Below, one piece after another: positions 1 through 64,000 of a stretch of 64,000 bases of DNA (position 1 is the first letter of the stretch; each line of letters begins with the position of its first letter). The stretch lies in contig NGFI01000008.1 in the NCBI GenBank assembly GCA_002215645.1, positions 248,001 to 312,000 of the forward strand, written 5' to 3'. Under the pieces are notes generated by a model. That model was not told where the DNA came from and did not search any database. It was given only the letters and a program-made list of their open reading frames with translations. The position numbers and the translations under genes were made by a program. The stretch is from Gemmatimonadetes bacterium 2013_60CM_65_52 (GTDB lineage: Bacteria > Gemmatimonadota > Gemmatimonadetes > Gemmatimonadales > Gemmatimonadaceae).

Positions 1-941
1 ATGCATTGTTGCTCGCGATGCGCGCGCTCGACATCGGCCGCGGCGACGAAGTCATCACGACGCCGTTCACGTTTTTCGCGACGGCGGGTACCGTGCACAA
101 CCTCGGTGCGACGCCCGTGTTCGTCGACATCGAGCCGGACACCTACAACATTCGGCCGGATGCAGCGGCAGCAGCGCGTACGTCGAAGACCAGGGCCGTG
201 ATCCCGGTGGATCTGTTCGGGCAGATGGCCGCTGTGGAGCGTATCGCGCTCGCGCTGCCGGGACTGCCGGTCATCGAGGACGCAGCACAATCCATCGGCG
301 CGCGGCGATCCATTGACGGCGAAGCGCGCATGGCCGGTGAAGTCCCGACCATCGGCACGTTCAGCTTCTTTCCCTCGAAGAATCTCGGCGGGTATGGCGA
401 TGGCGGCATGATCGTCACGCAGGACGACCGCATCGCGGAGCGTTTGCGGCGGCTGCGCGTGCATGGTGGGTCGCGGCAGTATTACCACGACGAAGTCGGA
501 TACAACAGCCGACTGGATGCGCTGCAAGCCGCGGTGCTCTCGGCCAAGCTTCCGCATCTCGCAGCGTGGAGCGCGGGGCGACGGCGGAACGCGGCGCATT
601 ATGACGCCGCCTTTGCCGACCTCGCCGCGACGGGTGTCGTGACGACGCCGTACGTCGCCCCCGAGAACGAGTCCATCTTCAATCAGTACACGCTGCGCAT
701 TGCGAGCGGTAAGCGCGACGCGCTCCAGGCGCACCTCAAGGCGCATGGCATCGGCACGGCGATCTACTATCCGCTTCCACTCCATCTGCAGCCGTGCTTC
801 GCATATCTCGGCTACAAGAAGGGTCAGTGTCCCGAGAGCGAGCGCGCGGCGCAGGAAGTTCTCTCCCTGCCGATCTACCCCGAGCTGACGCGCCAGCAGC
901 TCGACGAGGTGGTGGCCGGCGTCACGTCGTTCTTTCACTGA
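1..941 (+). CDS. DegT/DnrJ/EryC1/StrS-family sugar aminotransferase (5' truncated)
   Basis: PLP-dependent aminotransferase of the family that transaminates keto-sugar nucleotides for surface polysaccharides or secondary metabolites. The window edge cuts the gene: the reading frame is already open at base 3, and the first residues (LLLAMRALDIGRGDEVITTP) match an internal family motif, so roughly 50-60 N-terminal residues are missing. The PLP-site lysine lies in FFPSKNLGGYGDGGM near base 375-410, and the C-terminal PLPLHLQPCF...LGY segment is typical. The stop is 4 bp before the UDP-glucose dehydrogenase start, so it belongs to the nucleotide-sugar cluster. The exact sugar substrate cannot be told from the sequence. 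Confidence 0.9.
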   Translation, partial: ALLLAMRALDIGRGDEVITTPFTFFATAGTVHNLGATPVFVDIEPDTYNIRPDAAAAARTSKTRAVIPVDLFGQMAAVERIALALPGLPVIEDAAQSIGARRSIDGEARMAGEVPTIGTFSFFPSKNLGGYGDGGMIVTQDDRIAERLRRLRVHGGSRQYYHDEVGYNSRLDALQAAVLSAKLPHLAAWSAGRRRNAAHYDAAFADLAATGVVTTPYVAPENESIFNQYTLRIASGKRDALQAHLKAHGIGTAIYYPLPLHLQPCFAYLGYKKGQCPESERAAQEVLSLPIYPELTRQQLDEVVAGVTSFFH

Positions 942-945
942 TCTC

Positions 946-2253
946 GTGAACATCACCGTCGTCGGCTCCGGGTACGTGGGTCTCGTCGTGGGCGCGTGCC
1001 TCGCTGAAACGGGGAATGCCGTCCTCTGCGCCGATCTCGACGAGACCAAGATCGAGGGCCTCCGGAACAACGTCCTCCCCATCTACGAGCCCGGCCTCGA
1101 CGATTACGTCGAACGGAATCAGCGGCAGGGACGCCTCACGTTCTCGACGGACATTGGGCAGAGCATCGCATCGGCGGACGTCGTCTTCATCGCGGTCGGC
1201 ACGCCACCCGATGAGGATGGTTCGGCGGACCTGCGCCACGTGCTCGACGTCGCGGAGCAGATCGGCCGGCACATGCAGCGCGAGCTGGTGGTGGTGACGA
1301 AGTCCACGGTGCCCGTCGGCACCGCGGCGAGGGTGACGGAGGCCGTGGCGCGCAACGCGAAGTTTCCCTTCCACGTGTGCTCCAATCCGGAGTTTCTCAA
1401 GGAGGGCGCGGCGATCGACGACTTCATGAAGCCGGATCGCGTGGTGCTGGGCGTGGACAGCGACTTCGCGCGCAGCGTGATGGCGGAGCTGTACGCGCCG
1501 TTCGTCCGCACCGGGAAACCCATCCTCTTCATGGACGTGCCGTCGGCGGAAATGACGAAGTACGCAGCCAACGCGATGCTCGCCACACGCATCTCCTTCA
1601 TGAACGAGATCGCGAATCTGTGTGAGTCCGTCGGTGCCGACGTCGATCAGGTTCGGCGAGGGATCGGTTCGGACACGCGCATCGGCGCGGCGTTCCTGTT
1701 TCCGGGTCCGGGTTATGGCGGGTCGTGCTTCCCCAAGGACGTCAAAGCGCTCGTGCGCACGGCTAAGTCGAAGCATGTGGCGCTGCGAGTGCTCGACGCT
1801 GTGGAATCCGCGAACGAGGCCCAGAAAGAGCGGCTCTTCGAGAAGCTGGACCGAAGTCTTGGTGGTGTGAAGGGCAAGCGCATCGCGGTGTGGGGGCTGG
1901 CGTTCAAGCCGAATACCGATGACATGCGCGAGGCGCCTTCACTCGTGCTCATCGACCAGTTGCTCTCGGCGGGCGCAACGGTCGCGGCGCACGATCCGGT
2001 CGCCATGCACGAGGCGGAGCGACGAATCGGCGCAAGGATCACGTATGCGCCGTCGGGCTACGAGGCGCTCGAGGGCGCCGATGCGCTCGTCGTGGTGACG
2101 GACTGGAACGAGTACCGCCACCCGGACTTCGCCCGCATGAAATCGCTGCTGCGCGGAGCGGTGATCGTGGACGGCCGGAACCTGTATGACGCGCGCAAGA
2201 TGCGCGCGCTCGGCTTCACCTACGAGTCCATCGGACGAGGCGCACCGACATGA
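946..2253 (+). CDS. ugd: UDP-glucose 6-dehydrogenase
   Basis: Oxidises UDP-glucose to UDP-glucuronate with two NAD+. The 435-residue length is normal for the family. The N-terminal Rossmann motif [18 protein letters not shown] binds NAD. The catalytic cysteine lies in [12 protein letters not shown] (about residues 259-270). The C-terminal UDP-binding domain contains [18 protein letters not shown]. The start is GTG at 946, just after the aminotransferase stop; no earlier start fits the Rossmann fold. It overlaps the next gene by ATGA, so the two are probably translationally coupled. Its product feeds the downstream UDP-glucuronate decarboxylase. Confidence 0.95.
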
Positions 2254-3230
2254 GAGTGCTGATCACGGGCGCCGCCGGATTTCTGGGATCGCATCTGTGC
2301 GACCGGTTTCTCGCCGAAGGCCACTCGGTGGTGGGCCTCGACAACTTCGTCACGGGCCATCCGGACAACATCGCCCATCTGATGAGCGACGTCCGGTTCG
2401 AATTCATGCGGCACAACATCTCGACGTACACGTACGTGTCGGGAGCTCTCGACGGCGTGCTGCATTTCGCGTCGCCAGCCAGTCCGATCGACTATCTCGA
2501 GCTGCCCATCCAGACGTTGAAGGTGGGCTCGCTGGGCACCCACAACGCCCTGGGTCTCGCAAAGGCCAAGAACGCCCGCTTCTTTCTGGCCTCCACGTCC
2601 GAGGTGTACGGCGATCCGCTGGTGCATCCGCAAACCGAGGATTACTGGGGGAACGTAAACCCCGTGGGACCCCGCGGTGTCTATGACGAGGCCAAGCGGT
2701 TCTCGGAGGCCATCACGATGGCGTACCACACGTACCACGGCGTGGACACGCGCATCGTACGGATCTTCAATACGTACGGCCCGCGGATGCGGCCGCGTGA
2801 CGGGCGCGTGGTGTCGAACTTCATCGTGCAGGCGCTGACGAACGAGCCGCTCACCATCTACGGCGACGGGTCGCAGACACGCAGCTTCTGCTATGTGTCG
2901 GACGAGGTCGACGGGATCTACCGCCTCTTCATGCACGGCAATCACACACCGACCAACATCGGCAATCCCGACGAGTATACCGTACGCCAGCTCGCCGAGC
3001 TGGTCGTGGAGCTCACCGGGACGTCGGCGCCCATCGTGCACGAGCCGCTTCCGGTGGACGATCCCAAGGTGCGGAAGCCCGACATCTCCAAGGCGCGGGC
3101 GACGCTCGGCTGGCAGCCTACGGTGCACGTCCGGGACGGGCTGGCGCTCACCATCGAGTATTTTCGCCGGCTCATCGGTACGCCGCACATGGCGCCGAGG
3201 GTTGCGCGAGAGCGGCCAGCGGGCCTCTGA
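2250..3230 (+). CDS. uxs: UDP-glucuronate decarboxylase (UDP-xylose synthase type), extended SDR
   Basis: Predicted to convert UDP-glucuronate to UDP-xylose, consuming the product of the gene before it. A 326-residue extended short-chain dehydrogenase: NAD motif GAAGFLGSH at residues 7-15, STSEVYGD around 115-122, and the diagnostic UXS segment [21 protein letters not shown] with the catalytic Tyr-x3-Lys. A 4-bp overlap with ugd supports a shared transcript. A UDP-glucose 4-epimerase is less likely because of the YWGNVNP signature. No membrane segment is seen, so the enzyme is cytoplasmic. Confidence 0.92.
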
Positions 3231-3319
3231 CCGGTGAACCGTAGACCGTTCACGGGCGTTCCCGGTGTATCTTCCATGGCTCCTGAACCGACCGCCTTTT
3301 CGCGGGTACAGTTTCCGAT

Positions 3320-4159
3320 ATGCGCTTGATTCGCCGGGGGCCGCTCGCCGCCATGGTCTTCGTGACCGCGGCCTGCCATCCCGACTTTCAGATTACGAAG
3401 TTCCCCACGAACGAAGCCCTCTACCGCGCCGCCATGCAGGAAGCGGATGCGCAGCGGTGGGACAATGCCGTGGCGGCCTTCGAGAAGCTCACGACCGACT
3501 TGTCGGCCCGCGACACGCTGTTGCCGCGCGCCCACTGGTTCCTTGGCCGTGCGCACGAGGCCCGTGGCGAGCACGTGCTGGCGGCCACGAGCTTCTCACA
3601 TCTCGTCGAGAACTTCCCCGACGACACCCTCGCCGCACCCGCCGCGCTCGCGGCCGCGCGCGCCTATGGGAAGATGTGGCGCAAGCCGGCCCTCGATCCC
3701 ACATATGGCGAGACGGCGCTCGCGACGTACAATACGCTGCTGAGCCTCTATCCCCAGTCGCCGCTCGTCCCCGAAGCGAAGAAGGAGCTGGCGGAGCTGG
3801 AGGAAATGTTCGCGCAGAAGGCCTACCTGACCGGCCTGTACTATCTCCGGCGCGGGGCGTACGACAGCGGCATCATCTATTTCAAGGACGTCCTCGCCAA
3901 GTGGCCCGCGAGCCCGACGTCTCGCTCTGCACAATTGCGTCTGGTGGAGTCGTACAGGGCCATCCGGTATCGTGAAGACGCGCAGGATCAATGCGCGGCG
4001 CTTCGGAAGAACTATCCAGGTGATGCCGAGGTGCGCCTCGTATGTCAGGGCGTCGGTGAGCCGGCACAGTCGGCGCCCGCAGCCACCTCGAACGCTCCAC
4101 CGGCGTCGACGGGTCCGCCTCAGGCCGCGACCCCGCCGTCGACACCGCCCGCGGACTGA
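3320..4159 (+). CDS. bamD: BamD/YfiO-like outer-membrane lipoprotein with TPR repeats
   Basis: 279 residues. The N-terminus is a lipoprotein signal with a lipobox ending in TAAC (Cys near residue 20), so the product should be lipidated and held at the outer membrane. Several TPR-like helical pairs follow (for example EALYRAAMQEADAQRWDNAVAAFEKL and AYLTGLYYLRRGAYDSGIIYFKDVL), the arrangement seen in BamD, which partners BamA in beta-barrel insertion. The last 40 or so residues are Pro/Ala/Thr-rich and low in complexity, which is not typical of BamD. No other bam gene is nearby. A related TPR lipoprotein of other function is possible. Confidence 0.78.
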   Translation: MRLIRRGPLAAMVFVTAACHPDFQITKFPTNEALYRAAMQEADAQRWDNAVAAFEKLTTDLSARDTLLPRAHWFLGRAHEARGEHVLAATSFSHLVENFPDDTLAAPAALAAARAYGKMWRKPALDPTYGETALATYNTLLSLYPQSPLVPEAKKELAELEEMFAQKAYLTGLYYLRRGAYDSGIIYFKDVLAKWPASPTSRSAQLRLVESYRAIRYREDAQDQCAALRKNYPGDAEVRLVCQGVGEPAQSAPAATSNAPPASTGPPQAATPPSTPPAD

Positions 4160-4162
4160 GGC

Positions 4163-4732
4163 ATGCGCCTCGGGATCTTCGGGGGCAGTTTCGACCCGCC
4201 GCATCTCGGGCATCTGCTTCCGGTCATCGACGCGGTCGAGGCCCTGGCGCTCGATGGCGTGCGGTTCATGCCCGCCGGTGAGCAACCGCTGAAATCCGGC
4301 CGCGCGTACGCCAGCGCGGAGCATCGCTTCGCGATGACGCAGCGGCTGCTGCACGGGGTCCCAGGGTTCATCGCTGACCGGTCGGAAATCGACCGTCCGG
4401 GGTTATCTTACACGGTTGACACCGTGACGCAGTTGGCGGCCGCCCATCCCGGCGTGGAGCTCCTGCTCCTGCTCGGGACCGACGCGTTCGCGCTCTTCGA
4501 GCAGTGGAAGGAACCGGAACGGATACGCTCGCTGGCAACGGTGGTCGTCCTCGCGCGAGGCGACGAGCCGCTCGCGGCAGCGACCCGCACGCCGGCGCAG
4601 GTGCTGCAGACGCGGCGGGTGGACATCTCGTCCACCGAGCTGCGCGCCCGGGTGGCCGACGGGCGGACCATTCGCGGATTCGTTCCCGATGCGGTGGCGG
4701 ACTACATCGCCGCGCATCGGCTGTATCGATAA
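4163..4732 (+). CDS. nadD: Nicotinate-nucleotide adenylyltransferase
   Basis: Transfers AMP from ATP to nicotinate mononucleotide, giving deamido-NAD. A 189-residue nucleotidyl transferase: GGSFDPPHLGHLLP (residues 7-20) carries the (H/T)xGH motif and DISSTELRARVADGR (about 153-167) is the C-terminal ISSTxxR signature. It begins 3 bp after the bamD-like stop and ends 9 bp before secA, consistent with an operon. In many bacteria nadD neighbours rsfS or obgE; neither is visible here. Confidence 0.95.
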   Translation: MRLGIFGGSFDPPHLGHLLPVIDAVEALALDGVRFMPAGEQPLKSGRAYASAEHRFAMTQRLLHGVPGFIADRSEIDRPGLSYTVDTVTQLAAAHPGVELLLLLGTDAFALFEQWKEPERIRSLATVVVLARGDEPLAAATRTPAQVLQTRRVDISSTELRARVADGRTIRGFVPDAVADYIAAHRLYR

Positions 4733-4741
4733 GAGGACTGC

Positions 4742-7700
4742 ATGTTCAAGCGCGTACTGACGGCATTCATGGGCACCCGCCACGAGCGGGAGCGGAAGCG
4801 GCTCCAGCCGATTCTGGATTCCGTCCATGAGCACGAAGCAAGGCTCGCCAATGCGAGCGAAGAAACCCTGCGCAACCAGACGGCGAAATTTCGCGGTCTG
4901 CTGCACGAGCGGACGCATGATCTCGAGACTCGCATCGCCGAGTTGAAGGAGGCCAAGCGAACGGCCAGCGAGGCGAGCGAGCGCGAGCGGATCGACACCG
5001 AATTGGGTGGCGTGGACGGCAGCGGCGGCCTCGAGGCGGATCTGCGCCGCACCATCGCCGAAACCCTCGACGAGATTCTGCCCGAGGCCTTCGCGACGGT
5101 GCGCGAGGCCAGCCGACGGCTCATGGGCACGACGGTGACCGTCACGGGCCGCGAGCAGCAATGGAACATGGTGCCGTACGACGTGCAGCTCATGGGCGGC
5201 ATTCAGCTGCACTTTGGCAGGATCGCGGAAATGGGGACTGGCGAGGGCAAGACGCTCGTCGCCACGCTGCCACTCTACCTGAATGCATTGTCAGGGCGCG
5301 GCGCGCACCTCGTCACGGTGAACTCGTATCTGGCACGCCGCGATTCGCAGTGGATGGGGCATCTGTTCACGTACCTGGGACTCACCGTCGGCTGCATCGA
5401 CGACACCGAGGCCGGGTCGCCGGAGCGGCGCGCCGCGTATCTCTCGGACGTCACGTACGGCACCAACAACGAATTCGGCTTCGATTACCTGCGCGACAAC
5501 ATGGTCGTGTCGCTCGACCAGCGCGTCCAGCGTGTCCACGTCTATGCCATCGTGGACGAAGTGGACTCCGTGCTCATCGACGAAGCGCGCACCCCGCTCA
5601 TCATCTCCGGTCCCGTCGGCAACGACGGGGACATCCAGTACTTCGAGAACAACGCAGCCGTGTCGGGGCTGGTGCGCCGTCAGGTGGAGATGGTCAATCA
5701 GCTCGTCGCCGATGCGGAGCGTGACCTGGGCGCGGGGAATACGCAGGACGCCTCGGTCAAGCTCTACCAGGCGCAGATGGGCCACCCGAAGAACCGGCGG
5801 CTCCTCAAGCTCATGCAGGAGCAGGGTAACAAGCAGCTCGTGCTGAAGATGGAGCTCGAGCACCTCGCCGACCGGAAGCTGCCGCCGCACAAGCAGTCGT
5901 ACCGCGACATCGAGGAAAATCTGCTGTTCGTGCTCGATGAACGGGGGCATTCCGTCCATCTGACGGACCGCGGCGTCGACTTCATGTCGCCGAACGATCA
6001 CGACGCGTACGTGCTGCCCGATCTGAGCGAGGCGGTACACCGCATCGATCACGCGGCGGACCTGACGGGCGACCAGAAGATCGCGGCGCGCCGCGAGCTG
6101 GAGATCGACTACGCGTCCAAGAGCGAGCGTCTCAACATCGTGCACCAGCTTCTCAGGGCGCACGCGCTCTACGAGAAGGACGTCAACTACGTCGTGCAGG
6201 ACGGCGAGGTGCTGATCGTCGACGAATACACCGGCCGCACCATGCCGGGTCGTCGCTGGAGCGAGGGACTGCACCAGGCGGTCGAGGCCAAGGAAGGGGT
6301 TCGCGTAAAGGGCGAGACGCAGACCATGGCCACGATCACCATCCAGAACTACTTCCGCATGTACGAGAAGCTGGCCGGCATGACCGGCACGGCCGAAACG
6401 GAAGAGACGGAGTTCTACGAGATCTACAAGCTGGAAGTCGCGGTCATCCCGACGAATCGTCCCGTCATCCGCGACGACCGCCACGATCTCGTCTTCAAGA
6501 CGCGGCGCGAGAAGTACAACGCCATCGTCGACGAGACGCGCCGCCTGCACGAGCTCGGATATCCGGTGCTGATCGGCACCACCAGCGTGGATGCGTCGGA
6601 AACGCTGTCCAAGCTCATGCAGCGCGCGGGGCTCGTGCACAACGTGCTCAACGCCAAGTATCACCAGCGTGAGGCGGAGATCGTCGCCAACGCCGGGCAG
6701 CCGGGCGCGATCACCATCGCCACCAACATGGCCGGCCGCGGCACCGACATCAAACTCGGCGAAGGGGTCACGCCGTCGAAGCCGTCGAAGGTGAAGGATC
6801 CCGACGGAAAGGAGATCGACGTCGACGAGATCGGTGGCCTCCACATCGTCGGCTCCGAGCGCCACGAGTCACGTCGCATCGACCGCCAGCTCCGCGGCCG
6901 GTCGGGACGTCAGGGTGATCCGGGAGCGAGCCAGTTCTTTCTGTCGCTCGAGGACGACCTCATGCGGCTCTTCGGCAGCGATCGCATCGCGAAGCTGATG
7001 GACCGCATGGGCGCGCAGGAGGGCGAGGTGCTCACGCATCCGCTCATCACGCGGTCCATCGAGCAGGCACAGAAGCGCGTCGAGCTCCAGAACTTCCAGA
7101 GCCGCAAGCGGCTGCTGGAGTACGACGACGTCATGAACCAGCAGCGCGAGGTGATCTATTCGCTGCGTTCATTCGCGCTCGAGGGCGGCGAGGAGCTGAA
7201 GGGCGAGGCGCTCAAGATGGTGGAGAAGGCCGTCGCCCGGCGCGTGGAGACCGTGCTCGCGGAGTTCGAGGACTACTCGGAGTGGGACTTCGAGCTGCTC
7301 CGTCAGGAGCTGCTGCTGCACTACATGCTCCAGGTGAAGGAGTTCGACGACGAGCAGCTCAGACCCACCGTGCTGCCGGACGCCCAGCAGCACACGGTGG
7401 AGGCAGGCCGCACGGCGTTCGCTGGCAAGCTCGAAGCGCTGGACATGGTGCGCGACCAGGAGGGCGGCTATGCCGACCGCCTGCTGCGCTACGTGATGCT
7501 CAACGTGCTGGACGAGAAGTGGAAGGATCACCTTTACGATCTCGACCAGCTCCGCAACGCGATTCATTATCGCTCGTGGGGGCAGAAGGACCCGCTTCTC
7601 GAGTACAAGCAGGAGGCCTACACGATGTTCGTCGATCTGATGAACGACATCGCGGAGACCTTCACGGACCGGTTCCTCAAGGTGCAGCTCGTCATCGAGG

Positions 7701-8056
7701 AGCCGGGCTCGCCCGATGGTGCGCCACCGGGCGGCCAGTTCCGCCCGGAATCAGCTCCAAGCGCACCCACGCGTCGCTACAACGCGCTCGGCGTGCTGGA
7801 GGACGTCGCGTCGTCGGCGCCGGCAATCGGTGCGACGGCGGTCGAGGACATCGGTCCGGCCGAAACGCCCGACGAAAAGCTCGCCGCCGTAAAGCGCGAC
7901 CCGGTCATCATCGGTGCCGGCCGCGCGCGCACCATGCAGGACGTCGCCTCCGATCAGCGCGCCGCACCGGTGGACTGGTCGAACGTCGGGCGCAACGATC
8001 CGTGCCCGTGCGGATCAGGCAAGAAGTTCAAGAAATGCCACGGGACGTCCATCTAG
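4742..8056 (+). CDS. secA: Preprotein translocase ATPase SecA
   Basis: Motor that drives unfolded preproteins through SecYEG. At 1104 residues it is longer than E. coli SecA (about 900). Walker A is MGTGEGKTLVATLP (near residue 165), the DEAD-like box is DEVDSVLIDEARTPL, and helicase motifs VLIGTTSVDASE and NMAGRGTDIKLGEG follow. The zinc-binding SEC-C tail NDPCPCGSGKKFKKCHG closes the protein and is expected to contact SecB or phospholipid. The extra length comes from an N-domain insert and a low-complexity linker before the tail. GAGGA lies just upstream of the ATG. Confidence 0.98.
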   Translation: MFKRVLTAFMGTRHERERKRLQPILDSVHEHEARLANASEETLRNQTAKFRGLLHERTHDLETRIAELKEAKRTASEASERERIDTELGGVDGSGGLEADLRRTIAETLDEILPEAFATVREASRRLMGTTVTVTGREQQWNMVPYDVQLMGGIQLHFGRIAEMGTGEGKTLVATLPLYLNALSGRGAHLVTVNSYLARRDSQWMGHLFTYLGLTVGCIDDTEAGSPERRAAYLSDVTYGTNNEFGFDYLRDNMVVSLDQRVQRVHVYAIVDEVDSVLIDEARTPLIISGPVGNDGDIQYFENNAAVSGLVRRQVEMVNQLVADAERDLGAGNTQDASVKLYQAQMGHPKNRRLLKLMQEQGNKQLVLKMELEHLADRKLPPHKQSYRDIEENLLFVLDERGHSVHLTDRGVDFMSPNDHDAYVLPDLSEAVHRIDHAADLTGDQKIAARRELEIDYASKSERLNIVHQLLRAHALYEKDVNYVVQDGEVLIVDEYTGRTMPGRRWSEGLHQAVEAKEGVRVKGETQTMATITIQNYFRMYEKLAGMTGTAETEETEFYEIYKLEVAVIPTNRPVIRDDRHDLVFKTRREKYNAIVDETRRLHELGYPVLIGTTSVDASETLSKLMQRAGLVHNVLNAKYHQREAEIVANAGQPGAITIATNMAGRGTDIKLGEGVTPSKPSKVKDPDGKEIDVDEIGGLHIVGSERHESRRIDRQLRGRSGRQGDPGASQFFLSLEDDLMRLFGSDRIAKLMDRMGAQEGEVLTHPLITRSIEQAQKRVELQNFQSRKRLLEYDDVMNQQREVIYSLRSFALEGGEELKGEALKMVEKAVARRVETVLAEFEDYSEWDFELLRQELLLHYMLQVKEFDDEQLRPTVLPDAQQHTVEAGRTAFAGKLEALDMVRDQEGGYADRLLRYVMLNVLDEKWKDHLYDLDQLRNAIHYRSWGQKDPLLEYKQEAYTMFVDLMNDIAETFTDRFLKVQLVIEEPGSPDGAPPGGQFRPESAPSAPTRRYNALGVLEDVASSAPAIGATAVEDIGPAETPDEKLAAVKRDPVIIGAGRARTMQDVASDQRAAPVDWSNVGRNDPCPCGSGKKFKKCHGTSI

Positions 8057-8066
8057 CGCACGTCCC

Positions 8067-8549
8067 GTGAGCGAAGCGGACGTTGCAATTCGCCGCGCCA
8101 CGCTCGACGATGTGCCAACCCTCGTCGAACATCGCGTCGCAATGTTTCGAGACATAGGCGCGTTGCCCGTGGGAGAAGAAGCAGCATTGAGGGCGGCGGT
8201 GCTTCCGGTCCTCGCTGACTGGTTGGCGATGGGCGAATACGTCGCTTGGGTCGTCACTGCCGCGGGCAATGCGACGGAGGTCATCGGCGGAGCCGGAGTC
8301 CAGCGTCGCCACTTCATGCCTCGACCCTCTCCCACTGGCGTGTTGTCTGGCGGAGAAGGGCTCGTACTCAACGTGTATGTCGAGCCGGGGTGGCGAAAGC
8401 GCGGTGTCGGCGGGCGCGTCATGCGTGAGGTCATTGCATGGGCGCGAAGCGAGGGAATCGAGCAGCTCGTTCTGCACGCGTCGGCAGAGGGACGCCCGAT
8501 GTACGAGAAGCTCGGCTTCGCACAGACGAACGAGATGCGGCTCGCATGA
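8067..8549 (+). CDS. GNAT-family N-acetyltransferase
   Basis: About 160 residues. Starts at GTG 8067, 10 bp after the secA stop; an earlier start in the frame would run far into secA. The acetyl-CoA loop is seen in VEPGWRKRGVGGRVMREV (R-x-x-G-x-G/A-type motif), followed by ARSEGIEQLVLHASAEGRPMYEKLGF, the C-terminal part of a GNAT fold. The acceptor substrate is unknown. It could be an amino-acid or small-molecule acetylase; nothing links it functionally to secA except adjacency. Confidence 0.82.
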   Translation: MSEADVAIRRATLDDVPTLVEHRVAMFRDIGALPVGEEAALRAAVLPVLADWLAMGEYVAWVVTAAGNATEVIGGAGVQRRHFMPRPSPTGVLSGGEGLVLNVYVEPGWRKRGVGGRVMREVIAWARSEGIEQLVLHASAEGRPMYEKLGFAQTNEMRLA

Positions 8550-8785
8550 TCGTTTTGAGAACCAGTGGCGGCGTCTTGCTGCGGCCTTGCGCCAGCCGTT
8601 GCAACATTTCCTTGAGCGGACGGCGCCACTCGGGCTTGGACTAGGCGCAGGGGTGCCGCGCAACACGACCTTCTCCGGGATGACGCTCAGCTGTTACCAT
8701 GCGCGCAGTTGTGTCAGGCTGACAACGCCCACTTGCTGCGGATCGATCCCGCCACGCGCTTGCACGCCGCAAGCCCGCGGGACTT

Positions 8786-10021
8786 TCATGGCGCAGAAAC
8801 AAGCACGGGCGTCGCGCTGAACTCTTGTCTTGCGGGTAGCGCAAGAATGCCTCTGTTATTGCTCCCCCAACACCAGAGATCGTCGGCCACGTCGATGCCA
8901 CATGCGTTCGACGGGCTGGCGATCAACTGCCGGAACTGGTGGCCACCGGTGACTTCCTGAGGAACCGGAGTTGCCGGGCCCTGGAATCCAGTGCCGAGAT
9001 AGCCAAGGAAGTTGTTCCCCCAGCACCACGCGCGCCCCGCATCGCTCAGTGCGCAGGTGAACGCGGCGCCCGCCACGATAGTGCGCCACGGCTCAGGTTG
9101 ACGGATCACCGCGTTTGGGACACGATAGCTTTGCGCCGTTCCGCCCGCGGCGCCATCGAGATTGTCCCCCCAACAATACGCGGTACCGCTCGCATCCACC
9201 GCGCAGTCTTGCTCTCCGCCGCTTGCCAGCACCGCTACGACAAAGGACGACGAGCTGACGGGTGTCGGTACCAGACATCGGTCGTAGACGTAGTACGTCG
9301 TTCCGCACCCGGTCGCCGTACCGATCGCAGCCAGATTGGATGCCCCGGCTATGTGAAACCCGGGAAACATACCCCAGCAGAATGGGCGTCCCGAGACGGT
9401 CAAGCCGCACGCTCGCCCTGACCCCGTGACCCTCGTCAGTTCCGACGCGGCGGGCACCACGCGAGGAGTGAGCGACACGTCGTCTCCTGCTTGAGATCCG
9501 GTCGCGAAGACGCCGTAATCGTTCGCTCCCCAACAGTAGAAGCGCCCGTCCGTCGCGCGGCCGCAGGTCGCAAAGCCGATCCCCGCGAGCGTCGTGAAAT
9601 GGAGCCCGCCGTGGATACGCGTGGGTATGGTCCGGGCGACCGTGGAGCTATCTCCCAGCTGGCCGCTCGCGTTGCTTCCCCAGCAATACGCACTGCCGTC
9701 CCCGGCGAGCGCGCAGACGTGTCGCGCACCCGACGCCACGGCCACGAAGGGAGGAGACGCGAGCACATGCGGAGCAACAATCTCATTTGCAGTGGAGGCC
9801 CCGGCACCGTAGCCCTGGCCCCAGCAACTGACGGCACCGCCGGGGCGGAGCACACACGCCTGCGACTCCCCCGCGACGACGACGGGGCGCGCCGGGCCGG
9901 TCAACGAAGCGGGAGGAGAGGCTGGCTCTGTGAGGACCGCGTCCGAAGCGGTGGGCGAACCGCGACAGGCCGCAGTCACGCCGACTGCGACGAACATCAA
10001 GACTTTACGGACAATATGCAT
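8786..10021 (-). CDS. Secreted RCC1-type seven-bladed beta-propeller lipoprotein
   Basis: 411 residues from ATG 10021. An upstream extension of the frame (to 10171) is rejected because the signal peptide starts at MHIVRKVLMFVAVGVTAAC, whose lipobox Cys is residue 19. After a short Pro/Ala linker come seven RCC1-like repeats. Each contains the exact spacing C-x9-C-W-G (for example CALAGDGSAYCWG and CALSDAGRAWCWG), predicting a seven-bladed propeller with one Cys pair per blade outside the cytoplasm. The family is best known from eukaryotic RCC1, but bacterial secreted members exist; their function is generally unknown, perhaps protein or carbohydrate binding. It is one of three minus-strand genes here, converges with the GNAT gene and has its own upstream region. 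Confidence 0.85.
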   Translation of the reverse strand: MHIVRKVLMFVAVGVTAACRGSPTASDAVLTEPASPPASLTGPARPVVVAGESQACVLRPGGAVSCWGQGYGAGASTANEIVAPHVLASPPFVAVASGARHVCALAGDGSAYCWGSNASGQLGDSSTVARTIPTRIHGGLHFTTLAGIGFATCGRATDGRFYCWGANDYGVFATGSQAGDDVSLTPRVVPAASELTRVTGSGRACGLTVSGRPFCWGMFPGFHIAGASNLAAIGTATGCGTTYYVYDRCLVPTPVSSSSFVVAVLASGGEQDCAVDASGTAYCWGDNLDGAAGGTAQSYRVPNAVIRQPEPWRTIVAGAAFTCALSDAGRAWCWGNNFLGYLGTGFQGPATPVPQEVTGGHQFRQLIASPSNACGIDVADDLWCWGSNNRGILALPARQEFSATPVLVSAP

Positions 10022-10047
10022 GAATAGACAGTGCGATCGCGACGGGT

Positions 10048-10074
10048 GAATGGCGTCGCAGGACGACGCCATTC
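10048..10074 (-). promoter_or_regulatory. Perfect 11-bp inverted repeat upstream of the RCC1 lipoprotein gene
   Basis: GAATGGCGTCG, a 5-nt loop CAGGA, then CGACGCCATTC: an uninterrupted 11-bp stem ending 27 nt before the ATG at 10021. It could be a regulator-binding dyad or a 5'-UTR hairpin of the lipoprotein mRNA. No T-run follows on either side, so a simple terminator is unlikely. Confidence 0.5.
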
Positions 10075-10417
10075 GGTCGAGCCAAAATAGTGCAGCTGCT
10101 ATTAAGTGAAAAGCAAGTTTGGCACACGGAGCTGTCACAGCGCGCCTTAAGAATTCCTTAAGCGCATGCACAGTGCCAATGCGCGATGTTCTGGCGATTG
10201 AAGCCTATCCCGATCTTAGGGCCGCGCCCCCACAATGGGGCAGCGATCATGCTTGCGCTGTCTTTGCTGTGTTGACGAGGCTGCCCTAAATGAGGTTCGT
10301 GCCCCGTTTGATCGAGGTTCGTCGATACCTCCGGCATCAGCTCGCAAAGAGACATCACACCACTGACGGTACGAGCCAAAGCGAATTGATGATAGCGCCA
10401 CGGACCTGACCGGCTAG

Positions 10418-10459
10418 AACTGGAGGACCCCGCGCGAGACGCGGGCCTCCACCCCAGTT
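10418..10459 (+). promoter_or_regulatory. Long imperfect hairpin directly upstream of radC
   Basis: Outer arms AACT/AGTT, then GGAGG/CCTCC, then CCCGCG/CGCGGG around a CGAGA loop: 15 base pairs in all, interrupted by two small bulges. It ends 13 nt before the radC ATG and would sequester part of the leader. There is no U-run, so it is not a canonical rho-independent terminator. Confidence 0.45.
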
Positions 10460-10472
10460 CAGAGGTCGCTCA

Positions 10473-11183
10473 ATGGCCGCATCGCTGCCCGCCGTAACCA
10501 GTCCGCTCGCCATCCGCGAGATCCCGCGATCCGAGCGGCCGCGCGAGCGGCTCGTCTCACTCGGTGCCTCCGCACTGAGCACCGCGGAGCTGCTCGCCGT
10601 CCTCCTCGGTTCGGGGACGACGAATCAATCCACGCTCCAGGTTGCGCAACAGATCCTGGGCGGGGCCAGTGGATCGCTGCGTCGCATCGCAATGCATCCC
10701 GTCGCGGCGCTCACGGCGACCCACGGCGTCGGCATCGCTCGCGCGGTCACCGTACACGCTGCTCTCGAGCTTGGCCGGCGCCTTGCCGCCGAAGTCCGAG
10801 AGGATGGCGCACCCGTCCGCTTCCCGCGCGACATCGTGCGCTTCTTCGCGCCACGTCTCGAGGATCTTCCGGTCGAGGAGTTCCATGTCGCCATCATGGA
10901 TGCGCAGCACCGGCTCGAGCGGGACGTCACGATAACGCGCGGCATTCTCACCTCCTCGCTCGTGCACCCGCGCGAGGTGTTTCGCGAGGCCATCGCGGAG
11001 CGCGCGGCGTCGGTGATTCTCGTACACAACCACCCGAGCGGCGACTCGACGCCAAGCGACGAAGATCGCAGCATCACCGAGCAGCTCGTGGCGGCGGGAA
11101 AGCTGCTGGACATTCCCGTCCACGATCACGTGATCATCGGCCGGGGCAGGTATACAAGCTTCGCAGAAGCTGGCCTGATATAA
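10473..11183 (+). CDS. radC: RadC-family JAMM/MPN+ domain protein
   Basis: 236 residues, full length. The N-terminal helix-hairpin-helix-like region (about residues 30-100, with TAELLAVLLGSGT) precedes the JAMM metal-binding motif HNHPSGDSTPSDED (about residues 185-198), which provides the His/His/Asp zinc ligands. RadC is named as a DNA repair protein, but its molecular role is unsettled; some members are linked to recombination at stalled forks. It stands alone on its promoter side and is followed 100 bp later by relA/spoT. Confidence 0.93.
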   Translation: MAASLPAVTSPLAIREIPRSERPRERLVSLGASALSTAELLAVLLGSGTTNQSTLQVAQQILGGASGSLRRIAMHPVAALTATHGVGIARAVTVHAALELGRRLAAEVREDGAPVRFPRDIVRFFAPRLEDLPVEEFHVAIMDAQHRLERDVTITRGILTSSLVHPREVFREAIAERAASVILVHNHPSGDSTPSDEDRSITEQLVAAGKLLDIPVHDHVIIGRGRYTSFAEAGLI

Positions 11184-11234
11184 CGGCTTCCGGGCCTCCA
11201 CTCCGACGCGCGCCCCCGTATCTTGAGAAGGAGG

Positions 11235-11255
11235 GTGCCGGTCTCTAACCGGCAC
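11235..11255 (+). promoter_or_regulatory. Perfect 8-bp hairpin in the radC-relA leader
   Basis: GTGCCGGT-CTCTA-ACCGGCAC, an uninterrupted 8-bp stem with a 5-nt loop. It starts right after an AAGGAGG at 11228-11234 that is too far from the relA start to serve it. It could be a processing site, a weak terminator for radC, or a leader structure for relA. No U-run follows. Confidence 0.4.
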
Positions 11256-11283
11256 GCGCTGGCGCACGGGCGCAGGAGTGGGC

Positions 11284-13443
<2,160 letters not shown>

Positions 13444-13470
13444 TCAGCTGCGGCGGGGCTCTCAAGGCCG

Positions 13471-13548
13471 AATGAACAACAGAGGACACAGAGAGCACAG
13501 AGACAACACGTAGTGCCTCTGTGTCCTCTGTGCTCTCTGTGGTTCATT
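13471..13548. repeat. Intergenic hairpin with 9-nt-phased ACAGAG units (copy A)
   Basis: Arms 13471-13504 and 13515-13548 pair at 28 of 34 positions around a 10-nt loop. Each arm holds three ACAGAG (or CTCTGT) units spaced exactly 9 nt apart (starts at 13479, 13488, 13497). It lies between the convergent relA and DUF4159 genes, where a transcription barrier would suit both. A related element lies at 18770-18845. Confidence 0.75.
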
Positions 13549-13595
13549 AGTCGTTTTCCGTTTTGCCGTTTTTCTTTTAAGACGTGCGTCTTTGT

Positions 13596-14405
13596 TCAGT
13601 GCGTCAGCGCGTACACCACATAGTTCACGCCGAGCTTGTACGCCTCGTTCTCGCCCGAGACGATGTTCGAGCCCTGGCCTGAAAACTCCCAGAAGTTGGA
13701 GACGTCCGTGTTGAAGTTGATGATCGCGATCATCCGCTTCCGGGGGTCATTGTCCTCATAGACTGCGCGCAGGATCGGTGCGCCGCGGTCGTAGTACTGT
13801 GGAATGATCGAGAGGGAATTGATCTCGAAGAACGAGTGAAAGATGGGATGCGAGGGCTCGAGGTCGAAGAAGCGAACGTCCGGGATTACGCGCTTCATCT
13901 GCGTCGTGAAGTTCAGCCAGCCGCCGGTGACGTTCCGGGAATCGTCGCGGAAATCGTCGAAGATCACGAACCCGCCCTTCTTGAAGTACGCGCGCAATCC
14001 CGCGGCCTCCTTGTCCGTCATCGTCCAGTAGCCGGCCTCGGACATGTAGGCCACGGGAAAGCGGAAGAGCAGCGGATCGTCCAGCGCGAATACATTGCTC
14101 GCGTCCAGCACGGGGCGAGCCTTGCTGATCGCCTGAACGATGCGCACGAGATTGTTCTCGGCCTTCTGATATCCGTGTGCCCATGCCGGGAGACCCATGT
14201 AGTAGAACCCGCCGGGTGCCGTGGTGTATTTGAGCCGCGCGAAGACGAAACGGCCGTCGTACGGCACGTTCCGAATGACGGGCTCCGGGGCATCGGCGCG
14301 AAAGAACCGCTGCGCTCCAGCCGCACTTCCCGCGAGCGGACTCACGGCCACCATCCAGGTGACAATCCGGCTCCGGGTCGACCACCGCATATCAGCTCTA
14401 CGCAC
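13596..14405 (-). CDS. DUF4159-domain exported protein
   Basis: 269 residues with a cleavable signal peptide (hydrophobic run ending in AGSAAGAQ near residue 31; a second Met at residue 6 is an equally good start). The rest matches DUF4159: [19 protein letters not shown] near the N-terminus, then [27 protein letters not shown] and [23 protein letters not shown]4159 proteins have a class-I glutamine-amidotransferase-like fold and often sit with MoxR/DUF58/BatA genes in other bacteria; none is nearby here. Function unknown, location periplasmic. It is divergent from uvrB (52 bp apart) and convergent with relA. Confidence 0.85.
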
Positions 14406-14457
14406 GGCCGCTCACCTCCGCTCTACCCGAACAAAACCCGACAGGCTACTTTTCAGC

Positions 14458-16521
14458 ATGGCGCGCGCACCCTTCGATTTGCAAGCCCCATTCAGTCCCG
14501 CGGGGGATCAGCCCAGAGCCATTGCCGAGCTGATCGCGGGGCTCGAGCGCAACGACCGCTTTCAAACGCTGCTCGGCGTCACCGGCTCTGGCAAGACGAT
14601 GACGATGGCCAACGTCATCGCGCATCACGGGCGTCCTACGCTCGTCCTGAGCCACAACAAGACGCTCGCCGCGCAGCTCTACGGCGAGATCAAGAGCTTC
14701 TTTCCCACGAACGCGGTCGAGTACTTCATCTCGTACTACGACTATTACCAGCCCGAGGCGTACGTCCCCACCACGGACACGTACATCGAAAAGGACGCGT
14801 CCATCAACGAGGACATCGACCGCCTCCGGTTGCGGGCGACGTCGTCGCTCATGGAGCGGGATGACGTCATCATCGTCGCCACCGTGAGCGCCATCTATGG
14901 ACTCGGCGACCCGGTGGCGTATCGCGAGCAGATGGTGACGCTCAAGCGCGGGCAGCGGATCAATCGCGACGACATCCTTCGCTCCCTCGTGAAGATCCAG
15001 TACAACCGCAACGACGTCGCATTCGACCGCGCCACGTTCCGCGTACGCGGCGACACGGTCGAGATTCTTCCGGCGTACGAGGAGCAGGGCGTGCGCGTCG
15101 AGCTGTGGGGCGACGAGATCGAGCGCATCTCGAAGATCAACGCGCTCACCGGCGAGACGATCACCACGCTCGACACCGCGGCCATCTATCCCGCGAAGCA
15201 TTTCGTCACGCAGCGCCCGACCATCGAGCGCGCCGTGAAGCTCATTCGCGAGGAGCTCGTCGAGCGGCTGAGCGAGCTGCGCGGCGCGGGCAAGCTGCTC
15301 GAGGCGCAGCGGCTCGAGAGCCGCACGAACTTCGACATCGAGATGATGCTGGAGATCGGCACGTGCGCGGGCATCGAGAACTATTCGCGGCATCTGTCGG
15401 GACGAACCAGCGGCGAGCGGCCGGCGTGCCTGTTCGACTACTTCCCCGAGGACTTCCTCGTCGTGGTGGACGAGTCGCACGTCACGCTGCCGCAGATCGG
15501 CGGCATGTTCAACGGCGACCGCGCGCGGAAGCTCACGCTCGTGGACTACGGGTTCCGGCTGCCGAGTGCGCTCGACAATCGGCCGCTCATGTTCGACGAG
15601 TTCCTTTCGCTCACGCCGCGGGCGGTGTTCGTCTCGGCTACCCCGGGCGAGCTGGACCTGCGGCTGTCCGAAGGCGTGGTGGTCGAGCAGATCATCCGGC
15701 CCACGGGGCTCATCGATCCCGAGATCGAGGTGCGGTCGGTGCGCGGGCAGGTGGACGACCTGCTCAATGAGATCAAGAAGCGCGTGGCGGTGACCGAGCG
15801 CGTGCTGGTTACGACGCTCACGAAGCGCATGGCGGAAGATCTCACGGACTATCTCCAGCAGGTGGGTGTGCGGGTGCGCTACATGCACTCGGACATCGAC
15901 GCCATCGAGCGCATGGAGATCGTGCGCGGCCTGCGACTCGGCGAATTCGACGTGCTGGTGGGCATCAACCTGCTGCGCGAGGGGCTCGACATGCCCGAGG
16001 TGTCGCTCGTCGCGATTCTCGATGCGGATCAGGAAGGATTCCTGCGGTCCGACCGCTCGCTGATTCAAACGGTGGGGCGCGCGGCGCGGCATCTGAACGG
16101 AAAGGCCATCTTCTACGCGGATCGCATTACGGGCTCCATGCAACGCTGCATGGACGAGACCTCGCGCCGGCGAACGCTCCAGACGGCGTACAACGAGGAG
16201 CACGGCATCACGCCCGTCTCGGTGGCCAAGAGCATCGACCAGGTGCGCTTCAGCACGCGCGTCGCCGATGCGCGCATCGAGCGCGAAGAGGAAAAGCCGA
16301 AGCGCGCACGCAGGGTTGCCGAGGCGGAAGCCAGGAATTATGAGCTGGTCGATCCCGAAGCGTTGGTGAAGATGCTGGAGGACCAGATGCGTGAAGCCGC
16401 CACCGCGCTGGACTTCGAGGCGGCGGCTCGCCTGCGTGACCAGCTCTTCGAGGTGAAGGCGCGCATGAGCGATCACGCGCCGCGCGCGCACGCAGCCGGT
16501 GATGCGCGGGGAGGCCGGTGA
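14458..16521 (+). CDS. uvrB: Excinuclease ABC subunit B
   Basis: DNA-damage verification helicase of nucleotide excision repair, working with UvrA and UvrC. ATG 14458 gives 687 residues starting [19 protein letters not shown], the normal UvrB N-terminus; the frame is open further upstream but that part is not UvrB-like. Walker [16 protein letters not shown] is near residues 40-54, the beta-hairpin [12 protein letters not shown] follows, and later helicase motifs include [23 protein letters not shown]. The UVR domain that binds UvrC is at the C-terminus. The gene overlaps tsaE by GTGA. Confidence 0.98.
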
Positions 16522-16991
16522 GCGACATACCGTCGCACGAGCCAATCATCCCACCGCTCGCCGACCACGGACATCTGGCCATGACCGAGAGCGAGCTCCG
16601 CGACTGGGGCCGGCGCTTCGGCCGTGCGGCCCATGCGCCGCTCGTCGTCACCATCACCGGCGAGCTGGGAGCCGGCAAGACGACGCTGGTGCAGTCGATC
16701 TGCTCGGGGTTTGGCGTGTCGGACGAGGTCACGAGCCCCACGTTCGCGTTGGTGCACGAATACGCATCGCCGAGATCCACGGTGCATCACCTCGACCTCT
16801 ATCGGCTCGACAACGAGGCGCAGCTCGATGCGCTGGCGTGGGACGAGATCGTGAACGGCCCGGGGCTCGTCCTCGTGGAATGGCCAGAGCGCGCGGGCAC
16901 TCGGCTTCCTGCGGGGCGTGTGACGCTGAGCCTCCAGCATCTTCCTCACGATCCCGACCGGCGGCTGCTCTACGCGGGGTGGCTCCAGTGA
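16518..16991 (+). CDS. tsaE: tRNA t6A37 biosynthesis ATPase TsaE
   Basis: P-loop ATPase of the threonylcarbamoyl-adenosine machinery, which works with TsaB, TsaC and TsaD. 157 residues; Walker [15 protein letters not shown] near residue 49 and the family motif [11 protein letters not shown] follow in normal order, then HHLDLYRL and VEWPERA. Starts at GTG overlapping the uvrB stop and ends overlapping tsaB by GTGA, so the three are translationally linked. tsaD is not in the window. Confidence 0.95.
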
Positions 16992-17653
16992 TCACGCTGG
17001 TGCTCGAGACGGCAACGTATCACGGCAGCACGGCGCTGCTGCAAGACGCGACGCCGATCGGCGAGAAGAGCGTTGCGATGCGCGGACGCGAGCACGAGGC
17101 ACTCATGGCCGCGGTTGGTGATCTGCTGGAGGACGCGGGCGTGAAACCGCCGGAGCTCGGACGAATCGTGTGCGGCGCAGGGCCGGGTAGCTTCACGAGT
17201 CTTCGAATAGCGGCCGCCATTGCGAAGGGGCTGGCCGTCGCGACCGGAGCGACGTTGGTACCAGTGTCGTCGCTGCTGCTGCTTGCGGCCAGCCGGGAGC
17301 CAGTGAAGACCGGCCGAGTGCTGGCAACGCTGGACGCCATGCGCGGTGAGCACTACGTGCAGCTCTTCGACGTCGATGCCTTCGGCACGCCGCGCGAACT
17401 CGATGCCGCCGCTCGCGTTGCATCGGAACGGCTGGAGGAGATCGCGCGCGATCACGGTGCGGAGGTCATCGGGCCGCAGCAGTCGGATAAGACGCTCGTT
17501 GTACCCCATGCCCGTGGTGCGGCGCGCATCACAAAAATGATCGAGTCGACCGAGCCGGCTGATCTGGCAGCTTGGGAGCCGGGTTATGGACGGTTGGCCG
17601 AGGCTCAGGTGAAGTGGGAGGCGGAGCACGGGCGTCCGTTGATGGCTCAATGA
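16988..17653 (+). CDS. tsaB: tRNA t6A37 biosynthesis protein TsaB
   Basis: Scaffold partner of TsaD in t6A modification of ANN-decoding tRNAs. GTG 16988 begins [17 protein letters not shown], the expected ASKHA-type first strand; the open frame upstream lies inside tsaE and is discarded. 221 residues, normal length. The motif CGAGPGSFTSLRIAAAIAKGLA (about 58-79) is the TsaB signature. It overlaps tsaE by GTGA and rimI by ATGA. Confidence 0.95.
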   Translation: MITLVLETATYHGSTALLQDATPIGEKSVAMRGREHEALMAAVGDLLEDAGVKPPELGRIVCGAGPGSFTSLRIAAAIAKGLAVATGATLVPVSSLLLLAASREPVKTGRVLATLDAMRGEHYVQLFDVDAFGTPRELDAAARVASERLEEIARDHGAEVIGPQQSDKTLVVPHARGAARITKMIESTEPADLAAWEPGYGRLAEAQVKWEAEHGRPLMAQ

Positions 17654-18120
17654 CGACGGACTCGATCGTGGTGCGGCCGGCGTCGCGGGAGGATCTGGCG
17701 GCGATCCTGACGATCGAGAACGAATCATTTGCCGATCCGTGGGATGCGTCCTCGTTCGTCGCAACGCTCGAGCTGTCGCACATGCGCGTTCGCGTGGCGG
17801 AGCAGGGTGAGGGTGGCGAGCGAGAGCTATTGGGATACGTTGTAGCGATGTTGTTGGGCGACGAGGCGGAGATTGCCGATCTGGCGGTTTCTTCGACGGC
17901 GCGGCGGCGCGGGGTGGGCGGTTTCCTTTTGGATCATGCAATGGAGGAAACGCGGCGGGCGGGTGCCTCGGTCCTGTTTTTGGAGGTCCGGGAATCCAAT
18001 GTGGCGGCGCGTGCGTTGTACGAGTCCCGCGCGTTCAGCACGGTGGGCCGCCGGCGTGGGTACTATCGGCAGCCAGTGGAGGACGCCCTGATTCTCAAGC
18101 GCGATTTAGCGCCGACGTGA
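17650..18120 (+). CDS. rimI: RimI-type protein N-acetyltransferase
   Basis: GNAT enzyme expected to acetylate the N-terminus of ribosomal protein S18 or similar targets. ATG 17650 overlaps the tsaB stop; the open frame upstream is a tsaB shadow. 156 residues: substrate-side motif IENESFADPWDASSF, acetyl-CoA loop STARRRGVGGFLLDHAM, and the RimI hallmark LEVRESNVAARALYESRAFSTVGRRRGYY split over residues 115-145. The tsaE-tsaB-rimI order is common in bacteria and supports the call. Confidence 0.92.
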   Translation: MTTDSIVVRPASREDLAAILTIENESFADPWDASSFVATLELSHMRVRVAEQGEGGERELLGYVVAMLLGDEAEIADLAVSSTARRRGVGGFLLDHAMEETRRAGASVLFLEVRESNVAARALYESRAFSTVGRRRGYYRQPVEDALILKRDLAPT

Positions 18121-18235
18121 AGTAAAGTGTCACGTGAGGTGAAATGCGGATGTTGTGCAATGGAAAGATGTTGGCCAATCGGACTTTATCTTTAGCGTGT
18201 GGGCGAGACACTGACAACTCGTCCAGGAGGAAGGA

Positions 18236-18736
18236 ATGAGCCGGAGCCTGAATAAGGTCACCTTGATCGGCAATCTCGGAAACGATCCCGAAGTGCGGTC
18301 CACCACCGGGGGCAACCGGGTGGCCACGTTCTCCCTCGCCACGAGCCGGTCGTGGAACGACGCGAGCGGAACGAAACAGGAGAAGACCGAGTGGCACCGC
18401 TGCGTGGTCTGGAACACCAAGAACTCGCAATTGGCCGACATCGTGGAGCGGTACGTCAAGAAGGGCGACAAGCTGTACGTGGAGGGCCGGATCGAATACC
18501 GGCAGTGGACGGACAAGGACAACCAGACGCGCTACTCCACGGAGATCAACGTGCGGGAGCTCATCATGCTGGGCGGCGGCTCGGGTGCTCGGGGCGGAGC
18601 GGAGCATGACGGTGAGAGCGCTGGTGCGCGGTCGAAGGCGGCGGCTCCTGCAAAGGCCAAGGCTGGCGCGGGGACCGAGGACTTCGAGGACTTCCCCGGG
18701 GCGCTGGCGGACGAGGACGACGACCTGCCGTTCTGA
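18236..18736 (+). CDS. ssb: Single-stranded DNA-binding protein
   Basis: Coats single-stranded DNA in replication and repair and recruits partner enzymes through its tail. 166 residues: N-terminal OB fold (SLNKVTLIGNLGNDPEVR, then KLYVEGRIEYRQWTDKDNQ), a Gly/Ala/Lys-rich linker from about 113 to 145, and the acidic C-terminal tip DEDDDLPF used for protein contacts. A strong AGGAGG precedes the ATG. The 115-bp gap upstream should hold its promoter. It is followed by the repeat at 18770. Confidence 0.97.
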   Translation: MSRSLNKVTLIGNLGNDPEVRSTTGGNRVATFSLATSRSWNDASGTKQEKTEWHRCVVWNTKNSQLADIVERYVKKGDKLYVEGRIEYRQWTDKDNQTRYSTEINVRELIMLGGGSGARGGAEHDGESAGARSKAAAPAKAKAGAGTEDFEDFPGALADEDDDLPF

Positions 18737-18943
18737 CGTAGTCGAGCAATAGAGAAGACAGATGCTATTAAACCACAGAGAACACAGAGTGCACAGAGCG
18801 TGACTTTTCCTGGTTCCTCTGTGGGCTCTGTGATCTCTGTGGTTTGCAAGCTGTTCGAGAAGCCGATTTCTATCGACCGCCGGCATGGCGACGTAACGGG
18901 GTCGCTCGTGTAAGGTTTACGGCGCGTCCGGCATCCAGTGGAC
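18737..18943. other. 207-bp gap between ssb and the sigma-factor gene
   Basis: Contains the phased hairpin repeat (18770-18845) and about 98 bp of leader for the sigma-factor operon. I see no ORF or RNA gene and no clear -35/-10 pair. Confidence 0.6.
18770..18845. repeat. Intergenic hairpin with 9-nt-phased ACAGAG units (copy B)
   Basis: Arms 18770-18799 and 18816-18845 pair at 26 of 30 positions around a 16-nt loop. Each arm has three ACAGAG/CTCTGT units at 9-nt spacing, the same design as copy A at 13471-13548. It lies 33 bp after the ssb stop, between two genes reading the same way. Confidence 0.75.
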
Positions 18944-19522
18944 ATGCCAGTGCCACGCGGCGCATCGGCGCAACCGGACGCCCTCATCGACTCCGAGTCC
19001 TCCGCCACCCTTCGAAGCCGTATCGAGCGCGTCCAGGACGGCGATCGCGCTGCCCTGGGCGAGCTGTACGCGGAGTTCGGCGTGCAGGTCTATCGCACTG
19101 CACTCCGACTCACTCGTCACGCGGCCGATGCCGAGGACGTCACCCAGGACGTCTTTCTCAAGCTGCCCGCGGCAGTCGCGGGCTTCACGGGCGGATCGGC
19201 CAGCTTTCCGGCCTGGATTCGCAAGGTGACCGTGCGTCACGCGCTCATGCATCTGCGCGCCGGAAAGCGCCGCCGAGAGGTGAGCGTGGACGGCGTGATG
19301 GGGCTGATGTCCCGCGCCGACTCCGTTGCAAACCGCCTGACGCTCGATGCGGCGCTGACGCGCCTGCGCGCGCAGTATCGCGCCGTGTTTCTGCTCAAGG
19401 AAGTGGAAGGCTACGACCACGCCGAAATCGCCGAGCTGCTCGACATCTCCGTCGCCAGCTCGCAGGTCACACTCCATCGCGCGCGTCGAATGCTGCGCGA
19501 GCTGCTCGTGGGGTCACAATGA
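18944..19522 (+). CDS. ECF-type RNA polymerase sigma factor
   Basis: About 192 residues. Region 2 is recognisable from LGELYAEFGVQVYRTALRLT to DAEDVTQDVFLKL; region 4 is the helix-turn-helix DHAEIAELLDISVASSQVTLHRARRML. There is no region 3, as in extracytoplasmic-function sigma factors. ATG 18944 is used; GTG 18938, two codons earlier, is equally possible. The stop overlaps the start of the anti-sigma gene by ATGA, the classic arrangement for a co-made sigma/anti-sigma pair, so the sigma factor is probably held inactive at the membrane until an envelope signal arrives. Confidence 0.93.
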   Translation: MPVPRGASAQPDALIDSESSATLRSRIERVQDGDRAALGELYAEFGVQVYRTALRLTRHAADAEDVTQDVFLKLPAAVAGFTGGSASFPAWIRKVTVRHALMHLRAGKRRREVSVDGVMGLMSRADSVANRLTLDAALTRLRAQYRAVFLLKEVEGYDHAEIAELLDISVASSQVTLHRARRMLRELLVGSQ

Positions 19523-21348
19523 TGAACGCTCTGCTCGATCGACTGCATCCGTCCTTCGAGGCGCTCTCCGCGCAGTCCGACCTGAGTGACGTGGGTCGAG
19601 CGTCCTCCCGAATGGCTCGACATGTCGCGCGGTGCGAACAGTGCGCCGCGGTGATCGCCGAGATTCGTGCGCTCGGCGACGCGGCACGCGCGGAAGTTCT
19701 CGACGCACCGCGACCGGATCTGTGGTCGCGCATCGAGGCCGCCGCCACGGACGGGACGCGGTTGCCACCACAGCCGCTCTCCGCCCGGACGCGCCGCGTG
19801 CAGTTCAGCATCTCTCGGAGCGGCGTGCTCCTCGCGGCCGCGGCCGCGCTCCTCGTGCTGCTGGCCTGGCCCGGCGATCGCGGGCTCCAGGCCTCGGGGA
19901 CGAGCCGGCTGACGTTCTCGCCTGGGCGCCCAGTCCCGGGCGGCGTGTTGGTCGTGAGATACCGCGCGGTCTCCTGGTTGAAGACGCAGCCGCGGCTCGT
20001 CCTCGTCGGTCGTTCCTTGACCACCCCGCAAGAGATGCGGTGGTCGCAGCGACTCGGCGATTCCATTGCGTCACTCGTGCCGCGTGCCGATGGGATGTTC
20101 GAGGCGCGCTTGCACCTGTCGGAATCGTTCGCAGGTATGAGCGTGTGGGTCAGCGACAGTGTCGGCAAGGAGGTCGATACCGACTGGTTGATTCTCTCGG
20201 GAACACGAGATGGAAAGCCCTCTTTGGCGTCGATGCTGGCCGCCCTATGGGTCACGTCATACGGGTATGAGCCGGAGGAGGTGAGGCGTCCCCGACAGGC
20301 GATCAACGTCTCCGATTCCCTGCGTCGCTACTTTCCCGATTACCCGGCCGGCTGGATCAATTCGCGGAGCGACAGGTCGGCATCGGCGATCGAGCGGCTG
20401 ATCGCATATTTTCAGACGGGCGAGCGGCGGTATCTACGCTTTTACGAGGAGCTGTGGCCGCGCAAGAACCTCGACGCCGAGCGCACGCACGAGATGGTGA
20501 TGTTCGCGAATGCCATTTCGGAGCCCGACGAGGTGAATCGCTGGGCGCGACGTCTGGTGCTGGAGCACCCGGAAGATCCGCGCGCGCTCGACGACCTCGC
20601 CATGGCGCTCCATCTGGTTGAGCTGAAGGAGCCGCCGGGACTGGCGGATTCGATGCGCGCGTGGTTGCCGGTGCTCGAGCGTCTGTACGAGCGCGGGTCG
20701 CACCAGGTATCCGACGGTTACGCAGTGTGGCAGCTGGCGATTCGCTATGGAGATTCCGCAACGGCGGCGCGCTGGAGAGACCGCGCGCTCGGTACAGGAT
20801 TGCGGTATTGGGACACCACCTACGCAACCAATCGGTCGCTGCGCCTCGCGGCGGAGCGGAATTGGCGGGATGCGCTGCGAACGTCCTGCGTGCTGCCCGC
20901 CGGCAAGTTCCCCATGTCGACGATGTTCGGGAGCTGGTGGTCGATCTGTGAGCGCAACAGGACGTTCGGCTTCACCTTTCTTGCGCGCGCTCGGCTACTG
21001 GATGGCGATCCACATTCCGCGCGGGCCTTTGCGGACTCGGCGCTCATGCCACGCAGTGGAACTCCGGCGTGCGGACGTTGGTACTCCACGTATCTCGCGG
21101 CGGCGCGAACAGACCTGGCGCTTGGTGACACGCAGACAGCGTTCGGCCATCTGGTGACCGTGGCCAGCTTCTGGCCCGATCGCAGCGTCATTCGTGATTC
21201 TGCCCGAGTCTTTCTCGGACCAAGGTTCCACCAGACTGAATTCGACTTGGCCGCGGATTCGGCCAGACGCATCTACGTCGTCTGCGCGGAGCGCGAGCGG
21301 GCTGCCGCGAAGGCGAGGGAGGACCGATTGCGGAACGAGCTCCGCTGA
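19519..21348 (+). CDS. Transmembrane anti-sigma factor with a large extracytoplasmic domain
   Basis: 609 residues from the double ATG at 19519. The N-terminus has an H-x3-C-x2-C zinc motif (H35, C39, C42), typical of ZAS anti-sigma factors. A single membrane segment (about 102-118) follows. The remaining ~490 residues should face the periplasm. They start with a beta-rich stretch (VPGGVLVVRYRAVSW, LVLVGRSL) and continue as helical, TPR-like repeats rich in Trp, Arg and Ala (ERLIAYFQTGERRYLRFYEEL, RARLLDGDPHSARAFADSAL). Most anti-sigma sensor domains are far smaller. The zinc motif and sigma coupling give the regulatory role; the ligand or load sensed by the outside domain is unknown. Confidence 0.8.
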   Translation: MMNALLDRLHPSFEALSAQSDLSDVGRASSRMARHVARCEQCAAVIAEIRALGDAARAEVLDAPRPDLWSRIEAAATDGTRLPPQPLSARTRRVQFSISRSGVLLAAAAALLVLLAWPGDRGLQASGTSRLTFSPGRPVPGGVLVVRYRAVSWLKTQPRLVLVGRSLTTPQEMRWSQRLGDSIASLVPRADGMFEARLHLSESFAGMSVWVSDSVGKEVDTDWLILSGTRDGKPSLASMLAALWVTSYGYEPEEVRRPRQAINVSDSLRRYFPDYPAGWINSRSDRSASAIERLIAYFQTGERRYLRFYEELWPRKNLDAERTHEMVMFANAISEPDEVNRWARRLVLEHPEDPRALDDLAMALHLVELKEPPGLADSMRAWLPVLERLYERGSHQVSDGYAVWQLAIRYGDSATAARWRDRALGTGLRYWDTTYATNRSLRLAAERNWRDALRTSCVLPAGKFPMSTMFGSWWSICERNRTFGFTFLARARLLDGDPHSARAFADSALMPRSGTPACGRWYSTYLAAARTDLALGDTQTAFGHLVTVASFWPDRSVIRDSARVFLGPRFHQTEFDLAADSARRIYVVCAERERAAAKAREDRLRNELR

Positions 21349-21521
21349 GCACGCTGTAACGCCCGTCACCGGTGGCATAACGGGCGGAGAGCCATCATGT
21401 TGCGGGGGTCGCCGGTTTCTCATCCGGCGGCCAATCGTCATTCCGACGACTCCCCGCCGCTGCCGGCCGGGACGCAGGTCGATTCCAAATGCGCCGATGC
21501 TCGGCGCCGAGCCCCCAGCGC

Positions 21522-22604
21522 GTGAAGATCTCCCGATTCGGCTGGTCGCTGTCCGCTGTCTCGCTGCTGGCCGTTGCCGCCGCGGCACCGGTGCTTGCCC
21601 AGGAGCAGCGCACGAACGCCCCGGCGACCCATACCGTCAAGCGCGGCGATACCCTCTGGGACATCGCGAAGCAGTACCTCGGCGATCCCTACCTCTGGCC
21701 CGGCATCTACCGGCTCAATACGGATCAGATCGAGGATCCGCACTGGATCTATCCCGGCGAGATCATTCGCCTTCCCGGTCAGTCCGCGGCGGCGCCGGCG
21801 GTCGTGGCCGAGGAGCCGCGGCCCGCCTCGACGAACACGGTATTCTCGCAGGTGCAGAGGAGCCAGGCGCGGCCCGTGAGCCAGCGGCAGTTCGCACCGC
21901 CGCGCGTTCCGCCCGGTGACGTGGTACGCGCCGCCTACGTCGGACCCGACAAGGGTCCGCGCGGCGCGGGGAAGATCCTCTTCGGCGCCGACATTCCGGG
22001 CATCGACAAGGAGCGCTCGATGACCAACTATCAGCTCTACGACAAGGTGCTGCTCATCCCGCCCGTCGGCAGCATTGCCGCGGAGCGCGAGCGCTTCGTG
22101 GCGTACGAGCTGGGTGAGTCGGTCGAAGGGATGGGCACCGTCGTCATTCCCACGGCGGTGCTTCAGGTCATTCGCGCGCCACGAAATGGCGAGGCTGCCA
22201 CCGTCCAGGTGGTGGAGCTGTTCGGCATGTTGAACGCCGACACCAAGGTCCTCCCCATCGACACCGCGGGCGCCGGCGCTTCGGGCGTGCCGTTGTCGTT
22301 CAGCGGCGTACGGACGACCACGGTTCGGGCCATCCACCGGCCGGCGGTTCTCCCGTCCACGAGCTACGAAGTGCTCTTCGATCTCAGCAGCAAGGACGGC
22401 ATGAAGATCGGTGACGAGGTGGAGATTTTCCATTCCCGGCAGAAGGACATTCCCGACGAGCGGCCTGCCATTCCGGAGGTCGCGATTGCAACTGCACGCG
22501 TGGTCCGTGTGACGCAATACGGCAGCACGGCGCGGGTGACGTCTCAGATCGAGCCCGCCATTCGCGTGGGCGAGAGCATTCGAGTGACCGCGCGGATGCC
22601 CTGA
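21522..22604 (+). CDS. LysM-domain exported protein
   Basis: About 360 residues. The signal peptide ends in APVLAQ. It is followed at once by a LysM domain (HTVKRGDTLWDIAKQYLGDP ... WIYPGEIIRLP), which binds peptidoglycan. The rest is of unknown fold, with Ala/Pro linkers and beta-rich segments (TTTVRAIHRPAVLPSTSYEVLFDL, KIGDEVEIFHSRQ). I prefer GTG 21522 because it gives a compact signal peptide; ATG 21489 in the same frame is the alternative, and neither has a clear ribosome-binding site. Likely periplasmic. The 173-bp gap upstream holds two small hairpins (CGCCGG/CCGGCG near 21410-21435 and TCGTC/GACGA just after). Confidence 0.85.
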   Translation: MKISRFGWSLSAVSLLAVAAAAPVLAQEQRTNAPATHTVKRGDTLWDIAKQYLGDPYLWPGIYRLNTDQIEDPHWIYPGEIIRLPGQSAAAPAVVAEEPRPASTNTVFSQVQRSQARPVSQRQFAPPRVPPGDVVRAAYVGPDKGPRGAGKILFGADIPGIDKERSMTNYQLYDKVLLIPPVGSIAAERERFVAYELGESVEGMGTVVIPTAVLQVIRAPRNGEAATVQVVELFGMLNADTKVLPIDTAGAGASGVPLSFSGVRTTTVRAIHRPAVLPSTSYEVLFDLSSKDGMKIGDEVEIFHSRQKDIPDERPAIPEVAIATARVVRVTQYGSTARVTSQIEPAIRVGESIRVTARMP

Positions 22605-22672
22605 GAGGGGCCGAAGGGGAACGGCCGCGAATGACGTAACGCGTGCCCGTTCATTAGATTAGGGCGATAGAC

Positions 22673-23482
22673 ATGTCCGCCATCGCCCACTTCGTCGCCA
22701 TCACGTGCTACATCGGCGCCGCGGCACTTGCCGCGACGCCGTTTGCGCGTCCGGTGGGGGCGCCGGTACGGGGCGTGGCCGCGGTGCTCGGCATCGGAAT
22801 CGTGGCGCATGCGGTCGCGCTGATGGCGTATGTCCACCGTGTCGGACAGTTGCCACTGACCGGACTCGGACCCGCGCTGTCCTTTGCCGGATTCGTGCTG
22901 GCGGTCACGCTGTTGATCGTGGAGCTCGTGGCTCGCGACGTCAGCCTCACGCTCGTTGCCGCACCCCTCGCGGCCGTTCCGGTCACGTTCGCGAACGTCA
23001 TCGGCATGGCGCCCTCGGTGGCGCCCACCGGCGCGCGTGGCTTGTGGCTCGTGGCGCACATCGCACCGAGCTTCTTCGGCATCGCGGCGTTCGCCACGGC
23101 GGCGGCGGCCGGCTGCATGTATCTGCTCGAGCGACGCGAGCTCAAGTCGCGCCGCTTCGGGGCGATTTTCCGATTCTTCCCTCCACTCGACACGCTCGAT
23201 CGCGTGAACCACGTCGCGGCGGTCGCCGGCTGGCTGGGCCTCACGCTCGGCGTGGTGCTGGCCATCACGTACTCGGTCACCTATCGGGAGCTGAGCGTCC
23301 CCAAGATCATCTGGGCGATGGGATCGTGGCTCGCGGTCAGCGGAATTGCATTGGGCCGAATCGCTGGCGGGTGGCAGGCGCGCCGCGCCGCACTGTATTC
23401 CACCGTGAGCTTCGCGGCGGTGCTGCTGCTCTATGTCGCCTTCCGCGTCGTCGAATCGAATGCCGGGGGACGATTTCTGTGA
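22673..23482 (+). CDS. CcsA/HemX-type cytochrome c assembly membrane protein
   Basis: 269 residues with about eight hydrophobic helices and the family motif around GLWLVAHIAPSFFGIAAF, which holds the conserved W-x-x-H-type haem-contact region. Such proteins either handle haem for system II cytochrome c maturation (CcsA/ResC) or, as HemX, modulate HemA level. Because the precorrin-2 dehydrogenase and hemA follow with overlaps, a HemX role is at least as likely as CcsA. It overlaps the next gene by GTGA. Confidence 0.82.
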   Translation: MSAIAHFVAITCYIGAAALAATPFARPVGAPVRGVAAVLGIGIVAHAVALMAYVHRVGQLPLTGLGPALSFAGFVLAVTLLIVELVARDVSLTLVAAPLAAVPVTFANVIGMAPSVAPTGARGLWLVAHIAPSFFGIAAFATAAAAGCMYLLERRELKSRRFGAIFRFFPPLDTLDRVNHVAAVAGWLGLTLGVVLAITYSVTYRELSVPKIIWAMGSWLAVSGIALGRIAGGWQARRAALYSTVSFAAVLLLYVAFRVVESNAGGRFL

Positions 23483-24087
23483 GCGGCATCCCGTTGCTCG
23501 TGTCTCCGGACGGGCTTCGCGTCCTCGTGGTCGGTGGCGGCCAGGTTGCCACGAGAAAGGTCCGACAATTTGCGACCGCTCGCGCGCTCGTCCGTATCGT
23601 CGCACCCGTTCTGTGCGAAGACCTCGAACGCCTGGTGCTCGAGCTTGCGATCGAGGTCGCGCGCCGGCCATACGAGTCCGATGACGTTGGCGACGCACAC
23701 CTCGTGTTCGCCGCCACCAACGACCGTGGCGTCAACGAGTCCGTCGCCCGCGACGCGGACGCAAGTGGCCGGCTGGTAAACGTCACCGACCAGTCCGACG
23801 GCGGACAGTTCTCCGTCATGGCGGCGCACCGTCGCGGACCACTGACGGTGGGAGTCAGCGCCGGTGGCGTGCCCGTCGCGGCGCAGCGCATCCGCGACGC
23901 AATCGCGGAGCGATTCGATTCGCGCTATGCGGATGCGCTGGAGTCATTGGTGGCGCTGCGCCAATCGGTGCTTTCGGGTGAGGGGCGGGACGCGTGGCGG
24001 CAGCGCTGCAACGCCGTCGTCGGCGACGACTTCTGCGAGGCGGTGGAGCAGGGACGCATTGCACAACGGGTCGCGCCGTGGCCGTGA
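23479..24087 (+). CDS. Precorrin-2 dehydrogenase / sirohydrochlorin ferrochelatase-type protein (CysG N-domain, Met8-like)
   Basis: 202 residues beginning at GTG 23479, overlapping the previous stop; the longer open frame upstream is a shadow of the membrane gene. NAD-binding GGGQVATRKVRQF near residue 18 and the following LVNVTDQSDGGQFSVMAAHRRGPLTVGVSAGG are the family signature. Expected to oxidise precorrin-2 to sirohydrochlorin in sirohaem synthesis. No methyltransferase half is fused, unlike enterobacterial CysG. It overlaps hemA by GTGA. Confidence 0.9.
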   Translation: MSGIPLLVSPDGLRVLVVGGGQVATRKVRQFATARALVRIVAPVLCEDLERLVLELAIEVARRPYESDDVGDAHLVFAATNDRGVNESVARDADASGRLVNVTDQSDGGQFSVMAAHRRGPLTVGVSAGGVPVAAQRIRDAIAERFDSRYADALESLVALRQSVLSGEGRDAWRQRCNAVVGDDFCEAVEQGRIAQRVAPWP

Positions 24088-25391
24088 TCGTCGTGGGCGT
24101 CAGCCATCATGGCGCACCGCTCGAGGTGCGCGAGCGTCTCACGTTCTCGCCGCGCGAAATCGTCGCGGTGCTCGACCGGCTCAGCTCCGACGGAGACACG
24201 ACCGAGGGCGTCGTGCTCTCGACCTGCAATCGAACGGAGCTCTACCTCGTGGAGCGTGAGCAGGATGCGTCGGCCGCGGCGTGGGCGCTGCTCTCCGAGA
24301 AGTTGGGCGGCGACGCGAGCGCATACGGCTACGTGCGGCGGGATCGCGAGGCGGCCGCGCATCTCTTCCGCGTGGCGTCGGGAATGGACTCGATGGTCGT
24401 CGGCGAAGCGCAGATCCATGGCCAGGTCCGCGACGCGTGGGAGATGAGCCGGCCGCGCTCGGGCGCGGTGCTGAATCGGCTCTTCCAGAGCGCGCTGCTC
24501 ACCGGTGGCCGCGTGCGGAGCGAGACCGAGTTGGGACACGGCGCGTTGAGCGTCGGGTCGGCGGCGGTCCAATTGGCGAGAAAGATCTTTGGCACGCTCG
24601 CCGGTCGCCGCGCGATGGTACTGGGCGCGGGCGAGATGGCCGAGCTCGCACTGGCCTGCGTGCTGGAGGAAGGCGTGCAGGCTGCGATCGTGGCCAATCG
24701 CACCTTCGAGCGCGCGCAAGTGCTCGCCGAGCGGTACGGCGCGGTGGCGGCGCACTATGAGGATGCGTGGCCAGAGCTGGCGAACGTCGACCTGTTGTTG
24801 TGCTCCACGGCCTCGCCGCATGCCATTGTCGACGTCGAGCGCATTCGTGCGGCAGTATCGAAGCGAGGCGACAGGCCGCTCTGCATTCTCGACATCGCGC
24901 TGCCCAGGGACGTCGATCCCGCCGTGGCGGAGCTCGACAACGTCTACCTCTACGATCTCGATGACCTGCGCGGCGTCGTGAGCGCGAATCGCGATCGCCG
25001 GCAGAAGGAGCTGCCAGCCGCGGAATCGATCATCGCCGAGGAAGTGGAGACGTACTGGCAGTGGGTTGCGGGGCTCGCCGCGGTTCCGGTCGTCACCCAG
25101 TTGCGCGAAGAGATGCACCGCGTGCGCGAGCGCGAAGTTGCGGCGGCGCTGCAGAAGCTGCGCGAACTGACGCCGGCCCAGCGCGACGTCGTCGAGCAGC
25201 TTGGGCGGTCGCTCACCAACAAGTTTCTGCACGAGCCGTCCGTGCGCCTGCGCGCTGCCGCCGCGAACGGGCGGGGCCTCGGGGTGGTGGACGCGGCGCG
25301 CTACCTCTTTGGGCTCGACGCAGGTGTCGAGGCGACGAACGAGAGCGGGAAAGCCGAGCAGGACACGACAAAAGGGAAATCGACGACATGA
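24084..25391 (+). CDS. hemA: Glutamyl-tRNA reductase
   Basis: First committed step of the C5 tetrapyrrole pathway: reduces Glu-tRNA(Glu) to glutamate-1-semialdehyde. GTG 24084 is used, giving the normal N-terminus MIVVGVSHHGAPLEVRERLTF; GTG 24078 is a second option. 435 residues. The catalytic Cys48 is in LSTCNRTELYL, the NADPH site is GAGEMAELAL, and the C-terminal dimerisation helices carry ALQKLRELTPAQRDVVEQL. Linked by overlap to the genes on both sides. Confidence 0.96.
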   Translation: MIVVGVSHHGAPLEVRERLTFSPREIVAVLDRLSSDGDTTEGVVLSTCNRTELYLVEREQDASAAAWALLSEKLGGDASAYGYVRRDREAAAHLFRVASGMDSMVVGEAQIHGQVRDAWEMSRPRSGAVLNRLFQSALLTGGRVRSETELGHGALSVGSAAVQLARKIFGTLAGRRAMVLGAGEMAELALACVLEEGVQAAIVANRTFERAQVLAERYGAVAAHYEDAWPELANVDLLLCSTASPHAIVDVERIRAAVSKRGDRPLCILDIALPRDVDPAVAELDNVYLYDLDDLRGVVSANRDRRQKELPAAESIIAEEVETYWQWVAGLAAVPVVTQLREEMHRVREREVAAALQKLRELTPAQRDVVEQLGRSLTNKFLHEPSVRLRAAAANGRGLGVVDAARYLFGLDAGVEATNESGKAEQDTTKGKSTT

Positions 25392-26368
25392 CGACGGCCC
25401 TGATTACCGGAGGCGCGGGGTTCATCGGCTCACACGTCGCGGATCGGTTGGTGGCCGAGGGGTGGGTCGTGCACGTAGTCGACAACCTGGCCACCGGGAA
25501 GGCGGCGCAGGTGCCCGAGCGAGCGCGGTTTCATCAGTTGGACATTCGCGATGGGGATGCAGCGCGGCTCGTCGCGGACGTGAAGCCCGACGCGCTCGTG
25601 CATCTCGCCGCGCAGATGGACGTTCGAAAGAGTGTCGCTGAACCGGTCTTCGATGCGGAGACGAACATCGTCGGGACGCTGAATCTGCTGGAAGCGGTGC
25701 GTCGTCACAGTCCGCGCACGCGCGTGGTGTTCTCGTCCACGGGGGGGGCGATATACGGCGACGCCACGACGCCACCGAATCGTGAGACGTTCGAGAAAAA
25801 CCCCGAGTCGCCCTACGCAGCGGCGAAGCTCGCCGTGGAGACGTACCTCGCGTATTACGCGCGAATTCACGGGCTCGAGTACGCGGCGCTCCGGTACGGC
25901 AACGTGTACGGGCCGCGGCAGGATCCACACGGTGAGGCGGGTGTGGTCGCCATTTTCTGTGGGCGGCTGCTCAACGGCCAGCCCTTGACTGTTTTCGGCG
26001 ACGGCAGGCAGACGCGCGATTACGTGTATGTCGGCGATGTCGTGGACGCGACCTTTCGTGCTGCCGTCCAACGGCTTCCCGCCGCCGGTCTGCTGGATGC
26101 ACGCGCCTTCAATGTGGGAACCGGCGTCGCAACCGACGTCCTCCAGCTTGCGGAGGAGCTCGCACGAGCCGCGGGTGTCGAGCCGCACGTGGTTCATGCG
26201 CCCGAGCGTCCGGGCGAGCAGCGAACGTCGTACCTCGACGTGCGAAAGGCTCGCGAGCAACTCGGCTGGCAGCCGCACACGTCGCTGCGCGACGGGTTGG
26301 CCGCGAGCTACGAGTGGTTCGCGCAACAGGCGGATGCGGCGCTCCGGTCGCCGGCGAGGTCCGCGTGA
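25388..26368 (+). CDS. NAD-dependent sugar-nucleotide epimerase/dehydratase (UDP-glucose 4-epimerase-like)
   Basis: 326 residues, extended SDR. NAD motif GGAGFIGSHVADRL at residues 8-21, catalytic FSSTGGAIYGD and Y-x3-K in SPYAAAKLAVE. The sequence resembles GalE-type enzymes common in actinobacteria and Gemmatimonadota-like genomes (LRYGNVYGPRQDPHGEAGV). A UDP-glucose/UDP-galactose or related substrate is likely but not provable here. Its place between hemA and tolQ, overlapping both, is unusual; it may supply sugar precursors for the outer membrane. Confidence 0.85.
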   Translation: MTTALITGGAGFIGSHVADRLVAEGWVVHVVDNLATGKAAQVPERARFHQLDIRDGDAARLVADVKPDALVHLAAQMDVRKSVAEPVFDAETNIVGTLNLLEAVRRHSPRTRVVFSSTGGAIYGDATTPPNRETFEKNPESPYAAAKLAVETYLAYYARIHGLEYAALRYGNVYGPRQDPHGEAGVVAIFCGRLLNGQPLTVFGDGRQTRDYVYVGDVVDATFRAAVQRLPAAGLLDARAFNVGTGVATDVLQLAEELARAAGVEPHVVHAPERPGEQRTSYLDVRKAREQLGWQPHTSLRDGLAASYEWFAQQADAALRSPARSA

Positions 26369-27099
26369 TTGCCGCAATACAATCCGCCGGCGCGGTGCCG
26401 ACGTCGGCGAGGGATCTCGTGCTCAACTCCGGGATCGAGACGAAGGTGGTGCTCGCCATTCTCATCGTGCTTTCGCTGGTGAGCTGGGCCATCATGTTCG
26501 CGGTTGGTCGTGAGCTGTCGAAGTCCCTTCGTCTCGCGACGCTGTTCGCGCGCGAGGTCGAGCGCGCCGCGCGATTGGCCGGCGCCGGCGAAGTAGCAAA
26601 GCATTCGTCGCCGAACGCGGCGCAGCGCGTGCTCGTGCGTGCGTTGCAGTTCGTCGGTGACACGCGTCGCGGCAACCAGGCCCTGTCACACGACGACGGA
26701 AGCAGCGCGACGTTCTCGCCCACGGCGGCTGCGTCTCGCGTCGAAACGCTGCGGCTTGTCCTGGATGCCGAGGCGCTCGCGGAGCGAGATCGCCTCGGAC
26801 GGTTTCTTCCATGGCTCGCCACCATCGGCTCCGCCAGCCCGCTCATCGGACTGCTCGGCACGGTCCTCGGCGTCATCACGGCGTTCGTTGGCATCGCGAC
26901 GCGCGGCTCGGGCAATCTGGCGGCGGTGGCACCCGGTGTGGCGCAGGCGCTCGTGGCCACGGCGGCGGCACTGAGCGTCGCCATCCCGGCCACTTTCGGA
27001 TACAACATCCTCGCCAACCGGCTGAACCGTCTCGACAATCTGCTCGAGGGTTTCGGTACGACCGTGATCGCCATGCTCGTGCGCGAGGAGCGCATCTAG
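26365..27099 (+). CDS. tolQ: TolQ/ExbB-type proton-channel protein (MotA/TolQ/ExbB family)
   Basis: 244 residues from GTG 26365. The first membrane helix is VVLAILIVLSLVSWAIMFAV. The family core is WLATIGSASPLIGLLGTVLGVITAF followed by the third helix in VAQALVATAAALSVAIPATF. With TolR it converts proton flow into force on the TonB/TolA-like protein. The order tolQ-tolR-tonB-like-tolB-pal-cpoB favours TolQ over ExbB. A short His/Ser-rich insert (about 75-110) is in the cytoplasmic loop. Confidence 0.92.
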   Translation: MIAAIQSAGAVPTSARDLVLNSGIETKVVLAILIVLSLVSWAIMFAVGRELSKSLRLATLFAREVERAARLAGAGEVAKHSSPNAAQRVLVRALQFVGDTRRGNQALSHDDGSSATFSPTAAASRVETLRLVLDAEALAERDRLGRFLPWLATIGSASPLIGLLGTVLGVITAFVGIATRGSGNLAAVAPGVAQALVATAAALSVAIPATFGYNILANRLNRLDNLLEGFGTTVIAMLVREERI

Positions 27100-27100
27100 C

Positions 27101-27507
<407 letters not shown>

Positions 27508-27511
<4 letters not shown>

Positions 27512-28206
27512 GCGCGCTCGCGCACGGTGGTCCCTCCATGCGACTTCCCATTGCAGCCTCCGCGCTTCTGCACGTGGCTGCGCTGGCGATGCTCGTGTTT
27601 GCCCGCGGCGGCACGCGCGTGGCGTTGCCGCCGACGTATCGCGTGAGTCTCGTCGCCGCGCCAGCCGGTGATCGTGCAGTTGGCGTGGTCGAACCGGTCG
27701 CGCAGCCGACGCCGGCAACACCCGCGCCGACGGTGCGAGAAAAGCCCGCGCCCACGCCGCAGAAAGTACCGGGGATAAAGACACCCCGCGTGCCGGCGCG
27801 CGCGACGCCCAACGTGGCCCAGCCGGCGGCAGCATCGAAGACTGTGCCCGCGGCGGCCGCAGGCGGCGGTCCCGAGGGCGGACGGGGCGCGGATGTCGCG
27901 AATGTGAAGGTTGACGGGATCAACTTTCCGTACCCTGTGTATCTGCAGAACATCGTGCGACAGATTGCCCTGCAGTTCAGGCCTGCGTCGCGCGGTGTGT
28001 TGTCCGCGGAGGTCGCGTTCATCATCAGGCGGGACGGCAGCATGGCGGGGCTCAGGCTGACGCGGCGCTCGAGCGTGTATTCGTTCGATCAGGACGCGCT
28101 GGCGGCGGTGGAGCTCGCGTCACGCAATTTCGGTCCGCTGCCGGCTGGCTTCCCCGACGACGCGCTGCCGGTCGTCTTCACCTTCGATCCCCGCATCATC
28201 CGGTGA
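27508..28206 (+). CDS. TonB/TolA-like energy-transducing protein
   Basis: 232 residues: one N-terminal membrane helix (LPIAASALLHVAALAMLVFA), a Pro/Ala-rich spacer (about 60-130, with repeated TPAP and KPAPTPQK-type units), and a C-terminal TonB/TolA-like domain (YPVYLQNIVRQIALQF ... GVLSAEVAFIIRRDGSM). In this operon it occupies the TolA slot, spanning the periplasm to touch TolB/Pal. The spacer is shorter than that of E. coli TolA. It overlaps tolR by ATGA. Confidence 0.85.
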
Positions 28207-28213
28207 TTCGCAC

Positions 28214-29485
28214 ATGATCCGCCGCGCACTGCTCGCGCTCGCCGTGCTCGCGGCGCCACTGTCGGCGCAGGACACGACGCGCGGTGTCCGAATCGGCCTC
28301 ACCTACGATGCGGGCACGCGTCCCGGCGTCGTGGTGCTGCCGTCTCGCGGCGTTGGTGCCGATTCGCTCCGCGCCATTCTCCAGCGCGACCTCGGCTTCG
28401 GCGATCGCGTGAACGTCATCGATCTGGATGCCGCCGCGGCGGACGCCATCAATCGTGGCGCGAACAGCTGGCCAATTCTCGCGCGCCTCGGCGCCGCGGC
28501 CTCGGTGCAGGTGACGCCGACGCCGACGGGGCTGCACCTCGCCGTGTACGACGTGGCCAAGCAGGTGACCGCGCTCGTTCGGGACTTTCCGGCGCCGCCG
28601 ATGACCGATGCGCGCGGATGGCGCGCCGCGGTACACGGGCTCGCGGACGAGTTGGAAGAATCTCTCACGGGCACACGCGGCGTCGCGCGCACGCGCGTGC
28701 TCTTCGAGCGGAACAAGCGCATCTGGCTCGTTGACAGCGATGGCGAACAGATCGTGGCCGTCAGCGGCGGAACGGGCATTCACGGATCTCCGGCGTGGCA
28801 TCCTGGCGGGTCGATGATCGCGTATTCGTCGATCAATCCATGGCAGATCGTCGTGCAGGATCTCGTCTCGGGAGGCACGCGCACCATTGCCGGCGGCACC
28901 GGTGTCTTCATCTCACCGGTCTTTACGCCGGACGGCGCGAGCATCGTCTACGCGCACGGTGTGGACGATGGCGTGGACATCTTCACCATCCCCACGGCGG
29001 GCGGCACCGGACGCCGGCTCTCGGTCGGGCGCGGCAGCGACAATACGTCGCCGACCTTCAGCCCCGACGGACGGCGCATCGCATTCATGTCGGGTCGCGC
29101 CGGACATCCCGAGATCTACACCATGGACGCCGACGGCACGAACGTCGATCTCCTCACGCCGCTGGAGTTCGGTGAGAACGCATATCGCGCGTCGCCCGAC
29201 TGGTCGCCGGACGGGCGGGTCGTGGCATTCCGCTCGGGAAATGGCTCGCTCGCGCAGGTGCTGACCATCAATCTTCGCGACCGCAGCCTCAAACAGCTCA
29301 CCAGCGAGGGCGCCAACGAAGATCCGTCCTGGGCACCGGATGGGCGTCACCTCGTGTTCGTTTCGTCCCGGAGCGGCTCGAAGCAGCTCTGGGTGCTGGA
29401 CACAGAAACCGGGCGCACGCGACAGTTGACGCGTGGCGCGGCCGTGCGGAATCCCGCCTGGTCGCCCCGGCTGCCACAGAATTGA
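28214..29485 (+). CDS. tolB: Tol-Pal system protein TolB
   Basis: 423 residues with a signal peptide ending in APLSAQ. The N-terminal alpha/beta domain (to about 165) is followed by WD40-like/PD40 repeats with the marks GSPAWHPGGSMIAYSS, SPTFSPDGRRIAFMSGR, DWSPDGRVVAFRSG and DPSWAPDGRHLVFVSSRSG. This is the periplasmic propeller that binds Pal and the TolA-like protein. Length and repeats are normal. Confidence 0.95.
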   Translation: MIRRALLALAVLAAPLSAQDTTRGVRIGLTYDAGTRPGVVVLPSRGVGADSLRAILQRDLGFGDRVNVIDLDAAAADAINRGANSWPILARLGAAASVQVTPTPTGLHLAVYDVAKQVTALVRDFPAPPMTDARGWRAAVHGLADELEESLTGTRGVARTRVLFERNKRIWLVDSDGEQIVAVSGGTGIHGSPAWHPGGSMIAYSSINPWQIVVQDLVSGGTRTIAGGTGVFISPVFTPDGASIVYAHGVDDGVDIFTIPTAGGTGRRLSVGRGSDNTSPTFSPDGRRIAFMSGRAGHPEIYTMDADGTNVDLLTPLEFGENAYRASPDWSPDGRVVAFRSGNGSLAQVLTINLRDRSLKQLTSEGANEDPSWAPDGRHLVFVSSRSGSKQLWVLDTETGRTRQLTRGAAVRNPAWSPRLPQN

Positions 29486-29525
29486 TCCCGCGTCACCGCT
29501 GGCTACGCGCACCATGGAGACCCGC

Positions 29526-30140
29526 ATGACACGTCGTACTCTTGTTCTTGCACTGATGACCACGCTCGCGGTGCCCGCGCTCGACGCGTGTCACCGCAGC
29601 AAGCCCGAGCCCGAAGCGGCTCCCGCCGCGACCACGACGACGGTGGACATGTCGGCCGCGCAGCGGCGTGCCGATTCCGTTGCCGCTGCTGATGCGGCGC
29701 GTCGTCGCGCCGATTCGCTGGCCGCGCTGCGCAACGCGGGCGCCGACGCTGAACGCGCGCGCGTGGAGGCTCTGCAGACCCTCGCCCAGAAGGTCTACTT
29801 CGACTACGACAAGGACGCGCTCCGCGACGACGTGCGGGCCGTGCTCGACGCCAAGGCGGCCGTCCTCGCCGCGAATCCCGCCGTCACGCTCGTGGTCACG
29901 GGCCACACCGACGAGCGGGGCACGGCGGAGTACAACCTTGCGCTCGGCCAGCGCCGAGCGGCACAGGTCAAGCGGTATCTCGTGAGCAAGGGGATCAGCG
30001 AAACGCGAATGGCGACGCAGAGCATGGGCGACTCGCAACCAGCCGTACAGGGGACGGACGAGGCCGCATATCAGCAGAACCGTCGCGCCGAGTTCGAGGC
30101 GATGAACACGGCGGGAGCGCTCATGCGGCCGCGGTCATGA
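29526..30140 (+). CDS. pal: Peptidoglycan-associated lipoprotein Pal (OmpA family)
   Basis: 204 residues from ATG 29526, chosen because GGAG lies 6 nt upstream; ATG 29514 is an alternative giving METR before MTRR. The lipobox is ALDAC. A short Ala/Arg helical linker precedes the OmpA domain: VYFDYDKDALRDDVRAVL, VVTGHTDERGTAEYNLALGQRRA and the final NRRAEFEAM. It anchors the outer membrane to peptidoglycan and is pulled by TolB/TolA. It overlaps cpoB by ATGA. Confidence 0.95.
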   Translation: MTRRTLVLALMTTLAVPALDACHRSKPEPEAAPAATTTTVDMSAAQRRADSVAAADAARRRADSLAALRNAGADAERARVEALQTLAQKVYFDYDKDALRDDVRAVLDAKAAVLAANPAVTLVVTGHTDERGTAEYNLALGQRRAAQVKRYLVSKGISETRMATQSMGDSQPAVQGTDEAAYQQNRRAEFEAMNTAGALMRPRS

Positions 30141-30910
30141 GACCCGCCGTCGTCGCTCTACTCGCGGCATTTCTCCTGAGCGGCTGTCTCGCCTCGAAGG
30201 GCGATGTCGCGCTGCTGCAGAGCGAGCTGCACGGAATTCGGGATGCGAACCAGCAGGCGGACGCCACGCAGCGTGCGCGCGTCGATCTGCTGGTGTCGAT
30301 GATTCAGCGGTCCCTGGATTCGGTCCGCGTGGTGAGCCAGCGCCTCGCGAAGCTGCAAGGTGACGTGCAGAACGACCATTACGAGATGGGACGCCAGATC
30401 CTGACCATTCAGGAGCTGACGGGACAGAGTCAGCGCCGTATTCAGGAGCTGCGCGCGTCGCTCGAGGAGCGGAATCAACAACCTGCGCCAGTGCCTGCGG
30501 TGCCTGGAGACACCACGCGTCCTGCGCCTGGTGGTCCGGGTCCCGCACAACTCTTCCAGAGCTCGCTGGACCAGCTGCGCCGCGGAAGCACGACGGTCGC
30601 ACGCAGCGGTTTCGAGGAGCTCGTGCGCAACTATCCGACGTCCGACGACGCCCCCGAGGCAATGATCTACATTGCCGCGACGTATGCGGCCGAACGGAAC
30701 CAGGCGGCCGCCGACTCGGTATACGGGCTGGTCGTGCAGAAATATCCGTCGTCGCCCAAGGCGGCGACAGCATTGTACAAGCGTGCGTCGTCGCTGCGGA
30801 CGGCCGGACAGCCGGCTGCGGCACGAGGGCTGCTCGACCGCATCGTGAAAGAGTATCCGCGGTCGGACGAAGCGGCGCTCGCACGTGAACAATTGCGGAA
30901 CCCGCGCTAA
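30137..30910 (+). CDS. cpoB: CpoB/YbgF-type cell-division coordinator lipoprotein
   Basis: 257 residues. Lipobox LSGC near residue 17, a heptad-like coiled-coil region (about 25-115: ALLQSELHGIRDANQQADATQ and QRRIQELRASLEERNQQ), a Pro-rich break, then TPR repeats (AQLFQSSLDQLRRGSTTVARSGFEEL, NQAAADSVYGLVVQKYPSSPKA). This is the usual architecture of the last gene of tol-pal operons, which ties septal wall synthesis to outer-membrane constriction. Lipidation is unlike E. coli CpoB, which is only exported. Confidence 0.9.
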   Translation: MRPAVVALLAAFLLSGCLASKGDVALLQSELHGIRDANQQADATQRARVDLLVSMIQRSLDSVRVVSQRLAKLQGDVQNDHYEMGRQILTIQELTGQSQRRIQELRASLEERNQQPAPVPAVPGDTTRPAPGGPGPAQLFQSSLDQLRRGSTTVARSGFEELVRNYPTSDDAPEAMIYIAATYAAERNQAAADSVYGLVVQKYPSSPKAATALYKRASSLRTAGQPAAARGLLDRIVKEYPRSDEAALAREQLRNPR

Positions 30911-30930
30911 GCGGCGAGAGGAAACTGACG

Positions 30931-31701
30931 ATGGGTAGCTCGGCCGAGATGCCGTTTCTCGACCACCTGGAGGAGTTGCGCTGGCGGATCATCTGGTCGC
31001 TGGCGGCGCTCGTCGTCGGTGTGGTGATCGGATTCGTCATCGTCCTGAACTTCGACCTGCTGACGTGGCTGCAGGCGCCTGTGATCCCGTTTCTGCACGG
31101 GCACAGGCTGGTCGTCACGCATCCGGGCGACGGCTTCAGCATTCTCCTGCAAACCGCGGTGATGGTGGGCGTGGTCATCGCGCTGCCGGTCATCATCTAC
31201 CAGGTCTGGCTGTTTCTCTCGCCGGCGCTCTACCGCCACGAGAAGAAGGTGGTGATGCCGGTCATCGTGGGCGCGGTATTCCTATTCGTGTGCGGTGCCG
31301 CGCTCGCGTGGTATCTCGTGCTGCCCATGACGCTGCGGTTCCTGTTCAGCTTCGCGGATCGGGCGTTCGAGGAAATGATTACGGTGCAAGAGTACTTCGG
31401 GTTCGTGAGTACGCTCGTGCTGGCCATGGGTGCGGTGTTCGAGCTCCCCATCGTCATCATGCTGCTGACGACACTCGGACTCGTGACGCCGCAATTTCTC
31501 ACGAAGTTCCGCCGGCATGCGGTGGTCGGCTCGTACGTCGCCGCGTCCATCATCACGCCGGGCGATCTGGTGTACACGTCGGTGATTCTCTCGGTCCCCC
31601 TGTACCTGTTGTACGAGGTGAGCATCGGGTTGTCCTATCTCGTGTTCCGCAGGCGCGAACGAAAACGGCAGGCTGAGGAAGCGTCGGAGGCGGTGGCGTG
31701 A
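30931..31701 (+). CDS. tatC: Twin-arginine translocase subunit TatC
   Basis: 256 residues, six membrane helices. The N-terminal MPFLDHLEELRWRIIWSL is the signal-peptide-binding signature; LPVIIYQVWLFLSPALYRHEKK is the second conserved block. It recognises RR-signal peptides and recruits TatA. tatA is 13 kb away at 44189. It overlaps the LptD-like gene by GTGA and has GAGAGG ahead of its ATG. Confidence 0.97.
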   Translation: MGSSAEMPFLDHLEELRWRIIWSLAALVVGVVIGFVIVLNFDLLTWLQAPVIPFLHGHRLVVTHPGDGFSILLQTAVMVGVVIALPVIIYQVWLFLSPALYRHEKKVVMPVIVGAVFLFVCGAALAWYLVLPMTLRFLFSFADRAFEEMITVQEYFGFVSTLVLAMGAVFELPIVIMLLTTLGLVTPQFLTKFRRHAVVGSYVAASIITPGDLVYTSVILSVPLYLLYEVSIGLSYLVFRRRERKRQAEEASEAVA

Positions 31702-34700
31702 GCGTCCGCCCGCTGACGCTTGCGCTGGTCGCGGCGCTGTGGGCGGGGACGGCGGCTGAGGCGCAGCTCCCTGGGCGGCCGCGGGCGAGGCCGCAGCCGT
31801 CGCAGGCGGACACGCTGCGCAATCGCGGCGACTCGCTCGGGAGGGCCGATACGCTCGCGCGTGGAGACACGATTGCAAAGGCGACGTTCATGACGCCGCC
31901 GGACACGATCATGCAGCGGCTCATGAACACGCCGGGCTACAACACGACGCGATATCAGGGCGAGCTCATTGCCTTCGACGCGCTGACCCGGGCGCTGCAG
32001 CTCACGAACAGGGTCATCGTCCAGCGCGATTCGCAGCTCGTCAAGTCGGACACGGCTTTCTACAATGGAACGGGGAACTCGATCCGCGTGGGTACGAGCC
32101 CGAACCGGCGAGGCAACGTGTTCGTCGGGCCGGGCCAGGCGCCGCTGCTCACGAGCGGCGCCGGCACGTACGATCTCGCCACCCGGCGCGCGAGCGTCAC
32201 CGGAGTGAAGACCAAAGTCCCGCAGAGCGGCCAGGAGCTCACCATCACCGGCGAGAAGGTCACGGTGGTGGCATCGAGCGACACGCTGCGCAATCCCAAT
32301 GGCGCCACGTACTACCTGCGCGACGGCACCGTCACCGCGTGCGACGACTCCATTCCCGACTACTTCTTCAAGGCGGGTGAGATCAAGCGCACCGGCTCGT
32401 TTGTCGTGGCGCGTCCCGCGGTGCTCTACATCGGCGACGTGCCCGTGCTGTGGCTGCCCTTTCTCTTTCAGGACATCCGCAACGGCCGTCACAGCGGCAT
32501 GGTCACGCCGAACCTCGGCGTCAGCGACTTCATCAGAAACAGCAAGTCGTACCGCCGCAACGTCGAAGGGCTCGGTTACTACTTCGCCATCTCCGACTAC
32601 ATGGACGCGCAGGCCTCGCTCGACTGGCGCAGCAACGCGGGTGAGAGCGACTTCAACGACCCGGGCTACGTCCGATACAACGGCGAGTTCCGGTACCGCT
32701 GGCTCGACCGGTTCGTTGCGGGGAACGTGGCGCTCAGCCACACCACGCAGGGCGGGTCCATCAACGACGCGCTCTCGTGGGGACATCAGCAGAGCTTTTC
32801 GCGCAACAGCTCGTTCTCGATGAATCTGAACCTGGTCAAGAACACCACGCTGCAACGGCAGACGACGATCAACCCGTACTCCGCCCTCGCTACCATTTCG
32901 TCGCAGGCCAACTACCAGCAGAAGATCGGACCGGCGCAGCTCAGCCTCGGCGGCTCCCAGAAGCAGTATCCGGGACGCACGCAACTCGACCGCCAGTTTC
33001 CGACGCTGAGCCTCACGACCAGTCCGCTCAACGTGGCCAGTTGGCTCACGTGGACGCCGAGCTTCAACTATTCCTCGACGCAGTCGCTCGGCATCGACCA
33101 GCCAACGCAGCTCGGACTCCTCTTGCGTACGGGAAAGAATGCCGCGGGGCGTGACACGGTATTCGGCGATACGCTGCGCCGCGCCGCGTACACCAGCAGC
33201 GCGTCGTTCGACACGCCGATCCAGATCTTCGGTTACAACCTCGGCAATTCCTTCACGATCAACTCCGCGCGCAACGACTTTCCCGAGCGCGAGATCGTGA
33301 CGGACGTCAACAGCGGCGTCGAGTCCGATCGCATCTATGCACAGACGTATCACACCGAGGTGAATTGGACGCCGCAGTTCACCCTGCCACCGCTGGCGCG
33401 CAACAACTTCAACTTCACGCCGTCGCTGTCCCTCTCGAACGTGGACGGCTCCGCCTTCTGGATCCGCAACGAGCGCACGGGCGGGCGATGGGTGCATCAG
33501 TCCAAGCGGCCATCCCTCGGGCTCTCGGCGTCGCCGACCATATTCGGTCTCTTCAGCGGCTTCGGGCCGTTTCAGCGCTTCCGCCACTCCATCGCGCCCA
33601 CCGTCGGCTATTCGTATGCACCGGCCAGCGATGTGAGCGATGAGTTCCTGGCCGCGATCGGTCGCACGCGATTCAGCCGGACCGGTGGGACGGGCTACCT
33701 CGGCGCGCTGGCGCAGAATGCACTCACCTTCGGCCTGTCGACCAACATCGAAGGGAAGCTTCGCTCGCACAACGACTCGAATCCCGAGTCAGGCGACAAG
33801 CTCAAGCTGCTCGCCATCAACTTCACGTCGATCAACTACGACTTCGAGCGCGCACGCGCCACGCACAGCCGGCTGCGTGGACTCACGACGCAGAATTTCG
33901 GGTATACCGTGCGGTCGGACCTGCTTCCCGGCTTCGATCTCGGCGTGGACTATTCGCTGTTCGAGGGGTCCACGCTCAGCGATTCCGCGGTGTTTAAACC
34001 CTATCGTGAACGCGTCACGAGCGCGTTCAGCTTCAGTAATACCGCCAACCCGTTCGCCGTCTTCAGTCGTCTGTTCGGTCGTGCCGTTCCACCGTCCGCG
34101 CCAGGCGGGGACCGGCTCGATCAGCCCGCCGACGATCGATACGCACGACAGATCGCGTCGCAACCGGTCGCTGGGCGGGCCGCTCGCTCGGCGGCCTTCA
34201 TCCCGACTACCACACAGGGGTGGCAGGCGTCCTTCACCTTCAGCTCGGCGCGCCAGCGTCCGCCGGTCGGTGGCTCCAACATCGTCCAGTTCGATCCGGC
34301 GGTGCAATGCGCCGCGCTCAATACGCAGTTGCTGCGTCTGCAGTACGACCAGTGCATCGCGAATGCCCGCACCAACCCGGCGACGCCCACGCCCATCACG
34401 TCGGGCATCGTCGGCTCGCCGATCTATCTCACTCCGCCCACGACCTCGCTCGGCAGCAGTATCAACTTCAATCTCACGGATCACTGGGCCGCATCGTGGC
34501 AGACCCAGTACGATTTCGAGGGCCACGACTTCGCGAGCCAGATCGTGTCGCTCCAACGCGACCTGCACGACTGGCGCGCCATCTTCGCCTTCACGAAGTC
34601 ACCGAACGGCAGCTTCGCGTTCAACTTCCTGATCTCGCTGAAGGCGGAGCCCGAGCTGAAGTTCGATTATCACAAGGCGACGTACCGGAACGAGGGCTTT

Positions 34701-34715
34701 GGCGTGTCGCGCTGA
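31698..34715 (+). CDS. lptD: LptD/OstA-like LPS assembly outer-membrane protein
   Basis: 1005 residues with a signal peptide ending in GTAAEAQ. An OstA/LptA-like jellyroll lies near residues 75-190 (RYQGELIAFDALTRALQL ... GTGNSIRV), followed by a large C-terminal beta-barrel of alternating strands. The motif VLYIGDVPVLWLPFLFQDI is the typical LptD junction. It inserts LPS into the outer leaflet. I see only three Cys in clear positions (one near TACDDSIP, two near residues 873-890), so the two-disulfide pattern of E. coli LptD is not obviously kept. The operon position after tatC supports an envelope role. Confidence 0.85.
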   Translation: MSVRPLTLALVAALWAGTAAEAQLPGRPRARPQPSQADTLRNRGDSLGRADTLARGDTIAKATFMTPPDTIMQRLMNTPGYNTTRYQGELIAFDALTRALQLTNRVIVQRDSQLVKSDTAFYNGTGNSIRVGTSPNRRGNVFVGPGQAPLLTSGAGTYDLATRRASVTGVKTKVPQSGQELTITGEKVTVVASSDTLRNPNGATYYLRDGTVTACDDSIPDYFFKAGEIKRTGSFVVARPAVLYIGDVPVLWLPFLFQDIRNGRHSGMVTPNLGVSDFIRNSKSYRRNVEGLGYYFAISDYMDAQASLDWRSNAGESDFNDPGYVRYNGEFRYRWLDRFVAGNVALSHTTQGGSINDALSWGHQQSFSRNSSFSMNLNLVKNTTLQRQTTINPYSALATISSQANYQQKIGPAQLSLGGSQKQYPGRTQLDRQFPTLSLTTSPLNVASWLTWTPSFNYSSTQSLGIDQPTQLGLLLRTGKNAAGRDTVFGDTLRRAAYTSSASFDTPIQIFGYNLGNSFTINSARNDFPEREIVTDVNSGVESDRIYAQTYHTEVNWTPQFTLPPLARNNFNFTPSLSLSNVDGSAFWIRNERTGGRWVHQSKRPSLGLSASPTIFGLFSGFGPFQRFRHSIAPTVGYSYAPASDVSDEFLAAIGRTRFSRTGGTGYLGALAQNALTFGLSTNIEGKLRSHNDSNPESGDKLKLLAINFTSINYDFERARATHSRLRGLTTQNFGYTVRSDLLPGFDLGVDYSLFEGSTLSDSAVFKPYRERVTSAFSFSNTANPFAVFSRLFGRAVPPSAPGGDRLDQPADDRYARQIASQPVAGRAARSAAFIPTTTQGWQASFTFSSARQRPPVGGSNIVQFDPAVQCAALNTQLLRLQYDQCIANARTNPATPTPITSGIVGSPIYLTPPTTSLGSSINFNLTDHWAASWQTQYDFEGHDFASQIVSLQRDLHDWRAIFAFTKSPNGSFAFNFLISLKAEPELKFDYHKATYRNEGFGVSR

Positions 34716-34759
34716 GCGGTCCACTTGAATTCGCTCCGCGCGCGGCAGACATTGCCCCG

Positions 34760-36279
34760 ATGCGCGCCGCCGTGTCGCTCGATGGTCATTCGCTCACGCT
34801 GGACGATGTCGTGGCCGTCGCCGTGCATCGCGCGCCGGTCGAGCTGTCCGAGGTCGCGCGAATACGCATGGCCCGCGCACACGTCGTCGTGGACGCGCTG
34901 GTACGGTCCAACGTCGTCGCCTATGGCGTGACGACGGGATTCGGCAAGCTCTCCGACATCGCGATTCCGAGGGACCGGCTGGCCGAGCTCCAACAAAACC
35001 TTGTGCGGAGCCATGCGACGGGCGTCGGCCCGCTCCTGCCGGAGCACGAAACGCGCGCGATGATGTTGCTGCGCGCCAACGTCATCGCCAAGGGTTTTTC
35101 CGGCGCGAGGCCGGTGCTCGCCGACACGATCGTCGCGATGCTGAATGCGGGCCTGTATCCGCCCGTGCCCGAGCAGGGCAGCGTCGGCGCCAGTGGCGAT
35201 CTCGCGCCGCTCGCGCATCTCGCACTGGCGCTCATCGGTGAGGGGACGCTGTTCAAGGGCGGGGAACGGGGCGTCGCCGCGGATCTTCTCGCGCGAGAAC
35301 GCATCGAGCCGGTAGCGCTCGGCCCCAAGGAAGGCATCACGCTGATCAACGGCACACAGGCGCACACCGGGATCGCGGCGCTCGCCGTTGTGGGCGCGCA
35401 TCGCCTCTGGCAGATCGCACACCTCTCCGGTGCGATGTCGCTCGAGGCGCTGCTGGGCACCCCCGTCGCGTTCGACGCGCGCATCCAGGACGCACGTGGG
35501 CAACTCGGTCAGGCCGCATCGGCCGCACTGCTCCGGTCGCTGCTCACGGCGAGCGAGATTCGTGAATCGCATCGTTCCGGCGACCCGCGCGTTCAGGACT
35601 CGTACGCGCTGCGTTGCATGCCGCAGGTGCACGGGCCCGTGCTCGACGCCATCGACTTCTGTGCCGGCGTCGTGGGCCGCGAGCTGAACGCCGCGACGGA
35701 CAATCCGCTCGTGTTCGCGGATACCGGCGAGCTGCTCAGCGGCGGCAATTTTCACGGGCAGTCCGTTGCCATGGCGCTCGACTTCCTCGCGATCGCGATG
35801 ACGAATCTCGCCACCATGGCGGAGCGCCGCATCGACCGACTGGTGAATCCGGATCTCAACCAGGGATTGCCCCCGTTCCTCTCGCGCGACGCCGGTGTGA
35901 ATTCCGGCTTCATGATGGCGCAGGTCACGGCGGCGTCACTCGCGAGCGAGTGCAAAGTATTGTCGCATCCGGCCAGCGTGGACACCATTCCCACCGACGG
36001 AAACAAGGAAGACGTCGTCCCCATGGCGATGGGCGCCGCGTGGAAGCTCCGCCGCATCGTCGCCAACGTCCGCTATGTCCTTGCCATCGAGTTGATGTGC
36101 GCCGCGCAGGGCCTCGACTTCCGGCTTCCCCTGCGCGCAGGGCGTGGTGCAGCACTTGGCCATTCGCTGGTGCGCGATCTCGTGGCGCCGCTGGAGCGCG
36201 ACCGCGTGCTGTCCACGGACATTCAAGTGCTCGCGGACGCAATCGAACGCGGCCATTTCTCGACGCCGGTGCGCGAGGC

Positions 36280-36283
<4 letters not shown>
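34760..36283 (+). CDS. hutH: Histidine ammonia-lyase
   Basis: Converts L-histidine to urocanate and ammonia, the first Hut step. ATG 34760 gives 507 residues, normal length; the upstream open frame lies in lptD. Ala144-Ser145-Gly146 in [15 protein letters not shown] form the MIO cofactor. [25 protein letters not shown] and [22 protein letters not shown] are further conserved blocks. Only 44 bp separate it from lptD; a TTGAAT-17-GACATT pair there is a weak promoter candidate. It overlaps hutU by ATGA. Confidence 0.97.
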
Positions 36284-37953
<1,670 letters not shown>

Positions 37954-38943
37954 GTGCTCTCCGCGCGCTTCAGTCCCTGGCACGTTCCACTCTTCCTCGG
38001 CAAATACGGATGGTCGGTGCTGCGGAAGCGGCCGGTCCTCGTGCATTTCGAGGTCACGCTGCGATGCAATGCCCGGTGCGGCTTCTGCGACTACTGGCAG
38101 ACGCCCGCGGAGGCGAAGACCAGCGAGCTGCGGTCCTATGCCGACGCCGCGCGCCACTTCAACCCCATGCTGGTCACGTACACCGGCGGCGAGCCGCTCA
38201 TGCGCCGCGATCTCGAGGAGATCGTCGCGGCCGTGGATCGCGCCGTGCGCCTCAAGTACGTCACCCTCATCACGCACGGCGGCATGCTGACGCCCGAGCG
38301 CGCGGTATCGCTGCGCGATGCTGGAATCCACCAGTTCAACATCTCGCTCGACTACCTCGACGGACGGCACGACGAGGCCCGAGGCATTCCCGGCCTCACG
38401 CGTCGGATCTTTGCGGCCGTCGACGGCATGCGGGCAGCCGGCATCGACAACATCCGCTTCAACACGGTCATCAAGGACGACAACCTCGACGAGCTGGTGC
38501 CCCTCGTGCGTCGCGCGGCGGCGCTTGGATGCGGCGTGAACTTCAGCGTCTATACCGCGTCGAAGAACGGCAATCGCACGCACGTCGTGAACGACCACGA
38601 GCAGCAGCGGCTCGAGGCCGTCATCGCGGAGCTGCTCGACATCAAGCGGCGCCATCGCGGGGTCATCACCAACTCCGACGCGTATCTCGAGCAGATTCCG
38701 CGCTGGACGGCACGCGCCCCGATGCCGAACTGTCGCTCGGGTGAGCGAACCATTCACATCGATCCCGCCGGCCGGGTGAAGCGCTGTCCCGATTTCCCGA
38801 CGGACTTTCACTGGCGCGACTACAAGCCGTACGAGCCGATCGCGTGCAATGCGTGCTTCTACGCGTGCCGCGGAGAAGCACAGGCGCCGCTCCGGCTCTC
38901 GCGCGTGCGCGACGTGATGGGACGGCCGCACGCCGTCGCGTGA
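37954..38943 (+). CDS. Radical SAM protein with a C-terminal cysteine cluster, inserted in the hut operon
   Basis: 329 residues, GTG start directly abutting the hutU stop. The radical SAM cluster is C38-x3-C42-x2-C45 in RCNARCGFCDYW, followed by VTYTGGEPLMRRDL (the GGE motif). The C-terminus holds further cysteines: NCRSGERT, VKRCPDF and CNACFYACRGE, a SPASM-like set that may bind a second Fe-S cluster. No known Hut enzyme is a radical SAM protein. It resembles the broad MoaA/NifB/PqqE group, but I do not recognise the subfamily. Substrate unknown; it may act on a peptide, lipid or small molecule unrelated to histidine. Confidence 0.85.
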   Translation: MLSARFSPWHVPLFLGKYGWSVLRKRPVLVHFEVTLRCNARCGFCDYWQTPAEAKTSELRSYADAARHFNPMLVTYTGGEPLMRRDLEEIVAAVDRAVRLKYVTLITHGGMLTPERAVSLRDAGIHQFNISLDYLDGRHDEARGIPGLTRRIFAAVDGMRAAGIDNIRFNTVIKDDNLDELVPLVRRAAALGCGVNFSVYTASKNGNRTHVVNDHEQQRLEAVIAELLDIKRRHRGVITNSDAYLEQIPRWTARAPMPNCRSGERTIHIDPAGRVKRCPDFPTDFHWRDYKPYEPIACNACFYACRGEAQAPLRLSRVRDVMGRPHAVA

Positions 38944-40226
38944 CGGAGTCTCCGCTGCTCTTCGTCAACGCGGCGCAGGTGGTCACGTGCGCCGGCCCGG
39001 CGCGCGCTCGGGTCGGCAAGGAGATGGCCGACGCTGTCGCGCAGGCAGGCGTCGCGGTGCTCGTTAACGGGTCGACAATCAGCGCCGTAACAGATGAAGC
39101 GGAGCTGCGCGCCGCCTGGCCTGATGCGACGGTCGTCGACTGTGCACAGGGACTCCTCACGCCGGGGTTCGTCGATTCACACACGCACGCCATCTTCGGC
39201 CGCGGCAGATTCGAGGAGCAGGAGATGCGCGCGGCCGGCATCTCCTATTTGGAGATCGCGCGACGCGGTGGCGGCATTCATGCCAGCGTACGCGACCTCC
39301 GATCCAGCGCCGACGACCATCTTTACGCGCTCGCTCGTGAGCGTCTAAGAGCGCTCGCCGCGGCGGGCGTAACGACCGTCGAGGTCAAATCCGGGTACGG
39401 GCTCTCCCTCGAGGACGAGCTGCGCACGCTGCACATCATCCGGCGCCTCTCGGAGACGTTGCCGATGCGCATCGTACCCACGTTCCTCGGGGCGCATGAG
39501 ATTCCACTCGAGTATCGGGACCGCGAGAGTGGGCGTCGGGAATACGTCGAGCTGCTGGTGCAGGAGATGATTCCGGCCGTGGCGCAGTCACAGCTGGCGC
39601 GATTCGCGGACGTATTCTGCGAGCCCGGCGTCTTCACCGTGGCGGAGTCGCGCGAGATTCTCACCGCGGCGCGGCAAGCGGGGCTCGGGATCAAGCTGCA
39701 CGCCGACGAGCTCGCGGCCGGCGGCGGTGCGGAGCTCGCCGCGGAGTTGCGCGCCACCTCGGCCGACCATCTTGCCGCCGTCACGGACGAGGGCATTCGC
39801 GCGCTGTCGAGCGCGGGCACGGTCGCCACGTTGCTTCCGGGCACCATGCTCTTTCTCGGCAAGACGAAACAGGCGCCGGCCCGGGCGCTCATCGACGCGG
39901 GCTGCGCCGTTGCGCTGGCCACCGACTTCAATCCTGGCACCTCACCGACCACGGACTTCCCACTCATCCTGACGCTCGGCGTCAGTCAGCTCCACTTGAC
40001 GGCGGGCGAAGCGATCCTTGCCGGTACGGTGAATGGCGCCGCCGCGCTCGGGCTCGCAGCCCGTGTTGGACAGATCGCGCCGGGCTTTTCTGCCGACCTG
40101 TGCCTATGGAACCTGAGCGACGTTCGCGAACTTCCGTACTGGTATGGCGGACAGCGTTGTGCAGCCTCGTGGACGAGGGGCAAACCTTGTCACGTCCACG
40201 ACTTAGCACTAAGTTCTTTGCGCTGA
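38940..40226 (+). CDS. hutI: Imidazolonepropionase
   Basis: Third Hut step: hydrolyses imidazolone-5-propionate to formiminoglutamate. GTG 38940 overlaps the radical SAM stop. About 428 residues. Metal ligands: H-x-H in DSHTHAIFGRGRFEEQEMR, the KLHADEL histidine, and ATDFNPGTSPT with the catalytic Asp. No gene for formiminoglutamate breakdown (hutF/hutG or a formiminotransferase) is in the window, so that step is elsewhere. Confidence 0.96.
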   Translation: MTESPLLFVNAAQVVTCAGPARARVGKEMADAVAQAGVAVLVNGSTISAVTDEAELRAAWPDATVVDCAQGLLTPGFVDSHTHAIFGRGRFEEQEMRAAGISYLEIARRGGGIHASVRDLRSSADDHLYALARERLRALAAAGVTTVEVKSGYGLSLEDELRTLHIIRRLSETLPMRIVPTFLGAHEIPLEYRDRESGRREYVELLVQEMIPAVAQSQLARFADVFCEPGVFTVAESREILTAARQAGLGIKLHADELAAGGGAELAAELRATSADHLAAVTDEGIRALSSAGTVATLLPGTMLFLGKTKQAPARALIDAGCAVALATDFNPGTSPTTDFPLILTLGVSQLHLTAGEAILAGTVNGAAALGLAARVGQIAPGFSADLCLWNLSDVRELPYWYGGQRCAASWTRGKPCHVHDLALSSLR

Positions 40227-40260
40227 GCCTACTCTCTTGCCAGGGGGGTAGGCTGTCCTC

Positions 40261-42894
40261 GTGCCGACTCCGCCCCCGCTGATGCCTGATGTCGCCAAGC
40301 TGAAGAAAAAGGCCGCCGAGTTCGAGCTGAAGAAGCAGTTCGACAAGGCGTTGGCGGTGTATGTCGAGATTCTCGAAAGCTTCGACCCTGGCGATGAGGA
40401 AGTGGATGTCTCCCTCTACAACCGCGTCGGCGATCTCTACCTGAAGCAGGGCAGCGTCGGCGACGCCGTCGACTACTACGAGCAGGCCGTCGACCGGTAC
40501 GCCGAGGGCGGGTTCCACAACAACGCCATCGCGCTCTGCAACAAGATTCTGCGCAACTCGCCTGGTCGCGCGAGTGTGTATTACAAGCTCGGGCGTATCA
40601 GCGCGCAGAAGGGCTTCAAGGGCGACGCCAAGAAAAACTATCTCGAGTACGCCGATCGCATGCAGTCGGCGGGGAAGATCGACGAGGCGTTTCGCGCGCT
40701 GAAGGAATTCGCGGATCTCTGTCCCGATCAGGATGACATCCGCCTGATGCTCGCCGATCAGCTCTCGAAGAAGGGCCGCTCCGAAGAAGCGATCGAGCAG
40801 CTCCAGCAGCTCTACGAGCGGTACACCGAGCAGGGACGCGATACCGAGGCACGCGCCGCCGCCGAGCGGATGAAGTCCATCGACCCGACGTCCGAGCCGC
40901 GTGTCCCAAGCGGAACCTCGCGTCGGTCCGCCGACGATCTGGTCTTCCTCGATCTCAGCGACACCGGTACGCGAAAGCGCCAGTCCGCGGCAGCAAAGCG
41001 CGCCACGCTCGGCCTCGACGTGATTGCGTCCGGTGCGGCGGACACGCCGCTCGCGTCACCGACCATTCCGCCGCCATCGCCCGCGCGGGCTGTGGCCGCA
41101 GCCCCGGCGCCGACGGAGCAGGTGCTCGGCACGCCCCTGCTCGAGCCGCCCGTGCTCGACGGCGTCTCGCGGGTCGCCGAGTTCGAGAAGTCGCCCGAAG
41201 CGAGCAGCGGCGGTTTGCTCGAGGGACTCGAGACCACGTCGTTCGGCGCCGCGGCAGCGCCGTCGGAGTCGTTGCTCGATCTCGAGTCCACAAGCCTCGC
41301 GGCACCCGCACCCGCATATATGCCGCCGGCTCCGAAGCGACTGACGCCGCAGGAGCACGATTTGCTCGACTTCAACATGCCGGGCGCTACGCCGCCGACG
41401 GGCCGCGAGGCAGTCGAGGAGTTGCCTCCTCTCGAGCCGATTGATCTCGATCTCCCCGACGACTTTCCCCCATCGCGACCCAACCGTCCGTCATTGGTCG
41501 GCCTCCCGATGTTGGTGGACGAAGACGGTCAGGAGCCGGCTACGGAGGCGGAGTTGGCCGCCGAACCGGACGTCATCGGCGGGGATCTCGAGCTCATCAT
41601 GCCGGACGGAACGCCGGCGCGCGGAACGCCCGTGCAGGAATCGCACGTCGACGATCTGCCGCTGATGGATCTCGAGCTGCCCATCGAAGGCGCGGCTCCT
41701 GGTCGGATGTCCAAGGAGGTCGGCCGAAACAGCGCCGAGTTCGAGCTCACCACGCTGGAAGAGGAGGTCGAGGCGCAGACCGAGGCGCCGGATCGATATA
41801 CGCCGCCCCCCGCGCCGCGGCAGTCCACAGTGCTCGCCGAGCAGTCGGTGGAATTACTCGCGGCGTTGTCGGAGGCCGACCCGGACGACAATGCGCTGCG
41901 CCGCCGTCTCGCCGAGGCGATGCTCGAGTCAGGCGACCGCGAGGGTGGCCTTCGCGAGTTGGAGACCGCGATGCTCGGCTTCGAGCGCGCGGACGATCTC
42001 GCGAAGGCATCCAAGCTCGCCGAGGAGATCGTGCTCCTCAATCCGGACTCGGTGCGGCATCACCAGAAGCGAGTCGAGTACGCGTTTCGCACCAACGAGC
42101 GCGGACGCCTCATCGAGGCGTATCTCCAACTCGCCGAGGCGTTGTTCCGCGCGGGACAGGTCGAGAAGTCGCGGGCCATCTATCAGCGCGTCATGGATCT
42201 GGCGCCGGACGATCTCCGCGCGGCAGCTGCGCTGGAGAGTTTCCCGGCTCCGGAGCCACCGCCCGAAGCGCCGCCGCCACCGCGGGCGCGCGCCACCGTC
42301 GCGCAGCCGCGCGCCAGCGTGGCCGTACCGCCTGCGCCGGTTGCTCCTGTGCCCGACACCACAGACGGCTACATCAACCTCGGTGACTGGCTTCGAGACG
42401 ACGAGGCGCCGAAAGACACGCGCATGGTCGTCGAGGAGAAGGAGCCAACCGGAGACGAGGAAGCCGACTTCCAGGACATGCTCCGGAAGTTCAAGGAAGG
42501 CATCGCCGAGAACGTCGAAGACGAGGACCACCAGAGCCACTACGACCTCGGCGTCGCGTACAAGGAGATGGGACTGCTGGACGAAGCCATTGCCGAGTTC
42601 CAGAAGGCGCTGCGTGCACCGAGCAATCGCGTGCCCACCTACGAGGCGCTCGGCCAGTGCTTCATGGAGAAGGAGCAGTATCCAATGGCGTCAACCGTGC
42701 TCGGTCGGGCATTGCATGAGCCGAACATGAGCGACGACAATCTCGTCGGCGTGCTCTACCTGCTCGGCCGGTGCGCCGAGGAGCGGGGGCAGCGTGACAA
42801 GGCGTTGGAGTATTATCAACGCGTGTTCGTCGTCGACATACAGTTCCGAGACGTGGCTGATCGCCTCGCCGCCGTCGAAGGCGCGGCATCGTGA
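40261..42894 (+). CDS. Large TPR protein with a long acidic/Pro-rich middle region
   Basis: 877 residues, GTG 40261 (ATG 40282 also possible). Residues ~10-215 are TPR-type helical repeats (AEFELKKQFDKALAVYVEIL, YNRVGDLYLKQGSVGDAVDYYEQA). A low-complexity middle follows (~215-530), rich in Pro, Ala, Glu and Asp with LPPLEPIDLDLPDDFPPS-type acidic runs. A second TPR set closes the protein (LRKFKEGIAENVEDEDHQSH, YDLGVAYKEMGLLDEAIAEF, ALEYYQRVFVVDIQFRDVAD). No signal peptide or membrane helix, so it is probably a cytoplasmic scaffold. Its partners are unknown. A second protein of the same style is at 46457. Confidence 0.85.
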   Translation: MPTPPPLMPDVAKLKKKAAEFELKKQFDKALAVYVEILESFDPGDEEVDVSLYNRVGDLYLKQGSVGDAVDYYEQAVDRYAEGGFHNNAIALCNKILRNSPGRASVYYKLGRISAQKGFKGDAKKNYLEYADRMQSAGKIDEAFRALKEFADLCPDQDDIRLMLADQLSKKGRSEEAIEQLQQLYERYTEQGRDTEARAAAERMKSIDPTSEPRVPSGTSRRSADDLVFLDLSDTGTRKRQSAAAKRATLGLDVIASGAADTPLASPTIPPPSPARAVAAAPAPTEQVLGTPLLEPPVLDGVSRVAEFEKSPEASSGGLLEGLETTSFGAAAAPSESLLDLESTSLAAPAPAYMPPAPKRLTPQEHDLLDFNMPGATPPTGREAVEELPPLEPIDLDLPDDFPPSRPNRPSLVGLPMLVDEDGQEPATEAELAAEPDVIGGDLELIMPDGTPARGTPVQESHVDDLPLMDLELPIEGAAPGRMSKEVGRNSAEFELTTLEEEVEAQTEAPDRYTPPPAPRQSTVLAEQSVELLAALSEADPDDNALRRRLAEAMLESGDREGGLRELETAMLGFERADDLAKASKLAEEIVLLNPDSVRHHQKRVEYAFRTNERGRLIEAYLQLAEALFRAGQVEKSRAIYQRVMDLAPDDLRAAAALESFPAPEPPPEAPPPPRARATVAQPRASVAVPPAPVAPVPDTTDGYINLGDWLRDDEAPKDTRMVVEEKEPTGDEEADFQDMLRKFKEGIAENVEDEDHQSHYDLGVAYKEMGLLDEAIAEFQKALRAPSNRVPTYEALGQCFMEKEQYPMASTVLGRALHEPNMSDDNLVGVLYLLGRCAEERGQRDKALEYYQRVFVVDIQFRDVADRLAAVEGAAS

Positions 42895-43898
42895 GCGGTG
42901 CGGTAGCTCCCGCCGGCGCGCCGCGCGCGGTCGCGTTGCGCGACATCCAGGCGCCCGTGCGCGAACGTCTCGACGACGTCGTGGACGAGATGCGGCGGAT
43001 CGTCGCGGCCGATCTCCCGATGATCGAGCAGGTGAGCGGTCACCTCCTCCAGATGCGCGGCAAGATGTTCCGTCCCACGCTGGCGCTCCTTGCAAGTGAG
43101 ACCACCGAATCGGCGGACGAGCGCGTCGTCACGCTCGCCGCCGTCCTCGAGCTCATGCATCTCGCCTCGCTCGTGCACGACGACTCGGTGGACCACTCCG
43201 CCATGCGCCGCGGACTGCCCACGGTGAATTCGCTCTTCAGTCATCAGGTGAGCGTGATCATGGGCGACTTCCTGTATTCCCGCGCGCTGGAAGCGCTCGT
43301 CGCCCTCGGGGACATGAATCTCGTGCGCGTGCTCACCGCTGTCTCCACGCAGCTCACCATCGGCGAGATGCGTCAGCTCGCCGCGATGGATGCATTGGCG
43401 TTTTCCGAGCGCGACTATGAGCTGCTCATCCAGGCCAAGACCGCGTCGCTGCTGAGTGCCGCCTGTGAGACCGGTGCGATGTGCGGCGCCAGCGGGCATC
43501 GAGAGGCGCTTCGCCACTACGGCGAGCGGCTCGGCATGGCGTTCCAGGTGGCGGACGACATTCTCGACTACACGGGCAGCGCGTCCGTCACTGGCAAGCC
43601 GTCGGGGAGCGACCTGCGGGAGCACAAGGTGACGTTGCCGCTCATCGCGGCCCTTCCTGTTCTTTCGGCGTCCGGCATCGAGAGCGTCGAGTCGTTGTTC
43701 TCCACCGAATCACCGACGGACGATCAGATTGCGGACGTCATCGCCCTCGTCGCCGATGCGGGCGGCATCGACCAGGCGCGCCGCCGCGGGGAGGAGTTCG
43801 CCCGCGAAGCGGAAGACGCCCTGGACAGTCTGCCCGCCACGCCCGCGCGCGCGGCGCTGGCGGACGCTATCCTCTACGTCATGGACCGGCACTCCTGA
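42891..43898 (+). CDS. Polyprenyl diphosphate synthase (octaprenyl/heptaprenyl type)
   Basis: 335 residues, GTG start overlapping the TPR gene. A trans-prenyltransferase: RGKMFRPTLALL, first Asp-rich motif DDSVDHSAMRRG, second DDILDYTGS, then KVTLPLIAAL. It elongates farnesyl or geranyl diphosphate into the side chain of a quinone; chain length cannot be read from the sequence. The first motif, DDSVD, is of the DDxxD type normal for this family. Confidence 0.93.
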   Translation: MSGAVAPAGAPRAVALRDIQAPVRERLDDVVDEMRRIVAADLPMIEQVSGHLLQMRGKMFRPTLALLASETTESADERVVTLAAVLELMHLASLVHDDSVDHSAMRRGLPTVNSLFSHQVSVIMGDFLYSRALEALVALGDMNLVRVLTAVSTQLTIGEMRQLAAMDALAFSERDYELLIQAKTASLLSAACETGAMCGASGHREALRHYGERLGMAFQVADDILDYTGSASVTGKPSGSDLREHKVTLPLIAALPVLSASGIESVESLFSTESPTDDQIADVIALVADAGGIDQARRRGEEFAREAEDALDSLPATPARAALADAILYVMDRHS

Positions 43899-44179
43899 TG
43901 GCTCCTCGTGGATCCTCGAAGCATCGTCCGGTGTTCCATGCCGTGACCCTGGGCGTCGGCTTCATTGTCGGCGGCGCCATGACCCAGGTTGCGCGCGTCT
44001 TCCTGCCGCCAGGCGCGGTCAAGGAATTTTTCACCACGGGAGTTCAGCCCGCGATCGGACCCGCGTCGCTGGACCTCGTCATCCTCAAGTTCACCCTTGG
44101 ACCCGTCGCGCTCGACGTCAGCCTATTGAGCCTGCTCGGCGTCCTCATCGCGTACCTGATCGCCAGGTCGCTCTTCTAA
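43898..44179 (+). CDS. DUF4321 small membrane protein
   Basis: 93 residues from ATG 43898 (stop and start share one base with the gene before). Two hydrophobic helices: FHAVTLGVGFIVGGAMTQVARVF and LDVSLLSLLGVLIAYLIARSLF (each quoted in part). The C-terminal LKFTLGPVALDVSLLSLLGV is characteristic of DUF4321. Function unknown. It sits just ahead of tatA. Confidence 0.78.
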   Translation: MAPRGSSKHRPVFHAVTLGVGFIVGGAMTQVARVFLPPGAVKEFFTTGVQPAIGPASLDLVILKFTLGPVALDVSLLSLLGVLIAYLIARSLF

Positions 44180-44188
44180 GGAGACACC

Positions 44189-44449
44189 ATGTTCGGGAAT
44201 CTCGGTATCGGCGAGCTCATGATCATTCTGGTCATCGTGCTCGTACTGTTCGGCGCGAAGCGCATCCCGGAAATCAGCGCGTCGTTCGGCAAGGGGATCC
44301 GCGAGTTCAAGAAGAACGTGAACGACGTCGAGCGCAGCATCACGGAGCCCGAGACGCGGCCGGAGCCGCGCCTCGGCGCAGGCGATCAGACGGCCGTGCG
44401 TCGCGACGCCGAGGAGCCCGCGCGGCCGGAGCCCAAGCGGCTCATCTAG
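44189..44449 (+). CDS. tatA: Twin-arginine translocase pore subunit TatA/TatE/Mtt family
   Basis: 86 residues. The single membrane helix GELMIILVIVLVLFGAKR is followed by the amphipathic helix IPEISASFGKGIREFKKNV and a charged tail rich in Glu, Pro and Arg, the standard TatA layout. AAGGAG lies 5 nt before the ATG. It forms the Tat channel with TatC, encoded at 30931. Last gene of its run; the next gene is convergent, 10 bp away. Confidence 0.95.
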   Translation: MFGNLGIGELMIILVIVLVLFGAKRIPEISASFGKGIREFKKNVNDVERSITEPETRPEPRLGAGDQTAVRRDAEEPARPEPKRLI

Positions 44450-44459
44450 CGCGTCGCCG

Positions 44460-46286
44460 TTACGACGCGCTCTGCCGGCGGAGCTGCGCGGACAACTCCT
44501 TTCTCCGATCCTTGATCGTCGCGGCGCGGCGCAGGTCCTCGACGTACATCTGCAGCCGCTGTTGACGGAGCTGCTGGATGCGCCGCGTACGCAGGTCGTT
44601 CTTCTGCTTCTCGAACGCTTCCTTGTCGCTCGGCTTCCGCGCGTCGGTACGAGTGACGAACGCTGCATCCATCTGGCGGATCGGCCCCGTTACCTCGTTC
44701 AGCGGAGCCACGAACGCAGCTCCCACCGCCTCGCCCAGGCTTCCAAAGGCGCGGCCAGCCGCCGTGCGATTGGCCATCCCGGTCGTCTCGACCTTGAGGT
44801 TGGCCTTCGTGGCGGCTGCCTCGAGCGATGTGCTCTTCGCGGCCGCGGCCAGGCTCTGCGCCGCCGGCACGACACGCTCCACCGCGCGCTCCGCCGCCAC
44901 GCGCGCCTTCACCGATGATTCCACGGCGTCGAACGTCTTGCCGCCCTCCGTGAGGGAATCGAGGCGTGCGAGATAGTAGCCGTCCTCGCCGTCGAAGAGA
45001 TCGCTCGTTTCGCCGACCCTTGCGCCGCCGAAGGCCCAGGCGCTCACACTGGGAACCTCACGGCCATTGTAGAGCGCCGTCTGGTTCTCGCTTGCATGGA
45101 CGGTGAACGGTGTCAGGCCGAGCGTCTTTGCGGCGTCGGTGAACTTCCCGGGCTGGTCGCTGCCGGCGGCGAGCTTTGCCAGACGATCCGCCTCGCGGTC
45201 GATCCTGGCCGAGGATGAATCGTTCGGTGCGATCCGCAGCAGGATGTGATGCAGAGAGAGCGTGTCACCCGACCGGCTGTCCAACCGAATGATGTGATAG
45301 CCGAACTGCGTCAGCACTGGCTGCGAGATCTCGCCTGGCTTGAGTGCGTTCGCGGCCTTCTCGAAATCGGGGACGAACCGTCCCTTTGCACCCTTACCCA
45401 GATCGCCGCCCTGTACCGCCGAACTGGTGTCCGCCGATTCGCGCTTCGCGACGTCCTCGAACTTGGCGCCGCCCGTGATCTCGGCGCGCAGCTTCACGGC
45501 GTGCTCGCGAGTCGCGGCACTATCGGTCCCCGTAACGACGCGTGGGATATAAAGGACGCTCAGTATGGCACGTCCCGGCCGGTCGAACTCCGTCTTGTGC
45601 GCGTCGTAGTACTTGCGGAGATCGCTGTCCGCGACGTTCGAGTCCGCGGCATTGGCCGTGGGATGAAACGCGACGAAGCTGATCGAGGCGCTGTCGTTGG
45701 CATCCCGCCAGGAGCGCCACAGGTCTTCATCCGTGACGTAGATGCCGCTCGTCACCTGCTCGAACAGCTTCTCCTTGGGCACTTCGCCGCGATAGTACGA
45801 CTCGAGCGCCACGAGCAGGCCGGACTGCCGCGCCTGCGAGCTGGAAAGGAGACGCTGATACTTGACCGGGTCGAACCGGCCGTCGGTGAGCAGATCGGGT
45901 GCGTTCCGGATCCAGGGCGGCGGCGCATAGCGCGCATAGTCACGCAGCTCCTCGTCGGACACGACGATGCCGCGCTTCTTGTACTCCTGCTCCAGCAGCA
46001 CCTCCGAGATCATGTCGTCGAACGTCTGGTTTTCCAGACGCCGGAACTCGTCCTGTGTCAGCGAGCGGCCGGACTGCTGCTGCGTCTGCTGAATGGCTTG
46101 CTGTGAGCGGCGCTGCCAATCCAGGTAGAGGATGTCGCGGCCGTTGACGGTCGCGACCGCGGTCGAGTTCGTGACTGGCGTGCTGCCGATCAGGCCCGAC
46201 GTCTGGAAAAGTAGAAAACCGCCAATGAATGCGACCGCCAGAATCCAGAACACGAACTTGGCGGAGCTCCGCATGGTTTGGAGCAC
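44460..46286 (-). CDS. ppiD: SurA/PpiD-type membrane-anchored peptidyl-prolyl isomerase
   Basis: About 608 residues. GTG 46286 is chosen because AAGGAG lies 9 nt upstream; it yields MLQTMRSSAKF, close to the PpiD N-terminus. One membrane helix (FVFWILAVAFIGGFLLFQTS) then a periplasmic SurA-N-like region (QSGRSLTQDEFRRLENQTF) and a rotamase domain (AILSVLYIPRVV ... GGDLGKGAKGRFVPDFEKA ... QFGYHIIRLDSR). A second, degenerate parvulin-like part may follow. It assists folding of secreted and outer-membrane proteins. Divergent from the TPR gene at 46457. Confidence 0.93.
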   Translation of the reverse strand: MLQTMRSSAKFVFWILAVAFIGGFLLFQTSGLIGSTPVTNSTAVATVNGRDILYLDWQRRSQQAIQQTQQQSGRSLTQDEFRRLENQTFDDMISEVLLEQEYKKRGIVVSDEELRDYARYAPPPWIRNAPDLLTDGRFDPVKYQRLLSSSQARQSGLLVALESYYRGEVPKEKLFEQVTSGIYVTDEDLWRSWRDANDSASISFVAFHPTANAADSNVADSDLRKYYDAHKTEFDRPGRAILSVLYIPRVVTGTDSAATREHAVKLRAEITGGAKFEDVAKRESADTSSAVQGGDLGKGAKGRFVPDFEKAANALKPGEISQPVLTQFGYHIIRLDSRSGDTLSLHHILLRIAPNDSSSARIDREADRLAKLAAGSDQPGKFTDAAKTLGLTPFTVHASENQTALYNGREVPSVSAWAFGGARVGETSDLFDGEDGYYLARLDSLTEGGKTFDAVESSVKARVAAERAVERVVPAAQSLAAAAKSTSLEAAATKANLKVETTGMANRTAAGRAFGSLGEAVGAAFVAPLNEVTGPIRQMDAAFVTRTDARKPSDKEAFEKQKNDLRTRRIQQLRQQRLQMYVEDLRRAATIKDRRKELSAQLRRQSAS

Positions 46287-46335
46287 GTGGCAGAACTCCT
46301 TCGAGCTGCAGGAAAACAGTAGGGGTAAGCGTGAA

Positions 46336-46365
46336 AAAATACCCGGCGACACGGGCTAAAATCAA
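46336..46365 (-). promoter_or_regulatory. Predicted sigma70-type promoter of ppiD
   Basis: Read on the minus strand, TTGATT at 46365-46360 and TATTTT at 46341-46336, spacing 18 nt. The start codon is about 50 nt downstream. Confidence 0.55.
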
Positions 46366-46384
46366 GTGATAGACGCACTTCTGA

Positions 46385-46412
46385 TTGACTTGTCCCTCGT
46401 GTAGGATATCTT
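46385..46412 (+). promoter_or_regulatory. Predicted sigma70-type promoter of the TPR-aroQ operon
   Basis: TTGACT at 46385-46390 and TATCTT at 46407-46412 with a 16-nt spacer. The ATG at 46457 is 45 nt downstream. It lies back-to-back with the ppiD promoter within about 80 bp. Confidence 0.55.
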
Positions 46413-46456
46413 GATCCGCTCTCCGAAAACCCCTGCGCGCCGCCGCCGAGGCTTTG

Positions 46457-48421
46457 ATGGCCAGTACCGCCCGAATCGACGAGTTGAAGAAGAAATTCGA
46501 CGAGAATCCACGGCGATACTTCGCACCGCTGGCCAACGAGTTCCGCAAGGCGGGTGACATCGAGCAGGCCATCGTCATCTGCGAGGAGTTCCTCCCTCAG
46601 CAGCCGGGCCACATGAGTGGCCACATCGTGTACGGGCAGGCGCTCTTCGAGGCCGGGCGGCTTCCCGAGGCGCGAGCAGTGTTCGAGACGGCCCTCGGGC
46701 TCGATCCCGAGAACCTCATCGCCCTGCGACATCTCGGCGACATCGCGCATGGACAGGGCGACGACGTGGCCGCACGGTCCTGGTACCTGCGCGTCCTCGA
46801 CGCGGACCCCCGCAACGAGGAAATCCAGGCGCTGATCGCGTCCCTCGGGACGGAGCCGGAAACTGTGGCGCAGGCCGGCGCGTCGGCAGCGGCGGAGACC
46901 TCCGCAGCGGTTGAGCCACCAATGGAGCTCGCGGGCATTCTCGACGAGATCGAGGTTGCACCGGTGCCTGCTGTGACGCCTCCGCCGATACCGGTTGACT
47001 TGGAGTTTGCACCGCCCGCGCCCGTGGCGCAGCCTCCGATTCCCGGCGAGCCGCTGGACATCCTCTCGCACGAGTTTGCCCTTCCGTCCGAACACGAAGC
47101 GCCACACGAGACGGAGGCCGCCGAGGGCTTCGAGGCCACCACGTTCGAGGCGCCGGCAGAGCCGGTGCACAGCCTGTCCGAGCTCGATGCGTCGCTGGAG
47201 TCCGGCGTGCCGGAGTTCCGGGCGCCCGAGCACGTTCCCACCCTCGAGGGATTGGAGGACAGCGGAGGCCTCGCACACGAGGAGTCGCAAAGCGCTCGCG
47301 CGACCGCGGCTGCTCCGGTAATCGACGATCTGCCGCCGCTCGAGCTTGATGAGGCGGACACCACGCCGCCTCGGGGCGACGCGCTGGAGTTCGACATTCC
47401 GGCCGCCGAAGCGCCGCCGATCGAGTTGCCTCCGCCGGTGATTGCCGCGGAAGCGGAGCTCATCGACGAGATTGTTCCGGCCGAAGAGGCCGCGCCGGTT
47501 TCGCCATCGGCACCCTTCGTGACGGAGACGATGGCGGAGCTCTACCTGTCGCAGGAATTCCGGGACGAGGCGCGTTCAGTCTACGAGCAGTTGCTGGCGG
47601 CGCATCCGGACGACGAACGGCTTCAGGGACTCGTTGTGTCGCTCGCGCCGGAGTATGCCCCGCCCGCCGACACCGGTCCGCTCCTGCGCGATTTCCTATG
47701 GAGAATCGCTGCTCGGCGCCCCGGCCAGTCAGCCGCCATGGAGGCTGAGCCGGCGTCCACGGATTTCGCCGACGCAGGATTCGCAGAACCCGAGGCGGTG
47801 TCCTACGCGGAGCCGGAAGTTGCGGCGGCCGAAGAACCGCACGAGCTGCTCGACGGATTCGCGCTCGCGACGCCGGCCACCGGAGCGCCTGTCGTGGACA
47901 TCGCCGCATTCGCTCCGCCCGTGATGGAGGAGCTCGCGATCGAAGCGCCGCCTCCACCCGTTCCGACGCCTGCTCGCGGTCAGGACGTGGCGCCGGCGCT
48001 GGAGCGCGCCGCGCGGATGCGCACGCCCGAGGGTTCCATCGACGCACTCTTCGGCACGCGTCCTACATCTACGTCCGAGGATTCCGCTGCCGCGGCGCTC
48101 GCACAGGCGTTCGGCAGCTCGGGTGAGGGGGAGAACATCCTCACCGGACGTCCCGCGCACGCGGCCACTGGTGAGCTTTCCCTAGACAGCGTTTTCCGCG
48201 ATGGCCCGCGAGCGCAACGCGCCTCGCAGAGCTTCTCCTTCGATCAGTTCTTCGCGGGAAGTGCGACGCCTGGCGGTGGCCAGGGCGGCAGTCCGCGCGT
48301 GAGTGGTGGAACCGCTCGAGCGTCGGGCGAGACGACGCTTCCCGAGGCGCCCACGGGCGAAAGGGGGGCCGAGGACATCGAGCAGTTCAACTCCTGGCTC
48401 CAGGGATTGAAGCCTCGGTGA
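46457..48421 (+). CDS. TPR protein with long acidic/Ala-Pro-rich region
   Basis: 654 residues from ATG 46457 (TTG 46454 is the codon before). The first ~125 residues are TPR repeats (RIDELKKKFDENPRRYFAPL, NEFRKAGDIEQAIVICEEFL, AARSWYLRVLDADPRNEEI). The rest is mostly low-complexity Ala/Pro/Glu/Val sequence, broken by a short folded segment near residue 355-405 (TETMAELYLSQEFRDEARSVYEQLL). No signal peptide. It resembles the 877-residue TPR protein at 40261 in design. Its stop overlaps aroQ by GTGA. Confidence 0.83.
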   Translation: MASTARIDELKKKFDENPRRYFAPLANEFRKAGDIEQAIVICEEFLPQQPGHMSGHIVYGQALFEAGRLPEARAVFETALGLDPENLIALRHLGDIAHGQGDDVAARSWYLRVLDADPRNEEIQALIASLGTEPETVAQAGASAAAETSAAVEPPMELAGILDEIEVAPVPAVTPPPIPVDLEFAPPAPVAQPPIPGEPLDILSHEFALPSEHEAPHETEAAEGFEATTFEAPAEPVHSLSELDASLESGVPEFRAPEHVPTLEGLEDSGGLAHEESQSARATAAAPVIDDLPPLELDEADTTPPRGDALEFDIPAAEAPPIELPPPVIAAEAELIDEIVPAEEAAPVSPSAPFVTETMAELYLSQEFRDEARSVYEQLLAAHPDDERLQGLVVSLAPEYAPPADTGPLLRDFLWRIAARRPGQSAAMEAEPASTDFADAGFAEPEAVSYAEPEVAAAEEPHELLDGFALATPATGAPVVDIAAFAPPVMEELAIEAPPPPVPTPARGQDVAPALERAARMRTPEGSIDALFGTRPTSTSEDSAAAALAQAFGSSGEGENILTGRPAHAATGELSLDSVFRDGPRAQRASQSFSFDQFFAGSATPGGGQGGSPRVSGGTARASGETTLPEAPTGERGAEDIEQFNSWLQGLKPR

Positions 48422-48864
48422 GGATCGCCGTTCTCAACGGACCGAACCTCAACCTGCTGGGTCTTCGCGAGCCCGAGCTGTACGGACGGACGACGCTCGC
48501 CCAGGTAGAATCGCGGCTCGACCTCGTGGCGCGCGAGCTTGGCGTCAACATCGAGTTCTCGCAGCGCAACGGCGAAGGGGAGCTGGTGGATGCCGTCCAT
48601 GGATATCGCGGCCGGATCGACGGCGCGGTGGTCAATGCCGGTGCATACTCGCACACGAGCCTGGCTCTACGCGACGCGCTCGTGGGCGTGAGCGTTCCGT
48701 TCGTGGAAGTCCACGTCACCAACGTGCATGCCCGTGAGCCGGAGCGTCACGCATCCATGCTGGCGCCGGCGGCCATCGGCTCCGTGATCGGGCTCGGCGC
48801 GTATGGGTATGAGCTGGCCCTCAGAGGGCTCGTTGCGACGCTGAAGGATCGGAGTGCACGGTGA
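48418..48864 (+). CDS. aroQ: Type II 3-dehydroquinate dehydratase
   Basis: 148 residues. Third step of the shikimate pathway. NGPNLNLLGLREPELYG at residues 7-23 is the type II signature with the catalytic Tyr, followed by FSQRNGEGELVDAVHG and NAGAYSHTSLALRDAL. The usual form of the last block is NPGAYTHTS; the Ala here is a mild change. It overlaps its neighbours on both sides by GTGA. Confidence 0.95.
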   Translation: MRIAVLNGPNLNLLGLREPELYGRTTLAQVESRLDLVARELGVNIEFSQRNGEGELVDAVHGYRGRIDGAVVNAGAYSHTSLALRDALVGVSVPFVEVHVTNVHAREPERHASMLAPAAIGSVIGLGAYGYELALRGLVATLKDRSAR

Positions 48865-49949
48865 GCGACCGCCGGCCGGCGCGGATTGCCGCGCTCGTGG
48901 ACGGCCTGTCGGCTGCCCATCTCGACGGACTGCTGCTGACCGGTCTCTCCAACATCCGCTACCTCACCGGATTTTCCGGGTCGAGCGCGCTGCTCGTGGT
49001 GACACCGCGCGACGTCGTCCTCATCACCGACTTTCGCTATCAGACGCAGGTGGCCGCGGAGGTCGGTGACCTCGCGCGAGTGGCCATCGAGTCGTCGAGT
49101 CTCTGGACTGGGTTGTGGCAGCAGCTTGCCACCCATCCGGCGCTGATGGTCATTGGATTCGAGACCGCGCACATTCAGCACAGGGATTTCCAACGCCTCA
49201 TCGAGGCCGGTGCGCGGTGGCAATGGCGTCCGACCCTGGACCTGGTGGAGACGCTTCGCGAGCGAAAGGACGACGACGAGATCGACGCCATTCGTGCCGC
49301 GGCCGGCGTGGCGACCCGTGCGCTCGGAAACACGCTTCCGCAGATCAAGGCAGGGCTCTCGGAGCTCGAGGTGGCCGGCATTCTCGAGAAGGCCCTGCGC
49401 GACGAGGGCAGCGAGGGCTTTCCGTTTCCCTCCATCGTTGCGAGCGGCGAGCGGTCCGCCCTGCCGCACGCGCGAACGTCGGCGCGGCAGATCGCGAAGG
49501 GAGACCTGCTGCTGATGGACTTCGGCGCGGAGGTGGGCGGCTACTGCTCGGACCTCACGCGGACGGTGGTCGTCGGGAAGGCAAGTGAAGAGCAGCGAGC
49601 CACTTATGAGGTTGTCCGGCTCGCCAACGAGCGGGCGGCGCGGGGCGTGCGGGCCGGGATGACCGGACGGGATGCCGACGCCATCGCGCGACAGTACATT
49701 GAGCGCGCGGGTTACGGGGATCTTTTTGGTCACAGCCTCGGGCACGGCATTGGACTCGAGGTGCACGAGGCACCCAGGCTGGCACGCACGGCCGAGGGCG
49801 CGCTCGGGGAGGGGGCAGTCGTCACGATCGAGCCGGGTGTCTATCGTCCGGGGTGGGGCGGCGTTCGGATCGAGGATGACGTCGTCCTCGCGGCGGACGG
49901 TCCGCAAACGTTGACGCAGTTTCCGCGCGAGCTGATCGAGCTCGGCTGA
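48861..49949 (+). CDS. M24-family Xaa-Pro peptidase
   Basis: 362 residues. N-terminal creatinase-like domain (LLTGLSNIRYLTGFSGSSALL) and C-terminal pita-bread domain. Metal ligands are visible: LLMDFGAEVGGYCSDLTRTV (two Asp), GHSLGHGIGLEVHEAP (His) and TIEPGVYRPGWGGVRIEDDV (two Glu). Removes N-terminal residues before proline or cleaves X-Pro dipeptides; PepP versus PepQ cannot be decided. Common beside accB in many bacteria. Confidence 0.93.
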   Translation: MSDRRPARIAALVDGLSAAHLDGLLLTGLSNIRYLTGFSGSSALLVVTPRDVVLITDFRYQTQVAAEVGDLARVAIESSSLWTGLWQQLATHPALMVIGFETAHIQHRDFQRLIEAGARWQWRPTLDLVETLRERKDDDEIDAIRAAAGVATRALGNTLPQIKAGLSELEVAGILEKALRDEGSEGFPFPSIVASGERSALPHARTSARQIAKGDLLLMDFGAEVGGYCSDLTRTVVVGKASEEQRATYEVVRLANERAARGVRAGMTGRDADAIARQYIERAGYGDLFGHSLGHGIGLEVHEAPRLARTAEGALGEGAVVTIEPGVYRPGWGGVRIEDDVVLAADGPQTLTQFPRELIELG

Positions 49950-49990
49950 GTGCCGTGACCGACCGTCGCGGTGCGCCAATCCATGGACCT

Positions 49991-50491
49991 ATGATCGACC
50001 TTCGCTACGTAAAGAAGCTCATCGACATCATCGACGAATCGACCGTGGATTCGATCGAGATTTCGTCGGACAAGGGGCTCAAGATCCGCATCTCCAAGAG
50101 CCCGACCGGCAGGGGCGCGGTGCACATGGCCGCCCCGCCCATGATGGCACCCATCATGGCGCCGCCCTCGCTGCCACCGGGTCGTTTGACGCCCGCCGAC
50201 GGCGTCGTGGCCATGGAGGAACCCGCACGGGCCGAAGCCAGGGCGGCGGGCATCGAGGTCAAGTCGCCGATGGTCGGGACGTTCTACTCGGCGCCGGAGC
50301 CGGGGACCAAGCCGTATGTCTCCGTAGGCTCGCGGGTCTCGAAGGGACAGACGCTCTGCATCATCGAGGCGATGAAGATCATGAACGAGATCGAGAGCGA
50401 GGTGGCGGGCGTGGTCACTGAAGTCCTGGCGTCCGACGCCACGCCCGTGGAGTACGGCCAGGCGCTCTTCCGCATCGACAGCAATGGCTGA
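49991..50491 (+). CDS. accB: Biotin carboxyl carrier protein of acetyl-CoA carboxylase
   Basis: About 166 residues from ATG 49991, which gives the normal N-terminus MIDLRYVKKLIDIIDESTVD; GTG 49955 is a possible earlier start. A Met/Pro-rich linker (PPMMAPIMAPPSLPPG) precedes the biotinyl domain with the biotin lysine in IIEAMKIMNEIESEV. AccB carries CO2 between AccC and the carboxyltransferase. Its end overlaps pilT by 8 bp, and accC follows pilT. Confidence 0.95.
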   Translation: MIDLRYVKKLIDIIDESTVDSIEISSDKGLKIRISKSPTGRGAVHMAAPPMMAPIMAPPSLPPGRLTPADGVVAMEEPARAEARAAGIEVKSPMVGTFYSAPEPGTKPYVSVGSRVSKGQTLCIIEAMKIMNEIESEVAGVVTEVLASDATPVEYGQALFRIDSNG

Positions 50492-51662
50492 TCCTGTCGC
50501 TCCCGCCGCGCCGGCCGGTGCGGCCGCCGCCGGCGGCCCAAGCACCTTCAACTTCAAGGCGGTGCTGCACCAGCTCGTGCAACGCGGTGCGTCGGACCTT
50601 CACCTGAAGGTCGGGCGCCCTCCGACGCTCCGCCTGCACGGTGAGCTCGCGCCGCTCGAGATGCCGCCCATGCGGCCGGAGGATCTCAAGGGTCTGGCCG
50701 AGCAGTTGATGACGCCGCGGCAGGTGAAGGAGTTCACCGAGAACAAGGAGTGCGACTTCGCCATCGGCGTGCCGGGCATCGGGCGCTTTCGCTGCAACGT
50801 GTATCAGCAGCGCGGGTCGCTCTGCTATGCCATGCGCGCCATCCCGTACCAGGCTCGCACCATCGATGAGCTGAATCTGCCGCGCGTTCTGGAGGAAATC
50901 TCGCTCAAGCCACGCGGACTTGTTCTCGTCACGGGCATTACCGGTTCGGGAAAGAGCACCGCGCTCGCGGCCATGATCCAGCACATCAACGAGCACCGCA
51001 AAGCGAACGTCATCACGATCGAGGATCCCATCGAGTTCCTCCATCGCGACATCAATTGTCACATCAACCAGCGCGAGGTCGGTACCGACACGGCCACCTT
51101 CGCGCAGGCGCTGCGCCGCGTGCTCCGGCAGGATCCCGACGTCATCCTCATCGGTGAAATCCGCGATCTCGAGACGCTCGACACCGCGCTCAAGGCCGCG
51201 GACACGGGCCACCTCGTGTTCAGTACGCTGCACACCACGGATGCGACCAACACCATCAACCGCGTGCTGTCGTTCTATCCCCCGCACCAGCAGGCCGAGG
51301 TCCGTTTCTCGCTGGCCAGCGCGCTCCAGGCCGTGGTGTCGATGCGCCTCGTGCCCCGCGCCGACAAGCCCGGCCGGATTCCCGCATGTGAGGTGCTCAT
51401 CAATACGCAGACGGTGCGCGATCAGATCCGCGACATGGCGAACATCCTGAACATTCCGGACCTCATCAAGGAAGGCACCGTGCAGTACGGGATGCAGAGC
51501 TTCGACCAGTCGCTCATGCAATGGTACACGAAGGGCATCATCTCCTATGAGAGCGCGGTGTTCTTCGCGACGAGCCCCAGCGAGTTCGCGCTGCGCGTGC
51601 AGGGCGTGGCCGGCACGAGCGACACCTCGTGGTCGGGGTTCGAAGGCACTCCGCAGACCTGA
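50484..51662 (+). CDS. pilT: PilT/PilU-type twitching-motility ATPase
   Basis: 392 residues. Hexameric ATPase of the type IV pilus. N-terminal PAS-like part with [20 protein letters not shown], Walker [16 protein letters not shown] near residue 151, Asp/His box regions and Walker [22 protein letters not shown]. The final segment [11 protein letters not shown] is PilT-like. No other pilus gene is in the window, and it is wedged between accB and accC. PilT and PilU are not distinguished. Confidence 0.92.
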
Positions 51663-51669
51663 CGCCGAC

Positions 51670-53025
51670 GTGTTCAAGAAGGTCTTGATTGCCAATCGCG
51701 GCGAGATTGCGCTGCGCGTCATCCGCGCCTGCCGCGAGCTGGGTGTGCAGACGGTGGCCGTATACTCCGAGGCCGACCGCGAGTCGCTCCACGTGCGTTT
51801 CGCGGATGACGACGTCTGCATCGGCCCTGCGCCGGCGCGCGACTCCTACCTCAAGATTCCGCGTCTGATCGCGGCCGCCGAAATCACCGGCGCCGACGCG
51901 ATTCATCCCGGCTACGGCTTCCTCGCGGAGAATGCGGAATTCGCCGAGATCGTGACGGCCAGCAACATCGCGTTCATTGGCCCGACCGTGCAGCAGATCC
52001 GCGTGATGGGCGACAAGGCAGCCGCGCGAAAGGCGATGACCGCGGTGGGCGTCCCGATCATACCGGGCACGCCAGGTCCGGTCGAGGACGTCGAGGAGGC
52101 GCTCGATTTCGCGCAGAAAATCGGCTTCCCCGTCATCATCAAGGCGGCAGCTGGAGGCGGCGGCAAGGGCATGCGCGTCGCCAAGGACGCGGATGAGTTC
52201 GAGCGCTCGTTCTCCCTCGCGCGCAGCGAAGCGCTCTCCGCGTTCGGCAGCGGCGACGTATACGTCGAGAAGTACCTCAGGCGCCCCCGGCACATCGAGT
52301 TCCAGATCATGGGGGACAAGTTCGGCAACGTCATCCACCTCGGAGAGCGCGACTGCTCGGTGCAGCGCCGGCATCAGAAACTCATCGAGGAGTCGCCGAG
52401 TCCGGCGATGACGCCCGATCTCAGGAAGCGCATGGGCGACGCGGCGGTTGCCGGCGCGAAGGCCATCGACTACGTCGGCGCGGGCACCATCGAGATGTTG
52501 CTCGACGAGGACGGCTCGTTCTTCTTCATGGAGATGAACACCCGCATCCAGGTGGAGCATCCCGTCACGGAGATGATCACGGGCATCGATCTGGTGAAGG
52601 AACAGATCCGCGTCGCCGCGGGGGAGCGTCTGAGCGTGCTCGAGATGCCGCCGCTGCGCGGCCACGTCATCGAGTGCCGCGTCAACGCCGAAGACCCCAA
52701 TCGCAACTTCCAACCATCGCCGGGACGGATCGTCACGTTCCATCCGCCGGGCGGCAATGGGGTGCGGCTGGATACGCACGTGTACGCGGGCTACACGGTG
52801 CCGCCGTATTACGACTCGATGATCGCCAAGGTGATCTGCCAGGGACGCGACCGTCCGGAAGCCCTGGCCAAGATGCAGCTCGCGCTCGAGACGTTCATCA
52901 TCGAGGGACCGACCACGACCATTCCGTTTCTCGCGCGCGTCATGCAGAACCCGCGCTTCCAGAGCGGCGACGTGGACACGAAGTTCCTCGAGCGCGAGCC
53001 GGAGCTCATGCGGGAGCCCGCCTAA
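51670..53025 (+). CDS. accC: Biotin carboxylase subunit of acetyl-CoA carboxylase
   Basis: 451 residues from GTG 51670, giving the standard [23 protein letters not shown]-grasp enzyme: glycine-rich loop [13 protein letters not shown], then [22 protein letters not shown], and ATP/biotin-site [20 protein letters not shown]. Carboxylates the biotin of AccB. The open frame upstream is a shadow of pilT. TAATG joins it to comB. Confidence 0.97.
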
Positions 53026-53771
53026 TGCGCATCGACGTGGTGTTTGGGCTCCAGCAGCTCACGCCGCAGGACACGCAGGGGCGCGTCGTCGCCGTGATCG
53101 ACGTGCTGCGTGCGTCCACGACCATCGCCGTCGCCCTCACCAACGGGGCGCGCGCAATCATCCCCACCGAGAGCCCCGACGATGCCGTCACGCGCTCGAA
53201 GCATCTCGAGCGCGGTGCGTACCGGCTTGCCGGCGAGCGCCGCATGCTCAAGATGGAGGGATTCGATCTCGGCAATTCGCCGTTGGAGCACACGCGCGAG
53301 GCGGTGGAGGGCAAGACGGTCATCCTGACCACCACCAATGGGACCAGGGCACTCCTCGCGGTCCAGGGCGCGCGTGACGTCGTGGTGGCATCGTACGTCA
53401 ACCTGACGGCGGTGAGTGCGATGTTGCGCTCGGCGCTTCGGGGAGGAGCGGACATCTCGCTCGTATGCGCGGGGCAGGACCGCCAGTTCGCACTGGAGGA
53501 CGCCGCCTGCGCGGGGCGGTATGTGCATCTCGTTTCCCGACGGCTGGCCACCCTGGAGCTCAACGACGCGGCGCTTGCCGCGACGCTGATCGACAGGAAG
53601 TACGGCGACAACCTGATGCGGCTCTTCAACACCGCGGCGCACGGCCGGGCCCTGGCCGCCGCGGGATTCGCGGACGACCTCACCTCCTGCGCGGCGGTGA
53701 ATTCCTTTCCGGTCGTCCCGATCTATCAAGACCGCCAGATCACCAAGCTGGGACCCGAGCGCGAGCGGTAG
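53025..53771 (+). CDS. comB: ComB-family 2-phosphosulfolactate phosphatase
   Basis: 248 residues from ATG 53025. Motifs IDVLRASTTIAVALTNGARAI, GNSPLEHTREAVEGKTVILTTTNGT (split here) and DAACAGRYVHLV fit the ComB family, which dephosphorylates 2-phosphosulfolactate; the family is known from coenzyme M synthesis in archaea and from bacteria of unclear use. No comA or comC gene is visible. An unrelated acid phosphatase activity is possible. Confidence 0.86.
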   Translation: MRIDVVFGLQQLTPQDTQGRVVAVIDVLRASTTIAVALTNGARAIIPTESPDDAVTRSKHLERGAYRLAGERRMLKMEGFDLGNSPLEHTREAVEGKTVILTTTNGTRALLAVQGARDVVVASYVNLTAVSAMLRSALRGGADISLVCAGQDRQFALEDAACAGRYVHLVSRRLATLELNDAALAATLIDRKYGDNLMRLFNTAAHGRALAAAGFADDLTSCAAVNSFPVVPIYQDRQITKLGPERER

Positions 53772-53775
53772 ACCC

Positions 53776-56184
53776 GTGGGTAGTTCAGCTCTGAAGCGCG
53801 AGCTCGGCGGCATCGCGCTCCTTCTCTTCTCTGTATTTCTCGGCGGCGCCCTCGCGGCGTATGCGCTGGCGCAACTGCGCACGGGCGTCGACGTCCGCGC
53901 ACACATGGGCTGGCTCGGCGACTGGCTCGCCAGACCCATCGTCGCCTTCGTCGGCTGGCCCGCGGCGGCGCTCACGCCCGCCGTGCCCGCCGTGCACGCA
54001 CTGCGCCTGTTCGGGCGGCTCGAGTCGGAGACAGATCGCTCCTGGATGATCTTCTTCGCCGGTGTCGTGGCGCTGCTGCCGGTCGCGGTGGGACTCGGTG
54101 TCAGCGCGCCCGGCCCGGGTGAGCTCTCGAGCGCGGCGGGACTCTGGGGCGCCTTCATCGCGTATTACTGGCTCGCCTGGTTCGGCGGACTCGGCGCATG
54201 GGTGGTCGTCGCACTTGCGGCGAGCGTGCTCACCGCCGCGACGCTGCGCTGGAATCCCGTCCGCATGATCGTGGGCTCGCGCAAGTCGCCGATGGCGCCA
54301 GTCCTCGCACTGCATGCCGCCGCTGCCGAGGAGGCGTATGTGCCGCCGAAGAAGCGGAAGCGCGGCGGTGAAGTCCTGGGAAATCTCGCGCTCGCACTGG
54401 AGCCGTCACCCGACGAGTTCGAGGCGATCGATCCGGTCGCGGCATTGCGGGCCGCGCCGTCCGCCGCGGCGGATGCGAAGGAAGACGCGGCCATCGAGGA
54501 AGCCGTAAAGAAGCGCAGTCGCCGGAAGAAGGAGGACACGCCGAAGGCCGTGCGCGAGGAGGAGATTGCCGCCGCCATCGACGCGACCGTGCATCCGGAA
54601 TCGAGCGCGGATGAGCTTCCGCCGAGCGACCTCCTCAATGAGCCGCCAGCGCACAACCATGACCTCGGCCGACGTGAGCTCGACGCGATGGGCGTGAAGC
54701 TCATGGACGCGCTGCGCACGTTCAGGGTGGAAGGCGAGCTCGTGGGGCGAACCACAGGTCCCGTCGTCACCCAGTTCGAGATCGAGCCCGCGCCGGGCGT
54801 GAAGGTGCGGCAGATCGCGAATCTCTCGAGCGACCTCGCACTCGCCATGCGCGCGCCATCCATTCGAATTGTCGCGCCCATTCCCGGGCGCGGAGCGGTT
54901 GGCGTCGAAGTCCCGAATCCGATCTCCGAGATCGTCGGCTTCCGTGAGCTCATCGAAGCGATCGACTACAGGGGCGCGCGCGCCGCGCTCCCCATCGCGC
55001 TCGGCAAGGATCTCGAGGGACGTCCGGTCATCGCCGACCTCGCGAAGATGCCGCATCTGCTCATCGCCGGCGCAACGGGATCGGGGAAATCGGTGTGCGT
55101 GAACACGATCATCACGAGCCTCGTTTACCGTCACACGCCGAAGACCCTGCGTCTGTTGATGGTCGATCCGAAGATGGTCGAGCTCTCCGTGTACAACGCG
55201 CTGCCGCACCTGCGGCACAAGGTCGTCACGGACAACCGCGACGCGGCCGCGGTGCTCAAGTGGGCGCTCATCGAGATGCAGGAGCGCTACGAGCTGCTGG
55301 CGGCGAATGGCTGCCGAAATCTCCAGGACTTCAACCGCCGCGTGCAGGACGGCGCGCAGTTGCGCACGCCGCGGCGCAAGAATGTCGCCTTCGAGGACGA
55401 GGTATATCGCGGATCCATTCTGCCCTACATCGTCGTCGTCATCGACGAGATGGCGGATCTCATGATGACGGTGCAGGGCGAGGTGGAGACGCCCATCGCC
55501 ATGCTCGCGCAGAAGGCGCGCGCCATCGGCATTCATCTCATTCTTGCCACGCAGCGTCCCTCCGTGAACGTCATCACGGGTCTCATCAAGGCGAACTTTC
55601 CGAGCCGCATTGCGTTCCGTGTCGCCGGACAGGTGGACAGCCGCACGATCATCGATGGCGCGGGCGCCGAGATGCTCCTCGGCAACGGGGACATGCTGTT
55701 CATTCCGCCGGGGAAGAGTGAGCCGAGCCGGCTGCAGGGCGCGTTTCTCTCGAGCGACGAGACCGAACGCTTGATGGGTTGGTACGAGCAGCAGCGTGAC
55801 CGGCGTCGCGCACACCTCTCGGCGGCGGGCCTGCACCTCGAGGCCGAGATGAGCCCGGATGAACCGGACATCCTCGAGACCGTTCGCACGCGCGAGGCGG
55901 AAGCACGGGCCGCACTGGACGGCGATTCCTCTGGCGACGGAAGTGACGAAGCCGGCTCACGCGACGCATTGTTTCGCGAGGCCGCTGAGCTGTGCATTCA
56001 GAATCAGAGCGGCTCGACCTCGTTGCTTCAGCGCCGCCTCGGTATCGGGTACGGCCGCGCGGCGCGCGTGATCGATCAGCTCGCAGATGCCGGCATTCTC
56101 GACGCGAAGAGCGGCCCCAAGGGGCGCGAGGTCCGCATCGGGCTCGAGGACCTCGACAGAATTTGCGGCAGGTCGAACGCCTGA
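53776..56184 (+). CDS. ftsK: FtsK/SpoIIIE-type DNA translocase
   Basis: 802 residues, GTG start 4 bp after comB. Four N-terminal membrane segments (about 11-31, 53-75, 91-112 and 120-160), a charged linker to about 270, then the motor: Walker A GATGSGKSVCVNTII near 432, Walker B YIVVVIDEMADLMM and the LATQRPSVNVITGLIKANFPS block (quoted in part). A C-terminal winged helix (RRLGIGYGRAARVIDQLADAGI, in part) is the gamma domain that reads orientation sequences. Pumps chromosome ends across the septum. Confidence 0.96.
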   Translation: MGSSALKRELGGIALLLFSVFLGGALAAYALAQLRTGVDVRAHMGWLGDWLARPIVAFVGWPAAALTPAVPAVHALRLFGRLESETDRSWMIFFAGVVALLPVAVGLGVSAPGPGELSSAAGLWGAFIAYYWLAWFGGLGAWVVVALAASVLTAATLRWNPVRMIVGSRKSPMAPVLALHAAAAEEAYVPPKKRKRGGEVLGNLALALEPSPDEFEAIDPVAALRAAPSAAADAKEDAAIEEAVKKRSRRKKEDTPKAVREEEIAAAIDATVHPESSADELPPSDLLNEPPAHNHDLGRRELDAMGVKLMDALRTFRVEGELVGRTTGPVVTQFEIEPAPGVKVRQIANLSSDLALAMRAPSIRIVAPIPGRGAVGVEVPNPISEIVGFRELIEAIDYRGARAALPIALGKDLEGRPVIADLAKMPHLLIAGATGSGKSVCVNTIITSLVYRHTPKTLRLLMVDPKMVELSVYNALPHLRHKVVTDNRDAAAVLKWALIEMQERYELLAANGCRNLQDFNRRVQDGAQLRTPRRKNVAFEDEVYRGSILPYIVVVIDEMADLMMTVQGEVETPIAMLAQKARAIGIHLILATQRPSVNVITGLIKANFPSRIAFRVAGQVDSRTIIDGAGAEMLLGNGDMLFIPPGKSEPSRLQGAFLSSDETERLMGWYEQQRDRRRAHLSAAGLHLEAEMSPDEPDILETVRTREAEARAALDGDSSGDGSDEAGSRDALFREAAELCIQNQSGSTSLLQRRLGIGYGRAARVIDQLADAGILDAKSGPKGREVRIGLEDLDRICGRSNA

Positions 56185-56894
56185 CGGGGTCGACCCAGCG
56201 AGCGCTCGCCCTCGCGCTTCTCATCGGCGCGGCGAACACCTCGCTCGCCCAGGATGCGAGCGCCATTCGCGCCGGAACGTACACATATCAACTCTCGCTC
56301 GCGCGCCCGAACGGCGAGGCCACTTCGCTCGGCACACGGACAGTCACAGTCTCTGAAACGGCGCTCGGTGGAATTCCCGGGTGGCTCGTGGCCGAGTCGC
56401 GTACGGGGACGTTGGTTCCCACATTCGATTCGGTGTTCGTTTCGCGCGCCGACCTCTCACCGGCGCGCTGGATTGCCGGCATCGGCACGGCGCAGCTCGC
56501 GGCGTCGTTCACGCGCGATTCGGTCTTCGGCGTCGTGCAGAATTATCAGGGTCGCGCGAACTTCGTGGTCGGCATTCCACCGAACTTGCTGTTGAGCGCC
56601 GGCCTCACGGAGCGAATGATCGAGCTGCTGCCACGGAAAGAGGGATTTCACGCGAGCATGACTTTGCTCGTGGTGCCGGGCACCGTTCCGACGCTGGTTC
56701 CGGCGGAGCTGACCGTGGAGCGCGAGGAGACGGTGACGGTGCTCGACCGCGCCGTACGAGCATGGCGTGTGGCGCTTCGCGCCGGTGCAGTGGAACAGCG
56801 CTATTGGGTCTCGCGCGACGACGGGCGGGTCGTGCGCACGGAGCAGGCGCTACCCGAGGGCATGCTGGTGGCGGAACTGGTTCAGCGGAACTGA
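56163..56894 (+). CDS. Unknown exported protein (possibly DUF3108-like)
   Basis: About 243 residues if it starts at TTG 56163, overlapping the end of ftsK; a hydrophobic signal-like run ALALALLIGAANTSLAQ follows. The mature part looks like all-beta sequence (TYTYQLSLARPNGEATSLG, FVVGIPPNLLLSAGLTERM, EQRYWVSRDDGRVVRTEQAL), reminiscent of DUF3108-type periplasmic proteins. No catalytic motif is seen. The start is uncertain, since no ATG/GTG with a good leader exists. Adjacent to ftsK only by overlap. Confidence 0.65.
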   Translation: MRQVERLTGSTQRALALALLIGAANTSLAQDASAIRAGTYTYQLSLARPNGEATSLGTRTVTVSETALGGIPGWLVAESRTGTLVPTFDSVFVSRADLSPARWIAGIGTAQLAASFTRDSVFGVVQNYQGRANFVVGIPPNLLLSAGLTERMIELLPRKEGFHASMTLLVVPGTVPTLVPAELTVEREETVTVLDRAVRAWRVALRAGAVEQRYWVSRDDGRVVRTEQALPEGMLVAELVQRN

Positions 56895-57168
56895 ACGGCA
56901 GTACTCGGATGGAACACCAGTACCCGGAACTCGGCACTCGGTATTGCGGCGTATGCAGTACACGGGCGGTCTTCGTTGGGCGTCGCTCGTAAGCTTTGAC
57001 GGTGCGTGGCTGGCCTGCGTTCGTCCGTACCGGATACGTCGTTTTACCGAGTGCAGGGTACAGGATACTGGTTTTCAGTACTGCTGTTGCGGTTTCTGAC
57101 GCCGCAGTTTGCGCCGCCGCGCAACGAAACGATGATAGTCGCCCGCAAGGCTGCGCTACGATGTCCTC
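56895..57168. other. 274-bp gap with an inverted repeat, upstream of yraN
   Basis: No gene is seen. It holds the long inverted repeat at 56900-57082. The remaining bases before yraN contain no clear promoter. Confidence 0.6.
56900..57082. repeat. Long imperfect inverted repeat with AGTACT ends and ACTCGGT inner motif
   Basis: The left arm (56900-56944) runs from AGTACTCGG through ACCAGTAC to GCACTCGGTAT. The right arm (57044-57082), read in reverse, runs AGTACTGAAA, ACCAGTATC, GCACTCGGT. About 100 nt lie between. Length, intergenic position and gapped matching suggest a decayed mobile hairpin of the MITE or REP kind; no second copy is in the window. Confidence 0.55.
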
Positions 57169-57546
57169 ATGTCAGCGGCCACGCAGGCATTCGGGGAGCT
57201 CGGAGAGCGCATCGCGGAGCGTTGGCTCCGGGATCGAGGCTGGCGGGTGATGCAGCGCCGATTTCGGAGCGGCCACCGGGACATCGACCTCGTCGTCGAA
57301 CGCGACGGACTGGTCGCCTTCGTCGAAGTCAAAGCTCGGCGCGGAATCCAATTTGGCGACCCGGTGGAGGCGGTGGACTGGCGCAAGCAGCGCGAGCTGG
57401 GCCGGTCTGCCCGGGTGTGGATTGCCCGGCATGGGCGCGGCCAGGAGGCCTATCGATTCGACGTCGTGGGGGTCCTGGTGGATGGCGCGCAGGTGCGGGT
57501 TCGGCACGTGGAGGGCGCCTTTGCCCTCCCGCACCTTTCGGCTTGA
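57169..57546 (+). CDS. yraN: YraN/UPF0102-family nuclease-like protein
   Basis: 125 residues. GELGERIAERWLRDRGWRVM at the N-terminus and DIDLVVERDGLVAFVEVKAR give the PD-(D/E)xK-type D...E-x-K core, as in Holliday-junction resolvase-like folds. Function unproven; often next to rnhB or recombination genes. Here it is 112 bp before recA, whose predicted promoter overlaps its stop codon. Confidence 0.9.
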   Translation: MSAATQAFGELGERIAERWLRDRGWRVMQRRFRSGHRDIDLVVERDGLVAFVEVKARRGIQFGDPVEAVDWRKQRELGRSARVWIARHGRGQEAYRFDVVGVLVDGAQVRVRHVEGAFALPHLSA

Positions 57547-57571
57547 TTTCGGGTAGGCCGCTTCGTACTTT
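57543..57571 (+). promoter_or_regulatory. Predicted sigma70-type promoter of recA
   Basis: TTGATT at 57543-57548 and TACTTT at 57566-57571 with a 17-nt spacer. The -35 box overlaps the yraN stop. The recA ATG is 88 nt after the -10 box. Confidence 0.55.
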
Positions 57572-57582
57572 CTTCGGGTGTC

Positions 57583-57598
57583 GGATGGGACCCCATCC
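57583..57598 (+). promoter_or_regulatory. Perfect dyad near the predicted recA transcription start
   Basis: GGATGG-GACC-CCATCC, a 6-bp perfect inverted repeat about 12 nt downstream of the -10 box and 61 nt before the start codon. Position fits an operator (for example an SOS repressor site) or a short leader hairpin. It does not match E. coli or B. subtilis LexA boxes. Confidence 0.4.
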
Positions 57599-57658
57599 CG
57601 ATACGCTTATGCCCGCGTGGGCCAGAGGAATCCACGACAACGAGAGGCTGTGCAGACC

Positions 57659-58702
57659 ATGGCTGTGTCCACGATTGCGGAAGACAAGAAGAAGGCGCTG
57701 AACCTCGCCATCGCGCAGATCGAGAAGAGCTGCGGCAAGGGCTCCATCATGCGGATGGACGCGAGGGAGAAGGTGCGGGTCGAGGCAGTCTCCACGGGCG
57801 CCATCAATCTCGACGCCGCCATCGGCGTCGGCGGCATTCCTCGCGGGCGCGTCACGGAGGTCTACGGCCCCGAGTCGAGCGGCAAGACGACGCTCTGCCT
57901 GCACGTGGTCGCGAATGCGCAGCGTGGGGGCGGTGTCGCGGCCTACATCGACGCGGAGCACGCGCTCGACACCGAGTACGCGCGGAAGCTCGGTGTGGAC
58001 GTCGAATCGCTGCTCATCTCGCAGCCCGACACGGGGGAGCAGGCGCTCGAGATCTGCGAGATCCTGGTGCGCTCGGGCGCCGTGGACATCGTCGTGATCG
58101 ATTCGGTTGCCGCGCTCGTGCCCAAGGCGGAAATCGAGGGCGACATGGGCGAGTCGCACATGGGTTTGCAGGCTCGACTCATGAGTCAGGCGTTGCGAAA
58201 GCTCACTGGAGCCATCGCGCGCTCGAAGACCATCGTGATCTTCATCAACCAGCTCCGCGAAAAGATCGGGGTGATGTTCGGCAATCCCGAGACGACCACG
58301 GGCGGCAAGGCGCTGAAGTTCTACGCGTCGGTGCGGCTGGACATCCGCCGCATTGGTCCGGTGAAGGAAAAGGAGGACGTGGTGGGGTCGCACGTTCGCG
58401 TGAAGGTGGTGAAAAACAAGGTTGCACCGCCGTTCAAGCAGGCCGAATTCGACATCATGTATGCGGAGGGGATCAGCCACACCTCCCTGCTGGTGGACAT
58501 TGGGGCGGAGTCCGGAATCATCGAGAAGTCCGGCGCCTGGTACAGCTACAACGGGCAGAAGATCGGGCAGGGGCGCGAGAACGCGAAGCTGTACCTGCGC
58601 GACAACCCGGCGGTCCTTGCCGAGATCGAGGAGAAGGTGAAAGTTGTGCTGGGCATCACTGCGGATCAGGCCGGTTCCGCCGAGGTGGAGGAGGCCGAGT
58701 AG
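57659..58702 (+). CDS. recA: Recombinase RecA
   Basis: 347 residues from ATG 57659, giving [20 protein letters not shown], the normal start; the open frame upstream to 57578 is leader. Walker [10 protein letters not shown] at about 71-79, Walker [10 protein letters not shown], then the L1/L2 DNA loops ([40 protein letters not shown]) and an acidic C-tail EVEEAE. Strand exchange in homologous repair and SOS co-protease. recX follows after 276 bp. Confidence 0.99.
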
Positions 58703-58978
58703 GCGTTCGCGTGTGAGGGGGTGTGGCGCACTGGCACCCGACATGCGAGGGTGGGTTTTCCCGCTGGCGGACAACATCGGCGGGGCGAGTAGCGTAGACG
58801 TGGTAGACAGGGAGCCGAGGTGTGGCTCGCCGGAATCGCTGGGGCCCGGAATCTCCAGCGTGACGGTGACTCTCCTCGGTTTCTTGTCATATACGTACCA
58901 TAATCGCTTGATTGGCAGGCAGTTACCTCCGGCGCATCAAGTGATTTCTATGTGCGTTGATTCGCACCGGCGCAAAGC
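58703..58978. other. 276-bp structured gap between recA and recX
   Basis: No ORF of credible size. It contains a nested dyad: CCGAGG (58815-58820) pairs with CCTCGG (58874-58879) and, inside it, CGCTGG (58837-58842) pairs with CCAGCG (58855-58860). A T-rich TTTCTTGTC follows, which could make this a weak recA terminator or a read-through control. No clear promoter for recX is seen, though the stretch 58880-58925 is AT-richer. Confidence 0.5.
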
Positions 58979-59626
58979 ATGTCTGTGATATCCGCCATCG
59001 TGCCGGCGCCCAGGCAACCCGGCCGCGTCATCATCGAAGTGGATGGCCGGAGCTACGCCACCATCTCCGTCGAGGCGGTCGGTCGGCTCCGTCTCGTCGT
59101 CGGTGGATCGATCGACGGCAAGCAGGAGCAGATCGCCGCAGACGTCGCGGAGGGCGAGGTGGCTCGCAAGGCGTTGGACATGCTCGCGATTCGCGCCCGT
59201 TCCACCCAGGAGCTCGTACGGTCGCTGGTGCGAAAGGGCGCCGATCCCGCCGTGGTGCAGCATGTCGCGGATCGCCTCACCGCTCAGGGTCTCCTGAACG
59301 ATTCCAGCTTCGCGGAATCATTCGCCCGCTCCAAAGTGCTCGGCGCCCGACAGTCGCGGCGGCGCGTGCAACAGGGGCTCGCTCGAAAGGGGGTGGCGCG
59401 CGCGGTCGCCGATGCGGCCATCGATACCGTGTTTGGAGAGGAGGACGTGGATCCGCGCGCCATCGTGCGCGACGCGGCGAAAAAGAAGCTGCGCGGTCTC
59501 GCGAAGCTCGAGCCGGTCGTGCGAAAGCGCCGACTGTATGGGTATCTGGCGCGTCGAGGCTATGAGCTGGATGACATCCGTGAGGTCATGTCGGAGCTTC
59601 GCGAAGACCTGTCGGATTCCGCCTAG
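58979..59626 (+). CDS. recX: RecX, regulator of RecA
   Basis: 215 residues, longer at the N-terminus than E. coli RecX. ALDMLAIRARSTQELVRSLVRKG and LLNDSSFAESFARSKVLGARQSRRRVQQGLARKGV (each in part) are the three-helix repeats of the family, with a final repeat RRLYGYLARRGYELDDIREVM. Binds the RecA filament and limits its activity. ATG 58979 is used; no ribosome-binding site is seen. The next gene, alaS, follows by 42 bp. Confidence 0.9.
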   Translation: MSVISAIVPAPRQPGRVIIEVDGRSYATISVEAVGRLRLVVGGSIDGKQEQIAADVAEGEVARKALDMLAIRARSTQELVRSLVRKGADPAVVQHVADRLTAQGLLNDSSFAESFARSKVLGARQSRRRVQQGLARKGVARAVADAAIDTVFGEEDVDPRAIVRDAAKKKLRGLAKLEPVVRKRRLYGYLARRGYELDDIREVMSELREDLSDSA

Positions 59627-59668
59627 CGCTGCGGCCAACCTCTCGGAGTGAGGATATATTCCTCCCCT

Positions 59669-62433
<2,765 letters not shown>

Positions 62434-62437
<4 letters not shown>

Positions 62438-62754
62438 CGGTCGGCCAGTGGCTGGAGACTCGCGAGCCGAGTCCTCCACCGGCGCTCTCCGCTCGCCTTC
62501 GTGAAGCGCTCGGCGACTCGATCTTGCGTCCTGCCAGTGAGGCGTCGGACATTCTGCTGTCAGCGAGCGAGCAGGTCGTTTGCGCACTGCTGAAGACAGG
62601 AAGCACATCTCGTGATACGGCCATCGATCTGCTCGCCGCGGACGCGCTCGTGACCTACGCCCTCGAGGCGACGAGCGAAGCGCCGGAGAGCATGCGTGAA
62701 CGTGCGCTCGATGCGATGCGGCGAATTGCAGCTGTCACTCACGCGCCGGCATGA
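62434..62754 (+). CDS. Small unknown protein, translationally coupled to alaS
   Basis: 106 residues, GTG start overlapping alaS and ATGA overlap with the PHP gene. The sequence is Ala/Glu/Arg-rich and predicted mostly helical (LSARLREALGDSIL, AIDLLAADALVTYALEATSE). No signal peptide or recognised domain. The tight coupling on both sides argues that it is a real gene; its role is unknown. Confidence 0.75.
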
Positions 62755-63506
62755 TCGACATCCACACGCATCTGCTTCCCGGCGTGGACGACGGCTCGGA
62801 GTCAGTCGAGATGTCGTTGCCGGTACTTCGGCGATTCGCGGATGACGGTGTCGAAGTGGTCGTGCTTACGCCGCATCTCAATGCCTCCGAGGCGTATCGT
62901 GCGCCGTATGAACGCAACCGCGCGATCATGGAGGAGCTGCGCGCCATGGCGCCTCCGTCGATCGAGCTGCAGCTCGGGTGGGAGATCATGCTCGATGAGC
63001 CGAACGTCGACCTGAGGGCCACAGAGCTCGGCCTCGGCGGTTCGCGCGCAGTGCTGGTCGAGTTTCCGATGCGCGGAGTGCCCGTTACTGCGGGAGATGA
63101 GCTGTACCGTATCCGCTGCTCGGGCGTGGTGCCCGTGCTGGCGCATCCGGAGCGTTACTACGGCTGCACGGTGGAGCGGGTGGAGGAATGGCGTCGCGCT
63201 GGCGCCGTGATTCAGATGGACACTGCGGGCCTGTTGGGAAAGGGAACGGTCGCCAGGCTGTCGCGGGCATTGGTGGAACACGGCCTCGTGGATCTCTTCT
63301 CGAGCGACAACCACGGAGACTCGCGCTCCCTGATGACTGCGCGCACGTGGCTGCTCGAGGTTGCAACTCCGGAGCACGCCGACCGACTCACCTGCACGAA
63401 TGCGCGGCGCCTGTTGTCCGGCGAATCGTTGCTGCCGGTTCCGATGTTGCCCGCTGGGGGCGGCATCTTTGGCCGTCTCCGCGAGCTATTTCTGTCCCAT
63501 CGGTAG
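62751..63506 (+). CDS. PHP-type tyrosine-protein phosphatase (CpsB/CapC/YwqE family)
   Basis: 251 residues. Metal site DIHTHLLPGVDDGSESVEMSL near the N-terminus (H-x-H), PHL and HPERY later, and the C-terminal FSSDNHGD. These Mn-dependent enzymes dephosphorylate the bacterial tyrosine kinases that control capsule or exopolysaccharide export. No Wzc/CpsD-type kinase is in the window. A gmhA-like isomerase follows, which fits a surface polysaccharide locus running off the right edge. Confidence 0.88.
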   Translation: MIDIHTHLLPGVDDGSESVEMSLPVLRRFADDGVEVVVLTPHLNASEAYRAPYERNRAIMEELRAMAPPSIELQLGWEIMLDEPNVDLRATELGLGGSRAVLVEFPMRGVPVTAGDELYRIRCSGVVPVLAHPERYYGCTVERVEEWRRAGAVIQMDTAGLLGKGTVARLSRALVEHGLVDLFSSDNHGDSRSLMTARTWLLEVATPEHADRLTCTNARRLLSGESLLPVPMLPAGGGIFGRLRELFLSHR

Positions 63507-63548
63507 CGGCGTCACCGCCACTCTCACTCGCACAACGCACTCACGCGC

Positions 63549-64000
63549 ATGAGCTCTCGATTCGCGTCGGCGCTTCACGAGCTTGCCGCGCTCGCGGCAA
63601 CCGTGGCTGCCGAGATGGAACCGCAGCTGGATCGTGCCCTGGAGATGGTTCAGGCCACGGTGCATCGGAGCGGGACGCTGTTCTTCTGCGGCAACGGCGG
63701 GAGCGCGGCGGACGCCCAACACATGGCCACCGAGTACGTCGTCCGGTATATGCGAAACCGACGGGCGTATCCCGCGGTGGCGCTCACGACTGACACGTCG
63801 CTCCTTACGGCGGCCGGCAATGACATCGGCTTCGAGAACGTGTTCGCTCGACAGATCGAAGCGTTGGCCAAGGCGGGCGACCTGCTGATCATTCATTCGA
63901 CGAGTGGCAACTCGCCGAACGTGTTGCGCGCAGCGGAGGCAGCGCATGCGAAAGGCGTGGAAGTGCTCGCCTTCAGCGCGCGCGACGGAGGAGCGCTTCG
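63549..64000 (+). CDS. gmhA: GmhA-like SIS-domain phosphoheptose isomerase (3' truncated)
   Basis: The frame is open from ATG 63549 to the window edge, about 150 residues. [21 protein letters not shown] is the GmhA signature (21 residues, read 1 at a time in the sequence from 63690), followed by [14 protein letters not shown] and [12 protein letters not shown], the SIS sugar-phosphate loop. Expected to turn sedoheptulose 7-phosphate into heptose 7-phosphate for LPS core. A DiaA-like or other SIS protein is possible because the end is missing. Confidence 0.85.

Follow-up and report, generated by a model that had tools for sequence, protein, structure and literature searches.

The sigma/anti-sigma locus and its promoter

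The window analysed here is a 64,000-nucleotide stretch of Gemmatimonadaceae DNA. Directly downstream of ssb (18236-18736) it carries, on the + strand, an ECF sigma factor gene (18944..19522) followed by the gene of a transmembrane class I (ZAS) anti-sigma factor of 608-609 aa (19519..21348), after which comes a LysM gene (21489-22604). The likely start of the sigma gene is ATG 18944 and its stop is TGA 19520-19522. The sigma frame is also open from an alternative upstream start, GTG 18938, counted from which the protein has 194 aa. The sigma factor matched Pfam Sigma70_r2 (E=1e-13, residues 43-111) and Sigma70_r4_2 (E=4.6e-16, residues 135-186) and scored above the TIGR02937 cut-off. As is diagnostic of ECF factors, it has regions 2 and 4 only, without regions 1.1 and 3. 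The anti-sigma gene starts at ATG 19519 or 19522 (ATGATG), with a 4-bp ATGA overlap at 19519-19522 with the sigma stop, and the same order was found in congeners. The pairing of an ECF sigma factor with an anti-sigma protein, proposed in the initial annotation, is thus borne out by the sigma matches, the overlap and the conserved gene order.

The order ssb-sigma-anti-sigma-LysM was common to the window and congeners. The anti-sigma gene was at the same site in five of nine congeners, and mis-assembly was discounted for that reason. Four of the five copies were single open frames, 39-50% identical to the window protein over its length, one of these ending at a contig end; the copy in congener G002 was split in two by contig ends. 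The window genome has one copy of the gene. In G001 the pair was absent and LysM came directly after ssb, and in G004 (L138, about 1550-4050) an HtrA/DegP-like serine protease gene and a second ORF filled the ssb-LysM slot, so the pair is best regarded as optional cargo at this site. A search of genome contigs with the single protein gave no match, and a profile search of genome contigs gave only five Gemmatimonadota loci and one weak archaeal match. Homologous loci with named records came from Gemmatimonadaceae or Gemmatimonadetes MAGs. Between ssb and the sigma promoter lies a near-perfect long hairpin (18769-18846; -50.9 kcal/mol, z -9.2). Its half-site, AAACCACAGAGNNCACAGAG, was counted 40 times in the genome with up to one mismatch allowed (control 0) and often forms inverted pairs; another half-site lies in the window at 13526-13545. 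The hairpin can be classed as a dispersed palindromic repeat, and the congeners read do not have it at this spot.

An autoregulatory ECF promoter is predicted at 18910..18935 (+ strand), consisting of a -35-like GTAAG (18910-18914), 15 nt, and a -10-like GGCATC (18930-18935). It ends 8 nt ahead of the sigma ATG, and a near-leaderless mRNA is predicted. In congeners, TGTAAGCwTTy-N10-GGCATC precedes the sigma gene, its end 7-8 nt from the ATG. Among 47 upstream regions of sigma genes linked to the outside-module family described below, which are related to each other, GTAAS-N15-GGCATY was found in 15; the two halves at other spacings from 8 to 24 were found in none, and shuffles expect 0.005. 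Even among related regions, such constancy of spacing between diverged members speaks for a genuine promoter. Within the genus, matches without any mismatch were confined to this sigma gene, which makes self-activation likely and a large regulon unlikely. The genome has three exact matches, the sigma promoter, one antisense inside an ABC transporter gene and one inside a coding region, and these are no more numerous than in the reversed control. None of the one-mismatch sites in the genus search stood before an obvious start codon. Given the control-level exact matches and the position of the one-mismatch sites, we claim no wider regulon. The sigma promoter itself is conserved, but the genus search yielded no convincing second site. 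Autoregulation with a small regulon is the likely function of the predicted promoter.

A ZAS anti-sigma factor with a large outside part

The ZAS zinc motif is encoded at 19546..19644 (+ strand) and consists of H9 (19546-19548), H34 (19621-19623), C38 (19633-19635) and C41 (19642-19644). Residues 34-41 read HVARCEQC, an H-x3-C-x2-C motif with the conserved H9 upstream. In the alignment all four residues were invariant in every congener covering that part, and also in L021, as expected for the zinc anti-sigma factor first annotated. The NCBIfam anti-sigma model NF052375 matched the window protein with E=1.6e-7, under its curated cut-off, a weak match but a specific one, and Pfam zf-HC2 was not reached. 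Relatives matched anti-sigma profiles as well. AlphaFold2 placed helices in the inner part at residues 12-19, 23-27/30-37, 39-59 and 67-76, with pLDDT only about 40-70. The N-terminus scores as anti-sigma, but the predicted ZAS fold has low confidence. A single membrane helix (about residues 99-117; 19816..19872, + strand) is predicted from a hydropathy peak of 2.35 and an AlphaFold2 helix at 100-115, in agreement with the one helix noted initially. An Arg-rich stretch precedes the helix and indicates an N-in orientation, leaving about 490 residues predicted to be outside. The unusual size of this outside part was upheld by the single frames in congeners. Taken together, the sequence confirms that the window gene encodes a ZAS-type transmembrane anti-sigma factor with predicted zinc and sigma binding.

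The protein shares H-x24-H-x3-C-x2-C at its N-terminus with ChrR/RsrA-type ZAS proteins, and as with these its gene overlaps and directly follows the ECF sigma gene. The spacing of H9 and H34-x3-C38-x2-C41 is like that of ChrR. ChrR and RsrA are soluble proteins, whereas the window protein adds a membrane helix and the large extracytoplasmic part. In having one membrane helix, the anti-sigma domain inside and a sensor outside, it resembles the RseA/RsiW-type anti-sigma factors that are released by site-1 and S2P proteolysis. The outside parts of the RseA/RsiW type, however, are far smaller than about 490 residues.

The outside part is, as modelled, an Ig-like domain followed by a TPR-like superhelix. 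The AlphaFold2 model of the whole protein, built from six sequences and of modest quality (pLDDT 66.6, pTM 0.52), has beta strands at 130-225 and then helices to 607, which agrees with the beta-rich stretch and TPR-type helices that had been proposed. The predicted Ig-like beta-sandwich (residues 128-232; 19903..20217, + strand) had pLDDT 73 when this part was modelled alone. Its structural neighbours were mostly Ig-like folds, none outstanding (best Z 8.3), and Foldseek with this part gave no match below E 0.001. The predicted TPR-like helical repeat domain (residues 233-605; 20218..21336, + strand) is based on AlphaFold2, Foldseek and the family profile. The best Foldseek match of the helical part was a consensus-TPR superhelix (E=5.5e-4), and the outside-part family profile matched TPR proteins in the PDB at 1.4e-6. 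Pfam found no domain reaching cut-off in the outside part of the window protein, where TPR_14 was sub-threshold only (0.026 and 0.0048); TPR_14 matched 8 of 15 family members at E up to 0.1. A phmmer search of the PDB with the window protein gave no match. Since TPR and Ig folds are common, they say little about the ligand. Two more large TPR proteins are encoded in the window, at 40261-42894 (877 aa) and 46454-48421 (655 aa), neither with a further named domain.

A phylum-wide family and its thioredoxin domain

A profile of the outside part gave matches in 45 of 295 genomes from the class. With a broader profile there were matches in 147 of 395 genomes from the phylum, but plain TPR accounts for many of the weak ones. 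The locus was examined for 77 distinct family proteins, of which 48 were encoded directly downstream of an ECF sigma gene; two more carry the ZAS motif at a contig edge, giving 50 sigma/ZAS-linked members. HxxxCxxC precedes the membrane helix in 42 of the 50, so that the same domain, sought behind other ZAS motifs as had been proposed, was indeed found there. Eight sigma-linked members have the membrane helix and outside module without HxxxCxxC (L029, L032, L035, L096, L103, L105, L114 and L119), and these possibly have zinc-free anti-sigma domains. For the other 27 of the 77 no sigma gene was seen, a count that may include orphan or contig-cut anti-sigma genes (L006 is certainly contig-cut); most of the 27 have a signal-peptide-like N-terminal stretch.

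In these family proteins Pfam recognised an N-terminal zf-HC2 and a C-terminal AhpC-TSA/Redoxin domain, and NCBIfam likened the C-terminal part to ResA, StoA, TlpA and DsbE. Most of the 50 sigma/ZAS-linked members end in a ResA/TlpA-type thioredoxin domain, in which an intact CxxC is almost never kept. Among 43 sigma-side members, both cysteines of the CxxC position were retained in one, the first only in 21, and neither (or no residue) in 21; an intact CxxC is thus missing from 42 of the 43 relatives, in contrast to the ResA/TlpA/StoA-type thiol-disulfide oxidoreductases (AhpC-TSA fold). Most sigma-side domains with a remaining Cys are CxxS or CxxA, so that mixed disulfides are possible at most. 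Non-sigma members had both cysteines in 10 of 21 cases, against 1 of 43 (Fisher p 2e-5, a value that ignores kinship among members). The members with intact CGPC, which lack sigma genes, formed one well-supported clade in the tree, and a single event may therefore explain the contrast. On these comparisons the outside part of the window protein is one branch of a Gemmatimonadota family whose module usually continues into a degenerate thioredoxin domain.

The window protein ends where its relatives' thioredoxin domain starts, and only some 140 bp separate its gene from the next one. The protein gave no Pfam redoxin match, it has no thioredoxin fold with CxxC, and the domain is absent across the window's genus. 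Four cysteines are found in the outside part (20887..21285, + strand): C456 (20887-20889), C476 (20947-20949), C517 (21070-21072) and C588 (21283-21285). They are conserved in the genus, and most other family members have no Cys in that region. In a tree built from the outside part, the clade with the window protein had a support of 100 but sat on a long branch with no firm attachment point, so that any order of domain gain and loss is tentative. The simpler reading is that the thioredoxin domain was lost in the window's branch.

A candidate sensor mechanism and its alternatives

We consider it probable that the locus is an autoregulated ECF sigma/ZAS anti-sigma switch in which the Ig-like and TPR outside module serves as a binding, non-catalytic sensor. 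The sigma factor, ZAS motif, topology and promoter are read from the sequence, and we infer the ligand, proteolysis and output, as well as the binding rather than catalytic character of the module. At rest, the ZAS domain would keep the sigma factor bound. The TPR groove would bind or release an extracytoplasmic partner, perhaps an envelope component, a peptide, or a protein that is unfolded or carries thiols, and this would change or expose the outside part. Most likely, a site-1 protease and then an S2P protease would cut the anti-sigma factor; alternatively, the change might be passed through the membrane. The freed sigma factor would then transcribe the operon that encodes it and few genes besides, if any. 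An M50/S2P protease is encoded in the genome, as in all 14 control genomes, and such a nearly universal gene lends the mechanism weak support.

The nature of the signal allows other accounts. The state of disulfides between the genus-specific cysteines might determine how the outside part is shaped or how readily proteases cut it, so that the protein would be an envelope redox sensor in which they replace the lost thioredoxin domain as thiol sensor. The conservation of the four cysteines in the genus favors this account, as do their near absence from the other family members, which have a thioredoxin-like domain instead, and the prevalence of CxxS and CxxA where a sigma-side Cys remains. Conserved extracytoplasmic cysteines, however, are most often structural disulfides, and the many sigma-linked relatives without any Cys at the thioredoxin active site argue that thiol chemistry is dispensable for family function. 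We give redox sensing a low probability; the outside module may still transmit a thiol signal via the four cysteines. The initial annotation suggested a sensor of protein or wall load. On this account the outside part would bind peptidoglycan or misfolded exported protein and couple the LysM gene to the state of the envelope. TPR superhelices do often bind peptides, a LysM gene comes next downstream, and the family profile gave a weak match to LpoP, a TPR lipoprotein that activates a peptidoglycan synthase (E=1.3e-4). The LpoP match ranked under designed TPR proteins and OGT, and is therefore a generic TPR match. The LysM adjacency is positional, LysM being present without the pair in G001 and with other genes between in G004, and the domain searches found no peptidoglycan-binding domain. 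With no result favoring protein or wall load in particular, this account is unlikely.

The possibility that an anti-sigma factor and an unrelated gene were joined by chance fusion, frameshift or assembly artefact has nothing beyond the odd size of the protein in its favor, and is scarcely credible. The reading frame is single and open, several congeners from separate assemblies have the same architecture, and the same module stands behind a ZAS-TM segment across the phylum. Within the genus, none of the homologues has a gene of its own for the C-terminal part, and in practice the fusion or mis-assembly reading was refuted by the congeners.

Returning to the binding sensor, its suggested novelty is tempered by the phylum-wide distribution of that module, usually with a degenerate thioredoxin end, and by a precedent from Myxococcus. 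TPR-bearing transmembrane anti-sigma factors are already known from DdvA (PDB 8rw5, 8rot), which likewise has a membrane anchor and a large part with TPR-like repeats. Model residues 426-580 superposed on DdvA 442-585 with Z 10.1 and rmsd 4.3 over 133 residues. The window protein differs in that an Ig-like domain comes first. DdvA was absent from the sequence matches of the window protein and family profile, the likeness being at fold level only, and generic TPR proteins score equally; DdvA is therefore a precedent of kind and no evidence of common descent. About 79% of Gemmatimonadota ECFs are paired with class I anti-sigma domains (PMC7406223), and our literature search found no study of any Gemmatimonadota ECF pair. 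The open-access papers searched, which are part of the whole literature, nowhere describe an anti-sigma factor joined to a thioredoxin-like domain and offered nothing fitting on anti-sigma factors with TPR.

A more speculative history, to which we give little weight, starts from a secreted Ig-TPR-thioredoxin enzyme that Gemmatimonadota would have recruited to be the sensing part of their membrane anti-sigma factors. Its thioredoxin domain would have decayed to a non-catalytic pseudo-thioredoxin before being dropped in the window's genus, where four new cysteines would have become the thiol sensor. If true, it would present an enzyme-turned-receptor series with several stages visible. The family offers the testable claim that an enzyme domain became part of a receptor, together with natural variants whose thioredoxin domain is intact, degenerate or absent. 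It also supplies a defined sensor module and a predicted fixed-spacing promoter usable as a reporter. A further arrangement was seen in L124 (G221, 1789-5397), where a sigma gene with the same GTAAS-N15-GGCATY promoter accompanies a ZAS-TM-Ig protein that has no thioredoxin domain and a different C-terminal part, and that adjoins a second protein with the Ig-TPR module.
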